A DNA stretch of 64,000 bases from an uncultured Alphaproteobacteria bacterium. GTDB taxonomy: Bacteria; Pseudomonadota; Alphaproteobacteria; UBA2966. The notes under the pieces were generated by a model. The model saw only the letters and a list, made by a program, of their open reading frames with translations, was not told the origin of the DNA and did no database searches. The stretch lies in the NCBI GenBank assembly GCA_958295725.1, contig OY282368.1, forward strand, positions 310,001 to 374,000, given 5' to 3'. The position numbers and the translations under genes are program-made. This document shows positions 1-64,000 of the stretch, in pieces (the first letter of the stretch is position 1; the number at the start of each line of letters is the position of its first letter).

Positions 1-1040
1 GGCCGGGTGGGCAGGACGAGGCTTTCGTAGCCGCCCCAGGAGCCGCCCATGCCGAAATAACGGTAGCCGTTCAGCATGGCCGCGACGGCCTCCTGCGGGG
101 TTTCCTCGAGCACGACGCCGAACAGTCCCGAGGCGCCCTTGAAGTCCCGCTTCCAGAGCTCGTGTCCGGGATCGCCGGGCAGGGCCGGGTAGAGCACGCG
201 CGCCACCTCGGGGCGGGTCTCGAACCATGCCGCGAGCTTCAGGGCCGACTCCTGGTGGCGGGCGAGCCGGGCCGACAGGGTGCGGAGCCCGCGCTGACCC
301 AGATAGCAATCATCGGGGCCCACCGCCATTCCCAGGCCCCAGGCAGAATCGCGGACCCGGGAGAAGTGTTCGTCTTGGACGGACACCAGTCCCAGCATCG
401 CGTCGGAATGGCCGACAATGTACTTGGTCGCCGCCATGATGGAGACGTCGACACCGAAGTCGAGCGGCTTGAAGTAGAGCGGCGTGGCCCAGGTGTTGTC
501 CATCATGGTCACGGCCCCGGCCTCGCGGGCGGCTTCGGTGACCGCCGGAACGTCCTGCATCTCGAAGGTCTGGGAACCCGGCGCCTCGAGATACACGACG
601 CGGGTGTTCTCCCGTATCAGATCGGCGATGCCGGCTCCAACCGCCGGGTCGTAGAACGTGGTCTCGACGCCTATCCGGGCGAGCAGGGAGTCGGCGAACC
701 GGCGCGCCGGATAGTACACGGCATCGACCATCAGCATGTGGTCGCCGGGCTCGAGAAAGGCAAGCAGCGGCGCGGTGATGGCCGCCAGCCCGGACGGCAC
801 GGCGATGCAGCGGTCCGCGCCTTCCAGCTCGGCCATGGCGTCCTGCAGCGCGAAGGTCGTCGGCGTGCCGCGCCGCCCGTAGACGACGGTGTCCGGCGCG
901 TCCCGCTGTTCCCGTGCGTGCTCCCAGGCCTCCACGGTCGGGAACAGGACGGTCGACGCGTGGTAGACGGGCGGGTTGACGATTCCGTGGTTGTCGAAGG
1001 GCTTCCTACCGGCGTGAACAATGGTGGTATCGTCCTTCAT
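1..1040 (-). CDS. metC: Cystathionine beta-lyase (3' end beyond window)
   Basis: A PLP-dependent Cys/Met-metabolism enzyme that cleaves cystathionine to homocysteine, pyruvate and ammonia in methionine synthesis. Reading starts at ATG 1040 (MKDDTTIVHAG) and stays open to the window edge, giving about 346 of the usual ~390-400 residues, so only the C-terminus is missing. The PLP-binding lysine lies in ATKYIVGHSD (about K206). The upstream AVPSGLAA and MMDNTWATP stretches are also family-typical. The gene is divergent from aapJ. metC beside aap genes is a familiar alphaproteobacterial arrangement, but here the shared intergenic region has been invaded by an insertion sequence. Cystathionine gamma-lyase is a close alternative, though the STV/NPPVYHAST N-terminus favours MetC. 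Confidence 0.92.
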   Translation of the reverse strand, partial: MKDDTTIVHAGRKPFDNHGIVNPPVYHASTVLFPTVEAWEHAREQRDAPDTVVYGRRGTPTTFALQDAMAELEGADRCIAVPSGLAAITAPLLAFLEPGDHMLMVDAVYYPARRFADSLLARIGVETTFYDPAVGAGIADLIRENTRVVYLEAPGSQTFEMQDVPAVTEAAREAGAVTMMDNTWATPLYFKPLDFGVDVSIMAATKYIVGHSDAMLGLVSVQDEHFSRVRDSAWGLGMAVGPDDCYLGQRGLRTLSARLARHQESALKLAAWFETRPEVARVLYPALPGDPGHELWKRDFKGASGLFGVVLEETPQEAVAAMLNGYRYFGMGGSWGGYESLVLPTR

Positions 1041-1182
1041 GGCGTCGCTGCTTTCATATGGGTGACTTCCGGATGATGGGGGCGTGAGGGCCGCGCCATG
1101 ATGTCACCTCGAACGGGGCGGCGCCAGATACGCCGCGACCGGCGCGCGGCGCGGCGTCTCACATCTGTCTGAACGAGGACAG

Positions 1183-1217
1183 AACCCCCTCCGTCTCATA
1201 TGTCCTGAACCAGGACA
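1183..1217 (-). repeat. IS481-like end scar, copy 1
   Basis: On the minus strand this reads TGTCCTGGTTCAGGACATA followed by GAGACGGAGGGGGTT. The same block recurs near 11571, 12913 and (core only) 45853. The copy at 11571 lies directly behind the 3' end of a transposase fragment, which identifies the block as an IS terminus. It begins TGT, as IS481-family ends do. No transposase is attached here, so it is a solo end or scar. Confidence 0.6.
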
Positions 1218-1241
1218 CGCCCTGTCGAGAACATTTTGAGT

Positions 1242-1260
1242 TGACCGGATTATGTACCAA
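1242..1260 (+). repeat. Left terminal inverted repeat of the ISNCY-type element
   Basis: Reads TGACCGGATTATGTACCAA. It is the exact reverse complement of 2590-2608 and marks the outer left boundary of the element. Confidence 0.85.
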
Positions 1261-1367
1261 ATGGATTGACCGCTTCTGTTGGGGTTGTTGGCCCTGTGGG
1301 GAAGTGGTCAGGCGCGGGGCGGCTGTCCACTTGTCCACAGGGCGCCGGCGGGTTGCGTCGAAGCGGG

Positions 1368-2543
1368 TCACGCGGCCTTGCGGGTTTGGGTTTCGAGCGG
1401 GGTTCCGTCGGCTTGGTAGTGAGCGAGGCGCCTGGGTCCGTGGAAGACGGCGAGGGTGTCGTCGGGGTACTCGTGCACCCGGACCTTGACCTTGACGTAG
1501 TGGTGGCGATGTCGCCCGGCGGGGATCTGCAGGCTGCGTCCCTTGTAGCGCACGGTGTTGTCGCCTGACACGGTGCGGTCCTCCTGGACGCAGAGGATGT
1601 CTTCCAAGGCGCCGGCGAAGGGCACGAAGGCCGAACCCTCGGCCTCGGGCGGGGTCGCGAAGCGTCTGTTGTGGTCCGGCAGGTAGACCTCCTCGAGGAA
1701 GCGGTTGGCCTCGGCCATGTCGGTGATGCCGGCGAGCCTGAGTTCCTGGGGCAGGCGCTTCTGCACGGTGGCGAACATGCGCTCCGAGCGCCCCCTGGCC
1801 TCGGGCGAGTAGGCGGCGATGTGCTCGATGCCGAGTTGGTGAAGCGCGCGACCGACCTGGGTCGGAGTGTCCTTGTCCACCTTGCCGCCGGCCTCGGGGG
1901 TGCGCCAGTAGTGGCTGCCGCGGTCGGTGTAGAGCGAACAGAACAGTCCGCGCTCGCGGATCACCTCGCGGAGCGCCCGGAAGCTCGACATGGTGCCCTC
2001 CTCGGTGACGAAGAAGGCCGAGTAGACCTCGCTGGTGGCGTCGTCCAGGGTGACGATCAGGTCCCACTCCCGACCGGGTGCCCACTCATGGCGCGAGCCG
2101 TCCTGATGCAGCATCATGCCGGGCAGTGCCCGGCGCGGCCGCTTGCGCCGGTGGGCGCCGCGCCGGGGCGCCGCGCGCCTGCGGCCATGAGCCTGCAAGG
2201 TCAGCCGAACCCAGTTGTAGCTGCGCTTGATGCCGTGCGCGGTGACCAGCTTCTCGTGAAAATGCTTGGCGTTGAAGTCCCAGTAGCGGGTGTCGAACAA
2301 CGCCAGAACCCGCGCCACCTCGTCCACGCCGGCGCGGCGCGCCGAGACCCGGCCCAGACGGCGGTCGTACAACCCCTCCGCCCCCTCCGCCTCGTAGCGG
2401 TCGCGCCAGCGCCGGAAGGTCCGTTCCGAAACACCCAGAACCTCCGCCGCCTCGCCTTGGCTCAACACACCCCGATGGGTGCGACCGTAAACCTCCTCGA
2501 ACTTCATCAATCTCAGTCCCTGTCGCTGCTCCGTCCGACGCAT
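1368..2543 (-). CDS. ISNCY family transposase
   Basis: A 391-residue DDE transposase. An N-terminal helix-turn-helix (residues about 20-55, LSQGEAAEVLGVSERTFRRW) is followed by an integrase-like core. The catalytic acidic residues are visible in VTLDDATSE, LYTDRGSHYW and GRSERMFA, giving a complete D-D-E set. The start at 2543 is preceded by AAGGAGG at 7-nt spacing; a second ATG at 2507 (MKFEEVYG) is possible. The length is normal for this group and no frameshift is seen. It is the only gene of the element. Confidence 0.88.
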   Translation of the reverse strand: MRRTEQRQGLRLMKFEEVYGRTHRGVLSQGEAAEVLGVSERTFRRWRDRYEAEGAEGLYDRRLGRVSARRAGVDEVARVLALFDTRYWDFNAKHFHEKLVTAHGIKRSYNWVRLTLQAHGRRRAAPRRGAHRRKRPRRALPGMMLHQDGSRHEWAPGREWDLIVTLDDATSEVYSAFFVTEEGTMSSFRALREVIRERGLFCSLYTDRGSHYWRTPEAGGKVDKDTPTQVGRALHQLGIEHIAAYSPEARGRSERMFATVQKRLPQELRLAGITDMAEANRFLEEVYLPDHNRRFATPPEAEGSAFVPFAGALEDILCVQEDRTVSGDNTVRYKGRSLQIPAGRHRHHYVKVKVRVHEYPDDTLAVFHGPRRLAHYQADGTPLETQTRKAA

Positions 2544-2589
2544 CCAGTCCCTCCTTGGCCTGAATACGTTCTAAAACCGGACAGATCAG

Positions 2590-2608
2590 TTGGTACATAA
2601 TCCGGTCA
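2590..2608 (-). repeat. Right terminal inverted repeat of the ISNCY-type element
   Basis: Exact inverted copy of 1242-1260. It marks the boundary beyond which the aapJ upstream region begins. Confidence 0.85.
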
Positions 2609-2626
2609 TATCCTCTGTTAACGACA

Positions 2627-2643
2627 GAACCAGGACACGCCCT
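2627..2643 (+). repeat. Second copy of a 17-bp flank repeat (first at 1207-1223)
   Basis: GAACCAGGACACGCCCT occurs at 1207-1223 and again here, one copy on each side of the ISNCY-type element. The left copy overlaps the IS481-like scar, so an older scar appears to have been present before the ISNCY-type element arrived, or was duplicated around it. The remaining stretch up to aapJ (about 2644-2782) must hold the aap promoter; no clear -35/-10 pair could be assigned by eye. Confidence 0.6.
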
Positions 2644-2782
2644 TGCGGAGACATCGCCTTTGCGTTACGAGTTGGTGAAGCCACTGCGACAGGGATTGAA
2701 GTATCGCCTTGGACGAACGGTGGAGTGTCGAGTGTCCGGCCATCGTTTTGTAGGGGACCGGGCCGCAACAGAGGAGATGACA

Positions 2783-3799
2783 ATGCACTACAAAACGGTA
2801 TTCGCCGCCGCGGCACTCGCGGTGGGGCTGGCGCTTCCGGCATCCTCCGGCACGATGGACGATGTCAAGGCCAAGGGTCACGTCCAGTGCGGCGTGAGTC
2901 AGGGCCTGCCCGGGTTCTCCAATCCCGATCAGTCCGGCAACTGGACCGGAATCGACGTCGACGTGTGCCGGGCGGTGGCCGCCGCCGTGTTCGGCGACGC
3001 GAACATGGTGAAGTACACGCCGTTGTCCGCGAAGGAGCGGTTCACCGCCCTTCAATCGGGCGAGATCGACATGCTCTCGCGGAACACGACCTGGACGCTG
3101 GTGCGCGACACGGCGCTCGGTCTCGATTTCGCGGGCGTCAATTTCTACGATGGCCAGGGTTTCATGGTCCGCAAGGATAAGGGCGTCAAGAGCGCGAGCG
3201 AGCTCGACGGCGCCAGCGTCTGCGTGAACATCGGCACGACGACCGAACTGAACATGGCCGACTTCTTTCGCGCCAACGGCATGAAGTACGAGCCCGTCGT
3301 GTTCGAGAAGTCCGACGAGGTCGTGGCCGCCTACGACGCCGGCCGCTGCGACGTCTACACGACGGACCGCTCCGGTCTCGCCGCCCAGCGCGTCAAGCTC
3401 AAGGATCCGGGCGCCCATATGGTCCTGCCCGAGACCATCTCGAAGGAGCCGCTCGGTCCCGTCGTCCGCCACGGCGACAACCAGTGGGGCGACATCGTCC
3501 GCTGGTCGCTCATCGCGATGATCGAGGCGGAGGAAATGGGCGTCACGTCCGGGAACGTCGACGACATGCGCAAGATGGCGACAAACCCCGCCACCAAGCG
3601 CCTGTTGGGCATGGAAGGCGACATGGGCAAGAACCTCGGCCTTTCGACCGACTGGTCCTACAACATCATCAAGCAGGTCGGGAACTACGGCGAGGTCTAC
3701 GAGCGTCACGTCGGTCCCGACACGCCGATCGGCCTGGCCCGCGGCCCGAACGCGCTGTGGACCAACGGTGGCCTGATGTATCCGATGCCGGTTCGCTAG
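2783..3799 (+). CDS. aapJ: General L-amino acid ABC transporter, substrate-binding protein
   Basis: The periplasmic binding protein of the AapJQMP (PAAT family) importer, which has broad L-amino-acid specificity in alphaproteobacteria. A signal peptide covers residues 1 to about 22 (AAAALAVGLALPASS). The mature part starts TMDDVKAKGHVQCGVSQGLPGFS, as AapJ/BztA proteins do, and runs the usual ~340 residues. ATG 2783 is preferred over 2777 because GAGGAG ends 6 nt upstream of it. It is the first gene of aapJQMP and is followed by a strong hairpin that probably sets its expression above that of the permease genes. Confidence 0.93.
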   Translation: MHYKTVFAAAALAVGLALPASSGTMDDVKAKGHVQCGVSQGLPGFSNPDQSGNWTGIDVDVCRAVAAAVFGDANMVKYTPLSAKERFTALQSGEIDMLSRNTTWTLVRDTALGLDFAGVNFYDGQGFMVRKDKGVKSASELDGASVCVNIGTTTELNMADFFRANGMKYEPVVFEKSDEVVAAYDAGRCDVYTTDRSGLAAQRVKLKDPGAHMVLPETISKEPLGPVVRHGDNQWGDIVRWSLIAMIEAEEMGVTSGNVDDMRKMATNPATKRLLGMEGDMGKNLGLSTDWSYNIIKQVGNYGEVYERHVGPDTPIGLARGPNALWTNGGLMYPMPVR

Positions 3800-3825
3800 A
3801 GCGGGCGGAGAAACGTCGCAAGACG

Positions 3826-3855
3826 GGACGCGCCCGGCGAACGCCGGGCGCGTCC
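3826..3855 (+). terminator. Strong hairpin between aapJ and aapQ
   Basis: GGACGCGCCCGGCG (3826-3839) pairs perfectly with CGCCGGGCGCGTCC (3842-3855), with an apical loop of only a few bases, and is followed by TGTTTCGTT. In binding-protein-dependent transporter operons such intercistronic hairpins commonly act as partial terminators or 3'-end stabilisers that favour the binding-protein transcript. That role is inferred here. Confidence 0.75.
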
Positions 3856-3892
3856 TGTTTCGTTACACGAGACCGGATGGCGAACAGGGCGA

Positions 3893-5083
3893 ATGACCGT
3901 TAGCGGCGATGCCGGCGGCGCTCCGGCCCGCGCGTCGTTCTGGAACGACCCACGGGTCCGGGCGGCGGTATTTCAGATCCTCGTCCTCGGCGGGATCATC
4001 CTGTTCGGGGTCTATATCGTCAACAACACGCTCGTGAACATGGAAAGCCGGGGTATTTCCTCGGGTTTCGACTTCATGACGCGGACCGCCGGTTTCGATA
4101 TCGGCATGACGCTCATCGGCTACGACGAGGCGTCGTCCTATGGCCGGGCCTTCGTCGTATCTCTGTTGAACACCCTGCTCGTGTCGGCCATCGGCATCGC
4201 CTTCGCGACGCTTCTCGGATTCCTCATCGGCATCGCGCGGCTATCGAGCAACTGGCTGATTTCGAAATTGGCCGAGGTCTACATCGAGATCATTCGCAAC
4301 ATTCCGCTGCTGTTGCAGATCTTCTTCTGGTATTTCGCGGTGCTGCGGGTGCTGCCGTCGCCCCGGCGCAGTTTCGAGCTCGCCGACGCGTTCTTCCTCA
4401 ATCTGCGGGGCTTGTTCGTCCCGAGACCGGTCTTCGAGGCGGGCTTCGCGGCGATCCCCATCGGCTTCCTCGTCGGCCTTGTCGCGGTCGCGCTCGTCGC
4501 GCGCTGGGCCAGACGCCGCCGCGAAGCCACGGGCGAGCAATTCCCCACCGTCTACGTGTCGATCGGCATTCTGGCCGGTCTGCCGCTGCTCGCCGGCGCG
4601 GCGACGGGATTCCCGCTGTCCTGGGATTACCCGGTCCTGAAAGGCTTCAACTTCCAGGGCGGCATGACCCTGATCCCCGAGCTCGTGGCCCTGGTGATCG
4701 CGCTTTCCGTCTACACCGCTTCGTTCATCGCCGAGGTCGTCCGCTCGGGAATCCAGGCGGTAAGCCGCGGCCAGACCGAGGCAGCCCATTCCCTGGGCCT
4801 GCGCCCGGGCCCGGCGCTCCGCCTCGTCATCGTCCCGCAGGCGTTGCGCGTCATCATTCCGCCGCTCACCAACCAGTACCTCAACCTGACGAAGAACTCG
4901 TCGCTGGCGGCGGCGATCGCCTACCCGGACCTCGTGCTCGTATTCGCCGGCACGGCCCTGATGCAGACGGGGCAGGCCGTCGAGATCATCGCCATAACGA
5001 TGGCCGTGTACCTCACGATCAGCCTGTCCATTTCGGCGGCCATGAACCTGTACAACAGGAAGATGGCCCTGGTGGAGCGATAG
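3893..5083 (+). CDS. aapQ: General L-amino acid ABC transporter permease AapQ
   Basis: One of two inner-membrane permeases of the general amino-acid importer. It is 396 residues long, with a first membrane helix near 20-45 and a large insertion between the early helices (residues about 150-250). That insertion distinguishes AapQ/BztB from ordinary ~220-residue HisM-type permeases. The conserved EAA-type loop for contact with the ATPase is visible in QTEAAHSLGLRPG near residues 298-310. It starts at ATG 3893, after the aapJ hairpin, and its stop lies 3 nt before aapM, so the two are very likely translationally coupled. Confidence 0.93.
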   Translation: MTVSGDAGGAPARASFWNDPRVRAAVFQILVLGGIILFGVYIVNNTLVNMESRGISSGFDFMTRTAGFDIGMTLIGYDEASSYGRAFVVSLLNTLLVSAIGIAFATLLGFLIGIARLSSNWLISKLAEVYIEIIRNIPLLLQIFFWYFAVLRVLPSPRRSFELADAFFLNLRGLFVPRPVFEAGFAAIPIGFLVGLVAVALVARWARRRREATGEQFPTVYVSIGILAGLPLLAGAATGFPLSWDYPVLKGFNFQGGMTLIPELVALVIALSVYTASFIAEVVRSGIQAVSRGQTEAAHSLGLRPGPALRLVIVPQALRVIIPPLTNQYLNLTKNSSLAAAIAYPDLVLVFAGTALMQTGQAVEIIAITMAVYLTISLSISAAMNLYNRKMALVER

Positions 5084-5086
5084 GCC

Positions 5087-6190
5087 ATGACCGACGCGGC
5101 GCCGGCCTTCGAACGCGCCCCCGACCTGCCGCCGCCGGCCTCGACCGTCGGCGTCGTCGGCTGGATGCGCCAGAATCTGTTCTCGACCTGGTACAACACG
5201 GCTCTTACCGTCCTCGCCCTGTGGCTGATATGGGAGGCGGTTCCGCCCGTCGTCGCCTGGGCGTTCGTCGACGCGGACTGGACCGGCTCCACCCGCGACG
5301 CCTGCGCCCGCGAGGGCGCCTGCTGGGTCTTCATCAAGGAATGGTTCGGCCAATTCGTCTACGGCCGCTATCCGATCGACGAACGCTGGCGCGTCAATTT
5401 GGGCGCCGCCATCCTCGTCGTCTGCGCCGCGACCCTGTTCTTCCCGCGTTTCCCCTGGAAGGCGTGGGTCTCCGTCTTTCTCCTGTTCGGCTATCCGGTC
5501 GTCGCCTTCTTCTTGTTCTCCGGCGACGTCATGGGGCTGATATGGGTCGAGACCCCGCTGTGGGGCGGTCTGTTCCTGACCCTGGTCCTGGCCATCGTCG
5601 GCTGCGTTTTCGCTCTGCCGATCGGCATCGTGCTGGCGCTCGGCCGGCGTTCCCGGATGCCGGGGGTACGGGCGGTCTGCGTCGCCTTCATCGAGCTGTG
5701 GCGGGGCGTGCCCCTCATCACGGTACTTTTCATGGCGTCGGTCATGTTCCCCCTGTTCGTTCCCGAGGGCCTGACCTTCGACAAGCTGTTGCGCGCCCTG
5801 ATCGGGATCATGCTGTTCCAGGCCGCCTACCTCGCCGAGGTGATCCGGGGAGGATTGCAGGCCATCCCGCGGGGGCAATACGAAGGGGCGCAGGCGCTGG
5901 GCCTGAACTACTGGAAGGCGATGGTTCTCGTCATCCTGCCGCAGGCTCTCAAGCTGGTGATCCCGGGTATCGTGAACTCCTTCATCGCGCTGCTGAAGGA
6001 CACGACGCTGGTGCTGATCATCGGGTTGCTGGATTTCCTCGGCATGATCCAGGCGGCCGGCACCAACCCCGACTGGCTGGGTTTCGCCGTCGAGGGTTAC
6101 GTGTTCGCCGGCTTCGTCTTCTGGGTGTTGTGCTTCGGCATCTCGCGCTACAGCCTCCACCTGGAACGCAAGTTGCACACCGGCCACTGA
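5087..6190 (+). CDS. aapM: General L-amino acid ABC transporter permease AapM
   Basis: Second permease of the general amino-acid importer, 367 residues. The first ~140 residues carry early membrane helices and a Cys/Trp-containing periplasmic segment. The last ~215 form the canonical PAAT permease core, with the EAA-type loop in [14 protein letters not shown]. It begins 3 nt after the aapQ stop and precedes aapP by 34 nt, consistent with one transcript. Confidence 0.93.
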
Positions 6191-6224
6191 GCGGGCGCCG
6201 GGCGACGATGGGAGAACGCGAGCG

Positions 6225-6998
<774 letters not shown>

Positions 6999-7038
6999 CC
7001 CCAATACCGTAACCAACCGGTGTTGGTCCTCGATAGGG

Positions 7039-7203
7039 ATCATCCATAAGGATCTCTCCCTGTTCGTGAAATCGGCCGCCGCCGAACGCTCCAGTCATCA
7101 CGCGGCACGGGCGACGCTCGACGTCGTCGAGGCTTTCGCCGCCGAAGATCCCGAGGTCGACCAGATGTACATCTACGACTTCGTTCGCGACAAGAGGGGC
7201 TGA
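7039..7203 (+). pseudogene. Unrecognised 3' gene fragment (low support)
   Basis: Between aapP and the SRPBCC gene a reading frame translates as an acidic, protein-like tail, ending AEDPEVDQMYIYDFVRDKRG before TGA at 7201-7203. It has no ATG and no ribosome-binding site, and upstream codons are not protein-like. It looks like the C-terminus of a lost gene. The family is not recognised. Confidence 0.3.
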
Positions 7204-7208
7204 TTCCG

Positions 7209-7243
7209 GACACCCGGATTGATCCAGGTCCGATCCGGGTGTC
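7209..7243. other. Intergenic inverted repeat
   Basis: GACACCCGGAT (7209-7219) and ATCCGGGTGTC (7233-7243) form a perfect 11-bp stem with a 13-nt loop. It lies between the 3' ends of two convergent transcription units, so it could be a bidirectional terminator, although no clear T run follows. The rest of 7244-7366 holds short GC-rich palindromic sequence and no gene. Confidence 0.55.
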
Positions 7244-7366
7244 TCGAGCCGCTGGTATTCCTCCCTTTGAAAGAGGGCCGGGCCGGTACAGGGGTGTGGC
7301 CGGGATGCGCGATACCCCCTTCCGACCTCCCCCTGACGGAGGGGAATCGATGGGGGCCACTTCCGG

Positions 7367-7801
7367 TCACGTCACGTCCTCGACGCGCTGCTTCAGGTCG
7401 CGGTTCATCAGGGCGAAGACCTGCGCCGTCTTCTCGAGCGTCTTCTTGCCCATGAAAAGGGCGAGCCATCCCGCGAACCGTTCGCCATGACGGACCCGGC
7501 AGCCGTCGGGCGTCGGTTCCAGCGTGAACCAGTGCTCCGAGGCGAACACCTTGCGCGCGAGCACCTGGTCGTACCAGCGGAGTTCCCGGTTGTCGGCGAC
7601 GCGGACCAGGCGCGGTTTCCGCCGCGAGGTTCGCCGCCCCGGAACCGCGAGCTCGAGTTCCACCCGGTCGCCCTCGACAAGCTCGCCCTTCAACGCCGGC
7701 ATCACCCGGTTCCACTGACGCCACTTGGGGAAATCGACGAGTACGGACCACACCTGTTCCGGGCTGGCGGAGATCTCGATCTCGGAGTCGATCCGTTTCA
7801 T
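7367..7801 (-). CDS. SRPBCC family (polyketide cyclase/START-like) protein
   Basis: A 144-residue protein of the SRPBCC helix-grip fold, which makes a hydrophobic ligand pocket. The family start MKRIDSEIEISASPEQVWSVL and the FPKWRQWNRVMP segment are typical of the coenzyme-Q-binding/polyketide-cyclase subgroup. No enzymatic residues can be assigned. ATG 7801 begins 16 nt after the stop of the upstream acetyltransferase gene (transcription runs right to left), so the two may be co-transcribed. The ligand is unknown. Confidence 0.75.
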   Translation of the reverse strand: MKRIDSEIEISASPEQVWSVLVDFPKWRQWNRVMPALKGELVEGDRVELELAVPGRRTSRRKPRLVRVADNRELRWYDQVLARKVFASEHWFTLEPTPDGCRVRHGERFAGWLALFMGKKTLEKTAQVFALMNRDLKQRVEDVT

Positions 7802-7817
7802 ACCCCCGCCGCCATCG

Positions 7818-8786
7818 TCATACATTGGGGTCCAGCGTCGCCGCTTCCCGGGCGAAGACCTGAAAACCGAACCGCTGATAGAGGGGGAGGGCGCGGGGGT
7901 GGTCTTCGGTGCAGGTATGCACCCAGACGCGTTCCGGACCCGATGACCAGGCTTGGCGGATCGCCCAGTCCAGAAAGTGGCGCCCCAGGCCCCGGCCGAT
8001 GAACTCGGGTACGAGGCCGAAGTAGGCGAGCTCCACGTCGGGCCGCTTTCGGCGATCGAGCTCCGCGTACCCCGCCGGGACGCCGCCGACATAGGCCACG
8101 TAGATCTCGACCCGTTCATCCCGGATGATGGCGCCGAGCTCCTCCTCCGGCATGTGTTTGCGCTCGACCCAGGTCCAGTCGCGCCCCACCGCGTCGTAGA
8201 GGTAGAGGTAGAACCCCGTGCTCGGCCTCTCGGCGCGTAACAACGCCAGCTTCATGAGCGGCGCGGGAACCGGCGGCGCGTCCGGCGGGGCCAGCATCTC
8301 GAGGCAGGTGATCGTGATGTCGACCGGGGGAAGAGGCCGGGCCTCCATGGGGATATCCTCGGCCGGCCAGGGTGCGCCGTCGAGACGCCGGCCCATCACC
8401 GCGCGGGATTCCCGCCGGTAGCCGACGCGCCGATAGAACTCCATCGCCGCGGCGTTCTCGTGGCGGATCATCAACTCGGCCTTCGGCGCGCTCCGGTCCG
8501 TCAGCCAGCGCTCGGCCGCCTCGACGAGCCGGCGGCCGAACCCCTGGCGCCGGCGTTCGGGCGCGACGGCCAGGTAATAGAGCCATCCACGGTGGCCGTC
8601 GTGGCCGACCATGACGCCTCCGACGAGTTCCCCGTCCGCCTCTCCCAAGAGGATTTCGCCGTGGCCGCTGTCGCGGCAGAACACGATGTCCCGGTGGGGA
8701 TCGTTCCACGGCCGAAGCAGGTCGCAAGATCGCCAGAGGTCGACGACCGCGGCCTCGTCTCGGGGCTCGAAGGGGCGGATGTCCAC
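7818..8786 (-). CDS. Tandem GNAT acetyltransferase (YpeA-like + second GNAT domain)
   Basis: A 322-residue protein with two acetyltransferase domains in one frame. Residues 1 to ~140 resemble the stand-alone enzyme YpeA (CDLLRPWNDP, GHDGHRGWLYYLAV, RRRQGFGRRLV as acetyl-CoA loop). Residues ~175-322 form a second GNAT domain (LAYFGLVPEFIGRGLGRHFLDW). YpeA is normally a single ~140-residue domain, so this is a fusion. Substrates are unknown. Its neighbours on the same strand are sseA upstream and the SRPBCC gene downstream. Confidence 0.85.
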   Translation of the reverse strand: MDIRPFEPRDEAAVVDLWRSCDLLRPWNDPHRDIVFCRDSGHGEILLGEADGELVGGVMVGHDGHRGWLYYLAVAPERRRQGFGRRLVEAAERWLTDRSAPKAELMIRHENAAAMEFYRRVGYRRESRAVMGRRLDGAPWPAEDIPMEARPLPPVDITITCLEMLAPPDAPPVPAPLMKLALLRAERPSTGFYLYLYDAVGRDWTWVERKHMPEEELGAIIRDERVEIYVAYVGGVPAGYAELDRRKRPDVELAYFGLVPEFIGRGLGRHFLDWAIRQAWSSGPERVWVHTCTEDHPRALPLYQRFGFQVFAREAATLDPNV

Positions 8787-8823
8787 GCCGTTCCCGGTTC
8801 GACCCCGCGCCGGCCCGCCGTCT

Positions 8824-9678
8824 TCAGGTCTCGACGGGCGTGTCCGGGTGGCCGCCCCACTCGGTCCATGATCCGTCGTACACCGCGCAGTCCTCGTGGC
8901 CGAGCAGGTACAGTCCGAGCGCCAGCACGCAGGCGCTGACGCCCGAGCCGCACGTGCCGATGGCGGGCCGGTCCAGGTCGACCCCGCTGGCCTCGAAGGC
9001 GGCCGCGAGCGCGTCGGGGGCGAAGAATTCGCCTGTCTCCGGGTCTATCAGTCCGGTGTAATGGAGGCAGGTGCTGCCCGGAATGTGGCCGCCTCGTACG
9101 CCCGGCCGAGTCTCGGGCTCGGTGGCGTCGAAACGTCCCTGCGACCGGGCGTCCAGAACCTGCGCCGCCCGGGATCGGAGATTCTCCCGCATATGGTCCA
9201 GCGAGCGCACCAGCTCCGGCCGGAATCGGACGGTAAGGGCGCGCGGCACGGCCGCGACCTCTCCGGACTCGATGGGCCGGTTCTCTCGCCGCCATTTCGC
9301 GAATCCGCCCGAGAGCACCGCCACGTCGTCGTGGCCGAACGACCGGAACATCCACCACGCCCGGCACGACGCCATCATGCTCCCCGAGTCGTAGGCGACG
9401 ACGCGGAAGCCGTTCCCCAAGCCGAGAGCCCCGGCCTTGGCGGCGAAGTCCTCGGCGGTGGGGATCGTGTGGGGCAGGTCGTTCGCGGGGTCGCTGATCT
9501 CGTCGATGTCGAAGTACACGGCACCCGGGATGTGCGCCTCGCGGTACTCGGCGACGGCGTCGCGGTTCTGCGCGGGCAGATACCACGAAGCGTCGACGAT
9601 CCCGACCTCGGGATCGTCCAGGTGCTGGGCCAGCCACTCCGTCGAGACGAGGGCCTCGGGTTTGGCGTAGTAGCGCAT
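8824..9678 (-). CDS. sseA: 3-mercaptopyruvate sulfurtransferase (tandem rhodanese)
   Basis: Transfers sulfur from 3-mercaptopyruvate (a cysteine transamination product) to an acceptor. It has 284 residues in two rhodanese domains. The N-terminal domain lacks the cysteine loop (AYDSGSMMASCRAWW). The C-terminal catalytic loop is TCGSGVSAC, with the active-site cysteine and the CG-SG type loop of SseA rather than the basic CRKGVT loop of thiosulfate sulfurtransferases. ATG 9678 gives the usual length. It lies in a same-strand run with alaX and cysK, which fits a cysteine-sulfur role. Confidence 0.9.
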   Translation of the reverse strand: MRYYAKPEALVSTEWLAQHLDDPEVGIVDASWYLPAQNRDAVAEYREAHIPGAVYFDIDEISDPANDLPHTIPTAEDFAAKAGALGLGNGFRVVAYDSGSMMASCRAWWMFRSFGHDDVAVLSGGFAKWRRENRPIESGEVAAVPRALTVRFRPELVRSLDHMRENLRSRAAQVLDARSQGRFDATEPETRPGVRGGHIPGSTCLHYTGLIDPETGEFFAPDALAAAFEASGVDLDRPAIGTCGSGVSACVLALGLYLLGHEDCAVYDGSWTEWGGHPDTPVET

Positions 9679-9719
9679 GGGAACCGGCCTCCTCTTGTCT
9701 CGGCGGGCGACGATGTCCG

Positions 9720-10424
9720 TCAGGCGAAGGACAGCGAGACGCGCCGGTTCCGCTTGCCCTTGCTCTGGATCCGGTCGACCGCGACGCGGCCGATCTCCCC
9801 GGTACGCCGGACGTGCGTTCCGCCGCAAGGTTGCAGGTCCTGGCCCTCGATGCGGATGAGGCGCACGCGGCCCGACCCGCGCGGCGGCTCGACCGCCATG
9901 GTCTTGACCAGATCGGGCCGCGCGTCGAGCTCCTCGTCGGTGATCCATTCCGCGCCGACGGGATGATCCTCCTCGATGAGGCGGTTGAGATCCGCGGCGA
10001 TCCGTTCCTTGTCGAGACCGGCTTCCGGGATGTCGAAGTCGAGCCGGCCCTTGCCTTCGCCCACCTGGCCGCCCGTGACGGGGTAGGGGAGAATGGCGGA
10101 GAGCAGGTGCATACAGGTGTGCATACGCATCAGACGGTGACGCCGCTCCCAGTCGATCTCCGCCGTGACCCGCGCACCGGCCGGGACCGGCGGCGCCTCC
10201 TCCGCCGGGACATGCAGGACACCGTCCGGTCCGTCGCCCTTGACCGTATCGACGATGGGAACCGCGGTCCCGTCGCTGGTCGTGAGCGCGCCGCGGTCTC
10301 CCGGCTGTCCGCCGCCCGTCGGGTAGAACACGGTCCGGTCGAGTTGAATACCGCGCTCGTCCACGGAGACGACGGTCGCCTCGCATGTCCGGGCATAGGC
10401 GTCCTCGCGAAATATCGGTTCCAT
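9720..10424 (-). CDS. alaX: Alanyl-tRNA editing protein AlaX
   Basis: A stand-alone editing domain that hydrolyses Ser- or Gly-mischarged tRNA(Ala). The 234 residues include an N-terminal barrel (TVFYPTGGGQPGDRG, typical of AlaRS/AlaX) and the editing site zinc ligands HTCMH and CGGTH. Length matches AlaX type II. It sits 41 nt upstream of sseA and 26 nt downstream of cysK on the same strand; alaX next to cysteine-synthase genes is a plausible operon link between Cys/Ser metabolism and tRNA quality control. Confidence 0.9.
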   Translation of the reverse strand: MEPIFREDAYARTCEATVVSVDERGIQLDRTVFYPTGGGQPGDRGALTTSDGTAVPIVDTVKGDGPDGVLHVPAEEAPPVPAGARVTAEIDWERRHRLMRMHTCMHLLSAILPYPVTGGQVGEGKGRLDFDIPEAGLDKERIAADLNRLIEEDHPVGAEWITDEELDARPDLVKTMAVEPPRGSGRVRLIRIEGQDLQPCGGTHVRRTGEIGRVAVDRIQSKGKRNRRVSLSFA

Positions 10425-10450
10425 CGCTCCGCTTCCGTCGGCCCGCGCGC

Positions 10451-11476
10451 CTAACCCTGGGGTCCGCCGCCGATCCGTTCGACCCAGTCGGGGAAATCGA
10501 AGCCGTTCCTCTTGAGGAACTCGGCGCTGAACAGCTTGCTCTGGTAACGGGCGCCGTAGTCGCACAATACCGTCACGATCGTGTGCCCCGGGCCGAGTTC
10601 CCTGGCGAGCTTGACCGCGCCGCAGACGTTGATCCCCGAGGAACTGCCGAGCACGAGGCCTTCGTCCTCGACAAGGCCGAAGAGGTAGGGAAGCCATTCC
10701 TCGTCGGGGATCCGGTAGGGGAAGTCCACTTCGAGTTCTTCGAGGTTCGCGGTGATGCGCCCCTGGCCGATGCCCTCGGTGATCGAGGAGCCTTCCGCCT
10801 TCAGTTCGCCGTGAACGTAATAGCTGTAGAGCGCGGCGCCCGGCGGATCGGCGAGCCCGATCTTGATGTCCCTGTTCCGTTCGCGGAGGAACGCGCCGAC
10901 GCCCGCCAGGGTGCCGCCGGTGCCGACGGCGCAGACGAATCCGTCGATTTCGCCGTCCGTCTGCTCCCAGATCTCCGGACCGGTGGTCCGGTAGTGGCCG
11001 TCGCGGTTCGCCGTGTTGTCGAACTGGTTCGCCCAGATGGCGCCGTTGGGCTCCGTCTCGTCGAGCTCTTCGGCCAGCCGCCCGGAGTATTTCACGTAGT
11101 TGTCCGGGTCCCGGTAGGGGACGGCGGGCACTTCGCGGACGTCCGCGCGGCACATGCGCAGCATGTCCTTCTTTTCCTGGGTCTGCGTATCCGGGATGAC
11201 GATGACCGTGCGATACCCCCGCGCGTTTCCGACCAGGGCCAGTCCGATCCCCGTGTTCCCCGCGGTGCCCTCGACGATCGTGCCGCCCGGCCGCAACAGG
11301 CCCTTCCTCTCGGCGTCCTCGACGATGAACAGCGCCGCGCGGTCCTTGACCGAGCTGCCCGGGTTGAGGAATTCGGCCTTGCCGAGAATCTCGCAGCCGG
11401 TCTTCTCCGACAGCGCGCGCAGCCGGATGAGGGGCGTGTTGCCGATGGCGCCGGTGAATCCGTCGCGGACGTCCAT
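10451..11476 (-). CDS. cysK: Cysteine synthase A (O-acetylserine sulfhydrylase)
   Basis: PLP enzyme making cysteine from O-acetylserine and sulfide. The 341 residues begin MDVRDGFTGAIGNTPLIRL, the classic CysK N-terminus. The PLP lysine is in NPGSSVKDRAA, the phosphate loop in EGTAGNTGIGLA and the substrate loop in GTGGTLAG. It belongs to the longer alphaproteobacterial form, with extra C-terminal residues (CDYGARYQSKLFS). An in-frame ATG at 11497 would add seven residues; 11476 is preferred because it matches the family start. It is the first gene of a likely cysK-alaX-sseA operon. Confidence 0.92.
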   Translation of the reverse strand: MDVRDGFTGAIGNTPLIRLRALSEKTGCEILGKAEFLNPGSSVKDRAALFIVEDAERKGLLRPGGTIVEGTAGNTGIGLALVGNARGYRTVIVIPDTQTQEKKDMLRMCRADVREVPAVPYRDPDNYVKYSGRLAEELDETEPNGAIWANQFDNTANRDGHYRTTGPEIWEQTDGEIDGFVCAVGTGGTLAGVGAFLRERNRDIKIGLADPPGAALYSYYVHGELKAEGSSITEGIGQGRITANLEELEVDFPYRIPDEEWLPYLFGLVEDEGLVLGSSSGINVCGAVKLARELGPGHTIVTVLCDYGARYQSKLFSAEFLKRNGFDFPDWVERIGGGPQG

Positions 11477-11570
11477 GGTTCCGTGCGTTCCGTACATCCC
11501 GCGCGCCGCCGGCCGCGGATCCGATCCCGAGCGTGGACTGTAACGGCGCGACCCACCGCTTTCAAGGCTT

Positions 11571-11603
11571 TGTCCCGGTTCAGGACATACGAGACGGGAG
11601 GGG
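11571..11603 (+). repeat. IS481-like end scar, copy 2 (attached to transposase tail)
   Basis: TGTCCCGGTTCAGGACATA then CGAGACGGGAGGGG. The adjoining transposase 3' end (stop at 11580-11582 on the minus strand) lies inside this block, showing that the repeat is an IS terminus. Confidence 0.65.
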
Positions 11604-11792
11604 TTCTTCGGCCGTGTGTCTGGCAAGGTACTCGGCGGGTGTGTGTCCGCCGAGGGCCCGGTGCGGTCTGAAGGTGTCGGACTCGTCGGCGAAGGCGTCG
11701 ATCCATCGGTCGATGCGGTCGAGGTCGTCGTCGGGCAGGTCCCGTGTGGCGTAGAACTTCGGTCTGCCCGACCGCCGCGAACTCGCCAGCAT
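11580..11792 (-). pseudogene. Transposase C-terminal remnant (integrase core, IS481-like)
   Basis: About 70 residues of the end of an rve-type transposase: DRWIDAFADESDTFRPHRAL followed by GGHTPAEYLARHTAEEP is the classic C-terminal signature. The catalytic core is missing, so only a 3' fragment remains beside its IS end. Upstream (11793-11916) no further transposase sequence is apparent. Assignment to IS481 rather than IS3 rests on the TGT-type terminus and is tentative. Confidence 0.7.
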
Positions 11793-11916
11793 GGCCCTGG
11801 AAGTCGAGGGCGGCGCGGGCGATATGGCCGTGCCGGGCCGGAAGTATGCGCGGATGCGGCTGTTGACGGTTCCACGGATACCGGACGGCGGGCGCTTTCC
11901 GGAATATTTTAATGAA

Positions 11917-12852
11917 TTAAAGTAGAGGAACAGAGTCGGACTTTTTACGCCTGGTATTGGCCAAGCCTATCAAAGCGTTTATAATTTCTTGATGTTCGGG
12001 GCACTCTTTTAAAGGAACCTCGCATCGTTCAGCTATAGCTATGCGCTTTTCCTCCAAAGGTAGGGCTTCATTGGCAAAATCCCACATGGCCCGGCAACGC
12101 ACCTTTAAGGCGTGCCCGATTTCCGCCCGTTTGCTCTTCCATACAGCCAGGGCTGGCCTTTGAAGGCACCTCTCGGCGGAATCAAGCATTTTTCCCAAGG
12201 TTTCCAAAGTGTCGGTATAAGACACTTTTTCCGCGCTGTTTAGAATATCACCTACAGCTACATTATACCCGTCAAAATAAAAACCGGGCAGAGCAACAAA
12301 AACTTTGGCGCTAACCCTGTTATGCTCTTCCAAATAAGAAGCGTCCGAGTAAGTGCCTTCAGGATACTGAGGATTGTTCTCGATAAGCCTTGCCGCTCTT
12401 TCATAATAAAAAAGCATGGCGTTATAATTATGCGGATCGTCTGTCCTTTTTGAAGTGTCAAAACTTTTGTCTTGTTCATAATACTTTCCCATTAAGCGGT
12501 TGGCGTTAACATGGCCTCCATCGGCGGCTTTTTCCAAAAGCGCCATTCCTTCCGCTTTATTTTCCGTACAAAGCGCAAGTGTGCTCATATTGTATATTAT
12601 TCTCACATCGCCGGGGCTGTGTTCATAAACTTTTTTATAGCTGTAATAATCTTCTTGATCGACTTCTTCACATTGTGAACTTAATATAGCCAAAGAGCTA
12701 TCGGAAAAAAGAAAGACCATACATCCGGCCCCTAAGCTCAGGACGAAGCTCAAGCTGAAGATTTTGCGGGAGATCGAGGTGAAAATGTCTTTTCGCACTG
12801 TGTTTTCAACCGTTCTGATTGAACCATCGTTCGACGGGAGCGGACCGGTCAT
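11917..12852 (-). CDS. AT-rich Sel1-like repeat protein with signal/anchor segment
   Basis: A 311-residue protein from DNA conspicuously richer in A/T than everything around it (many AAA, TTT and ATA codons). The GC-rich to AT-rich change falls near codon 15-20, so GTG 12798 (VRKDIFTS) may be the true start. A hydrophobic segment at residues 31-50 (IFSLSFVLSLGAGCMVFLF) looks like a signal peptide or anchor, possibly a weak lipobox at GAGC. Then LLEKAADGGHVNANRLMGKYYEQ matches a Sel1/TPR-like repeat. The gene lies between two direct copies of an IS-end scar (11571 and 12913). Function is unknown; recent transfer is likely. Confidence 0.7.
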   Translation of the reverse strand: MTGPLPSNDGSIRTVENTVRKDIFTSISRKIFSLSFVLSLGAGCMVFLFSDSSLAILSSQCEEVDQEDYYSYKKVYEHSPGDVRIIYNMSTLALCTENKAEGMALLEKAADGGHVNANRLMGKYYEQDKSFDTSKRTDDPHNYNAMLFYYERAARLIENNPQYPEGTYSDASYLEEHNRVSAKVFVALPGFYFDGYNVAVGDILNSAEKVSYTDTLETLGKMLDSAERCLQRPALAVWKSKRAEIGHALKVRCRAMWDFANEALPLEEKRIAIAERCEVPLKECPEHQEIINALIGLANTRRKKSDSVPLL

Positions 12853-12912
12853 GGCGTCGCAGCCCCGTTTTGCCGCCGAGGGCAGCCGGACGCCGCGGGC
12901 GCGTCAACCGGG

Positions 12913-12945
12913 CGTCCCGGTTCAGGACATATGGGACGGGAGGGG
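12913..12945 (+). repeat. IS481-like end scar, copy 3
   Basis: GTCCCGGTTCAGGACATA, then TGGGACGGGAGGGGG, in the same orientation as the copy at 11571. Together the two copies bracket the AT-rich gene. No transposase is attached here. Confidence 0.6.
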
Positions 12946-12954
12946 GTCGTCCCC

Positions 12955-13554
12955 TTATTCCGTACCGATGAGCGCCATGCGAAAGCGGTCCTTGAGATGG
13001 GCGCCGTCCCGCGGCGGCAGGACGAGGGGCGGCGCCTCGGCGCGGACCTTGACGGCGAAGAACAGCGGGCCTTCGCCCTCGAGGATGGCGGGCGTCGCCC
13101 GGTCGAGCTCTTCCTCGTCATGGAGCGTCGCCGCCTGCTCGAACCCGCAGGCGTGGGCCACGGCGGCGAGATCGGTGGGACCGGCCGTGTGCGTCGCCTG
13201 CATTCCCGTTTCTCCGTAACGCTCGTTGTCGAGGACGACGACCGAAAGGTTGGCCGGTCTCTGCAGGGCGACGGTGGCGAGCGAGCCCAGCCCCATGAGC
13301 ATGTCCCCGTCGCCCGTGACGACCAGGACCCGGCGGTCCGGCCGCGCCAGCGCGAGGCCGAGACCGATCATCGCCGTCCCCCCCATGGCGCCCCACAGGG
13401 GGCAGGTAAGGTCGCGGTCTCCCGCTGCCGTCGCGTCCCAGGTCGGGGCGCCGAGCCCCGCGACGACCAGCAGGTCGTCCATGTCCGTGACGAGGTGTTC
13501 GACGACTTGACGGCGGCGCAGGGGGTAACGGTTGGCGCGATTCGGGTCCCGCAC
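12955..13554 (-). CDS. comE: ThDP-dependent decarboxylase, beta subunit (sulfopyruvate/phosphonopyruvate type)
   Basis: The 199-residue pyrophosphate-binding half of a two-subunit thiamin-diphosphate decarboxylase. The ThDP/Mg motif runs from GDGDMLMGLGS to LDNERYGETG (GDG about 26 residues before N). Separate ~180-200-residue halves are the arrangement of sulfopyruvate decarboxylase ComDE. GTG 13554 starts one base after the alpha-subunit stop, with GGAGG upstream, so the two are tightly coupled. The substrate cannot be fixed from sequence; sulfopyruvate is favoured because a cysteate sulfo-lyase homologue lies next door, with phosphonopyruvate as the alternative. Confidence 0.75.
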   Translation of the reverse strand: MRDPNRANRYPLRRRQVVEHLVTDMDDLLVVAGLGAPTWDATAAGDRDLTCPLWGAMGGTAMIGLGLALARPDRRVLVVTGDGDMLMGLGSLATVALQRPANLSVVVLDNERYGETGMQATHTAGPTDLAAVAHACGFEQAATLHDEEELDRATPAILEGEGPLFFAVKVRAEAPPLVLPPRDGAHLKDRFRMALIGTE

Positions 13555-13555
13555 G

Positions 13556-14092
13556 TCAGCCGTCCTCCGTCGGCGCGAAGGCCTTCGAGCCGATCAGGCG
13601 CTGGGAGACGAGCACGGCGACCATCTCGTTGGCCTCGAACGCCGTTCGGCCGCCGGCGGAAACGGTTTCGGCCGCCATGCCGGCATCGTCGAGGCCGAGG
13701 ACCTGGAACCCCGACAGCTCCAGGATCGCGGCGGCGTTCCGGCCCATGGGCATTTGCCAGGGGTTCGCCTCGCCCCATTGCCCGCGCATGGCGATCAGAG
13801 TCAGCAACGGGTAGCGTCCGACCCGGACGGTCGAGAACATGTTGACGCAATTGCCGATACCGCTCGACTGCATCAGCAGCACGCCGCGCCGCCCGCCGAG
13901 CCAGCTTCCCGCCAGCATGGCGACGCCTTCCTCCTCCGTCGTCAACGGCACCACGCGCATCTCGTCGTCGTTCCGGCACAACTCGATAAGGCGGGCATGG
14001 CCGGCGTCGGGTACGCAGGGCACGTGGCGCACGCCAAGCGCCTTCAGGGCCGCGTGAATGTCGGCGGGCCAGGTCGGCGGAGAGTCTGTCAT
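13556..14092 (-). CDS. comD: ThDP-dependent decarboxylase, alpha subunit (sulfopyruvate/phosphonopyruvate type)
   Basis: The 178-residue partner subunit that supplies the catalytic glutamate: [15 protein letters not shown], followed by [13 protein letters not shown], as in ComD and the N-terminal half of phosphonopyruvate decarboxylases. ATG 14092 is chosen because GGAGGA lies 4-5 nt upstream; an ATG at 14113 lacks such a site. It is transcribed first, then comE. Divergent from cuyA, with about 118 bp between the starts holding the promoters of both. Confidence 0.75.
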
Positions 14093-14210
14093 GGGTCCTC
14101 CGATCAGCGGCATTCTCTATCTTAAAACCCGAGTGTTTGAAAACGGACATGGCCGGTGCCGCCGTGCTATGAGTCGGCTCCCCCGCCGCCTGTGCGAGAG
14201 AAGGCCTCGC

Positions 14211-15242
14211 ATGAATCTCGGACGCTTTCCCCGCCTGCGGTTCGCGCATCTGCCGACGCCGCTCGATCCGCTCCCCAATCTGACGAAGGAGCTCGGGGGG
14301 CCGGACATCTACATCAAGCGCGACGACCAGACCGGGCTCGCCACCGGCGGCAACAAGACCCGGAAGCTCGAGTTCCTGATGGCGGACGCGCTCGGGAAAG
14401 ACGCCGATACGATCATCACCCAGGGGGCCACGCAGTCGAACCACTGCCGCCAGACCGCGGCGATCGCGGCGAAACTGGGCATGGCGTGCAATGTCTTGCT
14501 GGAGAACCGCACCGGCGGCGAGGACCTCGACTTCACGCAATCCGGCAACGTCTTCCTCGATCGGCTCTTCGGCGCGCGCATCCGTCATTACCCGGGCGGC
14601 ACGGACATGGACGCGGCTATGGAGGACGTGGCCCGGGAGATCGAGGAAGACGGGGGAACGCCTTACGTCATCCCCGGCGGCGGCTCGAACCCCATCGGCG
14701 CCCTGGGTTACGTCGATTGCGCGATGGAGCTTCTCGTCCAGGCCGGCGAGCGGGGCCTTCGTGTCGATCGCGTCGTGCATGCCACCGGCAGCGCCGGGAC
14801 GCAGGCGGGTCTCGTGACCGGCCTCGAAGGCGCGTCCAGCGGCATCCCGGTTCTCGGCGTCGGCGTCAATGCGCCCAGGGAGACGCAGGAGGAGAGGGTG
14901 CACGGTCTCGCCCGCCGTACCGCCGACCTGCTGGGCACGGGCATCGAGATCGCGCGGGAGCGGGTGGTGGCGAACTGCGACTACGTCGGGGCCGGTTACG
15001 GCGTGCCCACGGACGGGATGGTCGAGGCGGTGACCCTGCTCTCGCGTCTCGAGGGTATTCTCCTGGATCCGGTGTACACGGGGAAGGGCATGGCCGGCCT
15101 GATCGATCTCGTCCGGCGGGGCCGTTTCGCCAGGGACGAGAACATCGTTTTCGTCCACACCGGCGGCAGCGCGGGGCTGTTCGGCTACCGCGGGGCCTTC
15201 GCCGATGCGATGGCGTCCGATTCGCGAGGGGCCGGCCCATGA
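14211..15242 (+). CDS. cuyA: L-cysteate sulfo-lyase / D-cysteine desulfhydrase family enzyme
   Basis: PLP enzyme of the ACC-deaminase/D-cysteine desulfhydrase family, 343 residues. The PLP lysine is in [11 protein letters not shown], followed by [13 protein letters not shown] and [11 protein letters not shown]. As I remember its sequence, the marine L-cysteate sulfo-lyase CuyA matches closely in the start (RFPR...HLPTPLDPL), in [12 protein letters not shown] and in [17 protein letters not shown]. That enzyme releases sulfite, ammonia and pyruvate from cysteate. D-cysteine desulfhydrase is the alternative. AGAAGG precedes ATG 14211 at good spacing. Its stop overlaps the next gene by 4 bp. Confidence 0.8.
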
Positions 15243-16123
15243 GCGCCATGAGCGATTTCGCGTGGAACCATCGCCATGCCGACCTGCCGGGCGCCCGGAT
15301 CCATTACGTCCGGCACGGCTCCGGGCGTCCCGTCGTCCTGTGCCACGGCTACCCGGAGTTCTGGTACATCTACCACAAGAACATTCCCGCGTTGGCGGAG
15401 CGTTTCGACGTCATCGCTCCGGACTGGCGCGGCTTCGGCGATTCCGGGAAGCACGAGCGGACGCCGACCGTGGACGACTACGTTGCCGATCTGGAGGCGC
15501 TGATCGATCGCCTCGGATTGGACCGCGTCGGTCTCGTCGGCCACGATTTCGCGCCCTGGATCATCCAGGAATACGCGCGGCGGCGCCCGGAGCGCATTTC
15601 GGGCCTGTTCCTCTACAGCTTTCCCTATCCGCAGATCGGCGAACGCTGGTATGCCGTCGACCATGTGAAGGAGGTCTGGTATCAGGCCTTTCAGCAGCTC
15701 CCTTTCGCTGCCGCCCTGGTCGCCTCGAGCCGCGAGAACTGCCGGGCCTACATCTCGCACTTCCTGTCCCACTGGAGCCACGACCCGCGCGCGTTCGACG
15801 ACGATCTCGAGGTCTGGGTCGACAATTTCATGAAGCCCGGCAACGTCCAGGGCGGTTTCGACTGGTACAAGGCCAATCACGAGAACCGGATACGGACGGT
15901 GCGTGGCGATCTGGGCGCGCTCGCGCCGGTCACCGTCCCGACCCGCGTGCGCTGGGGAGAACACGACAGGATACTTCGGGTCGAGTGGCGCGACCGGCTG
16001 GGCGAATGCTTTACCGACGTGGATGTCGAGGTCTTCGCCGGCGTGGGCCACTTCGCGCCTTACGAGGCGCCGGACCGGGCCAACGCCGGGATGATCGAAT
16101 TCTTCGAGGGGTTGGCCTGGTAG
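15239..16123 (+). CDS. Alpha/beta hydrolase, epoxide hydrolase/haloacetate dehalogenase-like
   Basis: A 294-residue alpha/beta hydrolase with an aspartate nucleophile: VGHDFAPW matches the nucleophile elbow of epoxide hydrolases and haloalkane/haloacetate dehalogenases. HGYPEFW supplies the oxyanion HGxP, EHDRILR the acid and GVGHFAPYE the catalytic histidine. The cap region (residues about 130-220) contains several tyrosines. It begins inside the cuyA stop codon (ATGA), so it is co-translated with it. An in-frame ATG at 15248 is possible. The substrate is unknown; carbon-halogen or epoxide hydrolysis is inferred from the Asp nucleophile. Confidence 0.8.
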
Positions 16124-16145
16124 GTCCCCCGCCCGGTCGCGGCGG

Positions 16146-16751
16146 TTACGTCCAGCGGTCCCGCACGTCGTCGCGGTGGAGGGCCAGCCATTGCAGGGCC
16201 GCGACGGTATGGGCCACGACGATTCGTCCCCGATTCAGGAGGTCGATGGCCTCGCCGAAGGGATGGGCGAACACGCGGATGTCCTCGTGCTCGCGATCGA
16301 GGCCGTGCAGACCGCCCGCGCCCGTCGCGTCGACCCGTCCCAGAAACACGGTGACGAACTCCGAAACGGCGCCCGGGGCAACGAAGAATCCGCCGATGCG
16401 TTCGATGTCGCGCGGCTCGAGTCCGGTTTCCTCGAAGGTCTCCCGGCGCGCTACGTCCTCGGGGGTTTCGCCGTCCTCGGTCAGCCCGGCGACGCACTCG
16501 ATCAGCCAGGGTTCGTTCCCCGCCGCGTAGGCGCCGACGCGGAACTGCTCGATGAGGATCACCTCGTCGCGCGCCGGATCGTAGGGGAGCAGGGCCGCCG
16601 CGTGCCGGCAGTCGAATACCTCCCGCGCCATCTCCTCGCTCCATCCGCCCGCGAACTTCCTGTGCCTGAGGCGGTAGCGATCGACCCGGAAGCGGCCCTG
16701 GAACACGGTGTCGCGGGAGGTTACCTCGACGTCGCGGCGCTTTCCGACCAT
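16146..16751 (-). CDS. Nudix hydrolase, ADP-ribose pyrophosphatase-like
   Basis: A 201-residue Nudix enzyme. The Nudix box GX5EX7REUXEEXGU is complete (GLTEDGETPEDV then ARRETFEETGL, about residues 95-117). The preceding RREVFDCRHAAALLPYD-like strand and the EQFRVGAYA segment are typical of NudF-type ADP-ribose pyrophosphatases. It is convergent with the alpha/beta hydrolase gene. About 265 bp separate its start from the divergent LLM gene; no regulatory motif is evident in that gap. Confidence 0.85.
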   Translation of the reverse strand: MVGKRRDVEVTSRDTVFQGRFRVDRYRLRHRKFAGGWSEEMAREVFDCRHAAALLPYDPARDEVILIEQFRVGAYAAGNEPWLIECVAGLTEDGETPEDVARRETFEETGLEPRDIERIGGFFVAPGAVSEFVTVFLGRVDATGAGGLHGLDREHEDIRVFAHPFGEAIDLLNRGRIVVAHTVAALQWLALHRDDVRDRWT

Positions 16752-17016
16752 GTTCGTGACTCCGGTTCTCGTGCGCCTTGCCGCGCTACCGGGGCCGCTT
16801 TCCGGTCGAAAACGGATCGCACGTCCACGAATCCGGGAACGACGAGAAGTCGTGGTCTCGGGCAGGCGGCGCCTCGACGCCGTAGGGAACGCATAATCGC
16901 CGCAAGTTAGGGCGACGGCAGCGGCGAGGGAAGAGGCCATCCCCGTTCGGGACATCGGGGACGGCGGGGTGGGCGGACGCCGTGATAGGCTGCCGGCTCA
17001 GGGAGGTCTTCCCGAC

Positions 17017-18009
17017 ATGATCAAAATCGGTTTCACCCTCATCAATCACTTCACGCCCGGCGCCGACGTCGGCCGCGAGCTTCCGCTGATGCTGGAGCAG
17101 GTCCGCGCGGCGCGGGACTCGGGCCTCCGTTCGCTGTGGCTGGGCCAGCACTTCCTCATGGGCAATGTCCCCTACTTCGCGTACACGCCCCTGATGGCGC
17201 GATTGATCCCCGAGGCCGGCGACATGACGGTCGGGCCGTGCATCCAGCTCCTGCCCCTCTACAACCCCGTCGCCGTCGCCGAGGAGGCGGCGACGCTCGA
17301 CGTCCTGTCCGGCGGGCGCTATGTGCTCGGCGTGGGCCTCGGCTACAGACCGGAGGAGTGCGACGCCTTCGGGATCGGCTGGAAGGAGCGCGCCGGACGC
17401 CTGTCGGAAGGCATCGAGGTCATCCGCCGGCTGTGGTCCGAGGACACGATCGACCACCGCGGCCGCTTCTACACGATCGCCGGACAAGGGACGAGCCTGA
17501 AGCCGGCGCAAAAACCCGGACCGCCGATCTGGGTCGCGGCGGTCGCGGAACCCGCCATCCGGCGGGCGGCGCGCATCGGCGACGGCTGGGTCATCCTCGT
17601 CACGGCGTCCTTCGCGGAACTCAGGGACCGGATCCCCATGTACCTGGAAACGGTCCGGGAGGCCGGCAAGCCCGCGCCGCCCGAGATCCCGATCACGCGC
17701 GAGGTTCACATCGCCGAAAGGCACGCCGACGCGTGGCGCGAGTGCCGCGACGGTCTCGCCCGAAAATACGGTATCTACAACTCCCTCGGCCTCAACTCCT
17801 CGGAGGGTGCCGACGGCTCCCTGGAGGACTTCGCCCGCGATCGTTTCCTCGTCGGCGACAAGGAAGCCGTCAAGGACGAGATTCTGCGCTACAATGAGGA
17901 GCTCGGCGTGAACCATTTCATCATGCGACTCCAGTGGCCGGGCCACGATCACGAGACGACGATGAAGTGCCTGCGCCGGCTGGGAGAGATCGCCGCCGCG
18001 GTCGGCTGA
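17017..18009 (+). CDS. LLM class flavin-dependent oxidoreductase
   Basis: A 330-residue luciferase-like (bacterial luciferase fold) monooxygenase or F420/FMN reductase. Typical features are MIKIGFTLI at the N-terminus, EEAATLDVLSGGRYVLGVGLGYRPEE in the middle (SGGR and GVGLGYR are hallmark strings) and the KPAQKPGPPIWVAA segment. GGGAGG lies 10 nt before ATG 17017. The substrate is unknown. Followed after ~60 bp by a GFA-domain gene on the same strand. A paralogue lies at 56581-57612. Confidence 0.85.
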   Translation: MIKIGFTLINHFTPGADVGRELPLMLEQVRAARDSGLRSLWLGQHFLMGNVPYFAYTPLMARLIPEAGDMTVGPCIQLLPLYNPVAVAEEAATLDVLSGGRYVLGVGLGYRPEECDAFGIGWKERAGRLSEGIEVIRRLWSEDTIDHRGRFYTIAGQGTSLKPAQKPGPPIWVAAVAEPAIRRAARIGDGWVILVTASFAELRDRIPMYLETVREAGKPAPPEIPITREVHIAERHADAWRECRDGLARKYGIYNSLGLNSSEGADGSLEDFARDRFLVGDKEAVKDEILRYNEELGVNHFIMRLQWPGHDHETTMKCLRRLGEIAAAVG

Positions 18010-18070
18010 CCGGCCGACGCCGACGGCATCCGGCGACTGCGGCGAGACGAGAATGGGAGGAAGCGAAGCC

Positions 18071-18493
18071 ATGCCCGCGCCCTTCGAAGGCGGCTGCCTG
18101 TGCGGCGCCATCCGTTACCGCGTCACCATGGAACCGCTCGGCGTCGTCATCTGCCACTGCGCCAACTGTCAGAGACAGACAGCGTCCGACCGTTCCCCCG
18201 TCGTGTGGGTCCCCGCCGAGGGCCTCGAGTTCCTCAGGGGAGAGACCAGGACCCTGCGCGTCGAGGGAGCGACGGGCAACATGCAGAGCCGCCATTTCTG
18301 CGGCGAGTGCGGTTCGCCGATCATGACCCAGCCCGACGCCCGCCCCGGCATTCGAACGATCAAGGCGGGCACCATCGACGACCCGAGCTGGCTCCGCCCG
18401 TCCGCCCACATCTGGGTGGCGAGCGCCCCGCCCTACGCTCTCATCGACAACGACCTGCCCCGGCATCCCGGCAACCCGCCGAACATCGGCTGA
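18071..18493 (+). CDS. GFA (CENP-V) domain protein
   Basis: A 140-residue zinc-binding GFA-domain protein, the family named for glutathione-dependent formaldehyde-activating enzyme. The characteristic cysteines are all present: GGCLCGAIRY, CHCANCQRQTAS and FCGECGSPI. The exact reaction of most members, including this one, is unknown. ATG 18071 is used because GGAGG lies 10 nt upstream; the ATG at 18053 overlaps that site. Probably expressed with the LLM oxidoreductase. Confidence 0.85.
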   Translation: MPAPFEGGCLCGAIRYRVTMEPLGVVICHCANCQRQTASDRSPVVWVPAEGLEFLRGETRTLRVEGATGNMQSRHFCGECGSPIMTQPDARPGIRTIKAGTIDDPSWLRPSAHIWVASAPPYALIDNDLPRHPGNPPNIG

Positions 18494-18541
18494 GGCCCGC
18501 GCCCGGCGACGCCCCGACGGGACGGCGGTCGGCCGTGGCGG

Positions 18542-19297
18542 TCAGTGCGAGAACCGTTTCATGCCGCCGTCGACGTACATCACCGAGCCCGAGATCATGC
18601 GCGCCTTCGGCGAGGCGACGAAGGCGACGAGGTTGCCGATGTCCTCCGGATCCCCGAACTCGCCGGCCGGGATGTGCTCCGCCGCGAAGGCGAGCTCGTC
18701 CTCCACCGTCGGATAGCCGCGCCTGTTCTGCTCCGAATGGATGCGCCCGGGGACGATGCAGTTCGACGTCACGCCATCCCTGGAGTGCTCGCGCGACAGG
18801 CCCTTCGACCACGCCTGAACGGCGGCCTTGGCGCACGTGGCCGCGTTGATCCCGAAGGGCTCCATGGTGCCCGTGATGTTGACGATCCGCCCGTACTTGC
18901 GTTCGACCATGCCCGGAACGAACCGGTCGGAGACCCGCCGCACCGCCCACCAGTTCAGGTTCATGGTGTCGAGCCACACCCGCTCCTCGGTGCCGACCGG
19001 CGCCGGAACGGCGAAACCGGCGTTGTTCACCAGGATGTCGAGGCGGCCGTAGGCGTCGTGGATCGCCTTCCCCAGGTTCTCCGCCGCGTCGTCGGCCACG
19101 ATGTCCTGCCCGATCACCAGCGGCCGCGGATGGCCGGCCGCCGCGATGTCGTCCGCGACTCCGTTCAGGAGCTCCTCGCGCCGGGCGGTGATGGCTATCC
19201 GGCAGCCCTCCGCCGCCAGCACCTTCGCCGTGCCTTCCCCGATGCCGACGCTGGCGCCCGTGACCAGCGCCACGCGATCCTTCAATTGCAGATCCAT
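18542..19297 (-). CDS. SDR family oxidoreductase with altered active site
   Basis: A 251-residue classical short-chain dehydrogenase fold: TGASVGIG cofactor loop, NNAG, and a C-terminal GSVMYVDGG. The catalytic YxxxK is changed. The segment aligned with AAYSASKAAV reads NAATCAKAAV, so the lysine is kept but alanine replaces the tyrosine. The usual NISS serine strand reads NITG. Either another residue donates the proton or the protein is not a standard dehydrogenase. It ends the minus-strand catabolic run below AtuA, about 100 bp downstream of the small membrane protein gene. Confidence 0.85.
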   Translation of the reverse strand: MDLQLKDRVALVTGASVGIGEGTAKVLAAEGCRIAITARREELLNGVADDIAAAGHPRPLVIGQDIVADDAAENLGKAIHDAYGRLDILVNNAGFAVPAPVGTEERVWLDTMNLNWWAVRRVSDRFVPGMVERKYGRIVNITGTMEPFGINAATCAKAAVQAWSKGLSREHSRDGVTSNCIVPGRIHSEQNRRGYPTVEDELAFAAEHIPAGEFGDPEDIGNLVAFVASPKARMISGSVMYVDGGMKRFSH

Positions 19298-19395
19298 GCT
19301 GTTCCTCCCCGTGTTTCATGCCGTCCCGCGGCGCGGCCGTCGAAGCCGCCGTTCCCGGGCCGGACGACGGCTCGGAAAGCGCGGCGGAACCTATC

Positions 19396-19626
19396 TCACG
19401 GCCGCCCGCGCCGCAAATTCCAGCGGCCGAACCGCACCGCCAGGCGCCGCCGGCGCCGACGGACCCACGGGATGTCGTCCGAGAGCACGAGCAATCCCAG
19501 GGGCAGCATCCAGAACCCGAGGACGGGAAGGAAGCCCAGGAAACCGCCGACGACCAGGGCCATGCCCACCGAACGGCGCAGCCAGGCGTTCGGGTGACGC
19601 CGGATGGCCGAAACGCGCGCCCTCAT
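19396..19626 (-). CDS. Small membrane protein, function unknown
   Basis: A 76-residue protein with basic ends (RARVSAIRRHPNAWLRR and VRRRRRRLAVRFGRW) around one or two hydrophobic segments: SVGMALVVGGFLGF and LPVLGFWMLPLGLLVLSDD. Proteins of this pattern are widespread in alphaproteobacteria and lack an assigned function. Its ATG overlaps the TGA of atuA (ATGA, 19623-19626), which argues that it is a real, translationally coupled gene. Confidence 0.7.
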   Translation of the reverse strand: MRARVSAIRRHPNAWLRRSVGMALVVGGFLGFLPVLGFWMLPLGLLVLSDDIPWVRRRRRRLAVRFGRWNLRRGRP

Positions 19627-21455
19627 GCGACGAGGCCGCGTGCGCGGGCCAGCGGCTCGGGAACGGCGATGTCGATATCCAGCAGCATCTGCGCGAAGGC
19701 CTTGGCCTGCGGGTCCATGCGCAACGAGGCGACGCCGCCGCCGCCGAGCGCCTCGTGCAGCACGAAACTGAACGCCTGGATGCCCGGCAACTCGTAGCGC
19801 CGGACCGGGCCGCGCAGCACGTGCCCGAAGTACGCCGCGACGGCGTCCTCCGTCAGGCGCGCGCGGAGGATGGGAACGAAGTCGGGATGGCGGGCGATCA
19901 CCCCGATGTTGGCGCTGTCGCCCTTGTCGCCGCTCCGCGCCAGGGCGAGCCCGGCCAGGGGCACGAGAACCGAGTGCTCCGGCGGGTTGGACGGGATGGG
20001 GAGATCCGTGTCGCCTTCGTCCGCCGGCGGGTCGGACGCGGGCCGCGCGACCGACGCGGACGGAACGGGCGCGGGCGGGATACGCGCCGGAACGTCCATC
20101 GTCACTCCGTCCACGGCGACGGCGGCCGGAACGAGGGCCTTGTCGATCAGGAAGGAATGCAGCCGCGCCACCGGCGAGACGCGCGGCCGCCCTCCGAAGA
20201 TCCCGGTCACCCCCGGCGCCATTCCGGTGACTGCGGGCGCGATCTCGCGGGTGAAGATCTCGACGGCTTCCCGCGAGTCGTGGTGGGCGGCGATCTTGAC
20301 CACGACCTCGCGCGTTTCCCGTGCGCGGGCATGGGGGCCGTAGGTCGCCTCGGCACCGAGGATCTCGACGTCGGTGGCGCGGTAGTCGGCCAGGCCGCGC
20401 TCGCGGAACAGGCGGCGCGTACGCCGGAGGATGGCGTCGGCCACGGCGTCGCCCTTGAGCCTGGCGTCGATCCCACCGATCATGAAGAGTGCCGTGGCGC
20501 GGTATCCGTCGAGACAGGTCGCGTTGGCCTTGTAGGTCGGCGTGGCCGCGCGTCCCCGGGCCCCCGTCACCCGCACCCTGTCCGGCCCGGCCTCCTCCAG
20601 CGCAACGCCGGTGAAGTCGCAGACGACGTCCGGCAGGACGTAATTGGCGGGGTCTCCCAGCTCGTAGAGCATCTGCTCGCCGACCGTGTGGCGGCTGACC
20701 AGCCCGCCGGTGCCCTCCGGCTTGGACACCGTGAAGGCGCCGTCCGGCTCGCAGTCGACGAAGGGGAAGCCGATGTCGTGCCAGCCGTCGGCCGCCAGCC
20801 GCCAGTCGGTGAAGTTCCCGCCGGTCGCCTGGGCGCCGCATTCGAGGATGTGGCCGGCGAGGCTGCCCGCCGCGAGCCGGTCGTGGTCGTCGTCCGCCCA
20901 GCCGAATTCGTGCATCAGCGGCCCCAGCGTGACTGCCGAATCGGCGCACTTGCCGGTGATCACGACCCGCGCCCCGGCGCCCAGCGCCTCGGCGATGGGC
21001 CGGCCGCCGAGATAGGCGTTGAGGCTCTGGACGTCGTCCGGGAACGGCGCTCCCGAGAACATCTCGGACTTGTCGATATCCCGGAGCTCGTCGAGTCGCG
21101 GCATCAGATCGTCGCCGGTGACCACCGCGATGTCGATATCGACACCCGCGTCCGCGGCCATCTTGGCGAGCGCGTCCCGGCAGGCCTCCGGATTGACCCC
21201 GCCGGCGTTGCTGACGACCTTGATGTCGTTCGCCACGACGTCGGCGAGGATGTCCTTCATGACCGGGTCGACGAAGTCGACGGCGTACCCCAGGTCGGGG
21301 TCGCGGCTCCGTGCCCGCGCCAACAGCGACATGGTGACCTCGGCGAGATAGTCGAACACCAGGTAATCGACAGCGCCCCGACGCGCCAGTTGCCCCGGGG
21401 CGCCCGGCGTGTCGCCCCAGAACCCGCTGCCGGAGCCGATCCGGACGGTCTTCAT
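19623..21455 (-). CDS. atuA: AtuA family acyclic terpene utilisation/acyl-CoA catabolism protein
   Basis: A 610-residue protein of the AtuA family, required for growth on citronellol/geraniol in Pseudomonas but of unknown reaction. Residues 1 to ~450 are the AtuA core (IGSGSGFWGDT, VSNAGGVNPEAC, ITGKCADSAV, GTGGLVSRHTVGEQMLYELGDP). A proline-rich linker follows, then the ~100-residue AtuA-like C-terminal domain (LARSGDKGDSANIGVIAR). Both domains are often separate genes; here they are fused. Neighbouring enoyl-CoA hydratase and Old Yellow Enzyme genes on the same strand suggest a branched-acid or terpenoid CoA pathway. Confidence 0.88.
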   Translation of the reverse strand: MKTVRIGSGSGFWGDTPGAPGQLARRGAVDYLVFDYLAEVTMSLLARARSRDPDLGYAVDFVDPVMKDILADVVANDIKVVSNAGGVNPEACRDALAKMAADAGVDIDIAVVTGDDLMPRLDELRDIDKSEMFSGAPFPDDVQSLNAYLGGRPIAEALGAGARVVITGKCADSAVTLGPLMHEFGWADDDHDRLAAGSLAGHILECGAQATGGNFTDWRLAADGWHDIGFPFVDCEPDGAFTVSKPEGTGGLVSRHTVGEQMLYELGDPANYVLPDVVCDFTGVALEEAGPDRVRVTGARGRAATPTYKANATCLDGYRATALFMIGGIDARLKGDAVADAILRRTRRLFRERGLADYRATDVEILGAEATYGPHARARETREVVVKIAAHHDSREAVEIFTREIAPAVTGMAPGVTGIFGGRPRVSPVARLHSFLIDKALVPAAVAVDGVTMDVPARIPPAPVPSASVARPASDPPADEGDTDLPIPSNPPEHSVLVPLAGLALARSGDKGDSANIGVIARHPDFVPILRARLTEDAVAAYFGHVLRGPVRRYELPGIQAFSFVLHEALGGGGVASLRMDPQAKAFAQMLLDIDIAVPEPLARARGLVA

Positions 21456-21496
21456 GAACGGCGCGCTCCTTGCGGTTCGGTTCGCCGGCTCGCGAC

Positions 21497-22288
21497 TCAG
21501 CGGCCCGGCCAGTCGGGGTCGCGCTTCTCCTGGAACGCGGTGAAGCCTTCCCGCGCGTCCTCGGTCATGGACATGCGGGCGACGTTCGCCTCGGCGAAGG
21601 CGAAGGCTTGGTGCAGCGGCATGTCCTGCAGGGCGTGCAGGCCGTTCTTGCCGTGCCGCAAGGCGGTGGGCGACCGCTTCAGGATCCGTCCGAGCAGCCA
21701 CTCCACCTTCTCGTCCAGGCGGTCGGCCGGAACCACGTAGTTGACCAGCCCCATCTCCAGCGCCTCCGCCGCCGTGAACGGATCGCCGGTCATGCACATC
21801 TCCATCAGCTTGCGCCTCGGGACCAGCCGCAGCATGTAGCCCAGGATCTGCATCGGGAAGAGGCCGACCTTCACCTCCGGCACGCCGAATCTGGCGGTTT
21901 CCGAGGCGACTGCCAGATCGCAGCCGCACAACAGACCCATGCCGCCCGCCAGCACGTGCCCGTTGATCCGCGCGAGTACCGGCAGGTTGCAGGCCTCGAA
22001 CGCCCGAAAGACCTGGGTCAGGGCGTTGTGGGGCGCCGCCATGTCGGGCTTGACCGGAGACGCGGAGCCTTCCGCCCTGATGTCGGCGCCGGCACAGAAG
22101 GCCTGGTCCCCGGCACCCGTGAGGACGACCGCGCGAAGGCCCGGGTCGTCGTTCGCCTCGAGAACGGCCGCCCGGATTCGCGACAGCACACTCTCGGTGA
22201 CGGCGTTGCGGCTCTCGGGCCGGTTGATGACGATCCAGCGCGCGTCGCCGCGGCGCTCGACCAGAACCTCGTGGTCTTCGTTCGACAT
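21497..22288 (-). CDS. Enoyl-CoA hydratase/isomerase family protein
   Basis: A crotonase-fold enzyme of 263 residues. Oxyanion-hole segments are AFCAGADIRA and GHVLAGGMGLLCGCDLAVA. One catalytic glutamate position is kept in FGVPEVKVGLFP. The exact substrate is not predictable. It lies 41 nt upstream of atuA and 86 nt downstream of the Old Yellow Enzyme gene on the same strand, so it probably hydrates an unsaturated acyl-CoA in the same pathway. Confidence 0.88.
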   Translation of the reverse strand: MSNEDHEVLVERRGDARWIVINRPESRNAVTESVLSRIRAAVLEANDDPGLRAVVLTGAGDQAFCAGADIRAEGSASPVKPDMAAPHNALTQVFRAFEACNLPVLARINGHVLAGGMGLLCGCDLAVASETARFGVPEVKVGLFPMQILGYMLRLVPRRKLMEMCMTGDPFTAAEALEMGLVNYVVPADRLDEKVEWLLGRILKRSPTALRHGKNGLHALQDMPLHQAFAFAEANVARMSMTEDAREGFTAFQEKRDPDWPGR

Positions 22289-22374
22289 GATGGGATCGCT
22301 CCGGCTTGCCCTTGTCTTGCGGTCGCGCCTTGCCGTCGTCGTCTTCGCGGGGCGGATCGCCCGGAACCGGGGGA

Positions 22375-23511
22375 TCAGGCGCCTTCCCCGGCGGCCGTCC
22401 GGTCCTCGCGCCACAGCGAATCCTGGCGCGGCACCGCCACGTACTGATCGGGCCAGACGCCGCCCCGCGTCCCGAGCTCCTGGGCGGCGTGAAGCGCCCA
22501 GTACGAGTCGCGCAGATGGCCGCGGGCCAGCGCCACCAGATCGGCGTCCCCGCGCTCGAGGATTCCCGCTACCTCCTCGACCGTGTTGATGTTGCCGACG
22601 GCCATGGCCGCCACGCCGGCCTCGCGCTTGATACGGCGGGCGAAGGAGACGTACCCGAGCGGCGCGGGCCGGGGGGCCATCGACCGTCCGGCGATGCCGC
22701 CGGCCGACGCGGTGATGTAGTCGACGCCGCGCGCCTTGAACATCCGCGAGATCTCGACCGCATCGTCGACGGTGTTTCCGCCCTCGATGCCGTCGGTCAC
22801 GGAGATGCGGACGCCGAGCGGCATCGAGTCCGGGATGGCGCCGCGCGCCGCGTCCACGACCCGCAGGGGAAAGCGCATACGGTTCGGCAGGCCGCCCCCG
22901 TAGGCGTCGTCGCGCCTGTTCGAGACGGGCGACATGAAACCCGAGATCAGGTAGCCGTGTGCGCCGTGGATCTCGATCAGGTCGAATCCGGCGTCGACGG
23001 CCCGGGCGGCGGCCGCGCCGAACTGGTCGACGACCTCATCGATCATGCCCCCGTCCATGGCCCTGGGGACCTGGTTCTCCTCGCCGTAGGGCTCCGGGCT
23101 CGGGGCGATGATCTCCCAGTTGCCGGATTCCAGGGGGCGGTTCTGGCCGAGCCACATCGGCCTGGTCGACGCCTTGCGTCCGGCGTGCCCGAGCTGGATC
23201 CCGATCCTCGCGTCCGTGTGGCGATGCACGAAATCCGTGATTCGCCGCCACGCCTCGACATGCGCGTCGTCGTACAGGCCGGCACAGCCCGGTGTGATCC
23301 GGCCGATGGCCGAGACGCCCGACATCTCGGCGATGACGAGACCGGCGCCGCCGATGGCGCGCGAACCCAGGTGCACGAGGTGCCAGTCGTTGGGAACGCC
23401 CCCTTCCGCGGAATACTGGCACATGGGCGACACGACGACGCGGTTGGCAAGCCCGAGCCCGCGAAGGCGGAACGGCTCGAATATCGGCGAGGCGTTCGGA
23501 GACTCGATCAT
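22375..23511 (-). CDS. NADH:flavin oxidoreductase, Old Yellow Enzyme (YqjM-like)
   Basis: A 378-residue FMN-dependent ene-reductase. The start IFEPFRLRGLGLANRVVVSPMCQYSA, the IQLGHAGRKAS strand and IEIHGAHGYLISGFMSP are hallmarks of the YqjM/xenobiotic reductase class, as is the substrate-binding His pair in HGAHGYL. Reduces activated C=C bonds; the physiological substrate is unknown. It is the first gene of the minus-strand OYE, enoyl-CoA hydratase, atuA, small-protein, SDR run. Confidence 0.9.
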   Translation of the reverse strand: MIESPNASPIFEPFRLRGLGLANRVVVSPMCQYSAEGGVPNDWHLVHLGSRAIGGAGLVIAEMSGVSAIGRITPGCAGLYDDAHVEAWRRITDFVHRHTDARIGIQLGHAGRKASTRPMWLGQNRPLESGNWEIIAPSPEPYGEENQVPRAMDGGMIDEVVDQFGAAAARAVDAGFDLIEIHGAHGYLISGFMSPVSNRRDDAYGGGLPNRMRFPLRVVDAARGAIPDSMPLGVRISVTDGIEGGNTVDDAVEISRMFKARGVDYITASAGGIAGRSMAPRPAPLGYVSFARRIKREAGVAAMAVGNINTVEEVAGILERGDADLVALARGHLRDSYWALHAAQELGTRGGVWPDQYVAVPRQDSLWREDRTAAGEGA

Positions 23512-23570
23512 GCGGTCGGCCTTCTCGCGGGACGGAAGCGGAAATCGGAGCGGGCCGCGTCCCGCCCCGC

Positions 23571-23611
23571 CCCGGCCCGTGACTTGTACCGGCGCGGGCG
23601 GCGCGGTTCAA
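23571..23611 (+). repeat. Direct repeat A, copy 1 (about 40 bp)
   Basis: Starts CCCGGCCCGTGACTTGTACC, continues GGCGCGG and ends GTTCAAC. It is repeated at 24474-24515 with a few mismatches. The two copies are about 0.9 kb apart and enclose the small gene at 23796 and the CRISPR-like repeat. Confidence 0.75.
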
Positions 23612-23795
23612 CACGGCACGGTCCGGGAGTCGCGGGTAACCGGTTTGCCATGGCGACCGCCGCGCGCTAGGCGGCGCGATGACGGGTTCGGTGATGGCCG
23701 ATGCCGCGAGAGAAACCGTCGCGTCGTTGCGGTACAGCCGCGCGACGGGCTTGACGTGGCGCCGCATAACCACTTCAGAAAACGAGACGTTGAAG

Positions 23796-24173
23796 ATGAG
23801 TACGAACGAGAAGCCGCCGGAAGCGAAGCCCATCGCCACGGTTCCTCGGGTGGTTCTCGACGCCATCGGCGGCCGCTCACCCGCCGTCCTTCTCTCCGCC
23901 GCGACCGCCGCCAAGCAGGCTCAGCGCCACCCTGACGTGCGCTCCGAGGACTATGCGAGAGTCCAGCACCTCCTCGACGAGGGCGAACTGTTCCACAAAC
24001 GGGACAGAGAGTTGAACGGTTTCGTCGAGGCGGACGGCCGTCTTTGGCGTGTCGCGATCAAGACTGCGCGGGACGGCGCGGAGACCTACCTGACGACCTT
24101 CCATATAGCGAAGCCCCGCGACCTCGCATCGGCGAGGCGACGTTTGGAAAGGATCGAACGTGGCGTGAAATGA
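23796..24173 (+). CDS. Small protein of unknown function
   Basis: A 125-residue protein if ATG 23796 (MSTNEKPPEAK) is used; the frame is open to ATG 23679, but the extra residues are not protein-like. The C-terminal ~65 residues (EGELFHKRDRELNGFVEADG, then RLWRVAIKTARDG and TYLTTFHIAKPRDL) recall the short alpha+beta nuclease-like domains attached to phage head-morphogenesis proteins. This is only a resemblance by eye. No convincing ribosome-binding site. It lies between two direct repeats and next to an orphan CRISPR repeat, which fits an acquired segment. Confidence 0.5.
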   Translation: MSTNEKPPEAKPIATVPRVVLDAIGGRSPAVLLSAATAAKQAQRHPDVRSEDYARVQHLLDEGELFHKRDRELNGFVEADGRLWRVAIKTARDGAETYLTTFHIAKPRDLASARRRLERIERGVK

Positions 24174-24377
24174 TCGGCGCCGGGCGGGTCGCCACCCCCG
24201 CGCTCGCCCGAAGGCATGAGAGGAATGCGGAATGCTTCCGGCACCGAAAGTAATCTAGTCGAAGGGGAGCGATATCGACAAGCATATTTTTACGTGTGAT
24301 TTTTTTGCACGGGGATTTGCATGTACGAAAAGTTCGTGTTATGTTTTATTTCTTGAGAGGAATACGGTCGAAGAGGC

Positions 24378-24402
24378 GTTCCCCGCACACGCGGGGATGA
24401 AA
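24378..24402 (+). CRISPR. Solitary type I-E CRISPR repeat with AT-rich leader-like flank
   Basis: GTTCCCCGCACACGCGGGG followed by ATGAA is the core of the widespread type I-E repeat, including its CCCCGC/GCGGGG palindrome. On the minus strand it translates to the IPACAGN string that wrongly annotated CRISPR repeats produce. Only one copy is present; nothing similar occurs about 61 bp on either side. The 120 bp upstream (24255-24375) are strikingly A/T-rich, as a leader would be. No cas genes occur in this window. Read as a decayed or empty array. Confidence 0.65.
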
Positions 24403-24473
24403 GCGTTCGGCGGCGCTTTTCGCGCTGTACTCGAGTTTCCAGAATCCGCCGGACACGACCGCACCGACACAAT

Positions 24474-24515
24474 CCCGGCCCGTGACTTGTACCGGCGCGG
24501 ACGGTGTCGTTCAAC
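24474..24515 (+). repeat. Direct repeat A, copy 2
   Basis: Same block as 23571-23611, differing at a few positions in its 3' half. It ends about 145 bp before dctM. The remaining stretch 24516-24658 holds no gene and must contain the dctMQ promoter; GGGAGG lies about 12 nt before the dctM start. Confidence 0.75.
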
Positions 24516-24658
24516 GGGATCCCGAACCGGACGATCCGGGACAAGCCGTTGACGCGGCGGCGCCAAACCGCCATACAGGGTCCGCGACCACCGGACACTC
24601 AAACGATTCGGCGGGCTGGAAGAAAAACACCGAGCCGCGCGGGAGGCGGGATCACGTC

Positions 24659-25951
24659 ATGGAAAGCATCGTCCTGCTGTTCTGCCTTATCGTGCTGGTG
24701 CTGCTCGGCGCGCCGATCGGCTTCACGCTGATCCTGCTGCCGGTGGCCTACATCCTGATCTTCGATCCGGGCGTGCCGCTGAACCTGATCCCGACGCAGA
24801 TGTTCGACGTAATCGATTCGGTCACGCTGACGGCGATCCCGTTCTTCATGCTGACCGGCGAGCTCATGAGCACGGGCAAGATCACCGACCGGCTCGTCGA
24901 GCTGTCGGCCCGCATCATCGGGCGCATGCGCGGCAGTCTGGCCCAGGTGAACATCCTGGTGAGCATGTTCTTCGCCGGCATGAACGGTTCGGTCGTGGCC
25001 GACACGGCGACCGTCGGCTCTCTGCTCATCCCGGCCATGAAGCTGCGCGGCTACGAGCCCGAGTACGCCGCCGCGCTCACCTCGGTCAGCGCCACGATCG
25101 GCGGCATCATCCCGCCCAGCATCGCCATGGTCATCCTGGCCAACGCCGGCGGCATCTCGGTCGGCGCCCTGTTCGCGGCCGGCATCATCCCGGGGATCCT
25201 GATCGGGGTGACCCTGATGATCATGACCTACGTCATCTCGGTGAAGCGCAACTACGAGCGCAGCGAAGATGATTTCAGCTGGATGGCGCTGGGCAAGGCG
25301 TTCCTCAACGCCTCCTTCGCGCTGGTCATCCCCGTGGTGCTGGTGGGGTCGGTCATGGGCGGCATCGCCGGCGTCGTGGAGGCCGGCGCCATAACCGCGT
25401 GCGTGGCCCTCGCCCTCGGCGCCTTCGTCTACAGGACCGTCACTTGGGCATCGGTGGTGCAGGCGTTCATCCGCGCCTTCCGCACCAGCGCCATCGTCTT
25501 CATCATCCTCTCCGCCGCCGGCCCGTTCAGCTGGCTGCTGACCATCTTGGGCGCGATCAACCTGCTCAGCGAATGGCTGCTCAGCTACGCCGACACGCCG
25601 GTCCTGTTCGCGACGGTCCTCGTGCTCTTCATCTACTTCATCGGCATGGTGATGGACTCCGGCGCCAACATCATCGTGCTCGGCCCGGTGCTGATCCACA
25701 TCTGCGTGCAGGCCGGATATCCGCCCGAACAGGCGGCGATGATCATGGTCATCGGCTTCCTCTTCGGAACCGTGACGCCGCCCATCGGGGTGGCCTACTT
25801 CACCGCCGCGGCCGTGGCGCGGGCGACGCTGGAGTCCGTCGCCGTATCGATGCTGCCGTATCTCGTCGCCCTGTTCTTCCTGCTGTTCGTCGTCATCCTG
25901 GTGCCGCCGATCACGATGTGGCTGCCGACGGCGTGGGGATTCGTCTATTAG
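24659..25951 (+). CDS. dctM: TRAP transporter large permease (DctM)
   Basis: The 12-helix transport subunit of a tripartite ATP-independent periplasmic transporter, which imports organic acids using an ion gradient. In 430 residues it shows the family N-terminus (LLGAPIGFTLILLPVAYIL), the FFMLTGELMSTGKITDRLVELSARIIG segment, IGGIIPPSIAMVI, and a late GFLFGTVTPPIGVAYF. Complete. Unusually for a TRAP locus the large permease precedes the small one, and the binding proteins lie convergent just downstream. Confidence 0.93.
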   Translation: MESIVLLFCLIVLVLLGAPIGFTLILLPVAYILIFDPGVPLNLIPTQMFDVIDSVTLTAIPFFMLTGELMSTGKITDRLVELSARIIGRMRGSLAQVNILVSMFFAGMNGSVVADTATVGSLLIPAMKLRGYEPEYAAALTSVSATIGGIIPPSIAMVILANAGGISVGALFAAGIIPGILIGVTLMIMTYVISVKRNYERSEDDFSWMALGKAFLNASFALVIPVVLVGSVMGGIAGVVEAGAITACVALALGAFVYRTVTWASVVQAFIRAFRTSAIVFIILSAAGPFSWLLTILGAINLLSEWLLSYADTPVLFATVLVLFIYFIGMVMDSGANIIVLGPVLIHICVQAGYPPEQAAMIMVIGFLFGTVTPPIGVAYFTAAAVARATLESVAVSMLPYLVALFFLLFVVILVPPITMWLPTAWGFVY

Positions 25952-25966
25952 GGAGGATCGGTCGAC

Positions 25967-26500
25967 ATGCTGGACGTCCTGAAAGCGCTGGATTTCTGGG
26001 TCCGCCGGATCCTGACCTGGTTCTGCGCGATCCTGCTGGCTCTGATGGTGGTGTTCACCGTGTACACGGTGTTCATGCGCTACGTCTTCGAAAGGCCGCC
26101 CCCGTGGGGCGACCAGATGGCGGTGTTCAGCTGCATATGGCTGGTGTTCATCGCCTTGGCGCTGACCACGCGGGAGAAGGAGCACATCGCGCTCGACATG
26201 CTCTACACCTATCTGCCGTTGAAGTGGTCGTTCACGGTCCAGCAGATGTGGAACCTCATCATCTGCGCGCTCGGCTTCGTTCTGGTGATCTACGGCTACG
26301 ACACGGCGATCAACAATTTCGGCAAGTACTGGGAGCTCAACTACCTGCCCAAGAAGTATCCGATGATGATCCTGCCGATCACGGGCGCACTCATCATGAT
26401 CGGCTCATTCGTCGCCTTCATGGAGGACCTGGCCAGTTACAGGAAGGGCGAGTTCGTGGCCAAGGAGCCGCTCGACGAGGCCGTCGGCGGCGGTGCCTGA
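25967..26500 (+). CDS. dctQ: TRAP transporter small permease (DctQ)
   Basis: A 177-residue four-helix membrane protein that partners DctM. Typical DctQ features are FTVYTVFMRYVFERPPPWGDQ near residues 25-45 and ALTTREKEHIALDMLY. GGGAGG lies about 10 nt before ATG 25967. It follows dctM after 15 nt. Its 3' end faces dctP1. Confidence 0.92.
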   Translation: MLDVLKALDFWVRRILTWFCAILLALMVVFTVYTVFMRYVFERPPPWGDQMAVFSCIWLVFIALALTTREKEHIALDMLYTYLPLKWSFTVQQMWNLIICALGFVLVIYGYDTAINNFGKYWELNYLPKKYPMMILPITGALIMIGSFVAFMEDLASYRKGEFVAKEPLDEAVGGGA

Positions 26501-26536
26501 GCCACTCGGAAGTCGAGAAACCCTGTCCTGGCGCCG

Positions 26537-26557
26537 CCGAAGACCTATGTTCTTCGG
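26537..26557 (+). terminator. Possible terminator hairpin after dctQ
   Basis: CCGAAGA (26537-26543) and TCTTCGG (26551-26557) form a perfect 7-bp stem with a 7-nt loop, 37 nt after the dctQ stop. No T run follows, so intrinsic termination is uncertain. Confidence 0.4.
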
Positions 26558-26640
26558 GTGTGCGCCTTCATGATGTCCTTGGTGTTCTTGACGCTTTTCG
26601 GTCACGCCGTCATACGGTGGCTGACCATCCCCTCCACCTG

Positions 26641-26669
26641 AAAAAGAGGGGGGCCGAGGCCCCCCATGG
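26641..26669 (-). terminator. Rho-independent terminator of dctP1
   Basis: On the minus strand GGGGGGCC and GGCCCCCC (26648-26665) form a perfect 8-bp stem, followed by TCTTTTTC. It lies about 25 bp after the dctP1 stop and could partly serve the convergent dctQ transcript as well. Confidence 0.85.
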
Positions 26670-26692
26670 GAATGTTCCGTTGACGGCTTCGC

Positions 26693-27733
26693 TTACAATG
26701 CGCCGCCTTTCTTGAGGGCGGCGATGAAGTCGTCGAGGCCCTGCTCGGCGAGAGCCTTTTCGGCGAGCTCGGAATCGTAGCTTCCCTTGGCGTCCTTCCA
26801 GGCGCCGACGGCGCCGGCCCGCCACAACATCATTTCGGCCTCGGTCGGCTTGTACCACTCGTCGATGTGCTTCTTGAGCTCGGCTGTCTGTTCCTTCACC
26901 CACTCCTGATCCAGGGAGCGGGCCATGCGCGAGAACTCGTCCATGCCCGTCCGCAGCCATTTCTTCTCGTCGTCCGTCAGCGCCTCCCACTGCGGAACGT
27001 CGATGGAGATATGGTTGCCGCCCCAGGCGCCGCCGACCTCGGTGTAGTACTTCTGCACCTCGTACATCTTGTATACGTACTGCCACGGCACCTGCACGTA
27101 CTGGCCCTCGACGACACCCGTCTGCAGGCCCTGGTAGAGCTGTGCCCAGTCGAAAGGCACGGGGACCGCGCCCCAAGTCTGGATCAGCTTGTACTCGATC
27201 GGGCTCTTGGTCACCCGCATCTTGATGCCCTTGAGATCCTCGGGCGCATGCACGGAACGGCGCGCGTTGCCGAGATGGCGGAAGCCGCCCGACGCGAACA
27301 CCTCGAAACACCGATGCCGCGTGGTCTGGACCGCGACCTCGCACTGCGCGTCGCCGAGCCAGCCGTCGGAGATCTTGTCGGCCCAGTCGAGAGAGCTGAA
27401 CAGGTAGGGAAGGTCGAAGATCGACAGGGCGGGGCTGAAGTTGCCGAAGTTCGCCGTCGAGCTCGTCCAGATCGCCAGCAGGCCCTGGTTCGCCTGCTCG
27501 CCGCACTTCTGCTCGCTGCAAACGGAGCCGCGATAGTGCGGATCGACGGTGAGCTTGCCGCCGGAAACTTCCGCGATCTTCGGAACCAGGCCCTGGTCCA
27601 TGGCATCGCCGAGCGGCAGGCCCGGGCGACCCACGGTGCCGAGCTTGAGCACCTTCTGGGCGTCGGCGGCGCCAGCGCCGATCGCCACGATCGCCGCGAC
27701 CGCCGCCGCCATGAAAACTGAACGTCTTTGCAT
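26693..27733 (-). CDS. dctP: TRAP transporter substrate-binding protein, copy 1 (DctP)
   Basis: A 346-residue periplasmic binding protein. Signal peptide residues 1-26 end ADA. The ligand-carboxylate arginine is in IKMRVTKSP and the helix AVPVPFDWAQLYQGLQTGVVEGQ is family-typical. GGGAGGATATCCA precedes ATG 27733. Its closest relative is the next gene upstream (28163-29203): the first ~30 residues and a stretch around VEGQYVQVPWQ are identical, while other regions differ at many positions. The two extended CSEQKCGEQ motifs are shared. Likely a second binding protein for the same DctMQ permease; the ligand is unknown. Confidence 0.92.
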   Translation of the reverse strand: MQRRSVFMAAAVAAIVAIGAGAADAQKVLKLGTVGRPGLPLGDAMDQGLVPKIAEVSGGKLTVDPHYRGSVCSEQKCGEQANQGLLAIWTSSTANFGNFSPALSIFDLPYLFSSLDWADKISDGWLGDAQCEVAVQTTRHRCFEVFASGGFRHLGNARRSVHAPEDLKGIKMRVTKSPIEYKLIQTWGAVPVPFDWAQLYQGLQTGVVEGQYVQVPWQYVYKMYEVQKYYTEVGGAWGGNHISIDVPQWEALTDDEKKWLRTGMDEFSRMARSLDQEWVKEQTAELKKHIDEWYKPTEAEMMLWRAGAVGAWKDAKGSYDSELAEKALAEQGLDDFIAALKKGGAL

Positions 27734-28092
27734 TGGATATCCTCCCATTTTGATCGGTTGGACAGTTGCCGAGAGACGCATCCCGCCGATGGCGACGAAG
27801 AGCGCGCCAATGAACGCCGCGCCGCCGGACGACGCGAACACTTCAATGATGGCACAGGCGCACGGATCAATCCAGCGTTCGCGCACCGGGGGACCGACCG
27901 GTCTCCAACATATGGCGAAACACGCAGCATCCACGGCTTCCAGTCCGAAACCTCGCGGCAACACCGTATGACCGTGAATCCCGACCGGCGGTCGGATGGG
28001 TAGTCGGCGTCCTCGATACCCGGTCGAGGCCAAGGCGCTAACCGTCCTGGAACCGGTGCCACGCGTACACGGCGCGCTGGCCGAGGCGCCGG
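27734..28092 (-). repeat. Duplicated dctP upstream region, copy 1
   Basis: This ~359-bp stretch matches 29204-29562, with about six mismatches by eye and a constant offset of 1470 bp. It contains the ribosome-binding site and presumably the promoter of dctP1, plus a fragment of the FAD oxidase gene end at its far side. No other gene is present in it. Confidence 0.9.
28038..28092 (-). pseudogene. Duplicated 3' tail of the FAD oxidase gene
   Basis: Codes for the last ~17 residues of the oxidase encoded at 29508-30884 (RLGQRAVYAWHRFQDG then stop), but the rest of that gene is absent. It marks the junction of a tandem duplication whose unit ran from the oxidase 3' end through dctP. Confidence 0.85.
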
Positions 28093-28111
28093 CGAGCGGC
28101 GCGTTCCTGAA

Positions 28112-28138
28112 GAAAAGGGGGCCTCTGGCCCCCTTTGA
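28112..28138 (-). terminator. Rho-independent terminator of dctP2
   Basis: On the minus strand AAAGGGGGCC, loop AGA, GGCCCCCTTT (stem 10 bp with the A/T extension), followed by TCTTC. It lies about 25 bp after the dctP2 stop. It separates the two dctP transcripts. Confidence 0.85.
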
Positions 28139-28162
28139 AATGAATTCGGTTGACGGCTTCGC

Positions 28163-29203
28163 CTAGAGCGCGCCGCCCTTCTTGAGAGTGTCGATGAACG
28201 AGTCGAGACCCTGCTCGGCGAGAGCCCGCTCGGCCAGCTTGGGGTCGTAGGCACCCTTGGCGTCCGCCCAGGCACCCACGGCACCAGACCGCCAGAGTTC
28301 CATCTCGGCGTCGTTGGGCTTGTACCACTCTTCGATCTTTGCCTTGATCTTCTCGATACCGGCCGCCACCCATTCGCTGTCGAGTCTGCGGGCCATCTCG
28401 GAAAAGGCATCTGTTCCCGCTTTGAGCCACATCTTCTCGTCGGCCGTGAGATCGTTGTATTGGTTTAGATCCATGGAGAGGTGATTGCCGCCCCAGGCGC
28501 CGCCTACTTCGGTGTAGTACTTCTGCACCTCGTACATCTTGTACAACTCCTGCCACGGCACCTGCACGTACTGGCCCTCGACGACACCCGTCTGCAGGCC
28601 CTGGTAGAGCTGTGCCCAGTCGAAAGGCACGGGGACCGCGCCCCAAGTCTGGATCAGGGTGTACTCGATCGGGCTCTTGGTCACGCGGAATTTGATACCC
28701 TTCATGTCCTTGGGCTCGTGCACCGGCCGTGCGGCGTTGCCCAGTTGGCGGAACCCGCCCGAGGAAAACACCTCGAAGACCTTGTGCTGGGTCGTTTTCT
28801 CGGCCTCTTTGCTTTGGGCCTCGCCCAACCAGCTATCCGAGATCTTGTTTGCCCAATCCAAACTGCTGAACAGGTACGGAAGGTCGAAGATCGACAGAGC
28901 CGTACCGAAACTACCGAAGTTGGCCGTCGAGCTTGACCAAATCGCTATCAGGCCCTGGTTCGCCTGCTCGCCGCACTTCTGCTCGCTGCAAATCGAGCCG
29001 CGATAGTGCCCTTCGATTGTGAGTTGCCCTCCGGAAGCTTTCGCGGTCGCGGGAACCAAGCCGTCGGTCATGGCGTCGCCAAGCGGGACCCCCGGCCGAC
29101 CCACGGAGCCGAGCTTGAGCACCTTCTGGGCGTCGGCGGCACCCGCGCCGATCGCCACGATCGCCGCGACCGCTGCCGCCATGAAAACTGAACGTCTTTG
29201 CAT
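28163..29203 (-). CDS. dctP: TRAP transporter substrate-binding protein, copy 2 (DctP)
   Basis: Paralogue of dctP1, same length (346 residues) and same signal peptide. The carboxylate-binding arginine is in IKFRVTKSP. Compared with copy 1, many residues differ in the mature protein (for example TDGLVPATAKASGGQLTIEG for DQGLVPKIAEVSGGKLTVDP), whereas the leader and the WGAVPVPFDW to VPWQ core are identical. The pattern suggests an old duplication later homogenised in part. Own terminator and own near-identical upstream region, so separately transcribed. Confidence 0.92.
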   Translation of the reverse strand: MQRRSVFMAAAVAAIVAIGAGAADAQKVLKLGSVGRPGVPLGDAMTDGLVPATAKASGGQLTIEGHYRGSICSEQKCGEQANQGLIAIWSSSTANFGSFGTALSIFDLPYLFSSLDWANKISDSWLGEAQSKEAEKTTQHKVFEVFSSGGFRQLGNAARPVHEPKDMKGIKFRVTKSPIEYTLIQTWGAVPVPFDWAQLYQGLQTGVVEGQYVQVPWQELYKMYEVQKYYTEVGGAWGGNHLSMDLNQYNDLTADEKMWLKAGTDAFSEMARRLDSEWVAAGIEKIKAKIEEWYKPNDAEMELWRSGAVGAWADAKGAYDPKLAERALAEQGLDSFIDTLKKGGAL

Positions 29204-29562
29204 TGGATATCCTCCCATTTTGATCGGTTGAACGGTTGCCGAGAGACGCATCCCGCCGATGGCGACGAAGAGCGCGCCAATGAACGCCGCGCCGCCGGAC
29301 GACGCGAACACTTCAATGATGGCACAGGCGCGCGAATCAATCCAGTGTTCGCGCACCGGGGGACCGACCGGTCTCCAACATATGGCGAAACACGCAGCAT
29401 CCACGGCTGCCAGTCCGAAACCTCGCGGCAACACCGTATGACCGTGAATCCCGACCGGCGGTCGGATGGGTAGTCGGCGTCCTCGATACCCGGTCGAGGC
29501 CAAGGCGCTAACCGTCCTGGAACCGGTGCCACGCGTACACGGCGCGCTGGCCGAGGCGCCGG
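29204..29562 (-). repeat. Duplicated dctP upstream region, copy 2
   Basis: Partner of 27734-28092. The part 29204-29507 is intergenic and should carry the dctP2 promoter; 29508-29562 is the genuine 3' end of the oxidase gene. No regulatory motif is recognised. Confidence 0.9.
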
Positions 29563-30884
29563 AAGGCGGCGAGCGGATACCTGGGCATCGGACGTTCCAA
29601 CGCCGCGGGAATGTTCGCCTCGCCGCCGCCGATCCGGTCGGCGAGCAACGAGCCGAGATGCAGGGCCGGGGCGACGCCGGTCCCGCAATATCCGAGCGAG
29701 AACCAGACGTCAGGGTGTCCGTCCAGACGATGGACATGGGGCACAGCGTCGAACGGGAGACAGACCCATCCCGCCCAGTAGTAGTCGACCGTCAGCCCCG
29801 AAAGCGGCGGAAACTTCCTCCGCAACGCCTCGAGCAATCGCCGCTTCCACCTGGGATGGTCGACGGCGCGCTCGTCGATAGGGCCCCGGCCCCCCATCAT
29901 GATGCGGCCGTCCGGCAGGCGGCGGTAATAGAGAAGCAGGCGCCGCGTGTCCGCGACCGGCGCGGTCGAGCGGAAATCGGTCTCCGCTTTCTCGTTCGCC
30001 GTCATCGGACGGGTCACGATGACGCAGGAGAGCACCGGCAGCGTCCGCGCCTTCAAGGCCGGATGCAGGGAGTCGCCGGTGTAGCCGTTGGTGGCGACGA
30101 CCACGTGCCTGGCGCGCACCCGCGCCTTCGGGGTTTCGACCACGTATCCGGAACCGTCCGCCCGCCAGCCGGAGACCGGACTCGCCCGGTGCACCGCGGC
30201 GCCCGCGTCCCGCGCCAGACGCAGAACCCCCTGGGCGAGCTTCAGGGGATGCACCGCGAACCCGTCGGGAAACCGCAGGGCCGCGAAGGCCTCGGCGCTC
30301 CGGAAGTAGTCCTTCTCGATGTCCCCGGCATCGAGAAGTTCCGCCTCGTACCCGAAGGTCTCGGCGAGCAGCCGATGGTCCGTCTCCAGACCGGCGACGG
30401 CGGCCGGGCGGTGCGCCACGCGCAGCAGGCCGACGTCCTGGAGGTCGCAGTCGATGCCGCCGTCCGCGATGAGGGACCGGACCGTGTCGAGGGCCGCGAG
30501 CTGCTCGTCGAACAGCGCCCTGGCGCCGTCTTCGCCCCAGCGCTCGCGCCATTCCCGCAACGGCACGCGCCCGATACCCGGACGGATGTTGCCGCCGTTG
30601 CGGCCGCTGCAACCCCAGCCGGGCGCGTTGGCCTCCAGCACGACGACATCGGCGCCGTGGTTTCCGGCAAGGCGATAGGCGCAGCTCAGGCCGGTGTATC
30701 CGCCGCCGACAATCGCGACGTCCGCGTCGCGGTCGTCAACGAGAACGCCGTCGTCTTCCGGTCGCGGGCCGGCCGTCGCCGCCCAGTAGCTGTCGGGCAA
30801 GGGCCGGCCCTCTCCAGGGCTCCGGTCCTTCAGGGGGTCGCGCGACACGGTTCCAGCCAGGAGGCGTGGTCCGCCGTCGGGCAT
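29508..30884 (-). CDS. FAD-dependent amine/amino-acid oxidoreductase (DAO family, PuuB-like)
   Basis: A 458-residue flavoprotein. The dinucleotide fold is DVAIVGGGYTGLSCAYRLA (residues about 48-66), followed by SGRNGGNIRPG, which is typical of gamma-glutamylputrescine oxidase-like DAO proteins. The C-terminal FAD segment is SLGYCGTGVAPALHLGSLLAD. Oxidises an amine or N-substituted amino acid with release of H2O2 or electrons; the substrate is unknown. The start 19 nt after the hyuB stop implies an operon hyuA-hyuB-oxidase(-dctP2). Confidence 0.87.
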   Translation of the reverse strand: MPDGGPRLLAGTVSRDPLKDRSPGEGRPLPDSYWAATAGPRPEDDGVLVDDRDADVAIVGGGYTGLSCAYRLAGNHGADVVVLEANAPGWGCSGRNGGNIRPGIGRVPLREWRERWGEDGARALFDEQLAALDTVRSLIADGGIDCDLQDVGLLRVAHRPAAVAGLETDHRLLAETFGYEAELLDAGDIEKDYFRSAEAFAALRFPDGFAVHPLKLAQGVLRLARDAGAAVHRASPVSGWRADGSGYVVETPKARVRARHVVVATNGYTGDSLHPALKARTLPVLSCVIVTRPMTANEKAETDFRSTAPVADTRRLLLYYRRLPDGRIMMGGRGPIDERAVDHPRWKRRLLEALRRKFPPLSGLTVDYYWAGWVCLPFDAVPHVHRLDGHPDVWFSLGYCGTGVAPALHLGSLLADRIGGGEANIPAALERPMPRYPLAAFRRLGQRAVYAWHRFQDG

Positions 30885-30903
30885 GGCGATGGGGGCGCGC
30901 GGC

Positions 30904-32556
30904 CTATTCCGCGGCGTGGGCCATCGGCGGAGTCGCCAATCCCGACTCCAGGTCCATGCACAGACGCTCCGCCGTCCGCTCCGCCGGGTCGCCATAACCG
31001 CCGCCGCCGCTGGTTTCGGTGACCAGGATATCTCCGCGCTCGAGCCGGAGACTGGTCTTGGAGGCCACCGGCGCCCGGTCGCCGTTCTTCCGGACGATCC
31101 AGGTGCGCGCAAGATCGCCCGGTTCGCCGCCGAAGGCGCCGTCCGGCGCGATGCGGTAACGGTCCGAGTAATGGGCCAGCGTGACATCGTCGGCGAGGAT
31201 CTCGAACCGGCGGCGCAATCCGTTCCCGCCGCGGAATTTTCCGCGGCCGCCGGAATCGGGCCGCAGCGCGTATTCGGCGACGCGGAAGAAGTCGTACTGC
31301 CGGTCCAGGGACTCGACGGGGATGTTGCTGCAGTTCGACAGTGGGCCGTCGATGCCGTCGCCGCCGTCGGAGCCGGGACCCGCGCCGTAGCCGCCCCCGT
31401 AGATCTCCAGGTAGATGCTGTACTTGCCGTCCACCAGCCGGCTCATGCAGATGGAATGGGTGGTGTCGAACCCGGTGGCGATGACCTTGTCGGGAACGGC
31501 CTCGGCCAGGGCCTTCACGACCGCGTCGAAGGCCCGGAATGCGGGGATCATGCGCGCCCGCACGGGCGCCGGCGGCTTGGGATTGAGCAGGCTCCCGTAA
31601 GGGGCCGTCACCGTGATCGGCCTCGCCAGACCCTGGTTGAAGGGGATGTCGGGCGAGCTCGCCACCGCCTTGACCGCCGCCAGCGCGGCCGACACCGTCG
31701 AGGCGAAGGGACAGTTCAGGTTGAGCAGGACCTGATCCGCGGTGCCCGCGAAGTCGACCGAGATGTCGTCGCCCTCGACCGTCACGGTCGCCTTGACGGG
31801 CAGCGGCTCGGAACCGATCCCGTCATCGTCGACGGCATCCTCCCCGCGATAGATACCGTCCGGGATCGCGGCGATGGCCGCGCGCATGCGCCGCTCCGAA
31901 TAGGCGAGGTGGGAGTCCATGACGGACAGGACGGTCTCCGCGCCGTACCGCGCGCAGAGCTGCTTGACCCGCTCGCCGCCGATGGCGTTGGCCGCGAACT
32001 GCGCGTTGAAGTCGCCGATGGTCAGTTCCGGCACGCGGATATTGGCCGCGATCAGGCGCTCGAACGGCCCGCCGCTCCAGTCGCGCTCCATGTTGTAGCG
32101 CGACGGGGGAACGATGAGCCCTTCCTGATGGACGTCGGTGGCGTCCGGGTTCATGCCGGGCGCGCCGCCGCCGAGATCGAGGTGATGGGCCACGCTGGCG
32201 CTGAACCCGATCAATGTCCCCTCGAAGAAGATCGGCGAGAAGATGAACACGTCCGGCAGGTGCTGACCGCCCTCGAACGGACTGTTGTTGATGTAGAAAT
32301 CGCCCTCTTCGAGCTCGTCCGGCGGGACGACCTCCGCGCAGGGCTTGAACGTGGCGCCGAGGGGACCGAGCTGCATCGGGATCAACTCCGCCTGCGCCAC
32401 TACGTTCCCGCGCCGGTCCAGCAGCGCGGCCGATCCATCGCTCGCTTCGCGCAGGATGGTCGAGTAGGCGGAGCGGACCAGCTTCACGCCCATTTCCCGG
32501 GCCGAGGCCACCAGGCCCTGGCCGATCACCGCTCGATCTATGGGGTCCACGTTCAT
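30904..32556 (-). CDS. hyuB: Hydantoinase B/oxoprolinase family protein
   Basis: The B subunit (550 residues) of an ATP-dependent hydantoinase/oxoprolinase-type amidohydrolase that opens cyclic amides. Family markers are LVRSAYSTILREASDGSAAL, INNSPFEGGQHLPDV, and SVAHHLDLGGGAPGMNPDA near residues 120-140. The C-terminal SGGGGYGDP motif is present. It begins 4 nt after hyuA ends. Complete. The natural substrate (hydantoin, 5-oxoproline, N-methylhydantoin or other) cannot be told from sequence. Confidence 0.92.
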   Translation of the reverse strand: MNVDPIDRAVIGQGLVASAREMGVKLVRSAYSTILREASDGSAALLDRRGNVVAQAELIPMQLGPLGATFKPCAEVVPPDELEEGDFYINNSPFEGGQHLPDVFIFSPIFFEGTLIGFSASVAHHLDLGGGAPGMNPDATDVHQEGLIVPPSRYNMERDWSGGPFERLIAANIRVPELTIGDFNAQFAANAIGGERVKQLCARYGAETVLSVMDSHLAYSERRMRAAIAAIPDGIYRGEDAVDDDGIGSEPLPVKATVTVEGDDISVDFAGTADQVLLNLNCPFASTVSAALAAVKAVASSPDIPFNQGLARPITVTAPYGSLLNPKPPAPVRARMIPAFRAFDAVVKALAEAVPDKVIATGFDTTHSICMSRLVDGKYSIYLEIYGGGYGAGPGSDGGDGIDGPLSNCSNIPVESLDRQYDFFRVAEYALRPDSGGRGKFRGGNGLRRRFEILADDVTLAHYSDRYRIAPDGAFGGEPGDLARTWIVRKNGDRAPVASKTSLRLERGDILVTETSGGGGYGDPAERTAERLCMDLESGLATPPMAHAAE

Positions 32557-32560
32557 CTGC

Positions 32561-34576
32561 CTATCCGATCCTCCGGATGATGAGGTTGTCGTGCTCGTCC
32601 GGGCCACCGGCCCAGCTTCCCGGCACGTAGATTGTAGACGTCTCGTCCGCGACAAGCGCGGGGCCCACGATCTCCGATCCAGACCCGAGGGCCGACCGGC
32701 TCATCACGGCGCAGGCAGTCCGCTCGCCCCGGTCGAAAACGCTGCCTTCCGTCGCGAAGGGTTCCATGCCGTGTCCCTCCGCCAGGGTCGGAACGGGTCC
32801 GGGAGGCGCCGAGACGCCGAGGCGGAACGACACGATCTCCACCCGCTGGCGCCCCGCGTCGCCGAAGGCGAACACCCGGTGGTGTGCCGCGACGAACAAT
32901 TCGAGCAGGGTCTCGGCCTTCATATCCTCCAAGGCCGTCTCCTCGAGCGTCACCGGAATCTCGAACGCCTGGCCGACGAAACGCATCTCCAGCGTGCAGG
33001 TGAACGCCAGCCCCTCGACAAGGTCGAGCATCGCGAACGCCTCGACGGCGCGACCCTTCATGGTCGCGAAGACTTCGCGAACCGTGTCGGCGACGTCCCC
33101 CTCGACGATCAGGTGACGGGTATAGCTGTCGTAGCGCAGGAAATCCGCGGCCAGCAGTCCGAAGGCAGAGAGAACGCCGGCGTTGGGTGGCACCACGACG
33201 GTCCCGATCTCCAGCTCCTCGGCGACCCGCGCCGCGTGAAGCGGGCCGGCGCCTCCGAAGGGAACGAGGACGTAGTCCCTGGGATCACGTCCGCGCTCGG
33301 TCGACACGAGCTGGATGGCGCGGACGATGTTGGCGTCGGCCACGCGCAGGGCGGCGTCCGCCATCTCCTCGAGGCTCATCCCGAACCTCTCCGCCAGGGG
33401 GGTCAACGCCGCTTCCGACCTGTCGCGGGCCAGGGACATGCGCCCGCCGGCGAAGGCCGCCGCCTTCAGCGTGCCGCGCAACAGATGCGCGTCGGTGACG
33501 GCCGGCAGCGTTCCGCCGCGTCCGTAACAGGCCGGTCCCGGGTCGGCGCCCGTCGACTCGGGGCCGACGCGGAGCATGCCCCCGTCGTCGACCCAGACGA
33601 TGGAGCCACCCCCCGCTCCGATGGTCGCGATGTCGATCACCGGAGCGCGCACCGGCAACCCGTTGATCTCCGTCTCGGTCGACAGGTCGGGCTTGCCGCC
33701 GCGCACCAGGCACACGTCGGTGCTGGTGCCCCCCATGTCGAGCGTGACGATGTCGTCGAAGCCGGAGATGCCGGCTTGTCGCACGGCCCCCATCACCCCC
33801 GCCGCCGGTCCCGAGTACAGGCACGCGATGGCGTTGCGACGGATGCCTTCGGTCGGCAGGCGGCCGCCGTTCGACTGCATGATCGAGAAGTTGCGCTTGA
33901 AGCCGCGTGACCCGAGCTCCGCCTCCAGTCGCGAGACATAGGAATCGATGACCGGTTGCACGTACGCCGACAGCGTGGTCGTCGTCGCCCGCTCGTATTC
34001 GCGGAATTCCCGGGTCACCTCGGACGAATGGGTGACGAAGACGTCCGGATGCTCCCGGCGGATCAGATCGGCCACCCGCTCCTCGTGATCCGGGTTGGCG
34101 TAGGAGTTGAGAAAGCAGATGGCGACGGCGCCGTAGGCGCCGTCGGACAGCGCCGACCGCACGACCCGCCTCGCGGCCTCCATATCCAGGGGCGTGACGA
34201 TCTCTCCGTCGGCGTCGATTCGCTCCACGATCTCGAAGGAGTCCGCGCGTCCAACCACCGGCTCGGGCTTTTGGTAGAACAGATCGTAGATCCGCTTGCG
34301 GTCGTGGCGCTGAAGCAGCAGCAGATCGCGGAAACCGGCGGTCACGAAGAAGGCGACCCTGGCGCCCTTGCGCTCGAGGATGGCGTTGGTCGCCACCGTC
34401 GAGCCGTGCACGAGATCCTCGATCTCGTCGAGCCGGATGTCCGCGGCGGCGAGTGCCGCGAGCGCGCCCTCGTCGGGGCGCGCCGGCGTGCTCGGCACCT
34501 TGGCGACGACGACCCGCCCCCGATCGATGGCGACGAGGTCCGTGAACGTGCCGCCGACTTCGATCCCCACTCGCAA
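32561..34576 (-). CDS. hyuA: Hydantoinase/oxoprolinase subunit A
   Basis: The ATP-binding A subunit (671 residues) of the ring-opening amidohydrolase. It begins LRVGIEVGGTFTDLVAID, the actin/HSP70-type phosphate-binding start of this family. VTLDMGGTSTDVCLV (about residue 290) is the second phosphate loop, and VPFGGAGPLHA is present later. The start is TTG 34576, seven nt behind GGGGAGA; GTG 34570 is a less likely alternative. First gene of the hyuA-hyuB-oxidase run and divergent from the GPP34 gene, with ~150 bp between them. Confidence 0.92.
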   Translation of the reverse strand: MRVGIEVGGTFTDLVAIDRGRVVVAKVPSTPARPDEGALAALAAADIRLDEIEDLVHGSTVATNAILERKGARVAFFVTAGFRDLLLLQRHDRKRIYDLFYQKPEPVVGRADSFEIVERIDADGEIVTPLDMEAARRVVRSALSDGAYGAVAICFLNSYANPDHEERVADLIRREHPDVFVTHSSEVTREFREYERATTTTLSAYVQPVIDSYVSRLEAELGSRGFKRNFSIMQSNGGRLPTEGIRRNAIACLYSGPAAGVMGAVRQAGISGFDDIVTLDMGGTSTDVCLVRGGKPDLSTETEINGLPVRAPVIDIATIGAGGGSIVWVDDGGMLRVGPESTGADPGPACYGRGGTLPAVTDAHLLRGTLKAAAFAGGRMSLARDRSEAALTPLAERFGMSLEEMADAALRVADANIVRAIQLVSTERGRDPRDYVLVPFGGAGPLHAARVAEELEIGTVVVPPNAGVLSAFGLLAADFLRYDSYTRHLIVEGDVADTVREVFATMKGRAVEAFAMLDLVEGLAFTCTLEMRFVGQAFEIPVTLEETALEDMKAETLLELFVAAHHRVFAFGDAGRQRVEIVSFRLGVSAPPGPVPTLAEGHGMEPFATEGSVFDRGERTACAVMSRSALGSGSEIVGPALVADETSTIYVPGSWAGGPDEHDNLIIRRIG

Positions 34577-34724
34577 CTCGGGTCTCCCCGTCCCTGGTCC
34601 GACGCGCCCTCGATGGAAGGAACCGCGCCGCGCGATTATACAGGAAGCGGGAACGCTGCGAGGCGCCGCGTCCCGGCGCTGTCGGTCGCGACGGCCGTCG
34701 TCCACTCTCGGACCGAACCACGCC

Positions 34725-35903
34725 ATGCCGACCTTCGCCGAAGAACTCACGCTGCTGTTGACGAACGAGGACGGTGCGCTCCTCCCCGTCCAGAAGGATG
34801 CGTTCGAGTGCGCTCTGGCGGGCGCCGTGCTGATGGATCTGGCGTTCGCCCGTCGGATCGACACCGATCCGCGGGCGCTCACGGTCACCGACGACACGCC
34901 GACGGGCGATCCCGCGCTCGATCGTGTCCTGGCGAAGATCGCGGCGAGAACGGAACCGGAGGACACCCGGAAATGGATCAGGGAACTGTCCGTCGACGAC
35001 GCGGCCGCCATTCGCGAGCAGGTGTCGGCCGGCCTCGTGGCGCGCGGCGTTCTGGAAACGCGGGACGGGAAATTCCCGTGGATGCAGCGCTCCCGACGCC
35101 GCCCCGCTCTCGATGGCGAGCCCGGGAAGAGAGTGGGCCGGCGCATCGAAGGCGTGCTGCATTCCAACGATGTCCCCGACCCTCGCGATGTCGCCCTGAT
35201 CGCCCTTCTGGACGCCTGCGACGTCCTGCCCGACATCTTTCCGGGACGAGACATCGAACGATGCCGTCCCCGGATCGAGCAATTGCGCAAGATGGACCTG
35301 ATCGGCCGCGAGGTGGCCGGCGCGGTCGCGGATATCGAACGCACGATCGCTCTCGCGGTCCGGTTCCGGTCGGCGCGCTTCCGGGAAATTTCGCTGCTTC
35401 TCTCCATCGTCGGCGGCCTCGCCGCCGCGGCGACGCTCCTGGCCCCGCGCGTCCCCGTCCCGGATCGGTTCGGCCCCACCTGGCTGGAGCAGCTGTGGTC
35501 CGACGGGACGTGGCAACAGTGGAGCGGCTATACGCTTCTCGGGCTCAGCGGTGCGGGACTCTCGGCCGTCCTTCTCATGAGGGCGCGGCCGGTGGCCCGA
35601 CGGGGCGGCCATGGCTGGTCGCGGCTCGCCCATGCCGGGATCGGCCTGGCCTGCGCGCTCGCCCTGTTCGCCCATACCGGCTTTCGCCTGGGCGCCAATC
35701 TCAACGCGGCGCTCATGGGCTGTTATCTCGCCGTGCTCGTCCTCGGCGCGCTCGCCGGGATCTCGGTCAACGGAGCATCCCGACTCCGAAGAATGGGGAT
35801 CACCCCCAGACTTCGTGTCGTTCCGATGAGGCTGCACGTCATCGCGCTGTACCCCTTGCCGGCTCTCCTGATGGCCCATCTCCTCGTCGTCTATCTGTAT
35901 TGA
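34725..35903 (+). CDS. GPP34 (GOLPH3-like) domain fused to a cytochrome b-like membrane domain
   Basis: Residues 1 to ~220 match the GPP34/GOLPH3 family: FAEELTLLLTNEDGALLP, LAGAVLMDLAFARRID, TPTGDPALDRVLAKI and DPRDVALIALLDACDVL. In eukaryotes this fold binds phosphatidylinositol 4-phosphate. Residues ~225-392 carry about five membrane helices. Two of them each contain a His pair with 13 residues between (AHAG...FAHTG and RLHV...MAHLL), the pattern that binds two b haems in di-haem cytochromes b. It starts at ATG 34725 and stops 13 nt before a multihaem cytochrome c gene. Role inferred: membrane electron carrier for that cytochrome. GPP34 fusion of this kind is unfamiliar to me. Confidence 0.8.
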   Translation: MPTFAEELTLLLTNEDGALLPVQKDAFECALAGAVLMDLAFARRIDTDPRALTVTDDTPTGDPALDRVLAKIAARTEPEDTRKWIRELSVDDAAAIREQVSAGLVARGVLETRDGKFPWMQRSRRRPALDGEPGKRVGRRIEGVLHSNDVPDPRDVALIALLDACDVLPDIFPGRDIERCRPRIEQLRKMDLIGREVAGAVADIERTIALAVRFRSARFREISLLLSIVGGLAAAATLLAPRVPVPDRFGPTWLEQLWSDGTWQQWSGYTLLGLSGAGLSAVLLMRARPVARRGGHGWSRLAHAGIGLACALALFAHTGFRLGANLNAALMGCYLAVLVLGALAGISVNGASRLRRMGITPRLRVVPMRLHVIALYPLPALLMAHLLVVYLY

Positions 35904-35916
35904 GAGAGGACGGCGC

Positions 35917-37416
35917 GTGTCGCGGAAGGCGATTCTGTGGATCCTCTACGCGCTGGCGACCGCGGTCGCCGTGGGTGTCGTCGCAATGTGGATGGTCGTG
36001 GGCGGCGACCGGGGAATGCTCCCGGTCGGCGCGACGACAGACGCCCACCACCAGATCGATATGGCCTGCGAGACCTGTCACGCCGCACCGGCCTTCGCCG
36101 ACGCGGCCACGGCCCGGAAGGCCATGAACGAGACCTGCCGGAACTGCCACGAGGACGAACTGAGGGCCGCCGACGACAGCCATTCGCGCAAGAAATTCCG
36201 CGATCCGCGAATGGCGGTCTACCAGAGCAGGCTCGACGCGCGTCTCTGCACGACCTGTCACGTCGAGCACCGCCCGGAGATCACGCGCGCAGGCGCGGTC
36301 ACCATCGCGATGGACTTCTGCGCGGCGTGCCACGCCGAGGGCGATCAGGACGTACGGAAGGCACGGCCGAGCCACGCGGACCTGACCTTCGACACGTGCG
36401 CCTCGGCGGGCTGCCACAACTACCACGACAATCGCGCGCTCTACGAGGACTTCCTGGCCCGGAACGTCGGTCAGCCCTGGCTCGCGCCAGCTCCGACGCA
36501 CGAACCGTCGGCGCGCCATCGGGCCCGGCGGCCGCTCGGGGAAGCGGCGATCGGAAGAAGCGGCGCCGTGGCTCCGGCGGCGGCGCTCGCCGACCCGACG
36601 GCGCTGGACCACTGGGCCGGATCCGGCCACGCCGCGGCCGGGGTGAACTGCGCCGGCTGCCACGCGCCGACCGCCGCGCCGGGAGCCTCCCGCGCCGAGG
36701 TCGAGGCCCGCTGGACCGGGATGCCGGATACCGGCGTCTGCAAGGACTGCCACGCGGCGCAGGCGAAAACCTTCGCGCGGAGCCGGCATGGCATGCGCGG
36801 CCATCCCCTGATCGCGGCGCCCCGCGATCCCGAGCGGAGGCTGGAGGCCATCGGCCTCGGCGGTGGGCTGGGGAAAGCTGTCGCGGTCTGGTTCGCCGAT
36901 CCTCCCCGGCCCCCGCGCATGACCGTCGCCGAGGCCCGCCTCCCCATGCGCGCAGACGCCGCCCACGAGTCGCTCGATTGCGACACCTGTCACCAGCCCC
37001 ACGCGGTCGATATCGAGCAGGCCGCCGTCGAGGCCTGCGCGTCCTGTCACGACGATCGTCACACCCGCGCCTACTTCGGCGGCGCTCACCACGCGCTGTG
37101 GCGGGCGGAGCTCGCGGGCGAGGTGCCGCCGGGCGCCGGCGTGAGCTGCGCGACCTGCCACATGGTCAAGATCGAGCGTCGTGGAGAGATCGTGACCAGC
37201 CACAACCAGAACGACAATCTGCGACCGAACGAGAAGATGATCCGGTCGGTCTGCCTCGATTGCCACGGTCTCGGCTTCGCCATCGATGCGCTGGCGGACG
37301 CCGACCTCGTCGCCGGCAATTTCGACGGCATACCCGCGATCCATGTCGAGAGCATCGAATGGGCCGCGCGGCGCGCGGCCGCAGACCGGGACACGACGTT
37401 CATTCCTCCCCCCTGA
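35917..37416 (+). CDS. Multihaem cytochrome c (eleven haem-binding motifs)
   Basis: A 499-residue protein with one N-terminal membrane helix (residues 5-27, AILWILYALATAVAVGVVAMWM) and a long periplasmic part holding ten CXXCH motifs plus one CX4CH (CASAGCH), so up to eleven c haems. Spacing is irregular, with a motif-poor, Ala/Arg/Pro-rich linker near residues 185-245. GTG 35917 is preceded by AGAGAGGA. It belongs loosely to the cytochrome c3/multihaem oxidoreductase group; no specific enzyme (nitrite, tetrathionate or hydroxylamine) can be assigned. The upstream GPP34-cytochrome b gene is its likely partner. Confidence 0.88.
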   Translation: MSRKAILWILYALATAVAVGVVAMWMVVGGDRGMLPVGATTDAHHQIDMACETCHAAPAFADAATARKAMNETCRNCHEDELRAADDSHSRKKFRDPRMAVYQSRLDARLCTTCHVEHRPEITRAGAVTIAMDFCAACHAEGDQDVRKARPSHADLTFDTCASAGCHNYHDNRALYEDFLARNVGQPWLAPAPTHEPSARHRARRPLGEAAIGRSGAVAPAAALADPTALDHWAGSGHAAAGVNCAGCHAPTAAPGASRAEVEARWTGMPDTGVCKDCHAAQAKTFARSRHGMRGHPLIAAPRDPERRLEAIGLGGGLGKAVAVWFADPPRPPRMTVAEARLPMRADAAHESLDCDTCHQPHAVDIEQAAVEACASCHDDRHTRAYFGGAHHALWRAELAGEVPPGAGVSCATCHMVKIERRGEIVTSHNQNDNLRPNEKMIRSVCLDCHGLGFAIDALADADLVAGNFDGIPAIHVESIEWAARRAAADRDTTFIPPP

Positions 37417-37671
37417 ACAGGGGAGAAGATGTATTGCGAGACAAACAGCCCAAGAGGGTCCGACCGTCAATACCGTCCCCGTTCGACATTCATGCATGCT
37501 GCGGTTCGGTGACACATTGATGCGAAAACCAGTCTCGAGACCGCTCGCGATCCATGTGCCTGATCCCCCACGTGAATCGGGGAGCGCTTTACCACCTGTA
37601 CCTACGGTTTACGGATCGAGCCTTCGCGGAAGGTCAGGTATGGTCCCGGACGAACAGGAAGGTTCCGGGAA
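37417..37671. other. Intergenic stretch between convergent genes
   Basis: About 255 bp between the cytochrome c stop and the CoA-transferase stop. It holds no convincing gene. One weak stem (TCCCC at 37565-37569 with GGGGA 9 nt later) may contribute to termination. Confidence 0.5.
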
Positions 37672-38859
37672 TTACCAACCGCCGCCGGGCGTCCGCGTTT
37701 CGAGCCCGAGCTCGCGCAGAATTTCTTTCCGCGCCGAATCGAGATCCGGCGATGGGGACCGTCGCCGGGGATCGGGCGTATCGGAGAGCTTGACCGGGTT
37801 TCCGGCCACCCGAAAGCCGTTCGCGTCCTCCACCTCGACGATCATGTTCCGGGCGAGCACGTGCGGATCCCGCACGACGTCCGCGACGTCGTTGATGGGT
37901 CCACAGGGTACGCCCGCAGCCTCGAGTATCGCGAGCCAATGCCCCGTCTCCCGTCTGCGCAGGGTCGACTCGAGCTCGGCCTTGAGCTCGACGGCGCGCT
38001 CGGTCCGTTCCGCGTTGGACGCGAACCTGCCGTCCTCCGACAGATCCGGCCTGTCGATGGCTTCGCAGAGGCGCCGGAACAGCCCGTCGTTTCCCGCGGC
38101 GATGACGACGTGGCCGTCCGCGGTGGCGAACGAATCGAACGGCGTGATCGTCGGATGGCGCGCGCCCAGGGGGCCGGGAACCTCTCCCGTGGCCATGTAC
38201 CGGGCGATCGCGTTTTCCAGGATCGCGACCTGGCAATCGAGCATGCCGACGTCGACCATGCGGCCGGCGCCGGTATGCTCCCGCTCCTTGAGGGCCGCGC
38301 AGATCCCGATGCCGGCGAACAGGCCAGCCGTGATGTCGCCGACGGACGTGCCCGCCCGCGTCGGCGGCGATCCGGGATGTCCCGTCAGGCTCATGATGCC
38401 GCCCATGCCCTGAACGACCATGTCGTAGGCCGGCCGCGACGCGTAGGGGCCGGTCCGGCCGAATCCGGACACCGCCGCGTAGATCAGTCGCGGGTACGCG
38501 CCGTGAAGCCGTTCCCAGGAATACCCCAGCCGGTCCATGGTCCCGGGGCGATAGTTCTCGATCAGGATGTCGGCCTCCGCCAGCAGCCGCTCGAACACGT
38601 CACGGTCGGTCGGGGATTTCAGATCGAGGGCGATGCTCTCCTTGCCCCGGTTGAGAGACATGAAATAGGCCGACCGGCCGTCCAGCCACGGGCCGATCTG
38701 CCGGGCGTCGTCGCCGTACTCGGGAACCTCGACCTTGACGACCCGGGCGCCGAGATCGGCAAGCACCATGGTGCAGTAGGGTCCGGCGAGGACCCTGGTG
38801 AGATCGACGACGAGCGTTCCGTTGAGCGGGCCGTCAACGGGCGACGGTGCAAGCGCCAT
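37672..38859 (-). CDS. CaiB/BaiF family (class III) CoA-transferase
   Basis: A 395-residue family III CoA-transferase that moves CoA between carboxylic acids. Hallmarks: LVVDLTRVLAGPYCTMVLADLGARVVKVE at the N-terminus, GKESIALDLK, the nucleophilic aspartate in RPAYDMVVQGMGG (about residue 160) and GVPCGPIND. ATG 38859 gives the usual length. Stands alone on the minus strand; the acid substrate is unknown. The neighbouring Rieske gene is divergent. Confidence 0.9.
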   Translation of the reverse strand: MALAPSPVDGPLNGTLVVDLTRVLAGPYCTMVLADLGARVVKVEVPEYGDDARQIGPWLDGRSAYFMSLNRGKESIALDLKSPTDRDVFERLLAEADILIENYRPGTMDRLGYSWERLHGAYPRLIYAAVSGFGRTGPYASRPAYDMVVQGMGGIMSLTGHPGSPPTRAGTSVGDITAGLFAGIGICAALKEREHTGAGRMVDVGMLDCQVAILENAIARYMATGEVPGPLGARHPTITPFDSFATADGHVVIAAGNDGLFRRLCEAIDRPDLSEDGRFASNAERTERAVELKAELESTLRRRETGHWLAILEAAGVPCGPINDVADVVRDPHVLARNMIVEVEDANGFRVAGNPVKLSDTPDPRRRSPSPDLDSARKEILRELGLETRTPGGGW

Positions 38860-39036
38860 GTGACTGCCTCGGTTCCCGGGCGACGGCCTCCTCGACCCGA
38901 GTGCGGCATATGGCATGCCGGGCGGTTCCAGTCAAACCGGAACCGGGTTAGAATCCGCGTCCGGGTCCGTCGGAACGGCGCCTGACGGCGGCGCCGGAAT
39001 GGCGGAGATATCGGGAGATATGGATGGGGGGTGTCG

Positions 39037-40419
39037 ATGACTGTTCGGGATGAGGCTACGCCCGTCGACGCGCGGGCCTACTGGGGCTATTTCATGCGGG
39101 ACGCGCCGCGCGAGGATCCCGAATTGACCCATGTCGGCCCGGGGACGGCCATGGGCGAGTACCTGCGGCGCTTCTGGCAGCCGATCTGCATGTCGGAGGA
39201 CCTGGCGGACCTGCCCAAGGCGGTCCGCATCATGGGCGAGGACCTCGTCGCGTTCCGCGACAGGTCCGGCCGGACCGGCGTGCTGCACCGCCATTGCAGC
39301 CACCGGGGCGCATCCCTGGAGTACGGCATCGTCGCCGAGCGGGGTCTGCGGTGCTGCTACCACGGTTGGCTGTTCGACGCCGACGGGACCATCCTGGAGA
39401 CGCCGGGCGAACCGCCGGGTTCGAGGCTGAAGGAGAGCTTCAGACACGGCGCCTATCCGACCCACGAGGAGAGCGGGCTGGTGTTCGCCTACATGGGGCC
39501 GCCGGAATCGCGGCCCGGCTTCCCGGTTTTCGACGGTTACGATCTCTGGAACACCAGGATGAAGAGTTTCGAGGTGACCATTCCTTGCAACTGGTTGCAG
39601 GTGACGGACAACTATGTCGATCCGGTCCACTCGATGTTCCTGCATAGTTCGTACGCCTCGACCCAGCTTACGGAGAGTTTCCTGCTCCGGCCCTACTGTC
39701 GCTTCCTTGAGACGCCCGACGGGTCGGGCATCACGCACAGCACGACGCGGCGCACGACGGACGAGCTCGTGTGGAACCGCATGAACCACGCCCTGACCCC
39801 CAATATCGGAGAACTCGGGTCGCCGTGGGAGAAGGGCCTCGAACCGGTCCTGTTCCGCCGCGTCTACGCCACGCGCTGGTCCGTCCCGGTCGATGACACG
39901 AACACGGTCATGCTCGGCTGGCGTCACCTCAACGACTTCGTCGATCCCTGGGGCAAGGCCAACGAGGACGAGATCGGCAAGGAAAAGATGGATTTCGACG
40001 CCCAGGTCGCCCGCCCCACCTATAAGGCCGGACAACGGGATCCTGGAGACTGGGAAGCGTGTACGTCGCAGCGGCCGGTCGCGGTCCACGCCGCGGAGAA
40101 CCTGGGGGCGACGGACGCCGGCGTGCAGGCGCGCCGCCGTATGCTGCGGCAGGCGGTGCGCGGCGAACGCGGCGACCTGCTACCGGCGCCGGTCAACGGC
40201 GGGTCCCGGCCGGTCCGGACGTTTTCCCAGGACACGACGTTGCGGGTCCCCAGACGTCCCGACCCCGCCGAGGACTGGGCGCTTCTGGGTGAGGTCGGCC
40301 AGCGCGTCCACGACGCCATCGTCGCGGCCGATCATCTCCGGGGCGAGGAGCGGCAGACCTTCGTTCAGCGGCGTTTGGCCGAGGTCGAGACCGAGCTCGG
40401 CTCCTCGCCGCGAACGTAG
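39037..40419 (+). CDS. Rieske aromatic ring-hydroxylating dioxygenase, large subunit
   Basis: A 460-residue non-haem iron oxygenase. The Rieske 2Fe-2S cluster ligands are in HRHCSHRGASLE and LRCCYHGWLFD (residues about 85-115). The mononuclear iron site is in TDNYVDPVHSMFLH (about 205-218), giving the usual two His and one Asp. The sequence resembles the phenoxybenzoate/vanillate-type alpha-only oxygenases with a long C-terminus. ATG 39037 follows GGGGGG by 5 nt. Reductase partner not in the window. A small ORF and a cupin gene follow directly and are likely co-transcribed. Confidence 0.9.
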   Translation: MTVRDEATPVDARAYWGYFMRDAPREDPELTHVGPGTAMGEYLRRFWQPICMSEDLADLPKAVRIMGEDLVAFRDRSGRTGVLHRHCSHRGASLEYGIVAERGLRCCYHGWLFDADGTILETPGEPPGSRLKESFRHGAYPTHEESGLVFAYMGPPESRPGFPVFDGYDLWNTRMKSFEVTIPCNWLQVTDNYVDPVHSMFLHSSYASTQLTESFLLRPYCRFLETPDGSGITHSTTRRTTDELVWNRMNHALTPNIGELGSPWEKGLEPVLFRRVYATRWSVPVDDTNTVMLGWRHLNDFVDPWGKANEDEIGKEKMDFDAQVARPTYKAGQRDPGDWEACTSQRPVAVHAAENLGATDAGVQARRRMLRQAVRGERGDLLPAPVNGGSRPVRTFSQDTTLRVPRRPDPAEDWALLGEVGQRVHDAIVAADHLRGEERQTFVQRRLAEVETELGSSPRT

Positions 40420-40441
40420 CCGGGAGGATCGTGTTCGCGCC

Positions 40442-40537
40442 ATGAACCTGTCGAAATGCAAGGCGTCTCTCCGCGACAAGTCCCCGGCGGAATGGGACGG
40501 CATCGCCCCCTGGTTGTCGGAGAAGGAATCGCCGTAG
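40442..40537 (+). CDS. Small ORF of 31 residues between Rieske and cupin genes
   Basis: MNLSKCKASLRDKSPAEWDG and a further 11 residues, then TAG directly abutting the ATG of the next gene. GGGAGGA lies 13 nt upstream. The ribosome-binding site of the next gene (GGAGAAGGA) lies inside this ORF. The tight packing suggests a real short peptide, or at least a translated leader that couples the two genes. No family is recognised. Confidence 0.45.
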   Translation: MNLSKCKASLRDKSPAEWDGIAPWLSEKESP

Positions 40538-41080
40538 ATGTTCGAGGTCGATCGGTTCGTCGAGGATTGTCGGCAAGCGCTCGGCGAGAGCGATGCCCAC
40601 GGGGCCGTCCGCGAAGTCGTCGCGTGCGCCGTGTCGCGCCCCGACGGCGTGGCGCGGGGTCTTGGCGATCCCGCGCGAGCCGGTGTCGACACCATCCACC
40701 GGAGCGCCGATCTGACGATCCTCAACGTGCTGTGGGGGCCGCTCATGACCATGCATCCCCACAACCACCTCATGTGGGCGGTCATCGGCATCTACAGCGG
40801 GCAGGAGGACAACACCTTCTACAAGCGCGTCGCCGGCGGTCTCGAGGCCACGTCGGCGAGACAATTGACGACCGGGGACGCCGCGCCGTTGGGCGCGCCG
40901 GTCATCCACTCGGTGTGCAATCCGCTGAACAGGATCACGGCCGCCATCCATGTGTACGGCGGCGATTTTTTCGACACGCCGCGGAGCGAATGGGACCCCG
41001 AGACGCATCGGGAGCATCCCTATGACGTCGAGCACACCAGGCGCGTTTTCGAGGAATCGAACAGGCTGCTGGAGAGTTGA
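40538..41080 (+). CDS. Cysteine dioxygenase-like cupin metalloenzyme
   Basis: A 180-residue single-domain cupin. Metal ligands are visible in MTMHPHNHLMWAVIG (His-x-His), followed by IYSGQEDNTFYKR (Glu), and later AIHVYGGDFF (His). The pattern resembles the cysteine dioxygenase/thiol dioxygenase-like cupins with MTMHPHNH-type centres. Its substrate is unknown. It follows the 31-residue ORF without a gap, so it is translated from the same message as the Rieske oxygenase. Confidence 0.75.
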   Translation: MFEVDRFVEDCRQALGESDAHGAVREVVACAVSRPDGVARGLGDPARAGVDTIHRSADLTILNVLWGPLMTMHPHNHLMWAVIGIYSGQEDNTFYKRVAGGLEATSARQLTTGDAAPLGAPVIHSVCNPLNRITAAIHVYGGDFFDTPRSEWDPETHREHPYDVEHTRRVFEESNRLLES

Positions 41081-41115
41081 GCGCCGGAGTTCGTGGATGG
41101 CCGCCGGGGGCGCCG

Positions 41116-41589
41116 CTACGCGCCGGGGAGTAATCGCTCGAGCGTGAAGCGCGGATCCTCCCGGCGCGGGATCTTGCAAACGGCGCTTGCCCTCGCCAGG
41201 GGGATATCGTCCGCGCTCAGGATGCAGGATCCGAAGGCGAGATTGCGCGTGACGCGGACGACCTCGGTCTTCCCTTCGACCCAGTCTCCGACACGGCCGG
41301 GCGCGACGAAGTCCACGGAGAGATTGACGGTAGGCAGGAACGCGCGGATACCCGCCTGGGCTACGATTCCGAGCGCGATCTGCAAGTCGGCGAAGGTCGC
41401 CAGCATCCCTCCGTGACAGATGCCCACGGCGTTGCAGTGACGCTCTTCCAGGCGGATCCCGAGTCGAAGCCTGTCCCCGTCGAACTTCGCCAGCAGTGGG
41501 CCGTTGATGTCCACGAAAGGACCGGGCAGACGGAGCTTGGCGAACCCCTCGGGGAGCCCCGGTTCCGCCGTGTCCGCCGCCGATGCCAC
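41116..41589 (-). CDS. PaaI family hotdog-fold thioesterase
   Basis: A 157-residue hotdog-fold acyl-CoA thioesterase. The central helix HCNAVGICHGGMLATFADLQ carries the family HGG motif, and LPTVNLSVDFVAPGRVGDWVEG is the usual second strand pair. GTG 41589 is the chosen start, 8 nt after the pheT stop, so it may be read through from the pheST operon. The substrate is unknown. Confidence 0.82.
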   Translation of the reverse strand: MASAADTAEPGLPEGFAKLRLPGPFVDINGPLLAKFDGDRLRLGIRLEERHCNAVGICHGGMLATFADLQIALGIVAQAGIRAFLPTVNLSVDFVAPGRVGDWVEGKTEVVRVTRNLAFGSCILSADDIPLARASAVCKIPRREDPRFTLERLLPGA

Positions 41590-41597
41590 GATTCCGT

Positions 41598-44003
41598 TCA
41601 ACGCCGCAATCGGCCGCCGGTCGCTTTCTCGACGGTCGCGACGATCCTGGCGGAAACGGCGTCGATCTCGGCCTCGGTCAAGGTCCGCTGCCTGGGCTGC
41701 AAGCGGACGCCGACCGCCAGGGATTTCCACCCGGCCTCGAGCGAGTCTCCCTCGAAGACGTCGAAGATCGAGACGTCGACGATCAGGTCTTTGTCGGCCG
41801 AGGCCGCCGCCCGGACGAGATCGCGCGCCGGGACGTCCGAACCGACGAGGAAGGCGAAATCGCGCTCGACGGCGGGCAGATCGAAAACGTCCAGCCTGGG
41901 CCGCGTGTGCCCCTTCCTTCCCTTCCCTTCGGGCACGGCGTCGAGGAACACCTCGAACATCGCCAAGGGGCCTTGGATGTCGAGATCGTCCAGTATCCCG
42001 GGATGGACCTCGCCGAAATGAGCCAGCACGGTCCTGGGGCCCAGATTGAACGTTCCGGCCCGGCCCGGGTGGTACCAGGCCGGCGCTCCGGCCTCCGTCC
42101 GCGCGCCGGCCGTCGGCGCGCCGACGGCCTCGAGCACCGCCAGGGCGTCGGCTTTCGCGTCATGAACGTCGACGTCGCGGCCTTCACCCGACCAGTGGCG
42201 CGCGGCGTTCCGGCCGCGCCGCAGTCCCGCGACGACCGCGTGTTGGGCGTCGGGCGTCACGCCGGCGTAGGCGGCGCCGACCTCGAACAGCGCGATCCGG
42301 CTCTCGCCCCGGTCGACGTTCCGTTTGCACGCGGCCAGCAGGTTCGCCAGTAAGCTGGGACGCATCGTGTCGAGATCGCTGTTGATGGGGTTGGCCAGCC
42401 CGAGATCGGGCGCCGGGTCGCCGAAACGTCTGGCCAGACGGGATGACGTGAACGACCACGTGACGGCTTCCATCAGGCCCCGGCTCGCCAGAAGGCGCCT
42501 CGCGTCGCGTTCCCGCCGCTGGGCGGCGGTCAGCACCCTCCGCGCGACGGGAAAGGGGTTGGTCAGGGGCGCCGACGGGATCGCGTCGAAACCGTGGATG
42601 CGCGTCACTTCCTCGACGAGATCGGCTTCGCCGTGGACATCCGGTCGCCATGGCGGGACGGCAACCTTCATGTCGTCGCCGACGGATTCCAAGTCGAATC
42701 CCAGGGAGTCGAGTATCTTCCGGATCTCGGTCCGCGGTATGTCGATACCGCCCAACTGTCGCACGCGGCCGGGACGAAGCGCAATTTCGCGCCGCCAATC
42801 GGGAGGGCCGCCGGCGGCGACGATCTCGCTCGGCTCGCCGCCGCACAGCTCCAGGACCATGCGCGTGGCGATTTCCATGCCGTCGCGCGCGGACACCGGG
42901 TCGACGCCCCGTTCGAACCGGTAGCGCGCGTCCGACTCGATTGCATGGCGGCGTCCCGTGGCCGCCGTCCGCACCGGATCGAAGAGCGCCGACTCGATGA
43001 AAACGTTCGCGGTCCGCTCCGTGCAGCCCGACGGCTCGCCGCCGATGACGCCGCCGAGTGCCAGCGCGCCGGCGTCGTCGGCAATGACCGTCACTTCGGG
43101 ATCGAGCGTGTACGACCTGTCGTTGAGCGCCGCGACCGTTTCCCCTTCCCTGGCGAGTCGCACGTGAATTCCTCCCGACAGCTTGTCCGCGTCGAACACG
43201 TGAAGCGGGCGGGCGAGGTCGAACGTGATGAAGTTGGTCATGTCGACCAGCGCCGAGATCGGCCGGAGTCCGATCGCCTTCAGCCTGTCCTGGAGCCATC
43301 GGGGGCTGGGACCGTTTCGCACGCCCCGGATGTAGCGGCCGACGAACATCGGGCAGGCGTCCCGCGTCCCGGCGTCGAAGCGGAGCTCGACGCCGACCGG
43401 GCTCTCGAATCCGCCGGGAACGGGCTCGATCGGAAGCGGCTTCAGCACCCCCAGCCCCGCCGCCGCGAGGTCGCGCGCGATGCCGCGCACGCCCAGGCAA
43501 TCCTGACGATTGGGCGTGATGGCGATCTCGATCATGGGGTCGTCGATCCCCATCGCGCGGGCGAACGGTTCTCCGACCGGCGCGTCCTCGGGGAGTTCGA
43601 TGATGCCCTCGTGCGCGTCGGAATGCCCCATTTCCCGTTCCGAGCACAACATGCCCCGGCTTTCGACGCCCCGGATCCTGGCCGCCTTGAGCTTCGTTCC
43701 GGCGCCGGGAAGGGTCGTCCCCACGGGTGCGTACACGCCCTTCATGCCGGCGCGCGCGTTGGGCGCCCCGCAGACCACGTCGAGGATCTCCGTTCCCGTG
43801 TCCACGGCGCAGACCCGGAGCCGGTCCGCGTCGGGGTGCGGGCGCGCTTCGATGACGCGCGCCACCGTGAACGGGCCGAGATCCGCGGCCTTGTCCACGA
43901 CCTCCTCGACCTCGAGGCCGATGGCCGTCAACGTGTCGGCGATCCGTTCGACCGCCGCGTCCGTCTCGAGATGGTCCTTGAGCCAGGAGAGGGTGAACTT
44001 CAT
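41598..44003 (-). CDS. pheT: Phenylalanyl-tRNA synthetase beta subunit
   Basis: An 801-residue beta subunit of the (alpha-beta)2 enzyme that charges tRNA(Phe). Begins [14 protein letters not shown]. Residues ~40-150 are the tRNA-binding OB domain ([19 protein letters not shown]). Next are B3/B4 editing ([26 protein letters not shown]), B5 ([10 protein letters not shown]) and a C-terminal ferredoxin-like anticodon-binding domain ([20 protein letters not shown]). Its ATG overlaps the pheS TGA by 4 bp. Confidence 0.96.
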
Positions 44004-45076
44004 CGGGCGAGCCCTCCCGCGAGGGTGGGCACGTCGAAGGGGGCGAAGCCGTAGTGCCTCAGCCACCGGAGATCGCACTCGAAGAAGGCGCGCAGGTCCG
44101 GGATGCCGTATTTCAGCATGGCGATCCGGTCGATCCCCATGCCGAACGCGAAGCCCTGCCATTCGTCCGGGTCGAGGCCCACGTTCTCCAGGACGTTGGG
44201 ATGGACCATGCCGCAGCCCAGTATCTCGAGCCAGTCGTCGCCCTCGCCGATCCTCAACTCTCCGTCCCGGCGGGAACAGCCGATATCGACCTCCGCCGAG
44301 GGCTCCGTGAAGGGGAAGTAGCTGGGGCGAAACCGCATACGCAGGTCGTCGTTCTCGAACATGACGCGGGCGAACTCCTCGAGACAGCCCTTGAGATGCC
44401 CCATATGGATGTCGCGGCCGATGGCGAGCCCCTCTACCTGGTGAAACATCGGCGTGTGCGTCATGTCGGAATCGCGGCGGAACGTCCGCCCCGGCGCGAT
44501 GATGCGATAGGGAGGGGAGGCTGCCCGCATGTGGCGGATCTGCACGGGAGACGTGTGCGTCCGCAGGAGGAGGGGAGCGCCGTCCCGTTCCGCCTCGAGA
44601 TAGAACGTGTCGTGCATCTGCCGCGCGGGATGCTCGGGCGGGATGTTGAGCGCGGTGAAGTTGTGGAAATCGTCCTCTATGTCGGGGCCTTCGGCGACGG
44701 CGAATCCCATGTCCGCGAAGATAGTGACGATTTCGTCGATCGTCTGGCTGACGGGATGAACGCGGCCGCGCGCCTCGTCCCGGACCGGCAGCGTGACGTC
44801 GACGCCCCTGTCCGCCAGCCGGTCGGCGAGGGCGCGATCCCGCAACGCGGCCCGCCGGTCCTCGACCGCCGCGGCGATGCCGTCCTTGAGCGCGTTGAGC
44901 GCCGCGCCCGCGTCGCGGCGCTCCTCGGGTTCCAGCGCGCCGAGTTCCTTCATCAGGGACGTGATCGCGCCCTTGCGGCCCAAGGCGCGCACGCGCGCGG
45001 CGTCGAGGGCTTCCAGGCTGTCGGCCGCCTCGATGTTCGCGCGGAGCTCCGCCCCGAGTCTGTCGATGTCCTGCAT
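44000..45076 (-). CDS. pheS: Phenylalanyl-tRNA synthetase alpha subunit
   Basis: A 358-residue catalytic subunit. Class II motifs include [12 protein letters not shown] (motif 1 region), [14 protein letters not shown], and [20 protein letters not shown] (motif 2). Motif 3 lies in [18 protein letters not shown]. The N-terminal ~90 residues form a coiled coil for tRNA binding ([21 protein letters not shown]). The gap to rplT (80 bp) includes a 6-bp GC hairpin (45133-45148). A pheST attenuator leader peptide was not recognised there. Confidence 0.96.
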
Positions 45077-45156
45077 GTTCCCGCTCAAGAGACAGAGAGG
45101 CCGGTTTCGGGCCCCTCCGCGGCCGTTCGGTACTCCCGCGTCCGGGAGACCCCGGG

Positions 45157-45522
45157 TCAGGCGGCCCTGGCGAGCGCGGTTTCCGCCTGCTCGGCCAACG
45201 CCTTGAAGGCCTCGGGCTCGCGCGCCGCGAGATCGGCGAGAATTTTGCGGTCGACCTCGACTCCGGCGAGCTTGAGGCCGTTCATAAATCGACCGTAGGT
45301 CAGGCCGTGCATCCGGGCGGCGGCGTTGATGCGCTGGATCCACAACGCGCGGAAGGCGCGCTTGCGGTTGCGCCGGTCCCGATAGGCGTACTGCAACGCC
45401 TTCTCGACCCGCTCCAGGGCGACGCGATACGAGGCGTGGCCGCGACCGCGATAGCCCTTGGCCTGCTTGAGTATCTTTTTGTGGCGGGCGTGTTTGGTGA
45501 CGCCCCGCTTGACGCGAGCCAC
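45157..45522 (-). CDS. rplT: 50S ribosomal protein L20
   Basis: A 121-residue basic ribosomal protein, also the autogenous repressor of its operon in other bacteria. The sequence [20 protein letters not shown], then [13 protein letters not shown], is diagnostic. It lies 11 nt after rpmI and upstream of pheS in the conserved order rpmI-rplT-pheS-pheT. Confidence 0.97.
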
Positions 45523-45533
45523 CGGCGGTCTCC

Positions 45534-45731
45534 TCAGGCGTAGGGAATGAATTTACGCACGGTCTTGGCGTCGGACTCCTGCATGACCGCGGTGCCCCGC
45601 TGGTTGCGGATCTGCTTGTTGGTGCGTTTGATCATGCCGTGGCGCTTGCCGGACTGATTCATGCGGACCTTGCCCTTGGCGGTCAGCCGGAACCGCTTCT
45701 TGGCGCCGCTCTTGGTCTTGAGTTTCGGCAA
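45534..45731 (-). CDS. rpmI: 50S ribosomal protein L35
   Basis: A 65-residue protein starting [20 protein letters not shown], diagnostic of L35. The start codon is TTG (45731), shown by homology and by GGAGAG just upstream; the frame is open further but the extra residues are not L35-like. infC, which usually precedes rpmI, is absent: the upstream 230 bp instead hold an IS-end scar and the divergent acyl-CoA ligase promoter region. Confidence 0.95.
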
Positions 45732-45852
45732 CCGCTCTCTCCACAAACCACTCGGGCCGCGAACCGTTCGGAACGGCACGCGGCGACGCGGCCGGAAGGG
45801 CCACCGTCATGACGCGGCCTTATAGCCGCTGTCCCCTGCCGATGCAAGTGTT

Positions 45853-45871
45853 TGTCCTGGTTCAGGACATA
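45853..45871 (+). repeat. IS481-like end scar, copy 4 (core only)
   Basis: TGTCCTGGTTCAGGACATA, exactly the core of the scars at 1183 and (one mismatch) 11571. The GAGACGGAGGGG half is missing. It lies just upstream of rpmI, at the place where infC would be expected. Confidence 0.55.
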
Positions 45872-45963
45872 CCGATGCCCGCAGCGCGGCATTGATCCCT
45901 CGAACGTCGATGACCTAAGACTCGACGTATCCGGACGGTGTCCTGAATTCAGGGAACGGAACC

Positions 45964-47598
45964 ATGACCGCGACGTCGATGTACGAATCGCACCTGGATC
46001 GGTCTTTCGCCAACTGCCAGGCGCTATCGCCGCTGAGCTTCATCGAGCGCGCCGCGGCCGTCTATCCGGACCGGATCGCCACGATTCACGGAGCCACGCG
46101 CCGGACGTGGGCGGAGACCTTCGCCCGCTGCCGCAAGCTCGCCTCCGCGCTGGCGAAGCGGGGAGTCGGTCTCGGGGATACCGTCGCCGTCATGGGCGCC
46201 AACACGCCGGAGCTCTACGAATGTCATTTCGGCGTGCCGGCCTCCGGCGCCGTCCTCAACGCCCTCAACGTGCGCCTGGACGCCGATGCCATCGCCTTCA
46301 TTCTCGATCACGGCGAAGCCAGGGTGTTGATCGCCGACACGGAGTTTTCGGACACGATCGAACGGGCGCTGGCCAGGACCGGCGCTCGACCCATCGTCGT
46401 CGATATCGTCGACGCGCTGGCGGAAAACGTCGGGGAGCGGCTGGGCGAGATGGATTACGAGGCGTTGCTCGGGTCGGGGGACGAGGATTTCGACTGGCGG
46501 TTGCCGGCCGACGAGTGGCAGGCGATCTGCCTCAACTACACGTCGGGGACGACGGGCAACCCGAAGGGCGTGGTCTATCATCATCGGGGCGCCTACCTGA
46601 ACGCCCTGGGGAACGTCCTCGCCTGGTCCATGCCGCGTCACCCGGTGTACCTGTGGACGCTGCCGATGTTCCACTGCAACGGCTGGTGCTTCCCCTGGAC
46701 TCTCGCGGCCATGGCCGGCGCCAGCGTCTGTTCCCGCCGGGTCACGGCCGCCGACATATACGCCGCCATCGCCGACCACGGCGTGACCCACCTCTGCGGC
46801 GCGCCCATCGTCATGAACTTCATCGTCAACGCCGCCGACCACGAGCGCCGGTCGTTCGATCACGAAGTCAACATGATGACCGCGGGCGCGCCGCCTCCGG
46901 CCGCGCTTCTCGAGGCCATGCGGGAGATCGGTTTCGACGTGACGCACGTCTACGGTTTGACCGAGACCTACGGTCCGGCCGTCGTCTGCGATTGGCGCGA
47001 GGAGTGGAACGCGCTCGGGGCCGTCGAGCAGGCCGAGCGCAAATCGCGCCAGGGCGTCCGCTATCCCGTGCTCCAGGACCTCGCCGTCGTGGATCCCGAG
47101 ACCATGACCGAGGTCCCCGCCGACGGCGAGACGATGGGCGAGGTGATGTTCCGGGGAAACATCGTCATGAAGGGGTACCTGAAGAACCCGGCGGCCACCG
47201 AGGAAGCCCTGGCGGACGGCTGGTTCCGTTCGGGGGACCTCGGCGTGCGGCACCCGGACGGCTACATCCAGCTCAAGGACCGCTCCAAGGACATCATCAT
47301 TTCCGGCGGCGAGAACATCTCGTCCATCGAGGTCGAGGACGTGATCTTCCGGCATCCCGCGGTGTTGAATGTCGCCGTCGTGGCGAAGCCGGACGACACA
47401 TGGGGGGAGACGCCGTGCGCCTTCGTCGAGCTGAAGGAGGGACCGGGCGCGGTCGCCGAGGACGACATCGTCGCCTTCTGCCGGGACAACCTCGCCCACT
47501 ACAAATGCCCGCGGCATGTCGTTTTCGGGGAATTGCCGAAGACCTCGACCGGAAAGATCCAGAAGTTCGTTCTTCGCGAGAACGCGAAGTCCATTTGA
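45964..47598 (+). CDS. AMP-binding acyl-CoA synthetase (medium/long-chain or DmdB-like)
   Basis: A 544-residue adenylate-forming ligase making acyl-CoA from a carboxylic acid, ATP and CoA. Motifs: P-loop LNYTSGTTGNPKGVVYHHRG (residues about 181-200), THVYGLTETYGP, GWFRSGDLGV, and the catalytic lysine near the end in TSTGKIQKFVLRE. This subgroup (AlkK-like) includes the methylmercaptopropionate-CoA ligase DmdB, which is one possibility. AGGGAACGG precedes ATG 45964. Stands alone between divergent rpmI and convergent ydcH. Confidence 0.9.
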   Translation: MTATSMYESHLDRSFANCQALSPLSFIERAAAVYPDRIATIHGATRRTWAETFARCRKLASALAKRGVGLGDTVAVMGANTPELYECHFGVPASGAVLNALNVRLDADAIAFILDHGEARVLIADTEFSDTIERALARTGARPIVVDIVDALAENVGERLGEMDYEALLGSGDEDFDWRLPADEWQAICLNYTSGTTGNPKGVVYHHRGAYLNALGNVLAWSMPRHPVYLWTLPMFHCNGWCFPWTLAAMAGASVCSRRVTAADIYAAIADHGVTHLCGAPIVMNFIVNAADHERRSFDHEVNMMTAGAPPPAALLEAMREIGFDVTHVYGLTETYGPAVVCDWREEWNALGAVEQAERKSRQGVRYPVLQDLAVVDPETMTEVPADGETMGEVMFRGNIVMKGYLKNPAATEEALADGWFRSGDLGVRHPDGYIQLKDRSKDIIISGGENISSIEVEDVIFRHPAVLNVAVVAKPDDTWGETPCAFVELKEGPGAVAEDDIVAFCRDNLAHYKCPRHVVFGELPKTSTGKIQKFVLRENAKSI

Positions 47599-47662
47599 TC
47601 CAGGTACGACGACACCTCCGCCGCCACCCCACGGGGGCGCCGGCGGAGCGGCCGGGCAGGTC

Positions 47663-47833
47663 TCAGTGCTTCGCGTCGATCCGCGCGATCTCGTCCTTGA
47701 TCCGGAGTTTTTGGCGCTTGAGATCCGACAGAACCGCCGAATCGGGCATGGGCCGCTGGTTCTCTTCCTCGATGGCTTCTTCAAGGTCCTGGTGCTTTTG
47801 CCGCAGCGACTCCGCGCGTGATTCGACGTTCAT
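47663..47833 (-). CDS. YdcH family (DUF465) small protein
   Basis: A 56-residue coiled-coil protein: MNVESRAESLRQKHQDLEEA then a DLKRQKLRIKDEIARI tail, the YdcH/DUF465 pattern. The function of the family is unknown. A paralogue lies 0.8 kb away on the other strand at 48651. Confidence 0.85.
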   Translation of the reverse strand: MNVESRAESLRQKHQDLEEAIEEENQRPMPDSAVLSDLKRQKLRIKDEIARIDAKH

Positions 47834-47981
47834 ATGGCGTATTCCCCTGAGCGTGACCGACAGGTGCCATCTAAGCACAGGAGGAACCGCGCGTCAGCAC
47901 CGAGACAGCCGATCGCCGACCCGTGCGACGCGACGCCGATCGATCTCTCCAAACGGGAGTGTTGAAAGGGGGCCTGCTTTG

Positions 47982-48545
47982 TCAGGTTTCGAAACGGGAC
48001 AGGATCGCGATCTTGTCCGCCGGAACGTCGGGGTACGCGGCCGAGAGCAGCGTCGCGGCCCATGCCCGCTCCGCCGCCGACGGCCTCGCCTTGAGGAGAG
48101 ACAGGTACTGGGCCAGGTTTTCGGCGGCGTCCATGGCGGCGGCTTCCGATGGCGCGTCCCGGTCGTCTTCCACGGGAACGCCGTCCGCCAGAAACAACTG
48201 TTCGGCATGCTCGGCGTCGAGTTCCGCCCGTTTGACGGTCGCGCGAACGAGTTCGGCATGGTTCCCGGGGACCGGAGGCGTCCACGCTTTCAGCAGGTCG
48301 CGCAGTCGGCGGAGCGGCAGGACGACCCGATCGCGCCATGGGGCTATCCGCTCCAGGAGCCCGGCGAGGCGAGCCCGCGTCAGACGCCCGTCCCGGCGCC
48401 CGGCGATCCACAGACAGTAGAGCAGGACGTTCACGTCGGCGTCATGGCGTTCCTGAAGCGCGAGACAAGCCTCGGCGACGCCCGCCTTCGAGTAGGTCCG
48501 TATGGAGAAGTTCCAGAACGGATGGTCGGGAAACGACAAGTCCAC
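47982..48545 (-). CDS. TIGR02444 family protein, function unknown
   Basis: A 187-residue all-alpha-looking protein. The start FPDHPFWNFSIRTYSKAGVAEACLALQ and the following DVNVLLYCLWIAG stretch are those of the uncharacterised TIGR02444 family of proteobacteria. GTG 48545 is the start, behind GGGGGG. No catalytic motif is visible. It lies between two YdcH-like genes. Confidence 0.82.
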   Translation of the reverse strand: MDLSFPDHPFWNFSIRTYSKAGVAEACLALQERHDADVNVLLYCLWIAGRRDGRLTRARLAGLLERIAPWRDRVVLPLRRLRDLLKAWTPPVPGNHAELVRATVKRAELDAEHAEQLFLADGVPVEDDRDAPSEAAAMDAAENLAQYLSLLKARPSAAERAWAATLLSAAYPDVPADKIAILSRFET

Positions 48546-48650
48546 CCCCCAGCTTTTCCGTTCGGCGCCGACCCTCGCGGGAAACGCGACCGGGCGCCGA
48601 TTTCTGCTATTCTAACGTGGAACAAGGCTTCCTGGTCCGATGGAGCGGGA

Positions 48651-48857
48651 ATGGACGACCGGGATATCGTCGAGCTCAGACACAAGCTGGAAGACCTGCG
48701 GACGGCGCACCGTGACCTGGACGACAGTATCGCCGCGCTCGTCGAGGCGGGAAGCCGCGATCAGTTGCAGTTGCAGCGATTGAAAAAACGGAAACTGGCG
48801 CTCAAGGACGACATGGCGCGCCTCGAAAGCGCGCTGGTGCCCGACATCATCGCCTGA
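48651..48857 (+). CDS. YdcH family (DUF465) protein, second copy
   Basis: A 68-residue coiled-coil protein: VELRHKLEDLRTAHRDLDDS, later LQRLKKRKLALKDDMARLE, matching DUF465. GGAGCGGGA precedes ATG 48651. It ends 40 bp before purE on the same strand, so the two are likely co-transcribed; in alphaproteobacteria ydcH-like genes often precede purE. Confidence 0.85.
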   Translation: MDDRDIVELRHKLEDLRTAHRDLDDSIAALVEAGSRDQLQLQRLKKRKLALKDDMARLESALVPDIIA

Positions 48858-48897
48858 GCGTCCCTGATCGAGCGGAAGATTTCGCCGGGGAGAGACA

Positions 48898-49386
48898 ATG
48901 GCGCAAGGTAATCCGATCGTCGGCATCCTGATGGGAAGCCAGTCCGATTGGGCGACGATGAAGAACGCCGCCGATATGCTGGAAAAGCTCGGCATTCCGC
49001 ACGAGGCCCAGGTCATTTCCGCCCATCGGAATCCGGACCGGCTCGACGCGTATTGCGCCACCGCCCGGGAGCGGGGCCTCAAGGTCATCATCGGGGGGGC
49101 CGGCATGGCGGCCGCGCTGCCGGGGGTGGTCGCCGCGAAGACGCCGCTGCCGGTTCTCGGCGTACCCATGGAAAGCAAGGTCAACGGTCTCGACAGCCTG
49201 TTGTCGATGGCGCAGATGCCGGCTGGCATCCCCGTCGGCACGCTGGCGATCGGGCGCGCGGGAGCGGTGAATGCGGCGTTGTTGGCCGCGGCGATCCTCG
49301 CTCTCGGCGACGAGACGATCGCCGGCGCCCTGCGGGACTTCCGCGCCGAGCAGTCGGCGGCGACCGTGGAGCTGCCCAGGGATTAG
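48898..49386 (+). CDS. purE: 5-(carboxyamino)imidazole ribonucleotide mutase
   Basis: A 162-residue class I PurE, which converts N5-CAIR to CAIR in purine synthesis. The substrate loop [14 protein letters not shown], then [28 protein letters not shown] and [11 protein letters not shown] are diagnostic. purK, usually adjacent, is not present downstream; the next gene is convergent. The start at 48898 is the standard one. Confidence 0.95.
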
Positions 49387-49471
49387 GGCGGCTTCATCGA
49401 CCGGCCCCCGATACGTCCTCGCGCGCAAGACCGTCTTGCGCCGGGGGTTCGTGGCCCCTGGCGGGACCGGA

Positions 49472-50383
49472 TCAGGCGTGCGCGGACGCGGCCTGTTTCT
49501 GTTGGGGCAGGCCCAGCATTTCGCGCGCTTCCTCCGGCGTCGCCACCTCGCGGCCGAGCTCGCGGCAGATACGCACGGCGCGCTCCACCAACTGGGCGTT
49601 CGACTTGGCGAGCTCGCCGGGGCCGTAGTAGACGTTGTCCTCCATGCCGACGCGGATGTTGCCGCCCATGGCGACCGCCATGGTCGACAACGGCAGCTGG
49701 TGCTTGCCGATCGAGACGATCTGCCAGCTCGATCCCTCGGGAATCGCGTCGAGCATGGCCAGCAGGTTCGCCGGCGAGGCCGGGATGCCGCCCTGGATGC
49801 CCATCACGAAGCTGAAGTGCGTGGGGCCCTCGAGGACGCCCTTGCGCTTGAGATCGAGCATGTTGGCGATGTGAGAGAGATCGTAGACCTCGAGCTCGTT
49901 GTGGATTCCCCGGTACTTGCAGCCGTCGATGAATTCCGTGTTCCACGCCTTGGAGTTGGAGAACAGGAACTCGTCGCCCTTGTGGTCGAAATGGAAGGTC
50001 CCGCAGTTCACCGTCAACATGTCCGGCTGGGGTGCCAGATCGAGGAGATTGAACCGCTCCTCCAGCGAGAAGTTGTGGCCGGTTCCCTTTTCGTCGAACC
50101 AGATGCCGATACCGCTGCCGACCTGGGTGATCATGCCGGAACAGCGGCCCATGATGCCGTCGACCACCTCGTTGTAGATGCCGAGATCGGCGGAGGTCCG
50201 TCCTTCCGTGTCCCGCACGTGGATGTGCGCGACCGAGGCACCGGCGTCGTAGCACTCGCGGAAGTCGTTCACGATCTCGTCCGGCTGTTCGGGCAGGGCG
50301 GGGTTGGCTTCCCGTCCGTGCAGGCCGCCCGTGGTGGCGATGGTGATGATCGCCTTGTCCTGATGCGTGAGGTTCGGTTTCAT
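49472..50383 (-). CDS. Beta-keto acid cleavage enzyme (BKACE, former DUF849)
   Basis: A 303-residue zinc enzyme of the Kce/BKACE family, which condenses a beta-keto acid with acetyl-CoA to give a CoA ester and acetoacetate. TATGGLHGREANPALPEQP, and the metal ligands in ASVAHIHVRDTEGR, are diagnostic; VNCGTFHF and VGMEDNVYY also match. The substrate subgroup cannot be named from sequence. Start 10 nt after the upstream SDR stop, implying an SDR-BKACE pair in which the SDR supplies the keto acid. Confidence 0.92.
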   Translation of the reverse strand: MKPNLTHQDKAIITIATTGGLHGREANPALPEQPDEIVNDFRECYDAGASVAHIHVRDTEGRTSADLGIYNEVVDGIMGRCSGMITQVGSGIGIWFDEKGTGHNFSLEERFNLLDLAPQPDMLTVNCGTFHFDHKGDEFLFSNSKAWNTEFIDGCKYRGIHNELEVYDLSHIANMLDLKRKGVLEGPTHFSFVMGIQGGIPASPANLLAMLDAIPEGSSWQIVSIGKHQLPLSTMAVAMGGNIRVGMEDNVYYGPGELAKSNAQLVERAVRICRELGREVATPEEAREMLGLPQQKQAASAHA

Positions 50384-50393
50384 GCCGTTCTCC

Positions 50394-51191
50394 TCATCGT
50401 TCGCGGTCCGCGCCGGCGGGACACTTCTCCGCTTCCCTGTGGAAGAGCCGCGGTCCGAACGCCTGCATGACGGGCATGACCTCGATCTCGTTGACGTTCA
50501 GGTTCGGCGGCAGCGTGACCACGGCGTAAACGACTTCCGCCATGTCCGCGGGCTTCACGGTCTCGAAACCGGTGTAGTGGGCGCGGCCTTTCGCCTCGTC
50601 GCGCATCTGCACGCAGGCGAACTCGGTCTCGACGTTTCCGGGGACCAGCAGCGTCACGTGGACGTGGCTGCCGAGCAGATCGGAGCGCAGGTTGTAGGTG
50701 AAGTAATGGACGAAGGACTTGGTTCCCGCGTAGACGGATGATCCGGCCGGCCCCTTGTGGTTGGCGGTCGAGGACCCGACGTTGACGACGTGGCCGCGGT
50801 CCCGGGCGAGCATTCCGGGGAGCGCCGCGTGCGTGCAGTACATGACGCCCTTGCAGTTGATATCGACCATGCGGTCCCAATCGTCGAGGGACGCCCGCTG
50901 GGCCACGTCGGCGCCGAGGGCGTTGCCGGCGTTGTTGACGAGCACGGTGATCCCGGAGAACTCCGCCGGCAGGTCCGCGAACGCCGATTCCACCGCGGCC
51001 CGGTCGGAGACGTCGAAGGGTGCGATGTGGCAACGGTCGCCGATCTCCGCCTGGATTTCCTCCAGCCGCTCCCTGCGGCGGCCGTTGAGGATGACGCGCG
51101 CGCCCGCGGCGGCGAATCTCCGTCCGATCGCGCGGCCGATGCCCGACGTCGCACCGGTAACGAAAACGACCTGATCCGAGAGATCGGTCAT
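50394..51191 (-). CDS. SDR family dehydrogenase (YdfG/3-hydroxy acid type)
   Basis: A 265-residue classical SDR: TGATSGIGRAIG cofactor loop, NNAG, and intact SxnY-K catalysis (VNVGSSTANHKG then SSVYAGTKSFV). The PGNVETEF segment after the catalytic helix is typical of YdfG-like NADP dehydrogenases for 3-hydroxy acids. GGAGG lies upstream of ATG 51191. It is transcribed first, then the BKACE gene, so oxidation of a 3-hydroxy acid followed by keto-acid cleavage is likely. Confidence 0.88.
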   Translation of the reverse strand: MTDLSDQVVFVTGATSGIGRAIGRRFAAAGARVILNGRRRERLEEIQAEIGDRCHIAPFDVSDRAAVESAFADLPAEFSGITVLVNNAGNALGADVAQRASLDDWDRMVDINCKGVMYCTHAALPGMLARDRGHVVNVGSSTANHKGPAGSSVYAGTKSFVHYFTYNLRSDLLGSHVHVTLLVPGNVETEFACVQMRDEAKGRAHYTGFETVKPADMAEVVYAVVTLPPNLNVNEIEVMPVMQAFGPRLFHREAEKCPAGADRER

Positions 51192-51322
51192 GAGGAGCGT
51201 CCTCCGCCGTATGCCGCTGCCTGCGCTTCGCACATGCTACCCTCCGTGTCAATGAAGGTCCCGGCTCGGGGCGAGGCCCCGACGGGCGGGGCCGGAACGG
51301 GACTCGAGGAGGGAGCGGAACG

Positions 51323-51706
51323 ATGGTGACACGGGGGATCAAGCAGCTGATCGCGGAAGCGAACGCCGAGGTCGACACGGTTTCCGTCTCCGACGCCATG
51401 GTGATGCACGAGGATTCGGACGTCGTCTTCGTGGATGTTCGCGAGACGGTCGAGCTCGGACAGACGGGATCGATCGCGGGCGCGGTGCATGCGCCGCGCG
51501 GATTTATCGAGTTCATGGCGGATCCGGAAAGCCCCTTGCACAAGCCCGAGCTCGCGAGCGGCGCCCGGCTGCTGCTCTACTGCGCCTCGGGTGGACGCTC
51601 GGCGTTGGCCGCCAAGGCCCTGGTGGACATGGGGGTCGGGAACGTCGCGCATATCGCGGGCGGATTCGCCGCCTGGAAGGAGGCCCAGGGACCGATCGGG
51701 TCCTGA
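51323..51706 (+). CDS. Single-domain rhodanese-like protein
   Basis: A 127-residue rhodanese domain: VVFVDVRETVELGQTGSIAG, then the active-site loop YCASGGRSALAAKAL with the catalytic cysteine, and a final AGGFAAWKEA. The loop CASGGRS is six residues after Cys, as in sulfurtransferases rather than Cdc25-type phosphatases. Stands alone; divergent from the SDR-BKACE pair and ~210 bp upstream of the FBP aldolase/phosphatase gene. Confidence 0.88.
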   Translation: MVTRGIKQLIAEANAEVDTVSVSDAMVMHEDSDVVFVDVRETVELGQTGSIAGAVHAPRGFIEFMADPESPLHKPELASGARLLLYCASGGRSALAAKALVDMGVGNVAHIAGGFAAWKEAQGPIGS

Positions 51707-51918
51707 CCGGGAAGCCGCCGGGAAACGAACCGGGGAGTGCCCGGAAGCGGATCCGGAATCGGACTCCAGGCAAGACCGCGCCCCGGTCGTATGTTATGAA
51801 ACCGCGAGGGACGGGGAACGAATTCGCCAATCTCGGCGAGTATGGCGTACATTGGCCGCAGGCCGTTCGAAGAACACGGATACCCCCCAACTGGCATCGA
51901 GATCGCAAGGAGGACGTG

Positions 51919-53067
51919 ATGCGTATGACGCTATCGGTGATCAAGGCTGACGTGGGCTCCATTGGCGGCCATACGCGGCCCTCGGATCGGATGATGGAAG
52001 CGGTCCGCGAAGAAGTCACCGGGGCGGTCGACCGGGGTCTGATCATCGACGGGTACGTCTCCCATACGGGAGACGACATCGCCATCGTCATGAGCCACGC
52101 CCGTGGCGAAAACGATACGGATATCCATCAATTCGCCTGGAACGCCTTCCTGAAGGCGACCGACATCGCCCGGGAATACGGCCTCTACGGGGCCGGACAG
52201 GATCTGCTCGTCGATGCGCCCTCGGGGAATGTCCGCGGCGCCGGACCGGCGGTCGCCGAGATCGAGTTCGACCACGCGCTGGAGAACCCACGGCCGGCCG
52301 AGTCGTTCATGGTGCTCGCGGCCGACAAGTGCGGTCCCGGCGCCTACAACCTGCCGCTGTTCCTTGGCTTCGCCGATCCCATGCACTGCGCTGGACTGAT
52401 GCTGCCGCAGATGATCAAGGGATTCACGTTCCACGTGATCGACATGGACAACACCACCGGCGATTCGATCATCGAGCTCGACGCGCCGGAAGACTACTAC
52501 CGCCTCACGGCGCTGCTCAGGGACAACGAGCGCTTCGGCATCGACTCGATCTATTCGCGGACGCACGATACCAAGGCCGCCGCGGTTTCCGCGCAACGCC
52601 TGCACTCCATCGCGGGCACCTACACGGGCAAGGACGATCCCATCGCGATCATTCGCAACCAGGGCATTTTCCCGGCGCCCGAGGAACTCGTATCGCCGTT
52701 CGCCAAGGCGCACTATGTCGGCGGCGATGCGCGGGGCTCCCACAACATGCCGCTCATGCCGGTGGCGATCGACACCGCCGTGGCCGGTGTCTACTGCCTG
52801 CCCATCGTGAGCTGCCTGGGCTTCTCGCTGAGCCGCGAGGGATGTTTCTCCGACGCCGTGATGGACTTCTTCGACAACGTGGCCTGGGACGAGGTTCGCC
52901 GGCGTGCCCAGAACAAGGGCGACGAGATGCGCCTCCAAGGCTGGTCGGGGCCCGCCATGCTCCCCTACACCGAGCTCGAGTACGGTGGATTCCGCGATAC
53001 GGTCACGGGGCTGGTCGACCGTTTCCGGATCCGCGAGGGTACGGAGGAGGTCGAGGCGGGCGAGTAA
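51919..53067 (+). CDS. fbp: Archaeal-type fructose-1,6-bisphosphate aldolase/phosphatase
   Basis: A 382-residue bifunctional enzyme (class V FBPase) that both condenses triose phosphates and dephosphorylates fructose-1,6-bisphosphate for gluconeogenesis. Family markers run along the whole protein: TLSVIKADVGSIGGH, SHTGDDIAIVMSHARG, YGAGQDLLVDAPSGNVRGAG, and RLHSIAGTYTGKDDPIAIIR. In the last, Tyr and Lys three apart match the Tyr/Schiff-base Lys pair of the aldolase reaction. ATG 51919 follows AAGGAGG at ideal spacing. The family is mostly archaeal and deep-branching bacterial, so its presence here is notable. The ~210 bp upstream hold no gene. Confidence 0.92.
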   Translation: MRMTLSVIKADVGSIGGHTRPSDRMMEAVREEVTGAVDRGLIIDGYVSHTGDDIAIVMSHARGENDTDIHQFAWNAFLKATDIAREYGLYGAGQDLLVDAPSGNVRGAGPAVAEIEFDHALENPRPAESFMVLAADKCGPGAYNLPLFLGFADPMHCAGLMLPQMIKGFTFHVIDMDNTTGDSIIELDAPEDYYRLTALLRDNERFGIDSIYSRTHDTKAAAVSAQRLHSIAGTYTGKDDPIAIIRNQGIFPAPEELVSPFAKAHYVGGDARGSHNMPLMPVAIDTAVAGVYCLPIVSCLGFSLSREGCFSDAVMDFFDNVAWDEVRRRAQNKGDEMRLQGWSGPAMLPYTELEYGGFRDTVTGLVDRFRIREGTEEVEAGE

Positions 53068-53211
53068 CCGGCGGGCCCGACACGGCGGACCGACGGCCAT
53101 GTCGCGAACCTCCGCTCCGAGGTCGTTTTATATCGGTGACGGAGCACGTCCCTGGCGCGGGTGCGGTCTCCGGGGAAATATCCGGGGAGGCGGCGGACGG
53201 GCCTCCGGAAC

Positions 53212-53433
53212 CTAAAGCCAGCCGGAGCGCCAGGACGCCTTGGTCTTGCAGCTGCGGCAGATGCGTTCGCCGGACCATGCGCTTTCGAACTGCTCGCTGC
53301 ACGACAGGCAACGACGCACCCTGCTTTCGTAAACCGGCGTGGAGGACTCGTCTTCGCTCCACACGTCACCGGACTCGTCCGCCGACTGCTCGACGATATC
53401 CGGATGATCCGAAGATTCCGTGCTGTGATCCAT
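53212..53433 (-). CDS. Small zinc-ribbon protein
   Basis: A 73-residue protein with an acidic, Ser-rich first half and a C-terminal treble-clef/zinc ribbon: RRCLSCSEQFESAWSGER followed by ICRSCKTK, four cysteines as C-x2-C ... C-x2-C. Small proteins with this ribbon and the SAWSGERIC string are common in alphaproteobacteria; function unknown. GAGGG lies just before ATG 53433. Confidence 0.75.
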   Translation of the reverse strand: MDHSTESSDHPDIVEQSADESGDVWSEDESSTPVYESRVRRCLSCSEQFESAWSGERICRSCKTKASWRSGWL

Positions 53434-53978
53434 ACCCTCGTCCGTGCCCTGAGACCGGTTCCAGACCGCCCCATACCGCCCGGAACCACGGTCATGTGTT
53501 GTCGTTACGAACTTCGCCGGCAGGCCTGAAGAACCGAACCCACCGGGAAAGGGTCGCGACAACTCCCATCACGCGTCGCGACCCGGAAGCGACCGGCACG
53601 CCGTGTCCACGATCTGCCGAACCTCGACGATGCCGCAATGTCACACCGTATCACGGACGGAGCCCGATTCCTAGCGGAATCTCGACTGGAGACGCCGGAC
53701 TGGCCTCCGGGGGGCTGTCGGAGGCTGGCGAATGGACGTGCGATGCCCGTGGCGGCGGCGATTCGGTGCCCGTCGAATCGCCGCTCCGCGCGCACAGTGT
53801 TCAAGCGAGGGAGTGATATTGTCGAAAGCTAGGAAAGGTCTGATCAAGCTGCCTGGTTATGCGGAGGGGGTATTCCCGAGGCCCGATGGGGCTTGGGAAA
53901 GCGCCATTGGGTCTCGGAACCCCCGGTTTCGATGCCCCGGCGGCGGGTTCCGTACCGCCCGGATGGGTCGCTTCCGCC
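53434..53978. other. Gene-poor stretch
   Basis: About 545 bp between the zinc-ribbon gene and the IS5-type remnant. Short open frames occur on both strands, but none has protein-like composition, a ribosome-binding site or a recognised motif. It probably marks deletion and insertion debris at the left edge of the 54-62 kb mobile region. Confidence 0.5.
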
Positions 53979-54119
53979 TTACGCCAGTGCCAGATGGCGC
54001 TTGCCGATCATCAGGTTGGCGAAGCCCAGCAAAAGCGCGATCCGTTGCCTGTTCTTCGCCAGCCCCCGGTAGCGCACCTTGGCGTAGCCGAAGCGCTGCT
54101 TGGCCGCGGCATCGGCCAT
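53979..54119 (-). pseudogene. IS5-type transposase C-terminal remnant
   Basis: The last ~45 residues of a DDE transposase: RFGYAKVRYRGLAKNRQRIA followed by LLLGFANLMIGKRHLA is the standard C-terminus of one IS5 subgroup. The catalytic domain is absent. It abuts the truncated recQ-like gene at 54135, so it lies at the breakpoint that removed the helicase core. Confidence 0.75.
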
Positions 54120-54134
54120 GCTGTCGGCATTTTG

Positions 54135-55187
54135 ATGTCGGGGGATGAGGACGACGACATTCATGAATACTTCCGAAGAAGCGCCTTTCCAAGAGAGGAT
54201 TGGGTGTCTGCGGCACTCGAAGTTCTGGATGAGAGCGATGGATTGAGTATCGTTCAACTTGAGGAAGAAGTCAATTTGAGACGCGGACAGATCGAGAAAG
54301 TTCTCAAGTTCCTGTCTGTGGACAATCCCGCTCCTGTCATCAAATCGGGAGTCAAGTGGCAGCGTACGCCTGTGCCTTATCGGATGGACATCCAACAAAT
54401 CGGTCGCCTGACCGGACAACGAGAGACCGAATGGAGGGAGGTTCAAGAATATATCGACGAAGAAGGATGCCTGATGGAATTCCTTGCGAAGGCGCTCGAC
54501 GATACGGATTCCCAGCCATGTGGAAAATGCGCTCCATGCCTCGACAGACCAGTCGTCGAGCCGTTCTTCGCACGCGAAACTGTGATAATCGCAGCTCGTT
54601 TTCTTCGTCAATCGGAACTGGCTCTGAACTGCAACAAACGGGTCGTAAAGGATGCATTCCCCGAGTACGGTTTCCAAGGAACGCTCCCTGGTGTGCTCCA
54701 CGCGGAAATGGGACGGATTCTTTCTCGGTGGGGCGATGCGGGTTGGGGGCAATTGGTCGCGGATGACAAACACGCGGGTCGCTTTCGCGATGAGCTTGTC
54801 GATGCCGTCCTGGATATGTTGAAAAACCGGTGGCAGCCGTCGCCGCCGCCGGAATGGGTGACGTGCGTTCCTTCCAGAAATCATCCGGCCTCCGTCCCCG
54901 ACTACGCCGGACGGCTGGCGGAGGTATTGGGATTGCCGTTCAGGCCGGTCGCCAGAAAAATACGGAACAACGATCCGCAGAAGGTGCAGCAGAACACATT
55001 CCATCAGTGTAGAAACCTGGATGGCGCATTCGCAATCGAGGGCTTCGTTCCAGAAGGACCGGTTCTTCTGGTTGACGACGTGGTCGACTCCGGATGGACG
55101 CTGACTGTCTTGGCTGCGTTGCTTCGGCGAGCCGGCAGTGGACCCGTTTGGCCTCTGGCTCTGACAACCTCGAAGATGGGAGCGTGA
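54135..55187 (+). pseudogene. RecQ-phosphoribosyltransferase, helicase core deleted
   Basis: The remaining 350 residues correspond to the C-terminal half of a RecQ-type helicase fused to a phosphoribosyltransferase. A winged-helix-like part (residues 20-80) precedes the RecQ zinc motif C112...C129-x2-C132-x2-C135. The last ~130 residues end with the PRPP-binding motif VLLVDDVVDSGWTLT (about 310-324). The DEAD-box and helicase C domains that should precede this are gone, replaced by an IS5-type remnant. ATG 54135 may allow expression of the tail. Base composition is lower in GC than neighbours. The stop lies one base before dprA. Confidence 0.75.
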
Positions 55188-55188
55188 A

Positions 55189-56529
55189 ATGAATTCGGAC
55201 TCCCAGGCTCACGCCGTGATGCTCGTCACGCTCTCGTACGGAAAATCCGACGATTCCGGCGTAAAACCGCTATCTCCGAAGGAATGGACACGGTTCGCCA
55301 TTTGGCTGGAGGATCGCAATCTCGATCCATCGGCCCTGTTGAAGGGCGATATGAGGGCTCTGCTTCTCGGGTGGACAGATCCATCGGTAACAGTTTCCCG
55401 TCTGGAACGCCTCCTGGATCGGGGGGGAGCACTTGGCTTGGTGCTCAAGAAGTGGGAGCGGGCCGGTCTATGGGTCATTACTCGATCGGATCCGGAGTAT
55501 CCGGAACGGTTGAAATGCCGACTACCGTTGGACTCCCCGCCCGTACTGTTCGGCTGCGGCAACAAAAGGCTTCTCGGGAGCGGCGGTATCGCCGTCGTCG
55601 GTTCTCGGGATGCGGGCCAGGACGACATCACTTTTGCCGAGAACCTTGGCGACGCCGCCGCGAAGCAGGGATATTCGATTGTCTCGGGCGGAGCTCGCGG
55701 GGTGGACCGGAGTGCGATGTCGGGCGCGCTCCGGAACGAGGGCACCGCCGTCGGCGTAATGGCGGACAGCTTATTGCGTGCGGCAGCCTCCACCAGATAC
55801 CGCAAGCATCTCCTTTCGGGCGATTTGGCGTTGATAACCCCCTTCAACCCGGAAGCGGGATTCAACGTCGGCAATGCGATGTCCCGAAACCGATACATCT
55901 ATTGCTTGGCCGATGCGGCAGTGGTCGTGAGTAGCATGACTGACAAGGGAGGAACATGGAATGGAGCCCTCGAGAACCTGAAGGGCGCGTGGATACCCTT
56001 ATGGGTCAAACGCGCAGCGAGCGCGAAATCGGGCAATTCAGACCTCGTGGAGAGGGGCGCGCACTGGGTTTCCGACGATTTGACTTCACTCGAATACCTG
56101 CTTCGTACACACGCCGGAATGCCCGAAGACGCGAGAGCCGACCTTCCCCAACTTGCATCCGGAACCGGGTGGCAAGGGACAAGGGAACTCGGGGCGGAGT
56201 TTTCCGAAACTCCAGACCCGGAAAGCGAAGCGGCCACAATGCCATCGAAGACGGAGCTTGCCCATGAGCCTGTTGTCGGCGACACCCCGGATCGATTCGA
56301 TATGGATTTCTACACCTTATTCTTGAACCGACTGCGCGATATCACGATCACCGGTCCGATGAAGGCCGAAGATATCGCCTTGCGTTTGAAATTGCATAAG
56401 TCCCAGGTGAACGCTTGGTTGAAACAAGGGGTGAGCGGCGGCAAAGTCGAAAAGATGACGAGACCCGTAAGGTACCAACCGGCCGAAGGCGCGTCGCAAC
56501 AGGAGTCCTTGTTCGACGACCGTGATTGA
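55189..56529 (+). CDS. DprA-like DNA-processing protein
   Basis: A 446-residue DprA/Smf homologue. The Rossmann-like core (residues about 100-290) shows GGIAVVGSRDAGQDD, VSGGARGVDRSAMSGAL and ITPFNPEAGFNVGNAMSRNR, the DprA signature set. Residues ~375-430 form a winged-helix-like C-terminus (MKAEDIALRLKLHKSQVNAWL). Starts immediately after the recQ-PRTase stop with GGGAG upstream, so the two were an operon. This pairing is not the housekeeping dprA context (smf-topA) and, as I recall, recurs in mobile defence islands. Confidence 0.85.
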   Translation: MNSDSQAHAVMLVTLSYGKSDDSGVKPLSPKEWTRFAIWLEDRNLDPSALLKGDMRALLLGWTDPSVTVSRLERLLDRGGALGLVLKKWERAGLWVITRSDPEYPERLKCRLPLDSPPVLFGCGNKRLLGSGGIAVVGSRDAGQDDITFAENLGDAAAKQGYSIVSGGARGVDRSAMSGALRNEGTAVGVMADSLLRAAASTRYRKHLLSGDLALITPFNPEAGFNVGNAMSRNRYIYCLADAAVVVSSMTDKGGTWNGALENLKGAWIPLWVKRAASAKSGNSDLVERGAHWVSDDLTSLEYLLRTHAGMPEDARADLPQLASGTGWQGTRELGAEFSETPDPESEAATMPSKTELAHEPVVGDTPDRFDMDFYTLFLNRLRDITITGPMKAEDIALRLKLHKSQVNAWLKQGVSGGKVEKMTRPVRYQPAEGASQQESLFDDRD

Positions 56530-56580
56530 ACGGAGTTGCCTCCCCCGACCCCCTGTCTCCCGGCGTGACGACGTCGCGGT

Positions 56581-57612
56581 CTACTCGGCGGCCTTGCGGA
56601 CCGCGCCGAATTCACGGCATCTGGGCACGACCTGCTCGATGAACAGGTTCATGGAGGCCTTGACCATGTCGAGCGGCAGACCGCCGAAATTCATCCAGCA
56701 GATGAGGTTGTTGATGCCGGCGACTTCGTTCAGTTCCTGGATCTTCTCGACGCAGGTTTCGGGGCCGCCGAAGACCATCTGGCCCCGCTCGTGGTCGCCG
56801 ATCGGACGGAACTGGGCTGTGGATTTCATGTAGTAATCGACGTACTCCGCGCCCTTGCGCTTGGCTTCGGCGTCCGACTCCGCGACGAACACGTGGCGGA
56901 CGCACGTGAACGGGAAGTCGAGATCGTCGAGACCCCGGTTCGCCCGGGCTTCCCGCATGAGGTTGTGCGCCTGCCCCAGTTGATCCGGCGGCGCCCACGC
57001 CGACAGCATGTGGTAACCGTGCCGGGCGACGTAATCGATCACTTCGTGCGTGCCCAGCCGCGTGGCGACCCAGACCGGCGGATGGGGTTTCTGAACCGGT
57101 CGAGGCACGAGGCTGAGCCTCGGGACGCTCCAGTATTTCCCTTCGTAGGTGAATTCGTCCGTCGTCCAGACGCCGAGGACGATCTCCAGGGCCTCGTTGA
57201 AGCGCTCGAGCTTTTCCTCGATGGGAACCTTCAGTCCTTCGAACTCGTACTTCCTGTAGCCGAGCCCGACCCCGAAATCGATGCGCCCGCCCGACAGTAT
57301 GTCCGCCATCGCCACCTCTTCCGCCGTGAGCAACGGATGTTCCAGAGGCAGGATCTTGACCGCCGTCCCGATACGGACGTTCTTCGTGATCATGGCGACC
57401 GCGCAGGCCATGGCGTAGGGCGAGGCGCAGACGCAGTACTCGCCGTCGACGTCCGGCACATAGGGAACGGAGGAGAAGTGGTGCTCCGTGAGCCATACGG
57501 AGTCGAAGCCGAGCCGGTCCGCCAGCTTGAACTGCTCGATATGTTCCGCGTAGACCTGAGTCTCCGACTTGGTAAACGGCTGTTCCATCAGGTGAAAAGT
57601 ACCGAACTTCAT
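56581..57612 (-). CDS. LLM class flavin-dependent oxidoreductase
   Basis: A 343-residue luciferase-like monooxygenase: MKFGTFHLMEQPF, FDSVWLTEHHFSS, AEEVAMADILSGGRIDFGVGLGYR, and ETCVEKIQELNEVAGINNLICW at the C-terminus. This resembles the alkanal-monooxygenase-like group. Substrate unknown. It lies 122 bp downstream of the acyl-CoA dehydrogenase gene on the same strand and may share its transcript. Distinct from the paralogue at 17017. Confidence 0.88.
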   Translation of the reverse strand: MKFGTFHLMEQPFTKSETQVYAEHIEQFKLADRLGFDSVWLTEHHFSSVPYVPDVDGEYCVCASPYAMACAVAMITKNVRIGTAVKILPLEHPLLTAEEVAMADILSGGRIDFGVGLGYRKYEFEGLKVPIEEKLERFNEALEIVLGVWTTDEFTYEGKYWSVPRLSLVPRPVQKPHPPVWVATRLGTHEVIDYVARHGYHMLSAWAPPDQLGQAHNLMREARANRGLDDLDFPFTCVRHVFVAESDAEAKRKGAEYVDYYMKSTAQFRPIGDHERGQMVFGGPETCVEKIQELNEVAGINNLICWMNFGGLPLDMVKASMNLFIEQVVPRCREFGAVRKAAE

Positions 57613-57734
57613 CTGCTTGTCCTCCACCGCTACGGGGGCGTCGCGATTTCCGCAGCCCACTATAGACCATGAGTCCCCGATCCCGCCAAGGCCGTGACGC
57701 GCAACCCGTCGCCGGTCCGGCGACGGAGGACGGG

Positions 57735-58901
57735 TCAGTACGATTTGGGCAGACCCAATTCCCGCTCGCCGATGTAGTTGAGAATCATCTCGCGGCTCAC
57801 CGGGGCGATACGGGCGACGAAGATCTCGCGCAGATAGCGTTCGACGTGGAACTCCTTGGCGTATCCCATGCCTCCGTGGGCCATCACGGCCCGCTCGCAG
57901 GCGCGGAACGCGGACTCCGCGCCGAGGTACTTGGCCGCATTGGCTTCGGCGCCGCACGGCCGTCCCTCGTCGTAAAGCCGCGCCGCCTTGAAGGCCATCA
58001 GGTTCGCGGCTTCGAGCTCGCACCAGCTCATCGCCAGGGGATGCTGGATGGCCTGGTTCTGGCCGATGGGGCGGCCGAAGACGATGCGTTCGCCGGCGTA
58101 TTCCGCGGCCCGGCGAATGGCGACGCGCCCGATACCGACGGCCTCCGCCGCCACCAGGATGCGTTCCGGATTGAGGCCGTCCAGAAGGTGCCGGAATCCC
58201 TTGCCCTCCTCTCCGATCAGATCCTCGCCGGGCACCGGCAACCCGTCGATGAACACCGAATTCGAGTCGACGGCCTTGCGGCCCATCTTGTCGATCACCC
58301 GGGCCTCGATGTAGTCGCGGTCGAAGTCGGTATAGAACAACGACATGCCGTCGGTGGGCCTGGCGCACTTCTCGATGGGCGTCGTGCGGGCCAGCAGCAT
58401 GATCTTGGTCGCCGTCTGGGCGACGGACGTCCAGATTTTGCGGCCATTCACGATGTACCGGTTGCCCGACCGTTCGGCGCGCGTCTCGATCCTGGTCGTG
58501 TCGAGGCCCGCGTTGGGCTCGGTGACCCCGAAGCAGATCCGGTCCTTCCCCTCGATCAGGGGCGTCAGCATACGCGCCTTCTGCTCGTCGGTGCCGTGCC
58601 TGGCGATGGGTTTCGGGCTGAAGATGTTCATGTGGATCGCGGAAGCGCCCGAGAAGCACGCGCCCGACTCCGCGATGGCCTGCATCATGACCGCCGCCTC
58701 GACGACGCCGAGGCCGGCGCCGCCATACTCTTCCGGCAGCGAGATCCCGAGCCATCCGCCGTCCGCCACGTCCTTGGCGAACGCCTCGGGGAATCCGCCG
58801 TCCCGGTCCAGATTCAGCCAGTAATCGTCGTCGTACTTCGCGCACAGTTTCGCCACCGCGGCGCGGATGTCGTTCTGCTCTGGCGTGAAATCGAGGTTCA
58901 T
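57735..58901 (-). CDS. Acyl-CoA dehydrogenase
   Basis: A 388-residue FAD enzyme of acyl-CoA oxidation. The FAD/substrate segment is ICFGVTEPNAGLDTTRIET; GRKIWTSVAQTA, GRPIGQNQAIQHPLA and VMAHGGMGYAKEFHVERYLRE complete the family set. The usual glutamate base position is occupied in the VMAHGGMGYAKE stretch; the exact substrate is unclear. Divergent from the zinc alcohol dehydrogenase gene with ~110 bp between starts. Confidence 0.92.
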   Translation of the reverse strand: MNLDFTPEQNDIRAAVAKLCAKYDDDYWLNLDRDGGFPEAFAKDVADGGWLGISLPEEYGGAGLGVVEAAVMMQAIAESGACFSGASAIHMNIFSPKPIARHGTDEQKARMLTPLIEGKDRICFGVTEPNAGLDTTRIETRAERSGNRYIVNGRKIWTSVAQTATKIMLLARTTPIEKCARPTDGMSLFYTDFDRDYIEARVIDKMGRKAVDSNSVFIDGLPVPGEDLIGEEGKGFRHLLDGLNPERILVAAEAVGIGRVAIRRAAEYAGERIVFGRPIGQNQAIQHPLAMSWCELEAANLMAFKAARLYDEGRPCGAEANAAKYLGAESAFRACERAVMAHGGMGYAKEFHVERYLREIFVARIAPVSREMILNYIGERELGLPKSY

Positions 58902-59014
58902 GGCCGGTGCGTGGCCCGCGTTCGGGTTTCCGGGGTACGGTGGCTCCGATTGTTCACGGCATCGGTTAAATTGCAAATCGGGACGAGCGATGAAGCGAAG
59001 GAAGGGAGTTGGCG

Positions 59015-60148
59015 ATGAAGATGCGCGCTGCCGTGTTGCATGAGCAGGGCCGGCCGCGGCCGTTCACCGACAGCAGGCCCATGACCGTCGAGGAGCTCGA
59101 CATCGAAGGTCCCCGCGCGGACGAGGTGCTGATCGAGATGGCGGCGGCGGGGCTGTGCCATTCCGATCTCTCTACCCTGAAGGGCCACCGGTTCCGCGAG
59201 TTGCCGACGGTGCTGGGCCATGAAGGCGGCGGGATCGTTCGCGAGGTCGGCCCGGGCGTTGACGAGATCGGTGTCGGAGATCACGTCGTGCTGGGGCCCG
59301 TGCTCGCCTGCGGCGAATGTCGGGATTGCCTCTCCGGTCATCCGGCGTTGTGCACGGCCTCCCAGGCCGCGAAATCGCGGGGAACGATGCTGGACGGCAC
59401 GTCCCGGTTGCGTTGGGACGGGCGGAAAATCTTCCATACCAGCGGCGTTTCCTGCTTCGCCGAATACGCGGTCGCGTCCCGCTTCTCCCTGGTGGTGATC
59501 GATCCGGCGCTGCCCTTGGCGGAATCGGCCCTGTTCGGCTGCGCGGTAATGACCGGCGTGGGCGCCGTGGTGAACACGGCGCGGGTGCCGGCCGGCGCCA
59601 CTGTCGCGGTCGTGGGTCTCGGCGGCGTCGGTCTTTCGGCGATTCTCGGGGGTGCGCTGGCAGGCGCCGAAAAGATCGTTGCCATCGACATCCACGACGA
59701 GAAACTGTCCCTGGCCCGGGAGATCGGCGCGACGCACGTCTTCCGGGCCGACGACGAGGACTGCACGGAGGCCGTCCGGGAACTGACCGGAGGCGGCGTC
59801 GACTTCGCCTTCGAGATGTCGGGCGTCACGCGGGGGATGAAGACGGCTTACGACCTCGTGCGGCGGGGCGGCGCGATGGTGACCGCGAGCCTGCCCGCGA
59901 CCGCCGAGGAGTTCGCCTTCAACGCCTACGATCTCGTCGCGGGCGAAAAGACCGTGCGCGGCTGTTACATGGGAAGCTGCGTGCCGAGGCGCGACATTCC
60001 TCGGTTCCTGCGCCTCTACGCGCGTGGCCGGCTGCCGGTCGGGAAGCTCATGGGCGCGAGGATCGCCCTCGACGACATCAACCTCGGTTTCGACCGTCTG
60101 GCGGACGGCAGGGTGGCGCGGCAGGTCATCGACTTCACGGGAGATTGA
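59015..60148 (+). CDS. Zinc-dependent alcohol dehydrogenase
   Basis: A 377-residue medium-chain dehydrogenase of the class III-like group. Catalytic zinc ligands are in AAGLCHSDLS and LGHEGGGIV; structural zinc cysteines are in ACGECRDCLSGHPALC. The NAD-binding motif is VVGLGGVGLSAI. GAAGGGAG lies 6 nt before ATG 59015; TTG 59009 and ATG 59021 are alternatives. Probably acts on an alcohol produced or consumed with the divergent acyl-CoA dehydrogenase and LLM enzyme. Confidence 0.92.
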   Translation: MKMRAAVLHEQGRPRPFTDSRPMTVEELDIEGPRADEVLIEMAAAGLCHSDLSTLKGHRFRELPTVLGHEGGGIVREVGPGVDEIGVGDHVVLGPVLACGECRDCLSGHPALCTASQAAKSRGTMLDGTSRLRWDGRKIFHTSGVSCFAEYAVASRFSLVVIDPALPLAESALFGCAVMTGVGAVVNTARVPAGATVAVVGLGGVGLSAILGGALAGAEKIVAIDIHDEKLSLAREIGATHVFRADDEDCTEAVRELTGGGVDFAFEMSGVTRGMKTAYDLVRRGGAMVTASLPATAEEFAFNAYDLVAGEKTVRGCYMGSCVPRRDIPRFLRLYARGRLPVGKLMGARIALDDINLGFDRLADGRVARQVIDFTGD

Positions 60149-60162
60149 TCCCCGTTCCTTGC

Positions 60163-60258
60163 ATGACCGATAAGCAGATTTCCGAAAGAGAGGAGCTCGG
60201 GCTCGCGCGACGGTTCGGCACCAACTACGAGTGTTATCGGGAGAACGCGCCACGCTGA
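60163..60258 (+). pseudogene. Possible isoprenylcysteine methyltransferase C-terminal remnant
   Basis: A 31-codon frame ending REELGLARRFGTNYECYREN then APR-stop. The spacing EE..L..RFG..Y..Y...PR recalls the C-terminus of ICMT/phospholipid methyltransferases. The rest of such a gene is absent. It could also be a chance ORF. Confidence 0.35.
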
Positions 60259-60328
60259 CCTCCACGACCGACGCCGTGACGGCCGCCCGGAGAGCCGGGG
60301 TAATACGCTTCTTTCATAGCACGCTCGA

Positions 60329-62071
60329 TTAAGCAGTAACTCCTAGTAGGCTACGCAGGCGTTCGGCAATGCGCTCCCGGCGCGCTTGGTAGAAATCCAG
60401 AAACTCGGTGATATGTTCGGGCAGGTCATACATATCGTGAGAGGCGAGATACCCGTTCCGGGCATCTTCCTCAGGGAAGCGCTTCTCGACCCATTCTTTC
60501 GGAAGCGTGTCAGACTTTTCGCTGTTAGCAAGACCCTCCAGAATCTGGAAATTCGGCAATCTGTTCATTTTTTCCATGAATTCATCTATGCGATCATCGG
60601 AAACGCCAGCCTTCCGCAGCCGAGACTTCGTGAACCGACTCTTCGGGAAGATGTGGTCCACATGGCACTCACCATTGACATTGATACCAGGGTACATGAG
60701 TGTCAAAATTGGAAAGACGTTCTTGTCGCTCTCCGCGAGATCCATAATTTCCTCCTCGTCAAATCGAAGGGATTTTCCCTGTCGCGACATGGCGCTCTCT
60801 AAAGGCCCCGCGGGGAATCCAACGCTTGAAGCATCTCGAAGGGTATTACGAAGAACTGACAGCAAAGTATCAACACCACTACCCCAAACTCCTGCCTTCA
60901 CCAAGGATCGTATTACCCAAGATCGCAATATCTTCCTATCCTCATCATAGGACGACCTTGTCATATATGAGCGATCAAGGCCGCGATGGGCAAGATAATA
61001 TGCGATCGGAATGAGAACGTTCGTTGCTCGCAAATTACGTCCCGAGAACCCGAAACTCGCCAGTATCTCTGTAGCCCATAGCAGAGATTTGGAGATTGTA
61101 TCCCACTTCTTCTCCATGGTGCTCATGTTCTTGGGGTTGAAGTTCGTAACCTTGAACCGAGTATCACGGGCGTCTGTGAGAACCAGACCCGATTTCAGCA
61201 CCAAATCTTTTGAAAAATCGAAGCCTTGTCCAATCCTATTGAGGCTGTCAACCAGATTGTGAATGGTTTCGCGTGCATCGAGGTCGCGCCACTGTGCCGT
61301 GGCGATGCTGAGCAGCATGTCAGAATAAGAAAGCGAAGTCCCGGCGCTGTTCACGCGAATGAAAATGTTGAGAACTTTGTCAACGTCCTGTTTTTCCTCT
61401 AGGTAGTAGTTGATAGGTCCTCCTGTATGAACGACTTCGTGAAGCCGATACAATACATCGTAGGCTGTATCGTGCTCGGAAAGTCCCACTTTCTGTGTAT
61501 ACCGGTGTATATTTCTCGCTTCCAGATCCCGCACATCCTTGACTGGAAAATAGTGGTTTTCACTATGGTCTGAGCTGCTACTGGATGCCTCTGCCCTGGT
61601 CATGAATCGGAAGGCGTACTCCATCTTTGTATCGTCGTCCTCTATATGAGAACACAGATTGAGATAGAGTTCCTTTTTAGGGAAAGCATCGGGATTATTC
61701 CACCACAATCGAGGTCTCTTCTCGGCATGACTACCGCGCAATCCAATATTCAAGGCAGTCAGCCTCTGCTGCCCATCGAGGATTGCGATGACCGGCTGTT
61801 CTGGTCGCAGATCGAGCCTGGGACAATGCGGCGAGTTCCTCTGATGGTAATCCCTGATGAAATCATAGAACACGTATTCCCGGATATTTTCCACATTCAC
61901 CTTCCAGAACAGGAAAGAGCCTATCGGGTAGCCTCGCATCAGACTATCGAAGAATCGGCAGACTTGATCTGGAGACCAGATAAATTCCCGTTGGATGGCT
62001 GGCAGTAAGTACTCGTGCCTTTCAACGCGCAAGAGAGCTTGAGCAATCGTGATCGGTGTCTGAAACGTCAT
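60329..62071 (-). CDS. DUF262/HNH protein, GmrSD-like (putative anti-phage nuclease)
   Basis: A 580-residue protein on visibly AT-richer DNA than its neighbours. Residues 1 to ~270 are a DUF262 domain with the hallmark IQREFIWSPDQVCRFFDSL and AILDGQQRLTALNIG (the DGQQR motif used for NTP hydrolysis in GmrS-type proteins). The C-terminal part has an HNH-like site in ECHVDHIFPKSRF and LPNFQILEGLANSEKSD, as in GmrSD/DUF1524 nucleases. Such single-chain proteins restrict modified phage DNA in characterised relatives; that role is inferred here. AAGGAGAAGG precedes ATG 62071. It stands alone. Confidence 0.85.
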   Translation of the reverse strand: MTFQTPITIAQALLRVERHEYLLPAIQREFIWSPDQVCRFFDSLMRGYPIGSFLFWKVNVENIREYVFYDFIRDYHQRNSPHCPRLDLRPEQPVIAILDGQQRLTALNIGLRGSHAEKRPRLWWNNPDAFPKKELYLNLCSHIEDDDTKMEYAFRFMTRAEASSSSSDHSENHYFPVKDVRDLEARNIHRYTQKVGLSEHDTAYDVLYRLHEVVHTGGPINYYLEEKQDVDKVLNIFIRVNSAGTSLSYSDMLLSIATAQWRDLDARETIHNLVDSLNRIGQGFDFSKDLVLKSGLVLTDARDTRFKVTNFNPKNMSTMEKKWDTISKSLLWATEILASFGFSGRNLRATNVLIPIAYYLAHRGLDRSYMTRSSYDEDRKILRSWVIRSLVKAGVWGSGVDTLLSVLRNTLRDASSVGFPAGPLESAMSRQGKSLRFDEEEIMDLAESDKNVFPILTLMYPGINVNGECHVDHIFPKSRFTKSRLRKAGVSDDRIDEFMEKMNRLPNFQILEGLANSEKSDTLPKEWVEKRFPEEDARNGYLASHDMYDLPEHITEFLDFYQARRERIAERLRSLLGVTA

Positions 62072-62105
62072 GGATCCTTCTCCTTGCGATTTCAGTTACA
62101 GATGA

Positions 62106-62195
62106 TCAGGCGAGCGGTTCCTCGACGAGGGGCACGCCGAGAACCTTGTCGGGCAGCAGCGGCTAGATACGGGCGAACTGGGCGTCGGAAGGCCA
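62106..62195 (-). pseudogene. IS5-type transposase N-terminal remnant
   Basis: Translates as WPSDAQFARI, an in-frame TAG, then PLLPDKVLGVPLVEEP, matching the common IS5/IS427 N-terminus (LTDAQWARI-PLLP...GVPRVDDRR). Decayed by the stop codon and cut short. It lies just upstream of the DUF262 gene. Confidence 0.55.
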
Positions 62196-62285
62196 GCAAT
62201 GGTGAACAGACATAATAACCCTCTATGCCTTGGGACGTCCAACCATATCACACATCAAAGAACAAAGCATTTATGGGGCCCGAAC

Positions 62286-62954
62286 CTAATACCCCTTGAA
62301 ATCCGGCGGCGCGTCGGACTGGTTTTGCGCCAGGGCATCGCGGAATGCCGGCATGCCCTCGCACAGTCCGTAGATCCGCCGCACCGTCGGGCAGGGCGCC
62401 AGATCGCAGCCGTAGCGGCGCGCGACCTGTATCAGCGAAGCCAGGCATATGTCGGCGAACGTCGGGGTTTCCCCATGGCAAAAGGTTCCCGTGGCCGGAT
62501 CGTCGACGAGCGACGCCTCCAGCGTTTCCAGGCCCTGGCGAACCCAGTCATGGCACCAGCGACGAACGCCTGCTTCGTCCTGGTTCAGGTAGCCGGAGAG
62601 GCGGTCGCGCACGCGACTCGGCAACAGCGCGAAGACGTCTCCGGCCACGGCGAGAGACAGGCCGCGCACGCGCGCCCGGCCGACGAGATCGCCGGGCAGC
62701 AACGGCGGCTCGGGGAACTTCTCTTCGAGGTACTCGAGGATGGCCAGGGACTGCGTGACCGTCACGTCCCCGTCCCGTAGCGCCGGAACCTTCCCCTGCG
62801 GGTTCAGGTCCCGGTATCCGGGGGACGCGGCGTCACCCTTCAGGACGTTGACGATCTCGTCCTCGTAGGCGATGCCCTTGAGATTGAGCGCGACCCGCGC
62901 CCGGTAAACGTTGGTGGACAGGTAATAGCCGTAGAGTTTCACGGGACAGGTCAC
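62286..62954 (-). CDS. maiA: Maleylacetoacetate isomerase (zeta-class GST)
   Basis: A 222-residue glutathione-dependent isomerase of tyrosine/phenylalanine breakdown. VKLYGYYLSTNVYRARVALN is the GST N-terminal fold with the Ser/Thr-rich active loop shifted from the usual SSCSYRVR. NPQGKVPAL and VTQSLAILEYLEE bind glutathione. A C-terminal TPTFADICLASLIQ is typical. Start GTG 62954. hmgA and fahA, its usual partners, are not in the window. Confidence 0.85.
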   Translation of the reverse strand: MTCPVKLYGYYLSTNVYRARVALNLKGIAYEDEIVNVLKGDAASPGYRDLNPQGKVPALRDGDVTVTQSLAILEYLEEKFPEPPLLPGDLVGRARVRGLSLAVAGDVFALLPSRVRDRLSGYLNQDEAGVRRWCHDWVRQGLETLEASLVDDPATGTFCHGETPTFADICLASLIQVARRYGCDLAPCPTVRRIYGLCEGMPAFRDALAQNQSDAPPDFKGY

Positions 62955-63071
62955 CTCTCGTTCGTTCGGTCGCGCCTTGTTCGGGAAGGCGTCCGGCCAC
63001 GCCTCGCGATTCCCGACCGCAACCTATCCCACCGGCTCGTTCCGTCACAGAGCCTTCGCCGCCACCCGCCT

Positions 63072-63407
63072 TTACGCCGACCCATCTCTCCCGCTTCCCC
63101 GCTTCAAAGGAATTCCTTCACCGCACGGACCAGCCCGTCCGGGTCTTCTCCGCCGACGTTGTGCCCGGTATCGAGTTCCACGAGCGTCACGTTGGCGTTC
63201 GCCTCCTTCACCTTCGAAGCGGTTCAGAATTTCCAGCATCTGACGCAGGCGGATCTGGGTCTTTCGCGCGCGGATCCGTGATGCGCGCGAGAACGCGTCG
63301 CGGCCGAGACCCAGGGTGCCGGCGATTTCGGACTTGGTGGTACGCAGGGCGTCGGCTATGAGCACGGGCGAGAACACCTGATCGTCAACGAATTCCTGGA
63401 ACTTCAT
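63072..63407 (-). pseudogene. Chimeric MbcA/ParS-like antitoxin, 3' half lost
   Basis: Residues 1 to ~58 (LIADALRTTKSEIAGTLGLG, then AFSRASRIRARKTQIRLRQMLEILNRF) look like the N-terminal HTH part of an Xre/MbcA/ParS antitoxin. After NRF the expected toxin-binding tail is absent and the frame runs into low-complexity Arg/Gly codons. In another frame the same DNA encodes the tail of an alpha/beta hydrolase, so the antitoxin gene is fused to foreign 3' sequence by a deletion. Probably non-functional. Confidence 0.6.
63104..63211 (-). pseudogene. Alpha/beta hydrolase 3' fragment
   Basis: Frame ending VTLVELDTGHNVGGEDPDGL, then VRAVKEFL-stop, which is the typical C-terminus of an alpha/beta hydrolase including the catalytic histidine (GHNV). 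No upstream hydrolase sequence is present; it is overlapped by the antitoxin remnant in another frame. Confidence 0.6.
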
Positions 63408-63489
63408 GGTCGCTCCTCATGATTCTCGACGTAGTACAGCGCGATCGAACATGTGATTCCAGAGGCAGGAACCCCTCCAGGCGCCTGAT

Positions 63490-64000
63490 GTGACGACCGC
63501 CGAACCCGCTCCCCTCAGTCATGACGTCAAGGTCATCGGCCTTGTCGGAAGCGCGCATGTCGTCAGCCACTTCTATCAGCTCGCGCTGCCGCCGCTCTTT
63601 CCGGTCCTCAAGGACGATCTCGGTGTGTCCTACGCCGCTCTCGGCCTGTTGAGCACGGTTTTCTTCGTCGCCTCGGCGGTCGCCCAGCCCGCCATGGGGT
63701 TCCTCGTGGACCGTATCGGCGCGCGGCGCGTGTTGATCGCCGGCATCGGCCTGCTCGGCCTTTCCTATTTGATGATGGGGCTCGTACCCACGTATCCCGC
63801 GTTCATCGTCCTGGCCGTGGTTGGCGGCGTCGGCAACTCCGTGTTCCATCCCGCGGACTACTCGATCCTGACGGCGTCCGTCAGCGAGGGGCGTTTGGGC
63901 CGGGCCTACAGCGTTCACACGGTCGGCGGCAACATCGGCTGGGCCCTCGCCCCGATCGTCATGATCGCGTTGGCCACCGTCATCGGATGGCGGGACGCCC
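63490..64000 (+). CDS. MFS transporter, fosmidomycin-resistance (FsR)-like (5' part)
   Basis: A major-facilitator protein cut by the right window edge after ~170 residues. GTG 63490 opens a frame reading VIGLVGSAHVVSHFYQLALP, PLFPVLKDDLGVSYAALGLL, and QPAMGFLVDRIGARRVL (the MFS loop 2-3 motif). VGGNIGWALAP occurs later. This N-terminus matches the FsR/Fsr-type MFS group that exports or imports small anions; the substrate is unknown. It is divergent from the antitoxin remnant. Confidence 0.85.
   Translation, partial: MTTAEPAPLSHDVKVIGLVGSAHVVSHFYQLALPPLFPVLKDDLGVSYAALGLLSTVFFVASAVAQPAMGFLVDRIGARRVLIAGIGLLGLSYLMMGLVPTYPAFIVLAVVGGVGNSVFHPADYSILTASVSEGRLGRAYSVHTVGGNIGWALAPIVMIALATVIGWRDA

What the first reader, a model, noticed from the sequence alone, without database searches (positions are those of the whole stretch)
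34725..37416. GPP34 (GOLPH3-like) domain fused to a di-haem cytochrome b-like membrane domain, paired with an eleven-haem cytochrome c
Seen: one frame encodes a clear GPP34 domain, then about five membrane helices, two of which each carry a His-X13-His pair, the spacing used to hold two b haems. Thirteen nt after its stop, a GTG with a good ribosome site starts a protein with ten CXXCH plus one CX4CH. Known: GOLPH3 proteins bind phosphoinositides and bacterial GPP34 proteins have no settled role. Inference: this is a membrane-to-periplasm electron conduit in which the GPP34 part is a regulator or membrane-binding sensor. I know of no described system of this composition.
Basis: partly seen in the sequence, partly recalled or inferred. 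Interest (0 to 1): 0.85.

Follow-up and report, generated by a model that had tools for sequence, protein, structure and literature searches.

The report
GPP34-capped transmembrane haem electron conduit
In some bacteria a membrane haem "wire" that relatives feed from NAD(P)H has lost its NAD(P)H-handling end and carries instead a bacterial version of GOLPH3, a protein known from the human Golgi, which gives a testable setting for what bacterial GOLPH3-like proteins do.

Summary
Window 34725-35903 encodes a GPP34 domain (PF05719, 145.7 bits) fused to five membrane helices with two His-X13-His pairs. Thirteen nt later, 35917-37416 encodes an 11-haem cytochrome c.

It recurs. I found 10 fusions; the cytochrome is next door in 9 and elsewhere in the genome in one. 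All four His are invariant in 32/32 related membrane domains. A third gene, a stand-alone c-haem Cache (Tll0287-like) protein, belongs too; in the window genome it lies about 0.5 Mb away.

The same core forms an operon in many genomes whose N-terminal module is a NirB-like FAD/NAD(P)H domain plus BFD [2Fe-2S]. GPP34 replaces that electron-input module. It joined this operon twice: as the fusion (one origin) and, in L017, as a separate gene. Related GPP34s are fused to P450s or sit beside STAS genes.

Best reading: a transmembrane b-to-c electron conduit whose NAD(P)H input was replaced by a GPP34 docking/gating cap. Anatomy and swap are well supported; donor, acceptor and GPP34's exact role are inferred. 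The phosphoinositide idea is weak: three of four PI4P-pocket residues are absent.

The parts
34725..35903 (+). gene for the GPP34 - di-haem cytochrome b-like fusion protein (392 aa)
   Evidence: open frame; 9 further fusions found
34725..35333 (+). GPP34 (GOLPH3-like) domain, residues 1-203, predicted cytoplasmic
   Evidence: PF05719 E 2.4e-42; AlphaFold model matches GOLPH3 3kn1 and Vps74
35361..35900 (+). five-helix membrane domain, residues 213-392, predicted to hold two b haems
   Evidence: hydropathy and charge pattern; family alignments
35631..35675 (+). TM3 His pair H303-X13-H317 (codons 35631-35633 and 35673-35675)
   Evidence: invariant in 32/32 members
35835..35879 (+). TM5 His pair H371-X13-H385 (codons 35835-35837 and 35877-35879)
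   Evidence: invariant in 32/32 members
35917..37416 (+). gene for the 11-haem cytochrome c (499 aa), GTG start, predicted uncleaved N-terminal membrane anchor
   Evidence: 10 CXXCH + 1 CX4CH; all haem motifs conserved in 7/7; adjacent in 9 of 10 fusions
36046..36426 (+). N-terminal five-haem part of the cytochrome (residues 44-170), cytochrome c3-like, including the CX4CH
   Evidence: PF14537 at residues 44-139; motif positions
36607..37311 (+). C-terminal six-haem part (residues 231-465), with local similarity to octahaem nitrite reductase/NrfA but no CXXCK
   Evidence: hmmsearch against PDB sequences

Best explanation
A transmembrane electron conduit. Two b haems held by TM3 and TM5 carry electrons across the inner membrane to a membrane-anchored 11-haem periplasmic cytochrome c, and from there to (or past) a periplasmic mono-haem Cache protein (Tll0287-like) encoded elsewhere in this genome. 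In the wider family the cytoplasmic N-terminus is an NAD(P)H:FAD:[2Fe-2S] module that can feed the b haems directly. Here that module has been lost and a GPP34 domain, of the kind otherwise paired with STAS regulators, stands in its place. I propose that GPP34 is a cytoplasmic docking/gating cap: it recruits or switches the conduit's partner (a trans-acting electron donor or an STAS-type regulator), while electrons enter from the quinol pool or from that donor. Shown: composition, conserved His and haem motifs, topology by charge, module swap, third component, two independent recruitments of GPP34. Inferred: haem occupancy, direction of flow, donor, acceptor, and the docking/gating role.
For: Di-haem pattern and topology. 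Cytochrome and third gene conserved. Relatives carry NirB-like Pyr_redox + Fer2_BFD, or BFD + FNR-like, or cNMP + 4Fe-4S modules in the same place. NAD(P)H-class residues near the cytoplasmic face (RKR at 284-286, W at 376) are not conserved in the GPP34 class. GPP34 joined the operon twice, once fused and once in trans: monophyly of the two rejected, p-AU 7.6e-53. GPP34 also caps P450s. The window genome has no Fer2_BFD domain.
Against: No experiment. The membrane part could not be modelled. No quinone site or docking partner is identified. P450 fusions could equally mean simple membrane tethering. The STAS link is by gene neighbourhood of other GPP34s, not of the fusions. In G061 the fusion, cytochrome and third gene are all unlinked.
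Confidence: 0.5

Rival explanations
1. Redox sensor rather than respiratory wire: the haem chain reads the periplasmic redox or NO state, and GPP34 passes it to an STAS (anti-anti-sigma-like) partner in the cytoplasm.
For: The fusion GPP34s are nested among GPP34s encoded directly downstream of an STAS gene (8/8 loci); STAS homologues exist in all carriers searched, though also in non-carriers; the Tll0287-like family includes NO sensors (PMC12889525).
Against: No STAS gene was seen beside the fusions; PMC12889525 assigns stand-alone Tll0287-like proteins a redox rather than sensing role; relatives with NAD(P)H/FAD modules look built for flux.
Confidence: 0.2
2. Passive cap: the conduit is a quinol-fed wire, and GPP34 only stabilises or clusters it at the membrane, perhaps through its hydrophobic hairpin or lipid binding (nearest to the first reader's membrane-binding idea).
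For: Eukaryotic GOLPH3 is a membrane-binding protein; an aromatic hairpin segment is often kept (alignment, sequences); GPP34 is also fused to P450s, which could need membrane tethering.
Against: The fusion is already an integral membrane protein; three of four PI4P-pocket residues are absent; two independent recruitments suggest a specific role.
Confidence: 0.2
3. GPP34 is itself the electron-input domain and binds an unrecognised redox cofactor.
For: It stands in the place of the FAD/[2Fe-2S] module and is also fused to P450, another haem enzyme that needs a donor.
Against: The invariant GPP34 residues contain no recognisable FeS ligand set or Rossmann motif; no redox cofactor is known for the GOLPH3/Vps74 fold (established knowledge).
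Confidence: 0.06
4. Chance fusion, assembly error or decaying pseudogene.
For: Rare: in a 398-genome phylum sample only the window genome has the GPP34 form.
Against: Ten open fusions with conserved His and haem motifs in unrelated assemblies.
Confidence: 0.01

Closest known systems
NirB-like FAD/NAD(P)H + BFD-[2Fe-2S] + di-haem b protein with 11-haem cytochrome c and Tll0287-like gene (L045/L080, L060-L077, L079; no description found in the papers searched)
   Same: Same membrane domain with all four His, same 10+1 haem cytochrome next door, same third gene where flanks allow
   Different: Cytoplasmic module is an NAD(P)H dehydrogenase with FeS; here it is GPP34
GOLPH3 / Vps74 (PF05719, eukaryotic)
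   Same: Same fold and family
   Different: Three of four PI4P-pocket residues absent; fused to a haem membrane domain
Streptomyces SCO4440 GOLPH3-like protein (PMC12402492)
   Same: Bacterial GPP34 protein
   Different: Linked there to a peptidoglycan carboxypeptidase gene and wall-deficient cells, not to cytochromes
Tll0287-like / sCache_heme proteins (PF11845; PMC12889525)
   Same: Third component: PF11845 with CXXCH, stand-alone type
   Different: Here tied to a b/c-haem conduit operon, a link not found in the passages of PMC12889525 that I read
Cytochrome b561 / DUF4405 / ferric-reductase-type membrane haem domains
   Same: Helical membrane domain with paired His; sub-threshold Pfam matches (best E 0.0014 DUF4405)
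   Different: No match over any curated cut-off; the window's own domain matches none

Membership tests
GPP34 / GOLPH3 domain family (PF05719) | Match to the family profile over the curated cut-off | tested here: met
   145.7 bits against 29.1
GPP34 / GOLPH3 domain family (PF05719) | PI4P-binding pocket (W81, R90, R171, R174 of human GOLPH3) | tested here: not met
   Aligned residues Q, A, A, R (residues from PMC4414131). A feature of the eukaryotic proteins; it lowers the claim of lipid sensing, not of family membership
NAD(P)H-BFD-cytochrome b / 11-haem c / Tll0287 system | Di-haem membrane domain with four invariant His | tested here: met
   32/32
NAD(P)H-BFD-cytochrome b / 11-haem c / Tll0287 system | Partner cytochrome with 10 CXXCH + 1 CX4CH | tested here: met
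NAD(P)H-BFD-cytochrome b / 11-haem c / Tll0287 system | Tll0287-like third component in the genome | tested here: met
   G000:C1:878879-879343, about 70% identical to the operon form
NAD(P)H-BFD-cytochrome b / 11-haem c / Tll0287 system | Fused FAD/NAD(P)H + [2Fe-2S] input module | tested here: not met
   GPP34 instead; no Fer2_BFD anywhere in the window genome. Hence a variant, not a plain member
Octahaem nitrite reductase / NrfA | Catalytic CXXCK haem | tested here: not met
   All motifs end in CH; similarity limited to short stretches
Di-haem cytochrome b (any) | Binds two b haems | not testable with these tools
   Model too poor; needs spectroscopy

The most novel reading that the evidence does not exclude
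Bacterial GPP34 is a general cytoplasmic adaptor for membrane haem redox proteins (this conduit, P450s), descended from STAS-partner GPP34s and acting as an STAS-controlled switch that turns electron export on and off: a regulated conduit in which a switch domain replaces the dehydrogenase.
Probability: 0.22. Interest if true: 0.88.

Novelty: new variant of a known kind. Interest (0 to 1): 0.72.

Why it matters
Bacterial GPP34 proteins have no settled molecular function. This places one physically on a defined, assayable machine and shows that the link arose twice, so the domain's role can be tested by deletion or swap with reduction of a multihaem cytochrome as read-out. It also points to what appears to be an undescribed three-gene b/c-haem conduit family with interchangeable cytoplasmic input modules (NirB-like/BFD, BFD + FNR-like, cNMP + 4Fe-4S, GPP34).

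Tried and rejected
1) Two AlphaFold models: GPP34 good, membrane part poor (mean pLDDT 68.8 for the whole protein, 52.5 for the membrane domain alone). 2) Foldseek gave only GOLPH3/Vps74 at significant E-values; the membrane part gave noise. 3) The first GPP34 tree could not decide whether L017's GPP34 is kin to the fusions (p-AU 0.056); adding the second GPP34 of that genome settled it as an independent recruit. 4) Chance, assembly error or pseudogene: rejected by ten instances. 5) The old module acting in trans: no BFD domain in the window genome. 6) The cytochrome as a nitrite reductase: no CXXCK, only local similarity. 7) Literature on GPP34 with cytochromes or STAS, on DUF3365 operons and on NirB-like/multihaem systems: nothing matching found, but the library is open-access only. 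8) The cytochrome tree placed NAD(P)H-type L066 with the GPP34 class, but that row fills only 13% of columns; ignored.

Full report
OBSERVATION. Window 34725-35903 (+) encodes 392 aa. Residues 5-203 match GPP34 (PF05719) with E 2.4e-42, and the AlphaFold model of that part matches GOLPH3 and Vps74 structures. The C-terminal 180 aa hold five hydrophobic segments. Counting from the stretch before TM1, the loops and the C-terminus carry 5, 2, 5, 1, 6 and 0 K+R, which puts GPP34 and H303/H371 on the cytoplasmic side and H317/H385 and the C-terminus on the periplasmic side. After 13 nt, GTG 35917 starts a 499-aa protein with 10 CXXCH and one CX4CH.

RECURRENCE. A scan of GTDB-species contigs returned six further fusions (L003-L008) and one membrane domain without GPP34 (L017). 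Later calls added L081, L084 and L086, ten fusions in all with the window. The cytochrome follows directly in nine, with a gap of 12-13 nt in those measured. In L003 it lies elsewhere in the genome at 76% identity, while its close relative L084 keeps the pair together. All four His are invariant (8/8; 32/32 in the wider set), as are all 11 haem motifs (7/7).

A THIRD COMPONENT. L004-L008 and L017 carry, after the cytochrome, a gene of about 190 aa that is Tll0287-like, PF11845, with one CXXCH. All eight carrier genomes searched have it. In the window genome it lies at G000:C1:878879-879343, about 0.5 Mb away, and in G061 it is also unlinked; both are about 70% identical to the operon form. Among 60 relatives, copies in ORFs under about 350 aa appear in at most two; the other PF11845 matches lie in much longer ORFs. 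PMC12889525 describes this family as a Cache domain with covalent haem c; members fused to signalling domains behave as NO sensors, stand-alone ones as redox proteins.

THE MODULE SWAP. A phylum sample searched with the membrane domain, then a search of the class of G183, found the same domain in about 27 of 321 genomes of that class at strong E-values. In nearly all cases read out it is the C-terminus of a 650-730-aa protein that starts with an NAD(P)/FAD oxidoreductase; the members scanned are NirB-like Pyr_redox plus Fer2_BFD. The neighbouring cytochrome has the same 10+1 haem motifs, and where the flank is long enough the third gene is Tll0287-like (L080; L079; L092). More distant variants carry BFD + FNR-like flavin domains (L046) or cNMP + 4Fe-4S domains with an FHA-multihaem partner (L057 and kin). 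So the core is a conduit with exchangeable cytoplasmic modules, and GPP34 stands where an electron-input module stands elsewhere. Features of the NAD(P)H class near the cytoplasmic face (RKR at 284-286, 20-21 of 21; W at 376, 21 of 21) are not conserved in the GPP34 class. G065/G626, evidently one genome reached twice, holds both types. The window genome has no BFD domain.

EVOLUTION. On the membrane-domain tree the ten fusions form one clade (93/83), with L017 as sister (99/96). On the GPP34 tree the fusion GPP34s form one clade (94/93) nested (98/96) among GPP34s that lie directly downstream of an STAS gene. L017 has no fused GPP34, but a separate GPP34 gene follows its Tll0287-like gene. 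That gene is 65% identical to, and the 100/100 sister of, the STAS-linked GPP34 of the same genome, and one origin with the fusions is rejected (p-AU 7.6e-53). GPP34 thus entered this operon twice. GPP34s are also fused to P450 in L024, L094 and L095.

MECHANISM. Shown: composition, conservation, topology by charge, swap, repeated recruitment. Inferred: electrons cross through the cytoplasmic-side and periplasmic-side b haems to the 11-haem cytochrome, then to the Tll0287-like protein or a further acceptor. With no redox cofactor recognisable in GPP34, entry is from quinol or from a docked donor. I favour GPP34 as a docking/gating cap because it replaced an input module, was recruited twice, caps another haem enzyme (P450), and comes from STAS-linked stock. 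Three of four PI4P-pocket residues are absent (residues from PMC4414131), which argues against a classical GOLPH3 lipid sensor.

LIMITS. The membrane part could not be modelled. The STAS linkage was seen in loci fetched for similarity to this GPP34, and no STAS gene was seen in the short stretches around the window genome's second GPP34 (L001) and the G002 copies. Haem binding, donor and acceptor are untested. The paper library is open-access only, so absence there is not proof that the system is undescribed; PMC12402492 (2025) states that GOLPH3-like proteins had not been described in prokaryotes before.

VERDICT. I class it as a new variant of a known kind of device (transmembrane b-to-c haem conduit), interest 0.72.

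Noticed in passing
L009 5647-5982, L010 5656-5988, L011-L016, L098 1291-1698: Stand-alone GPP34 genes lie directly downstream of a ~110-aa STAS (anti-anti-sigma-like) gene in 9 of 9 loci of this subgroup: a lead on bacterial GPP34 function.
   Followed up: partly
L024 145-2163 (-), L094 2183-4210 (+), L095 782-2776 (-): GPP34 fused to cytochrome P450 in three genomes; several more GPP34 ORFs of 600-730 aa in carrier genomes may be the same.
   Followed up: partly
L080 3857-7816 (-), L060-L077, L079: NirB-like FAD/NAD(P)H + BFD + di-haem b protein with an 11-haem cytochrome and Tll0287-like gene, in about 27 of 321 genomes sampled in one class; no description found.
   Followed up: partly
L047-L049, L052, L057: cNMP-binding + 4Fe-4S module with a related cytochrome b domain, next to an FHA-domain multihaem cytochrome.
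   Followed up: no
L081 7603-11019 (-); G062:C61:2545-3135: Genome G062 holds a second complete GPP34-type operon and probably a third.
   Followed up: partly
G000:C1:2073412-2074002 (L001 1489-2136): The window genome has a second, stand-alone GPP34 gene; no STAS neighbour was seen in the short stretch fetched.
   Followed up: partly
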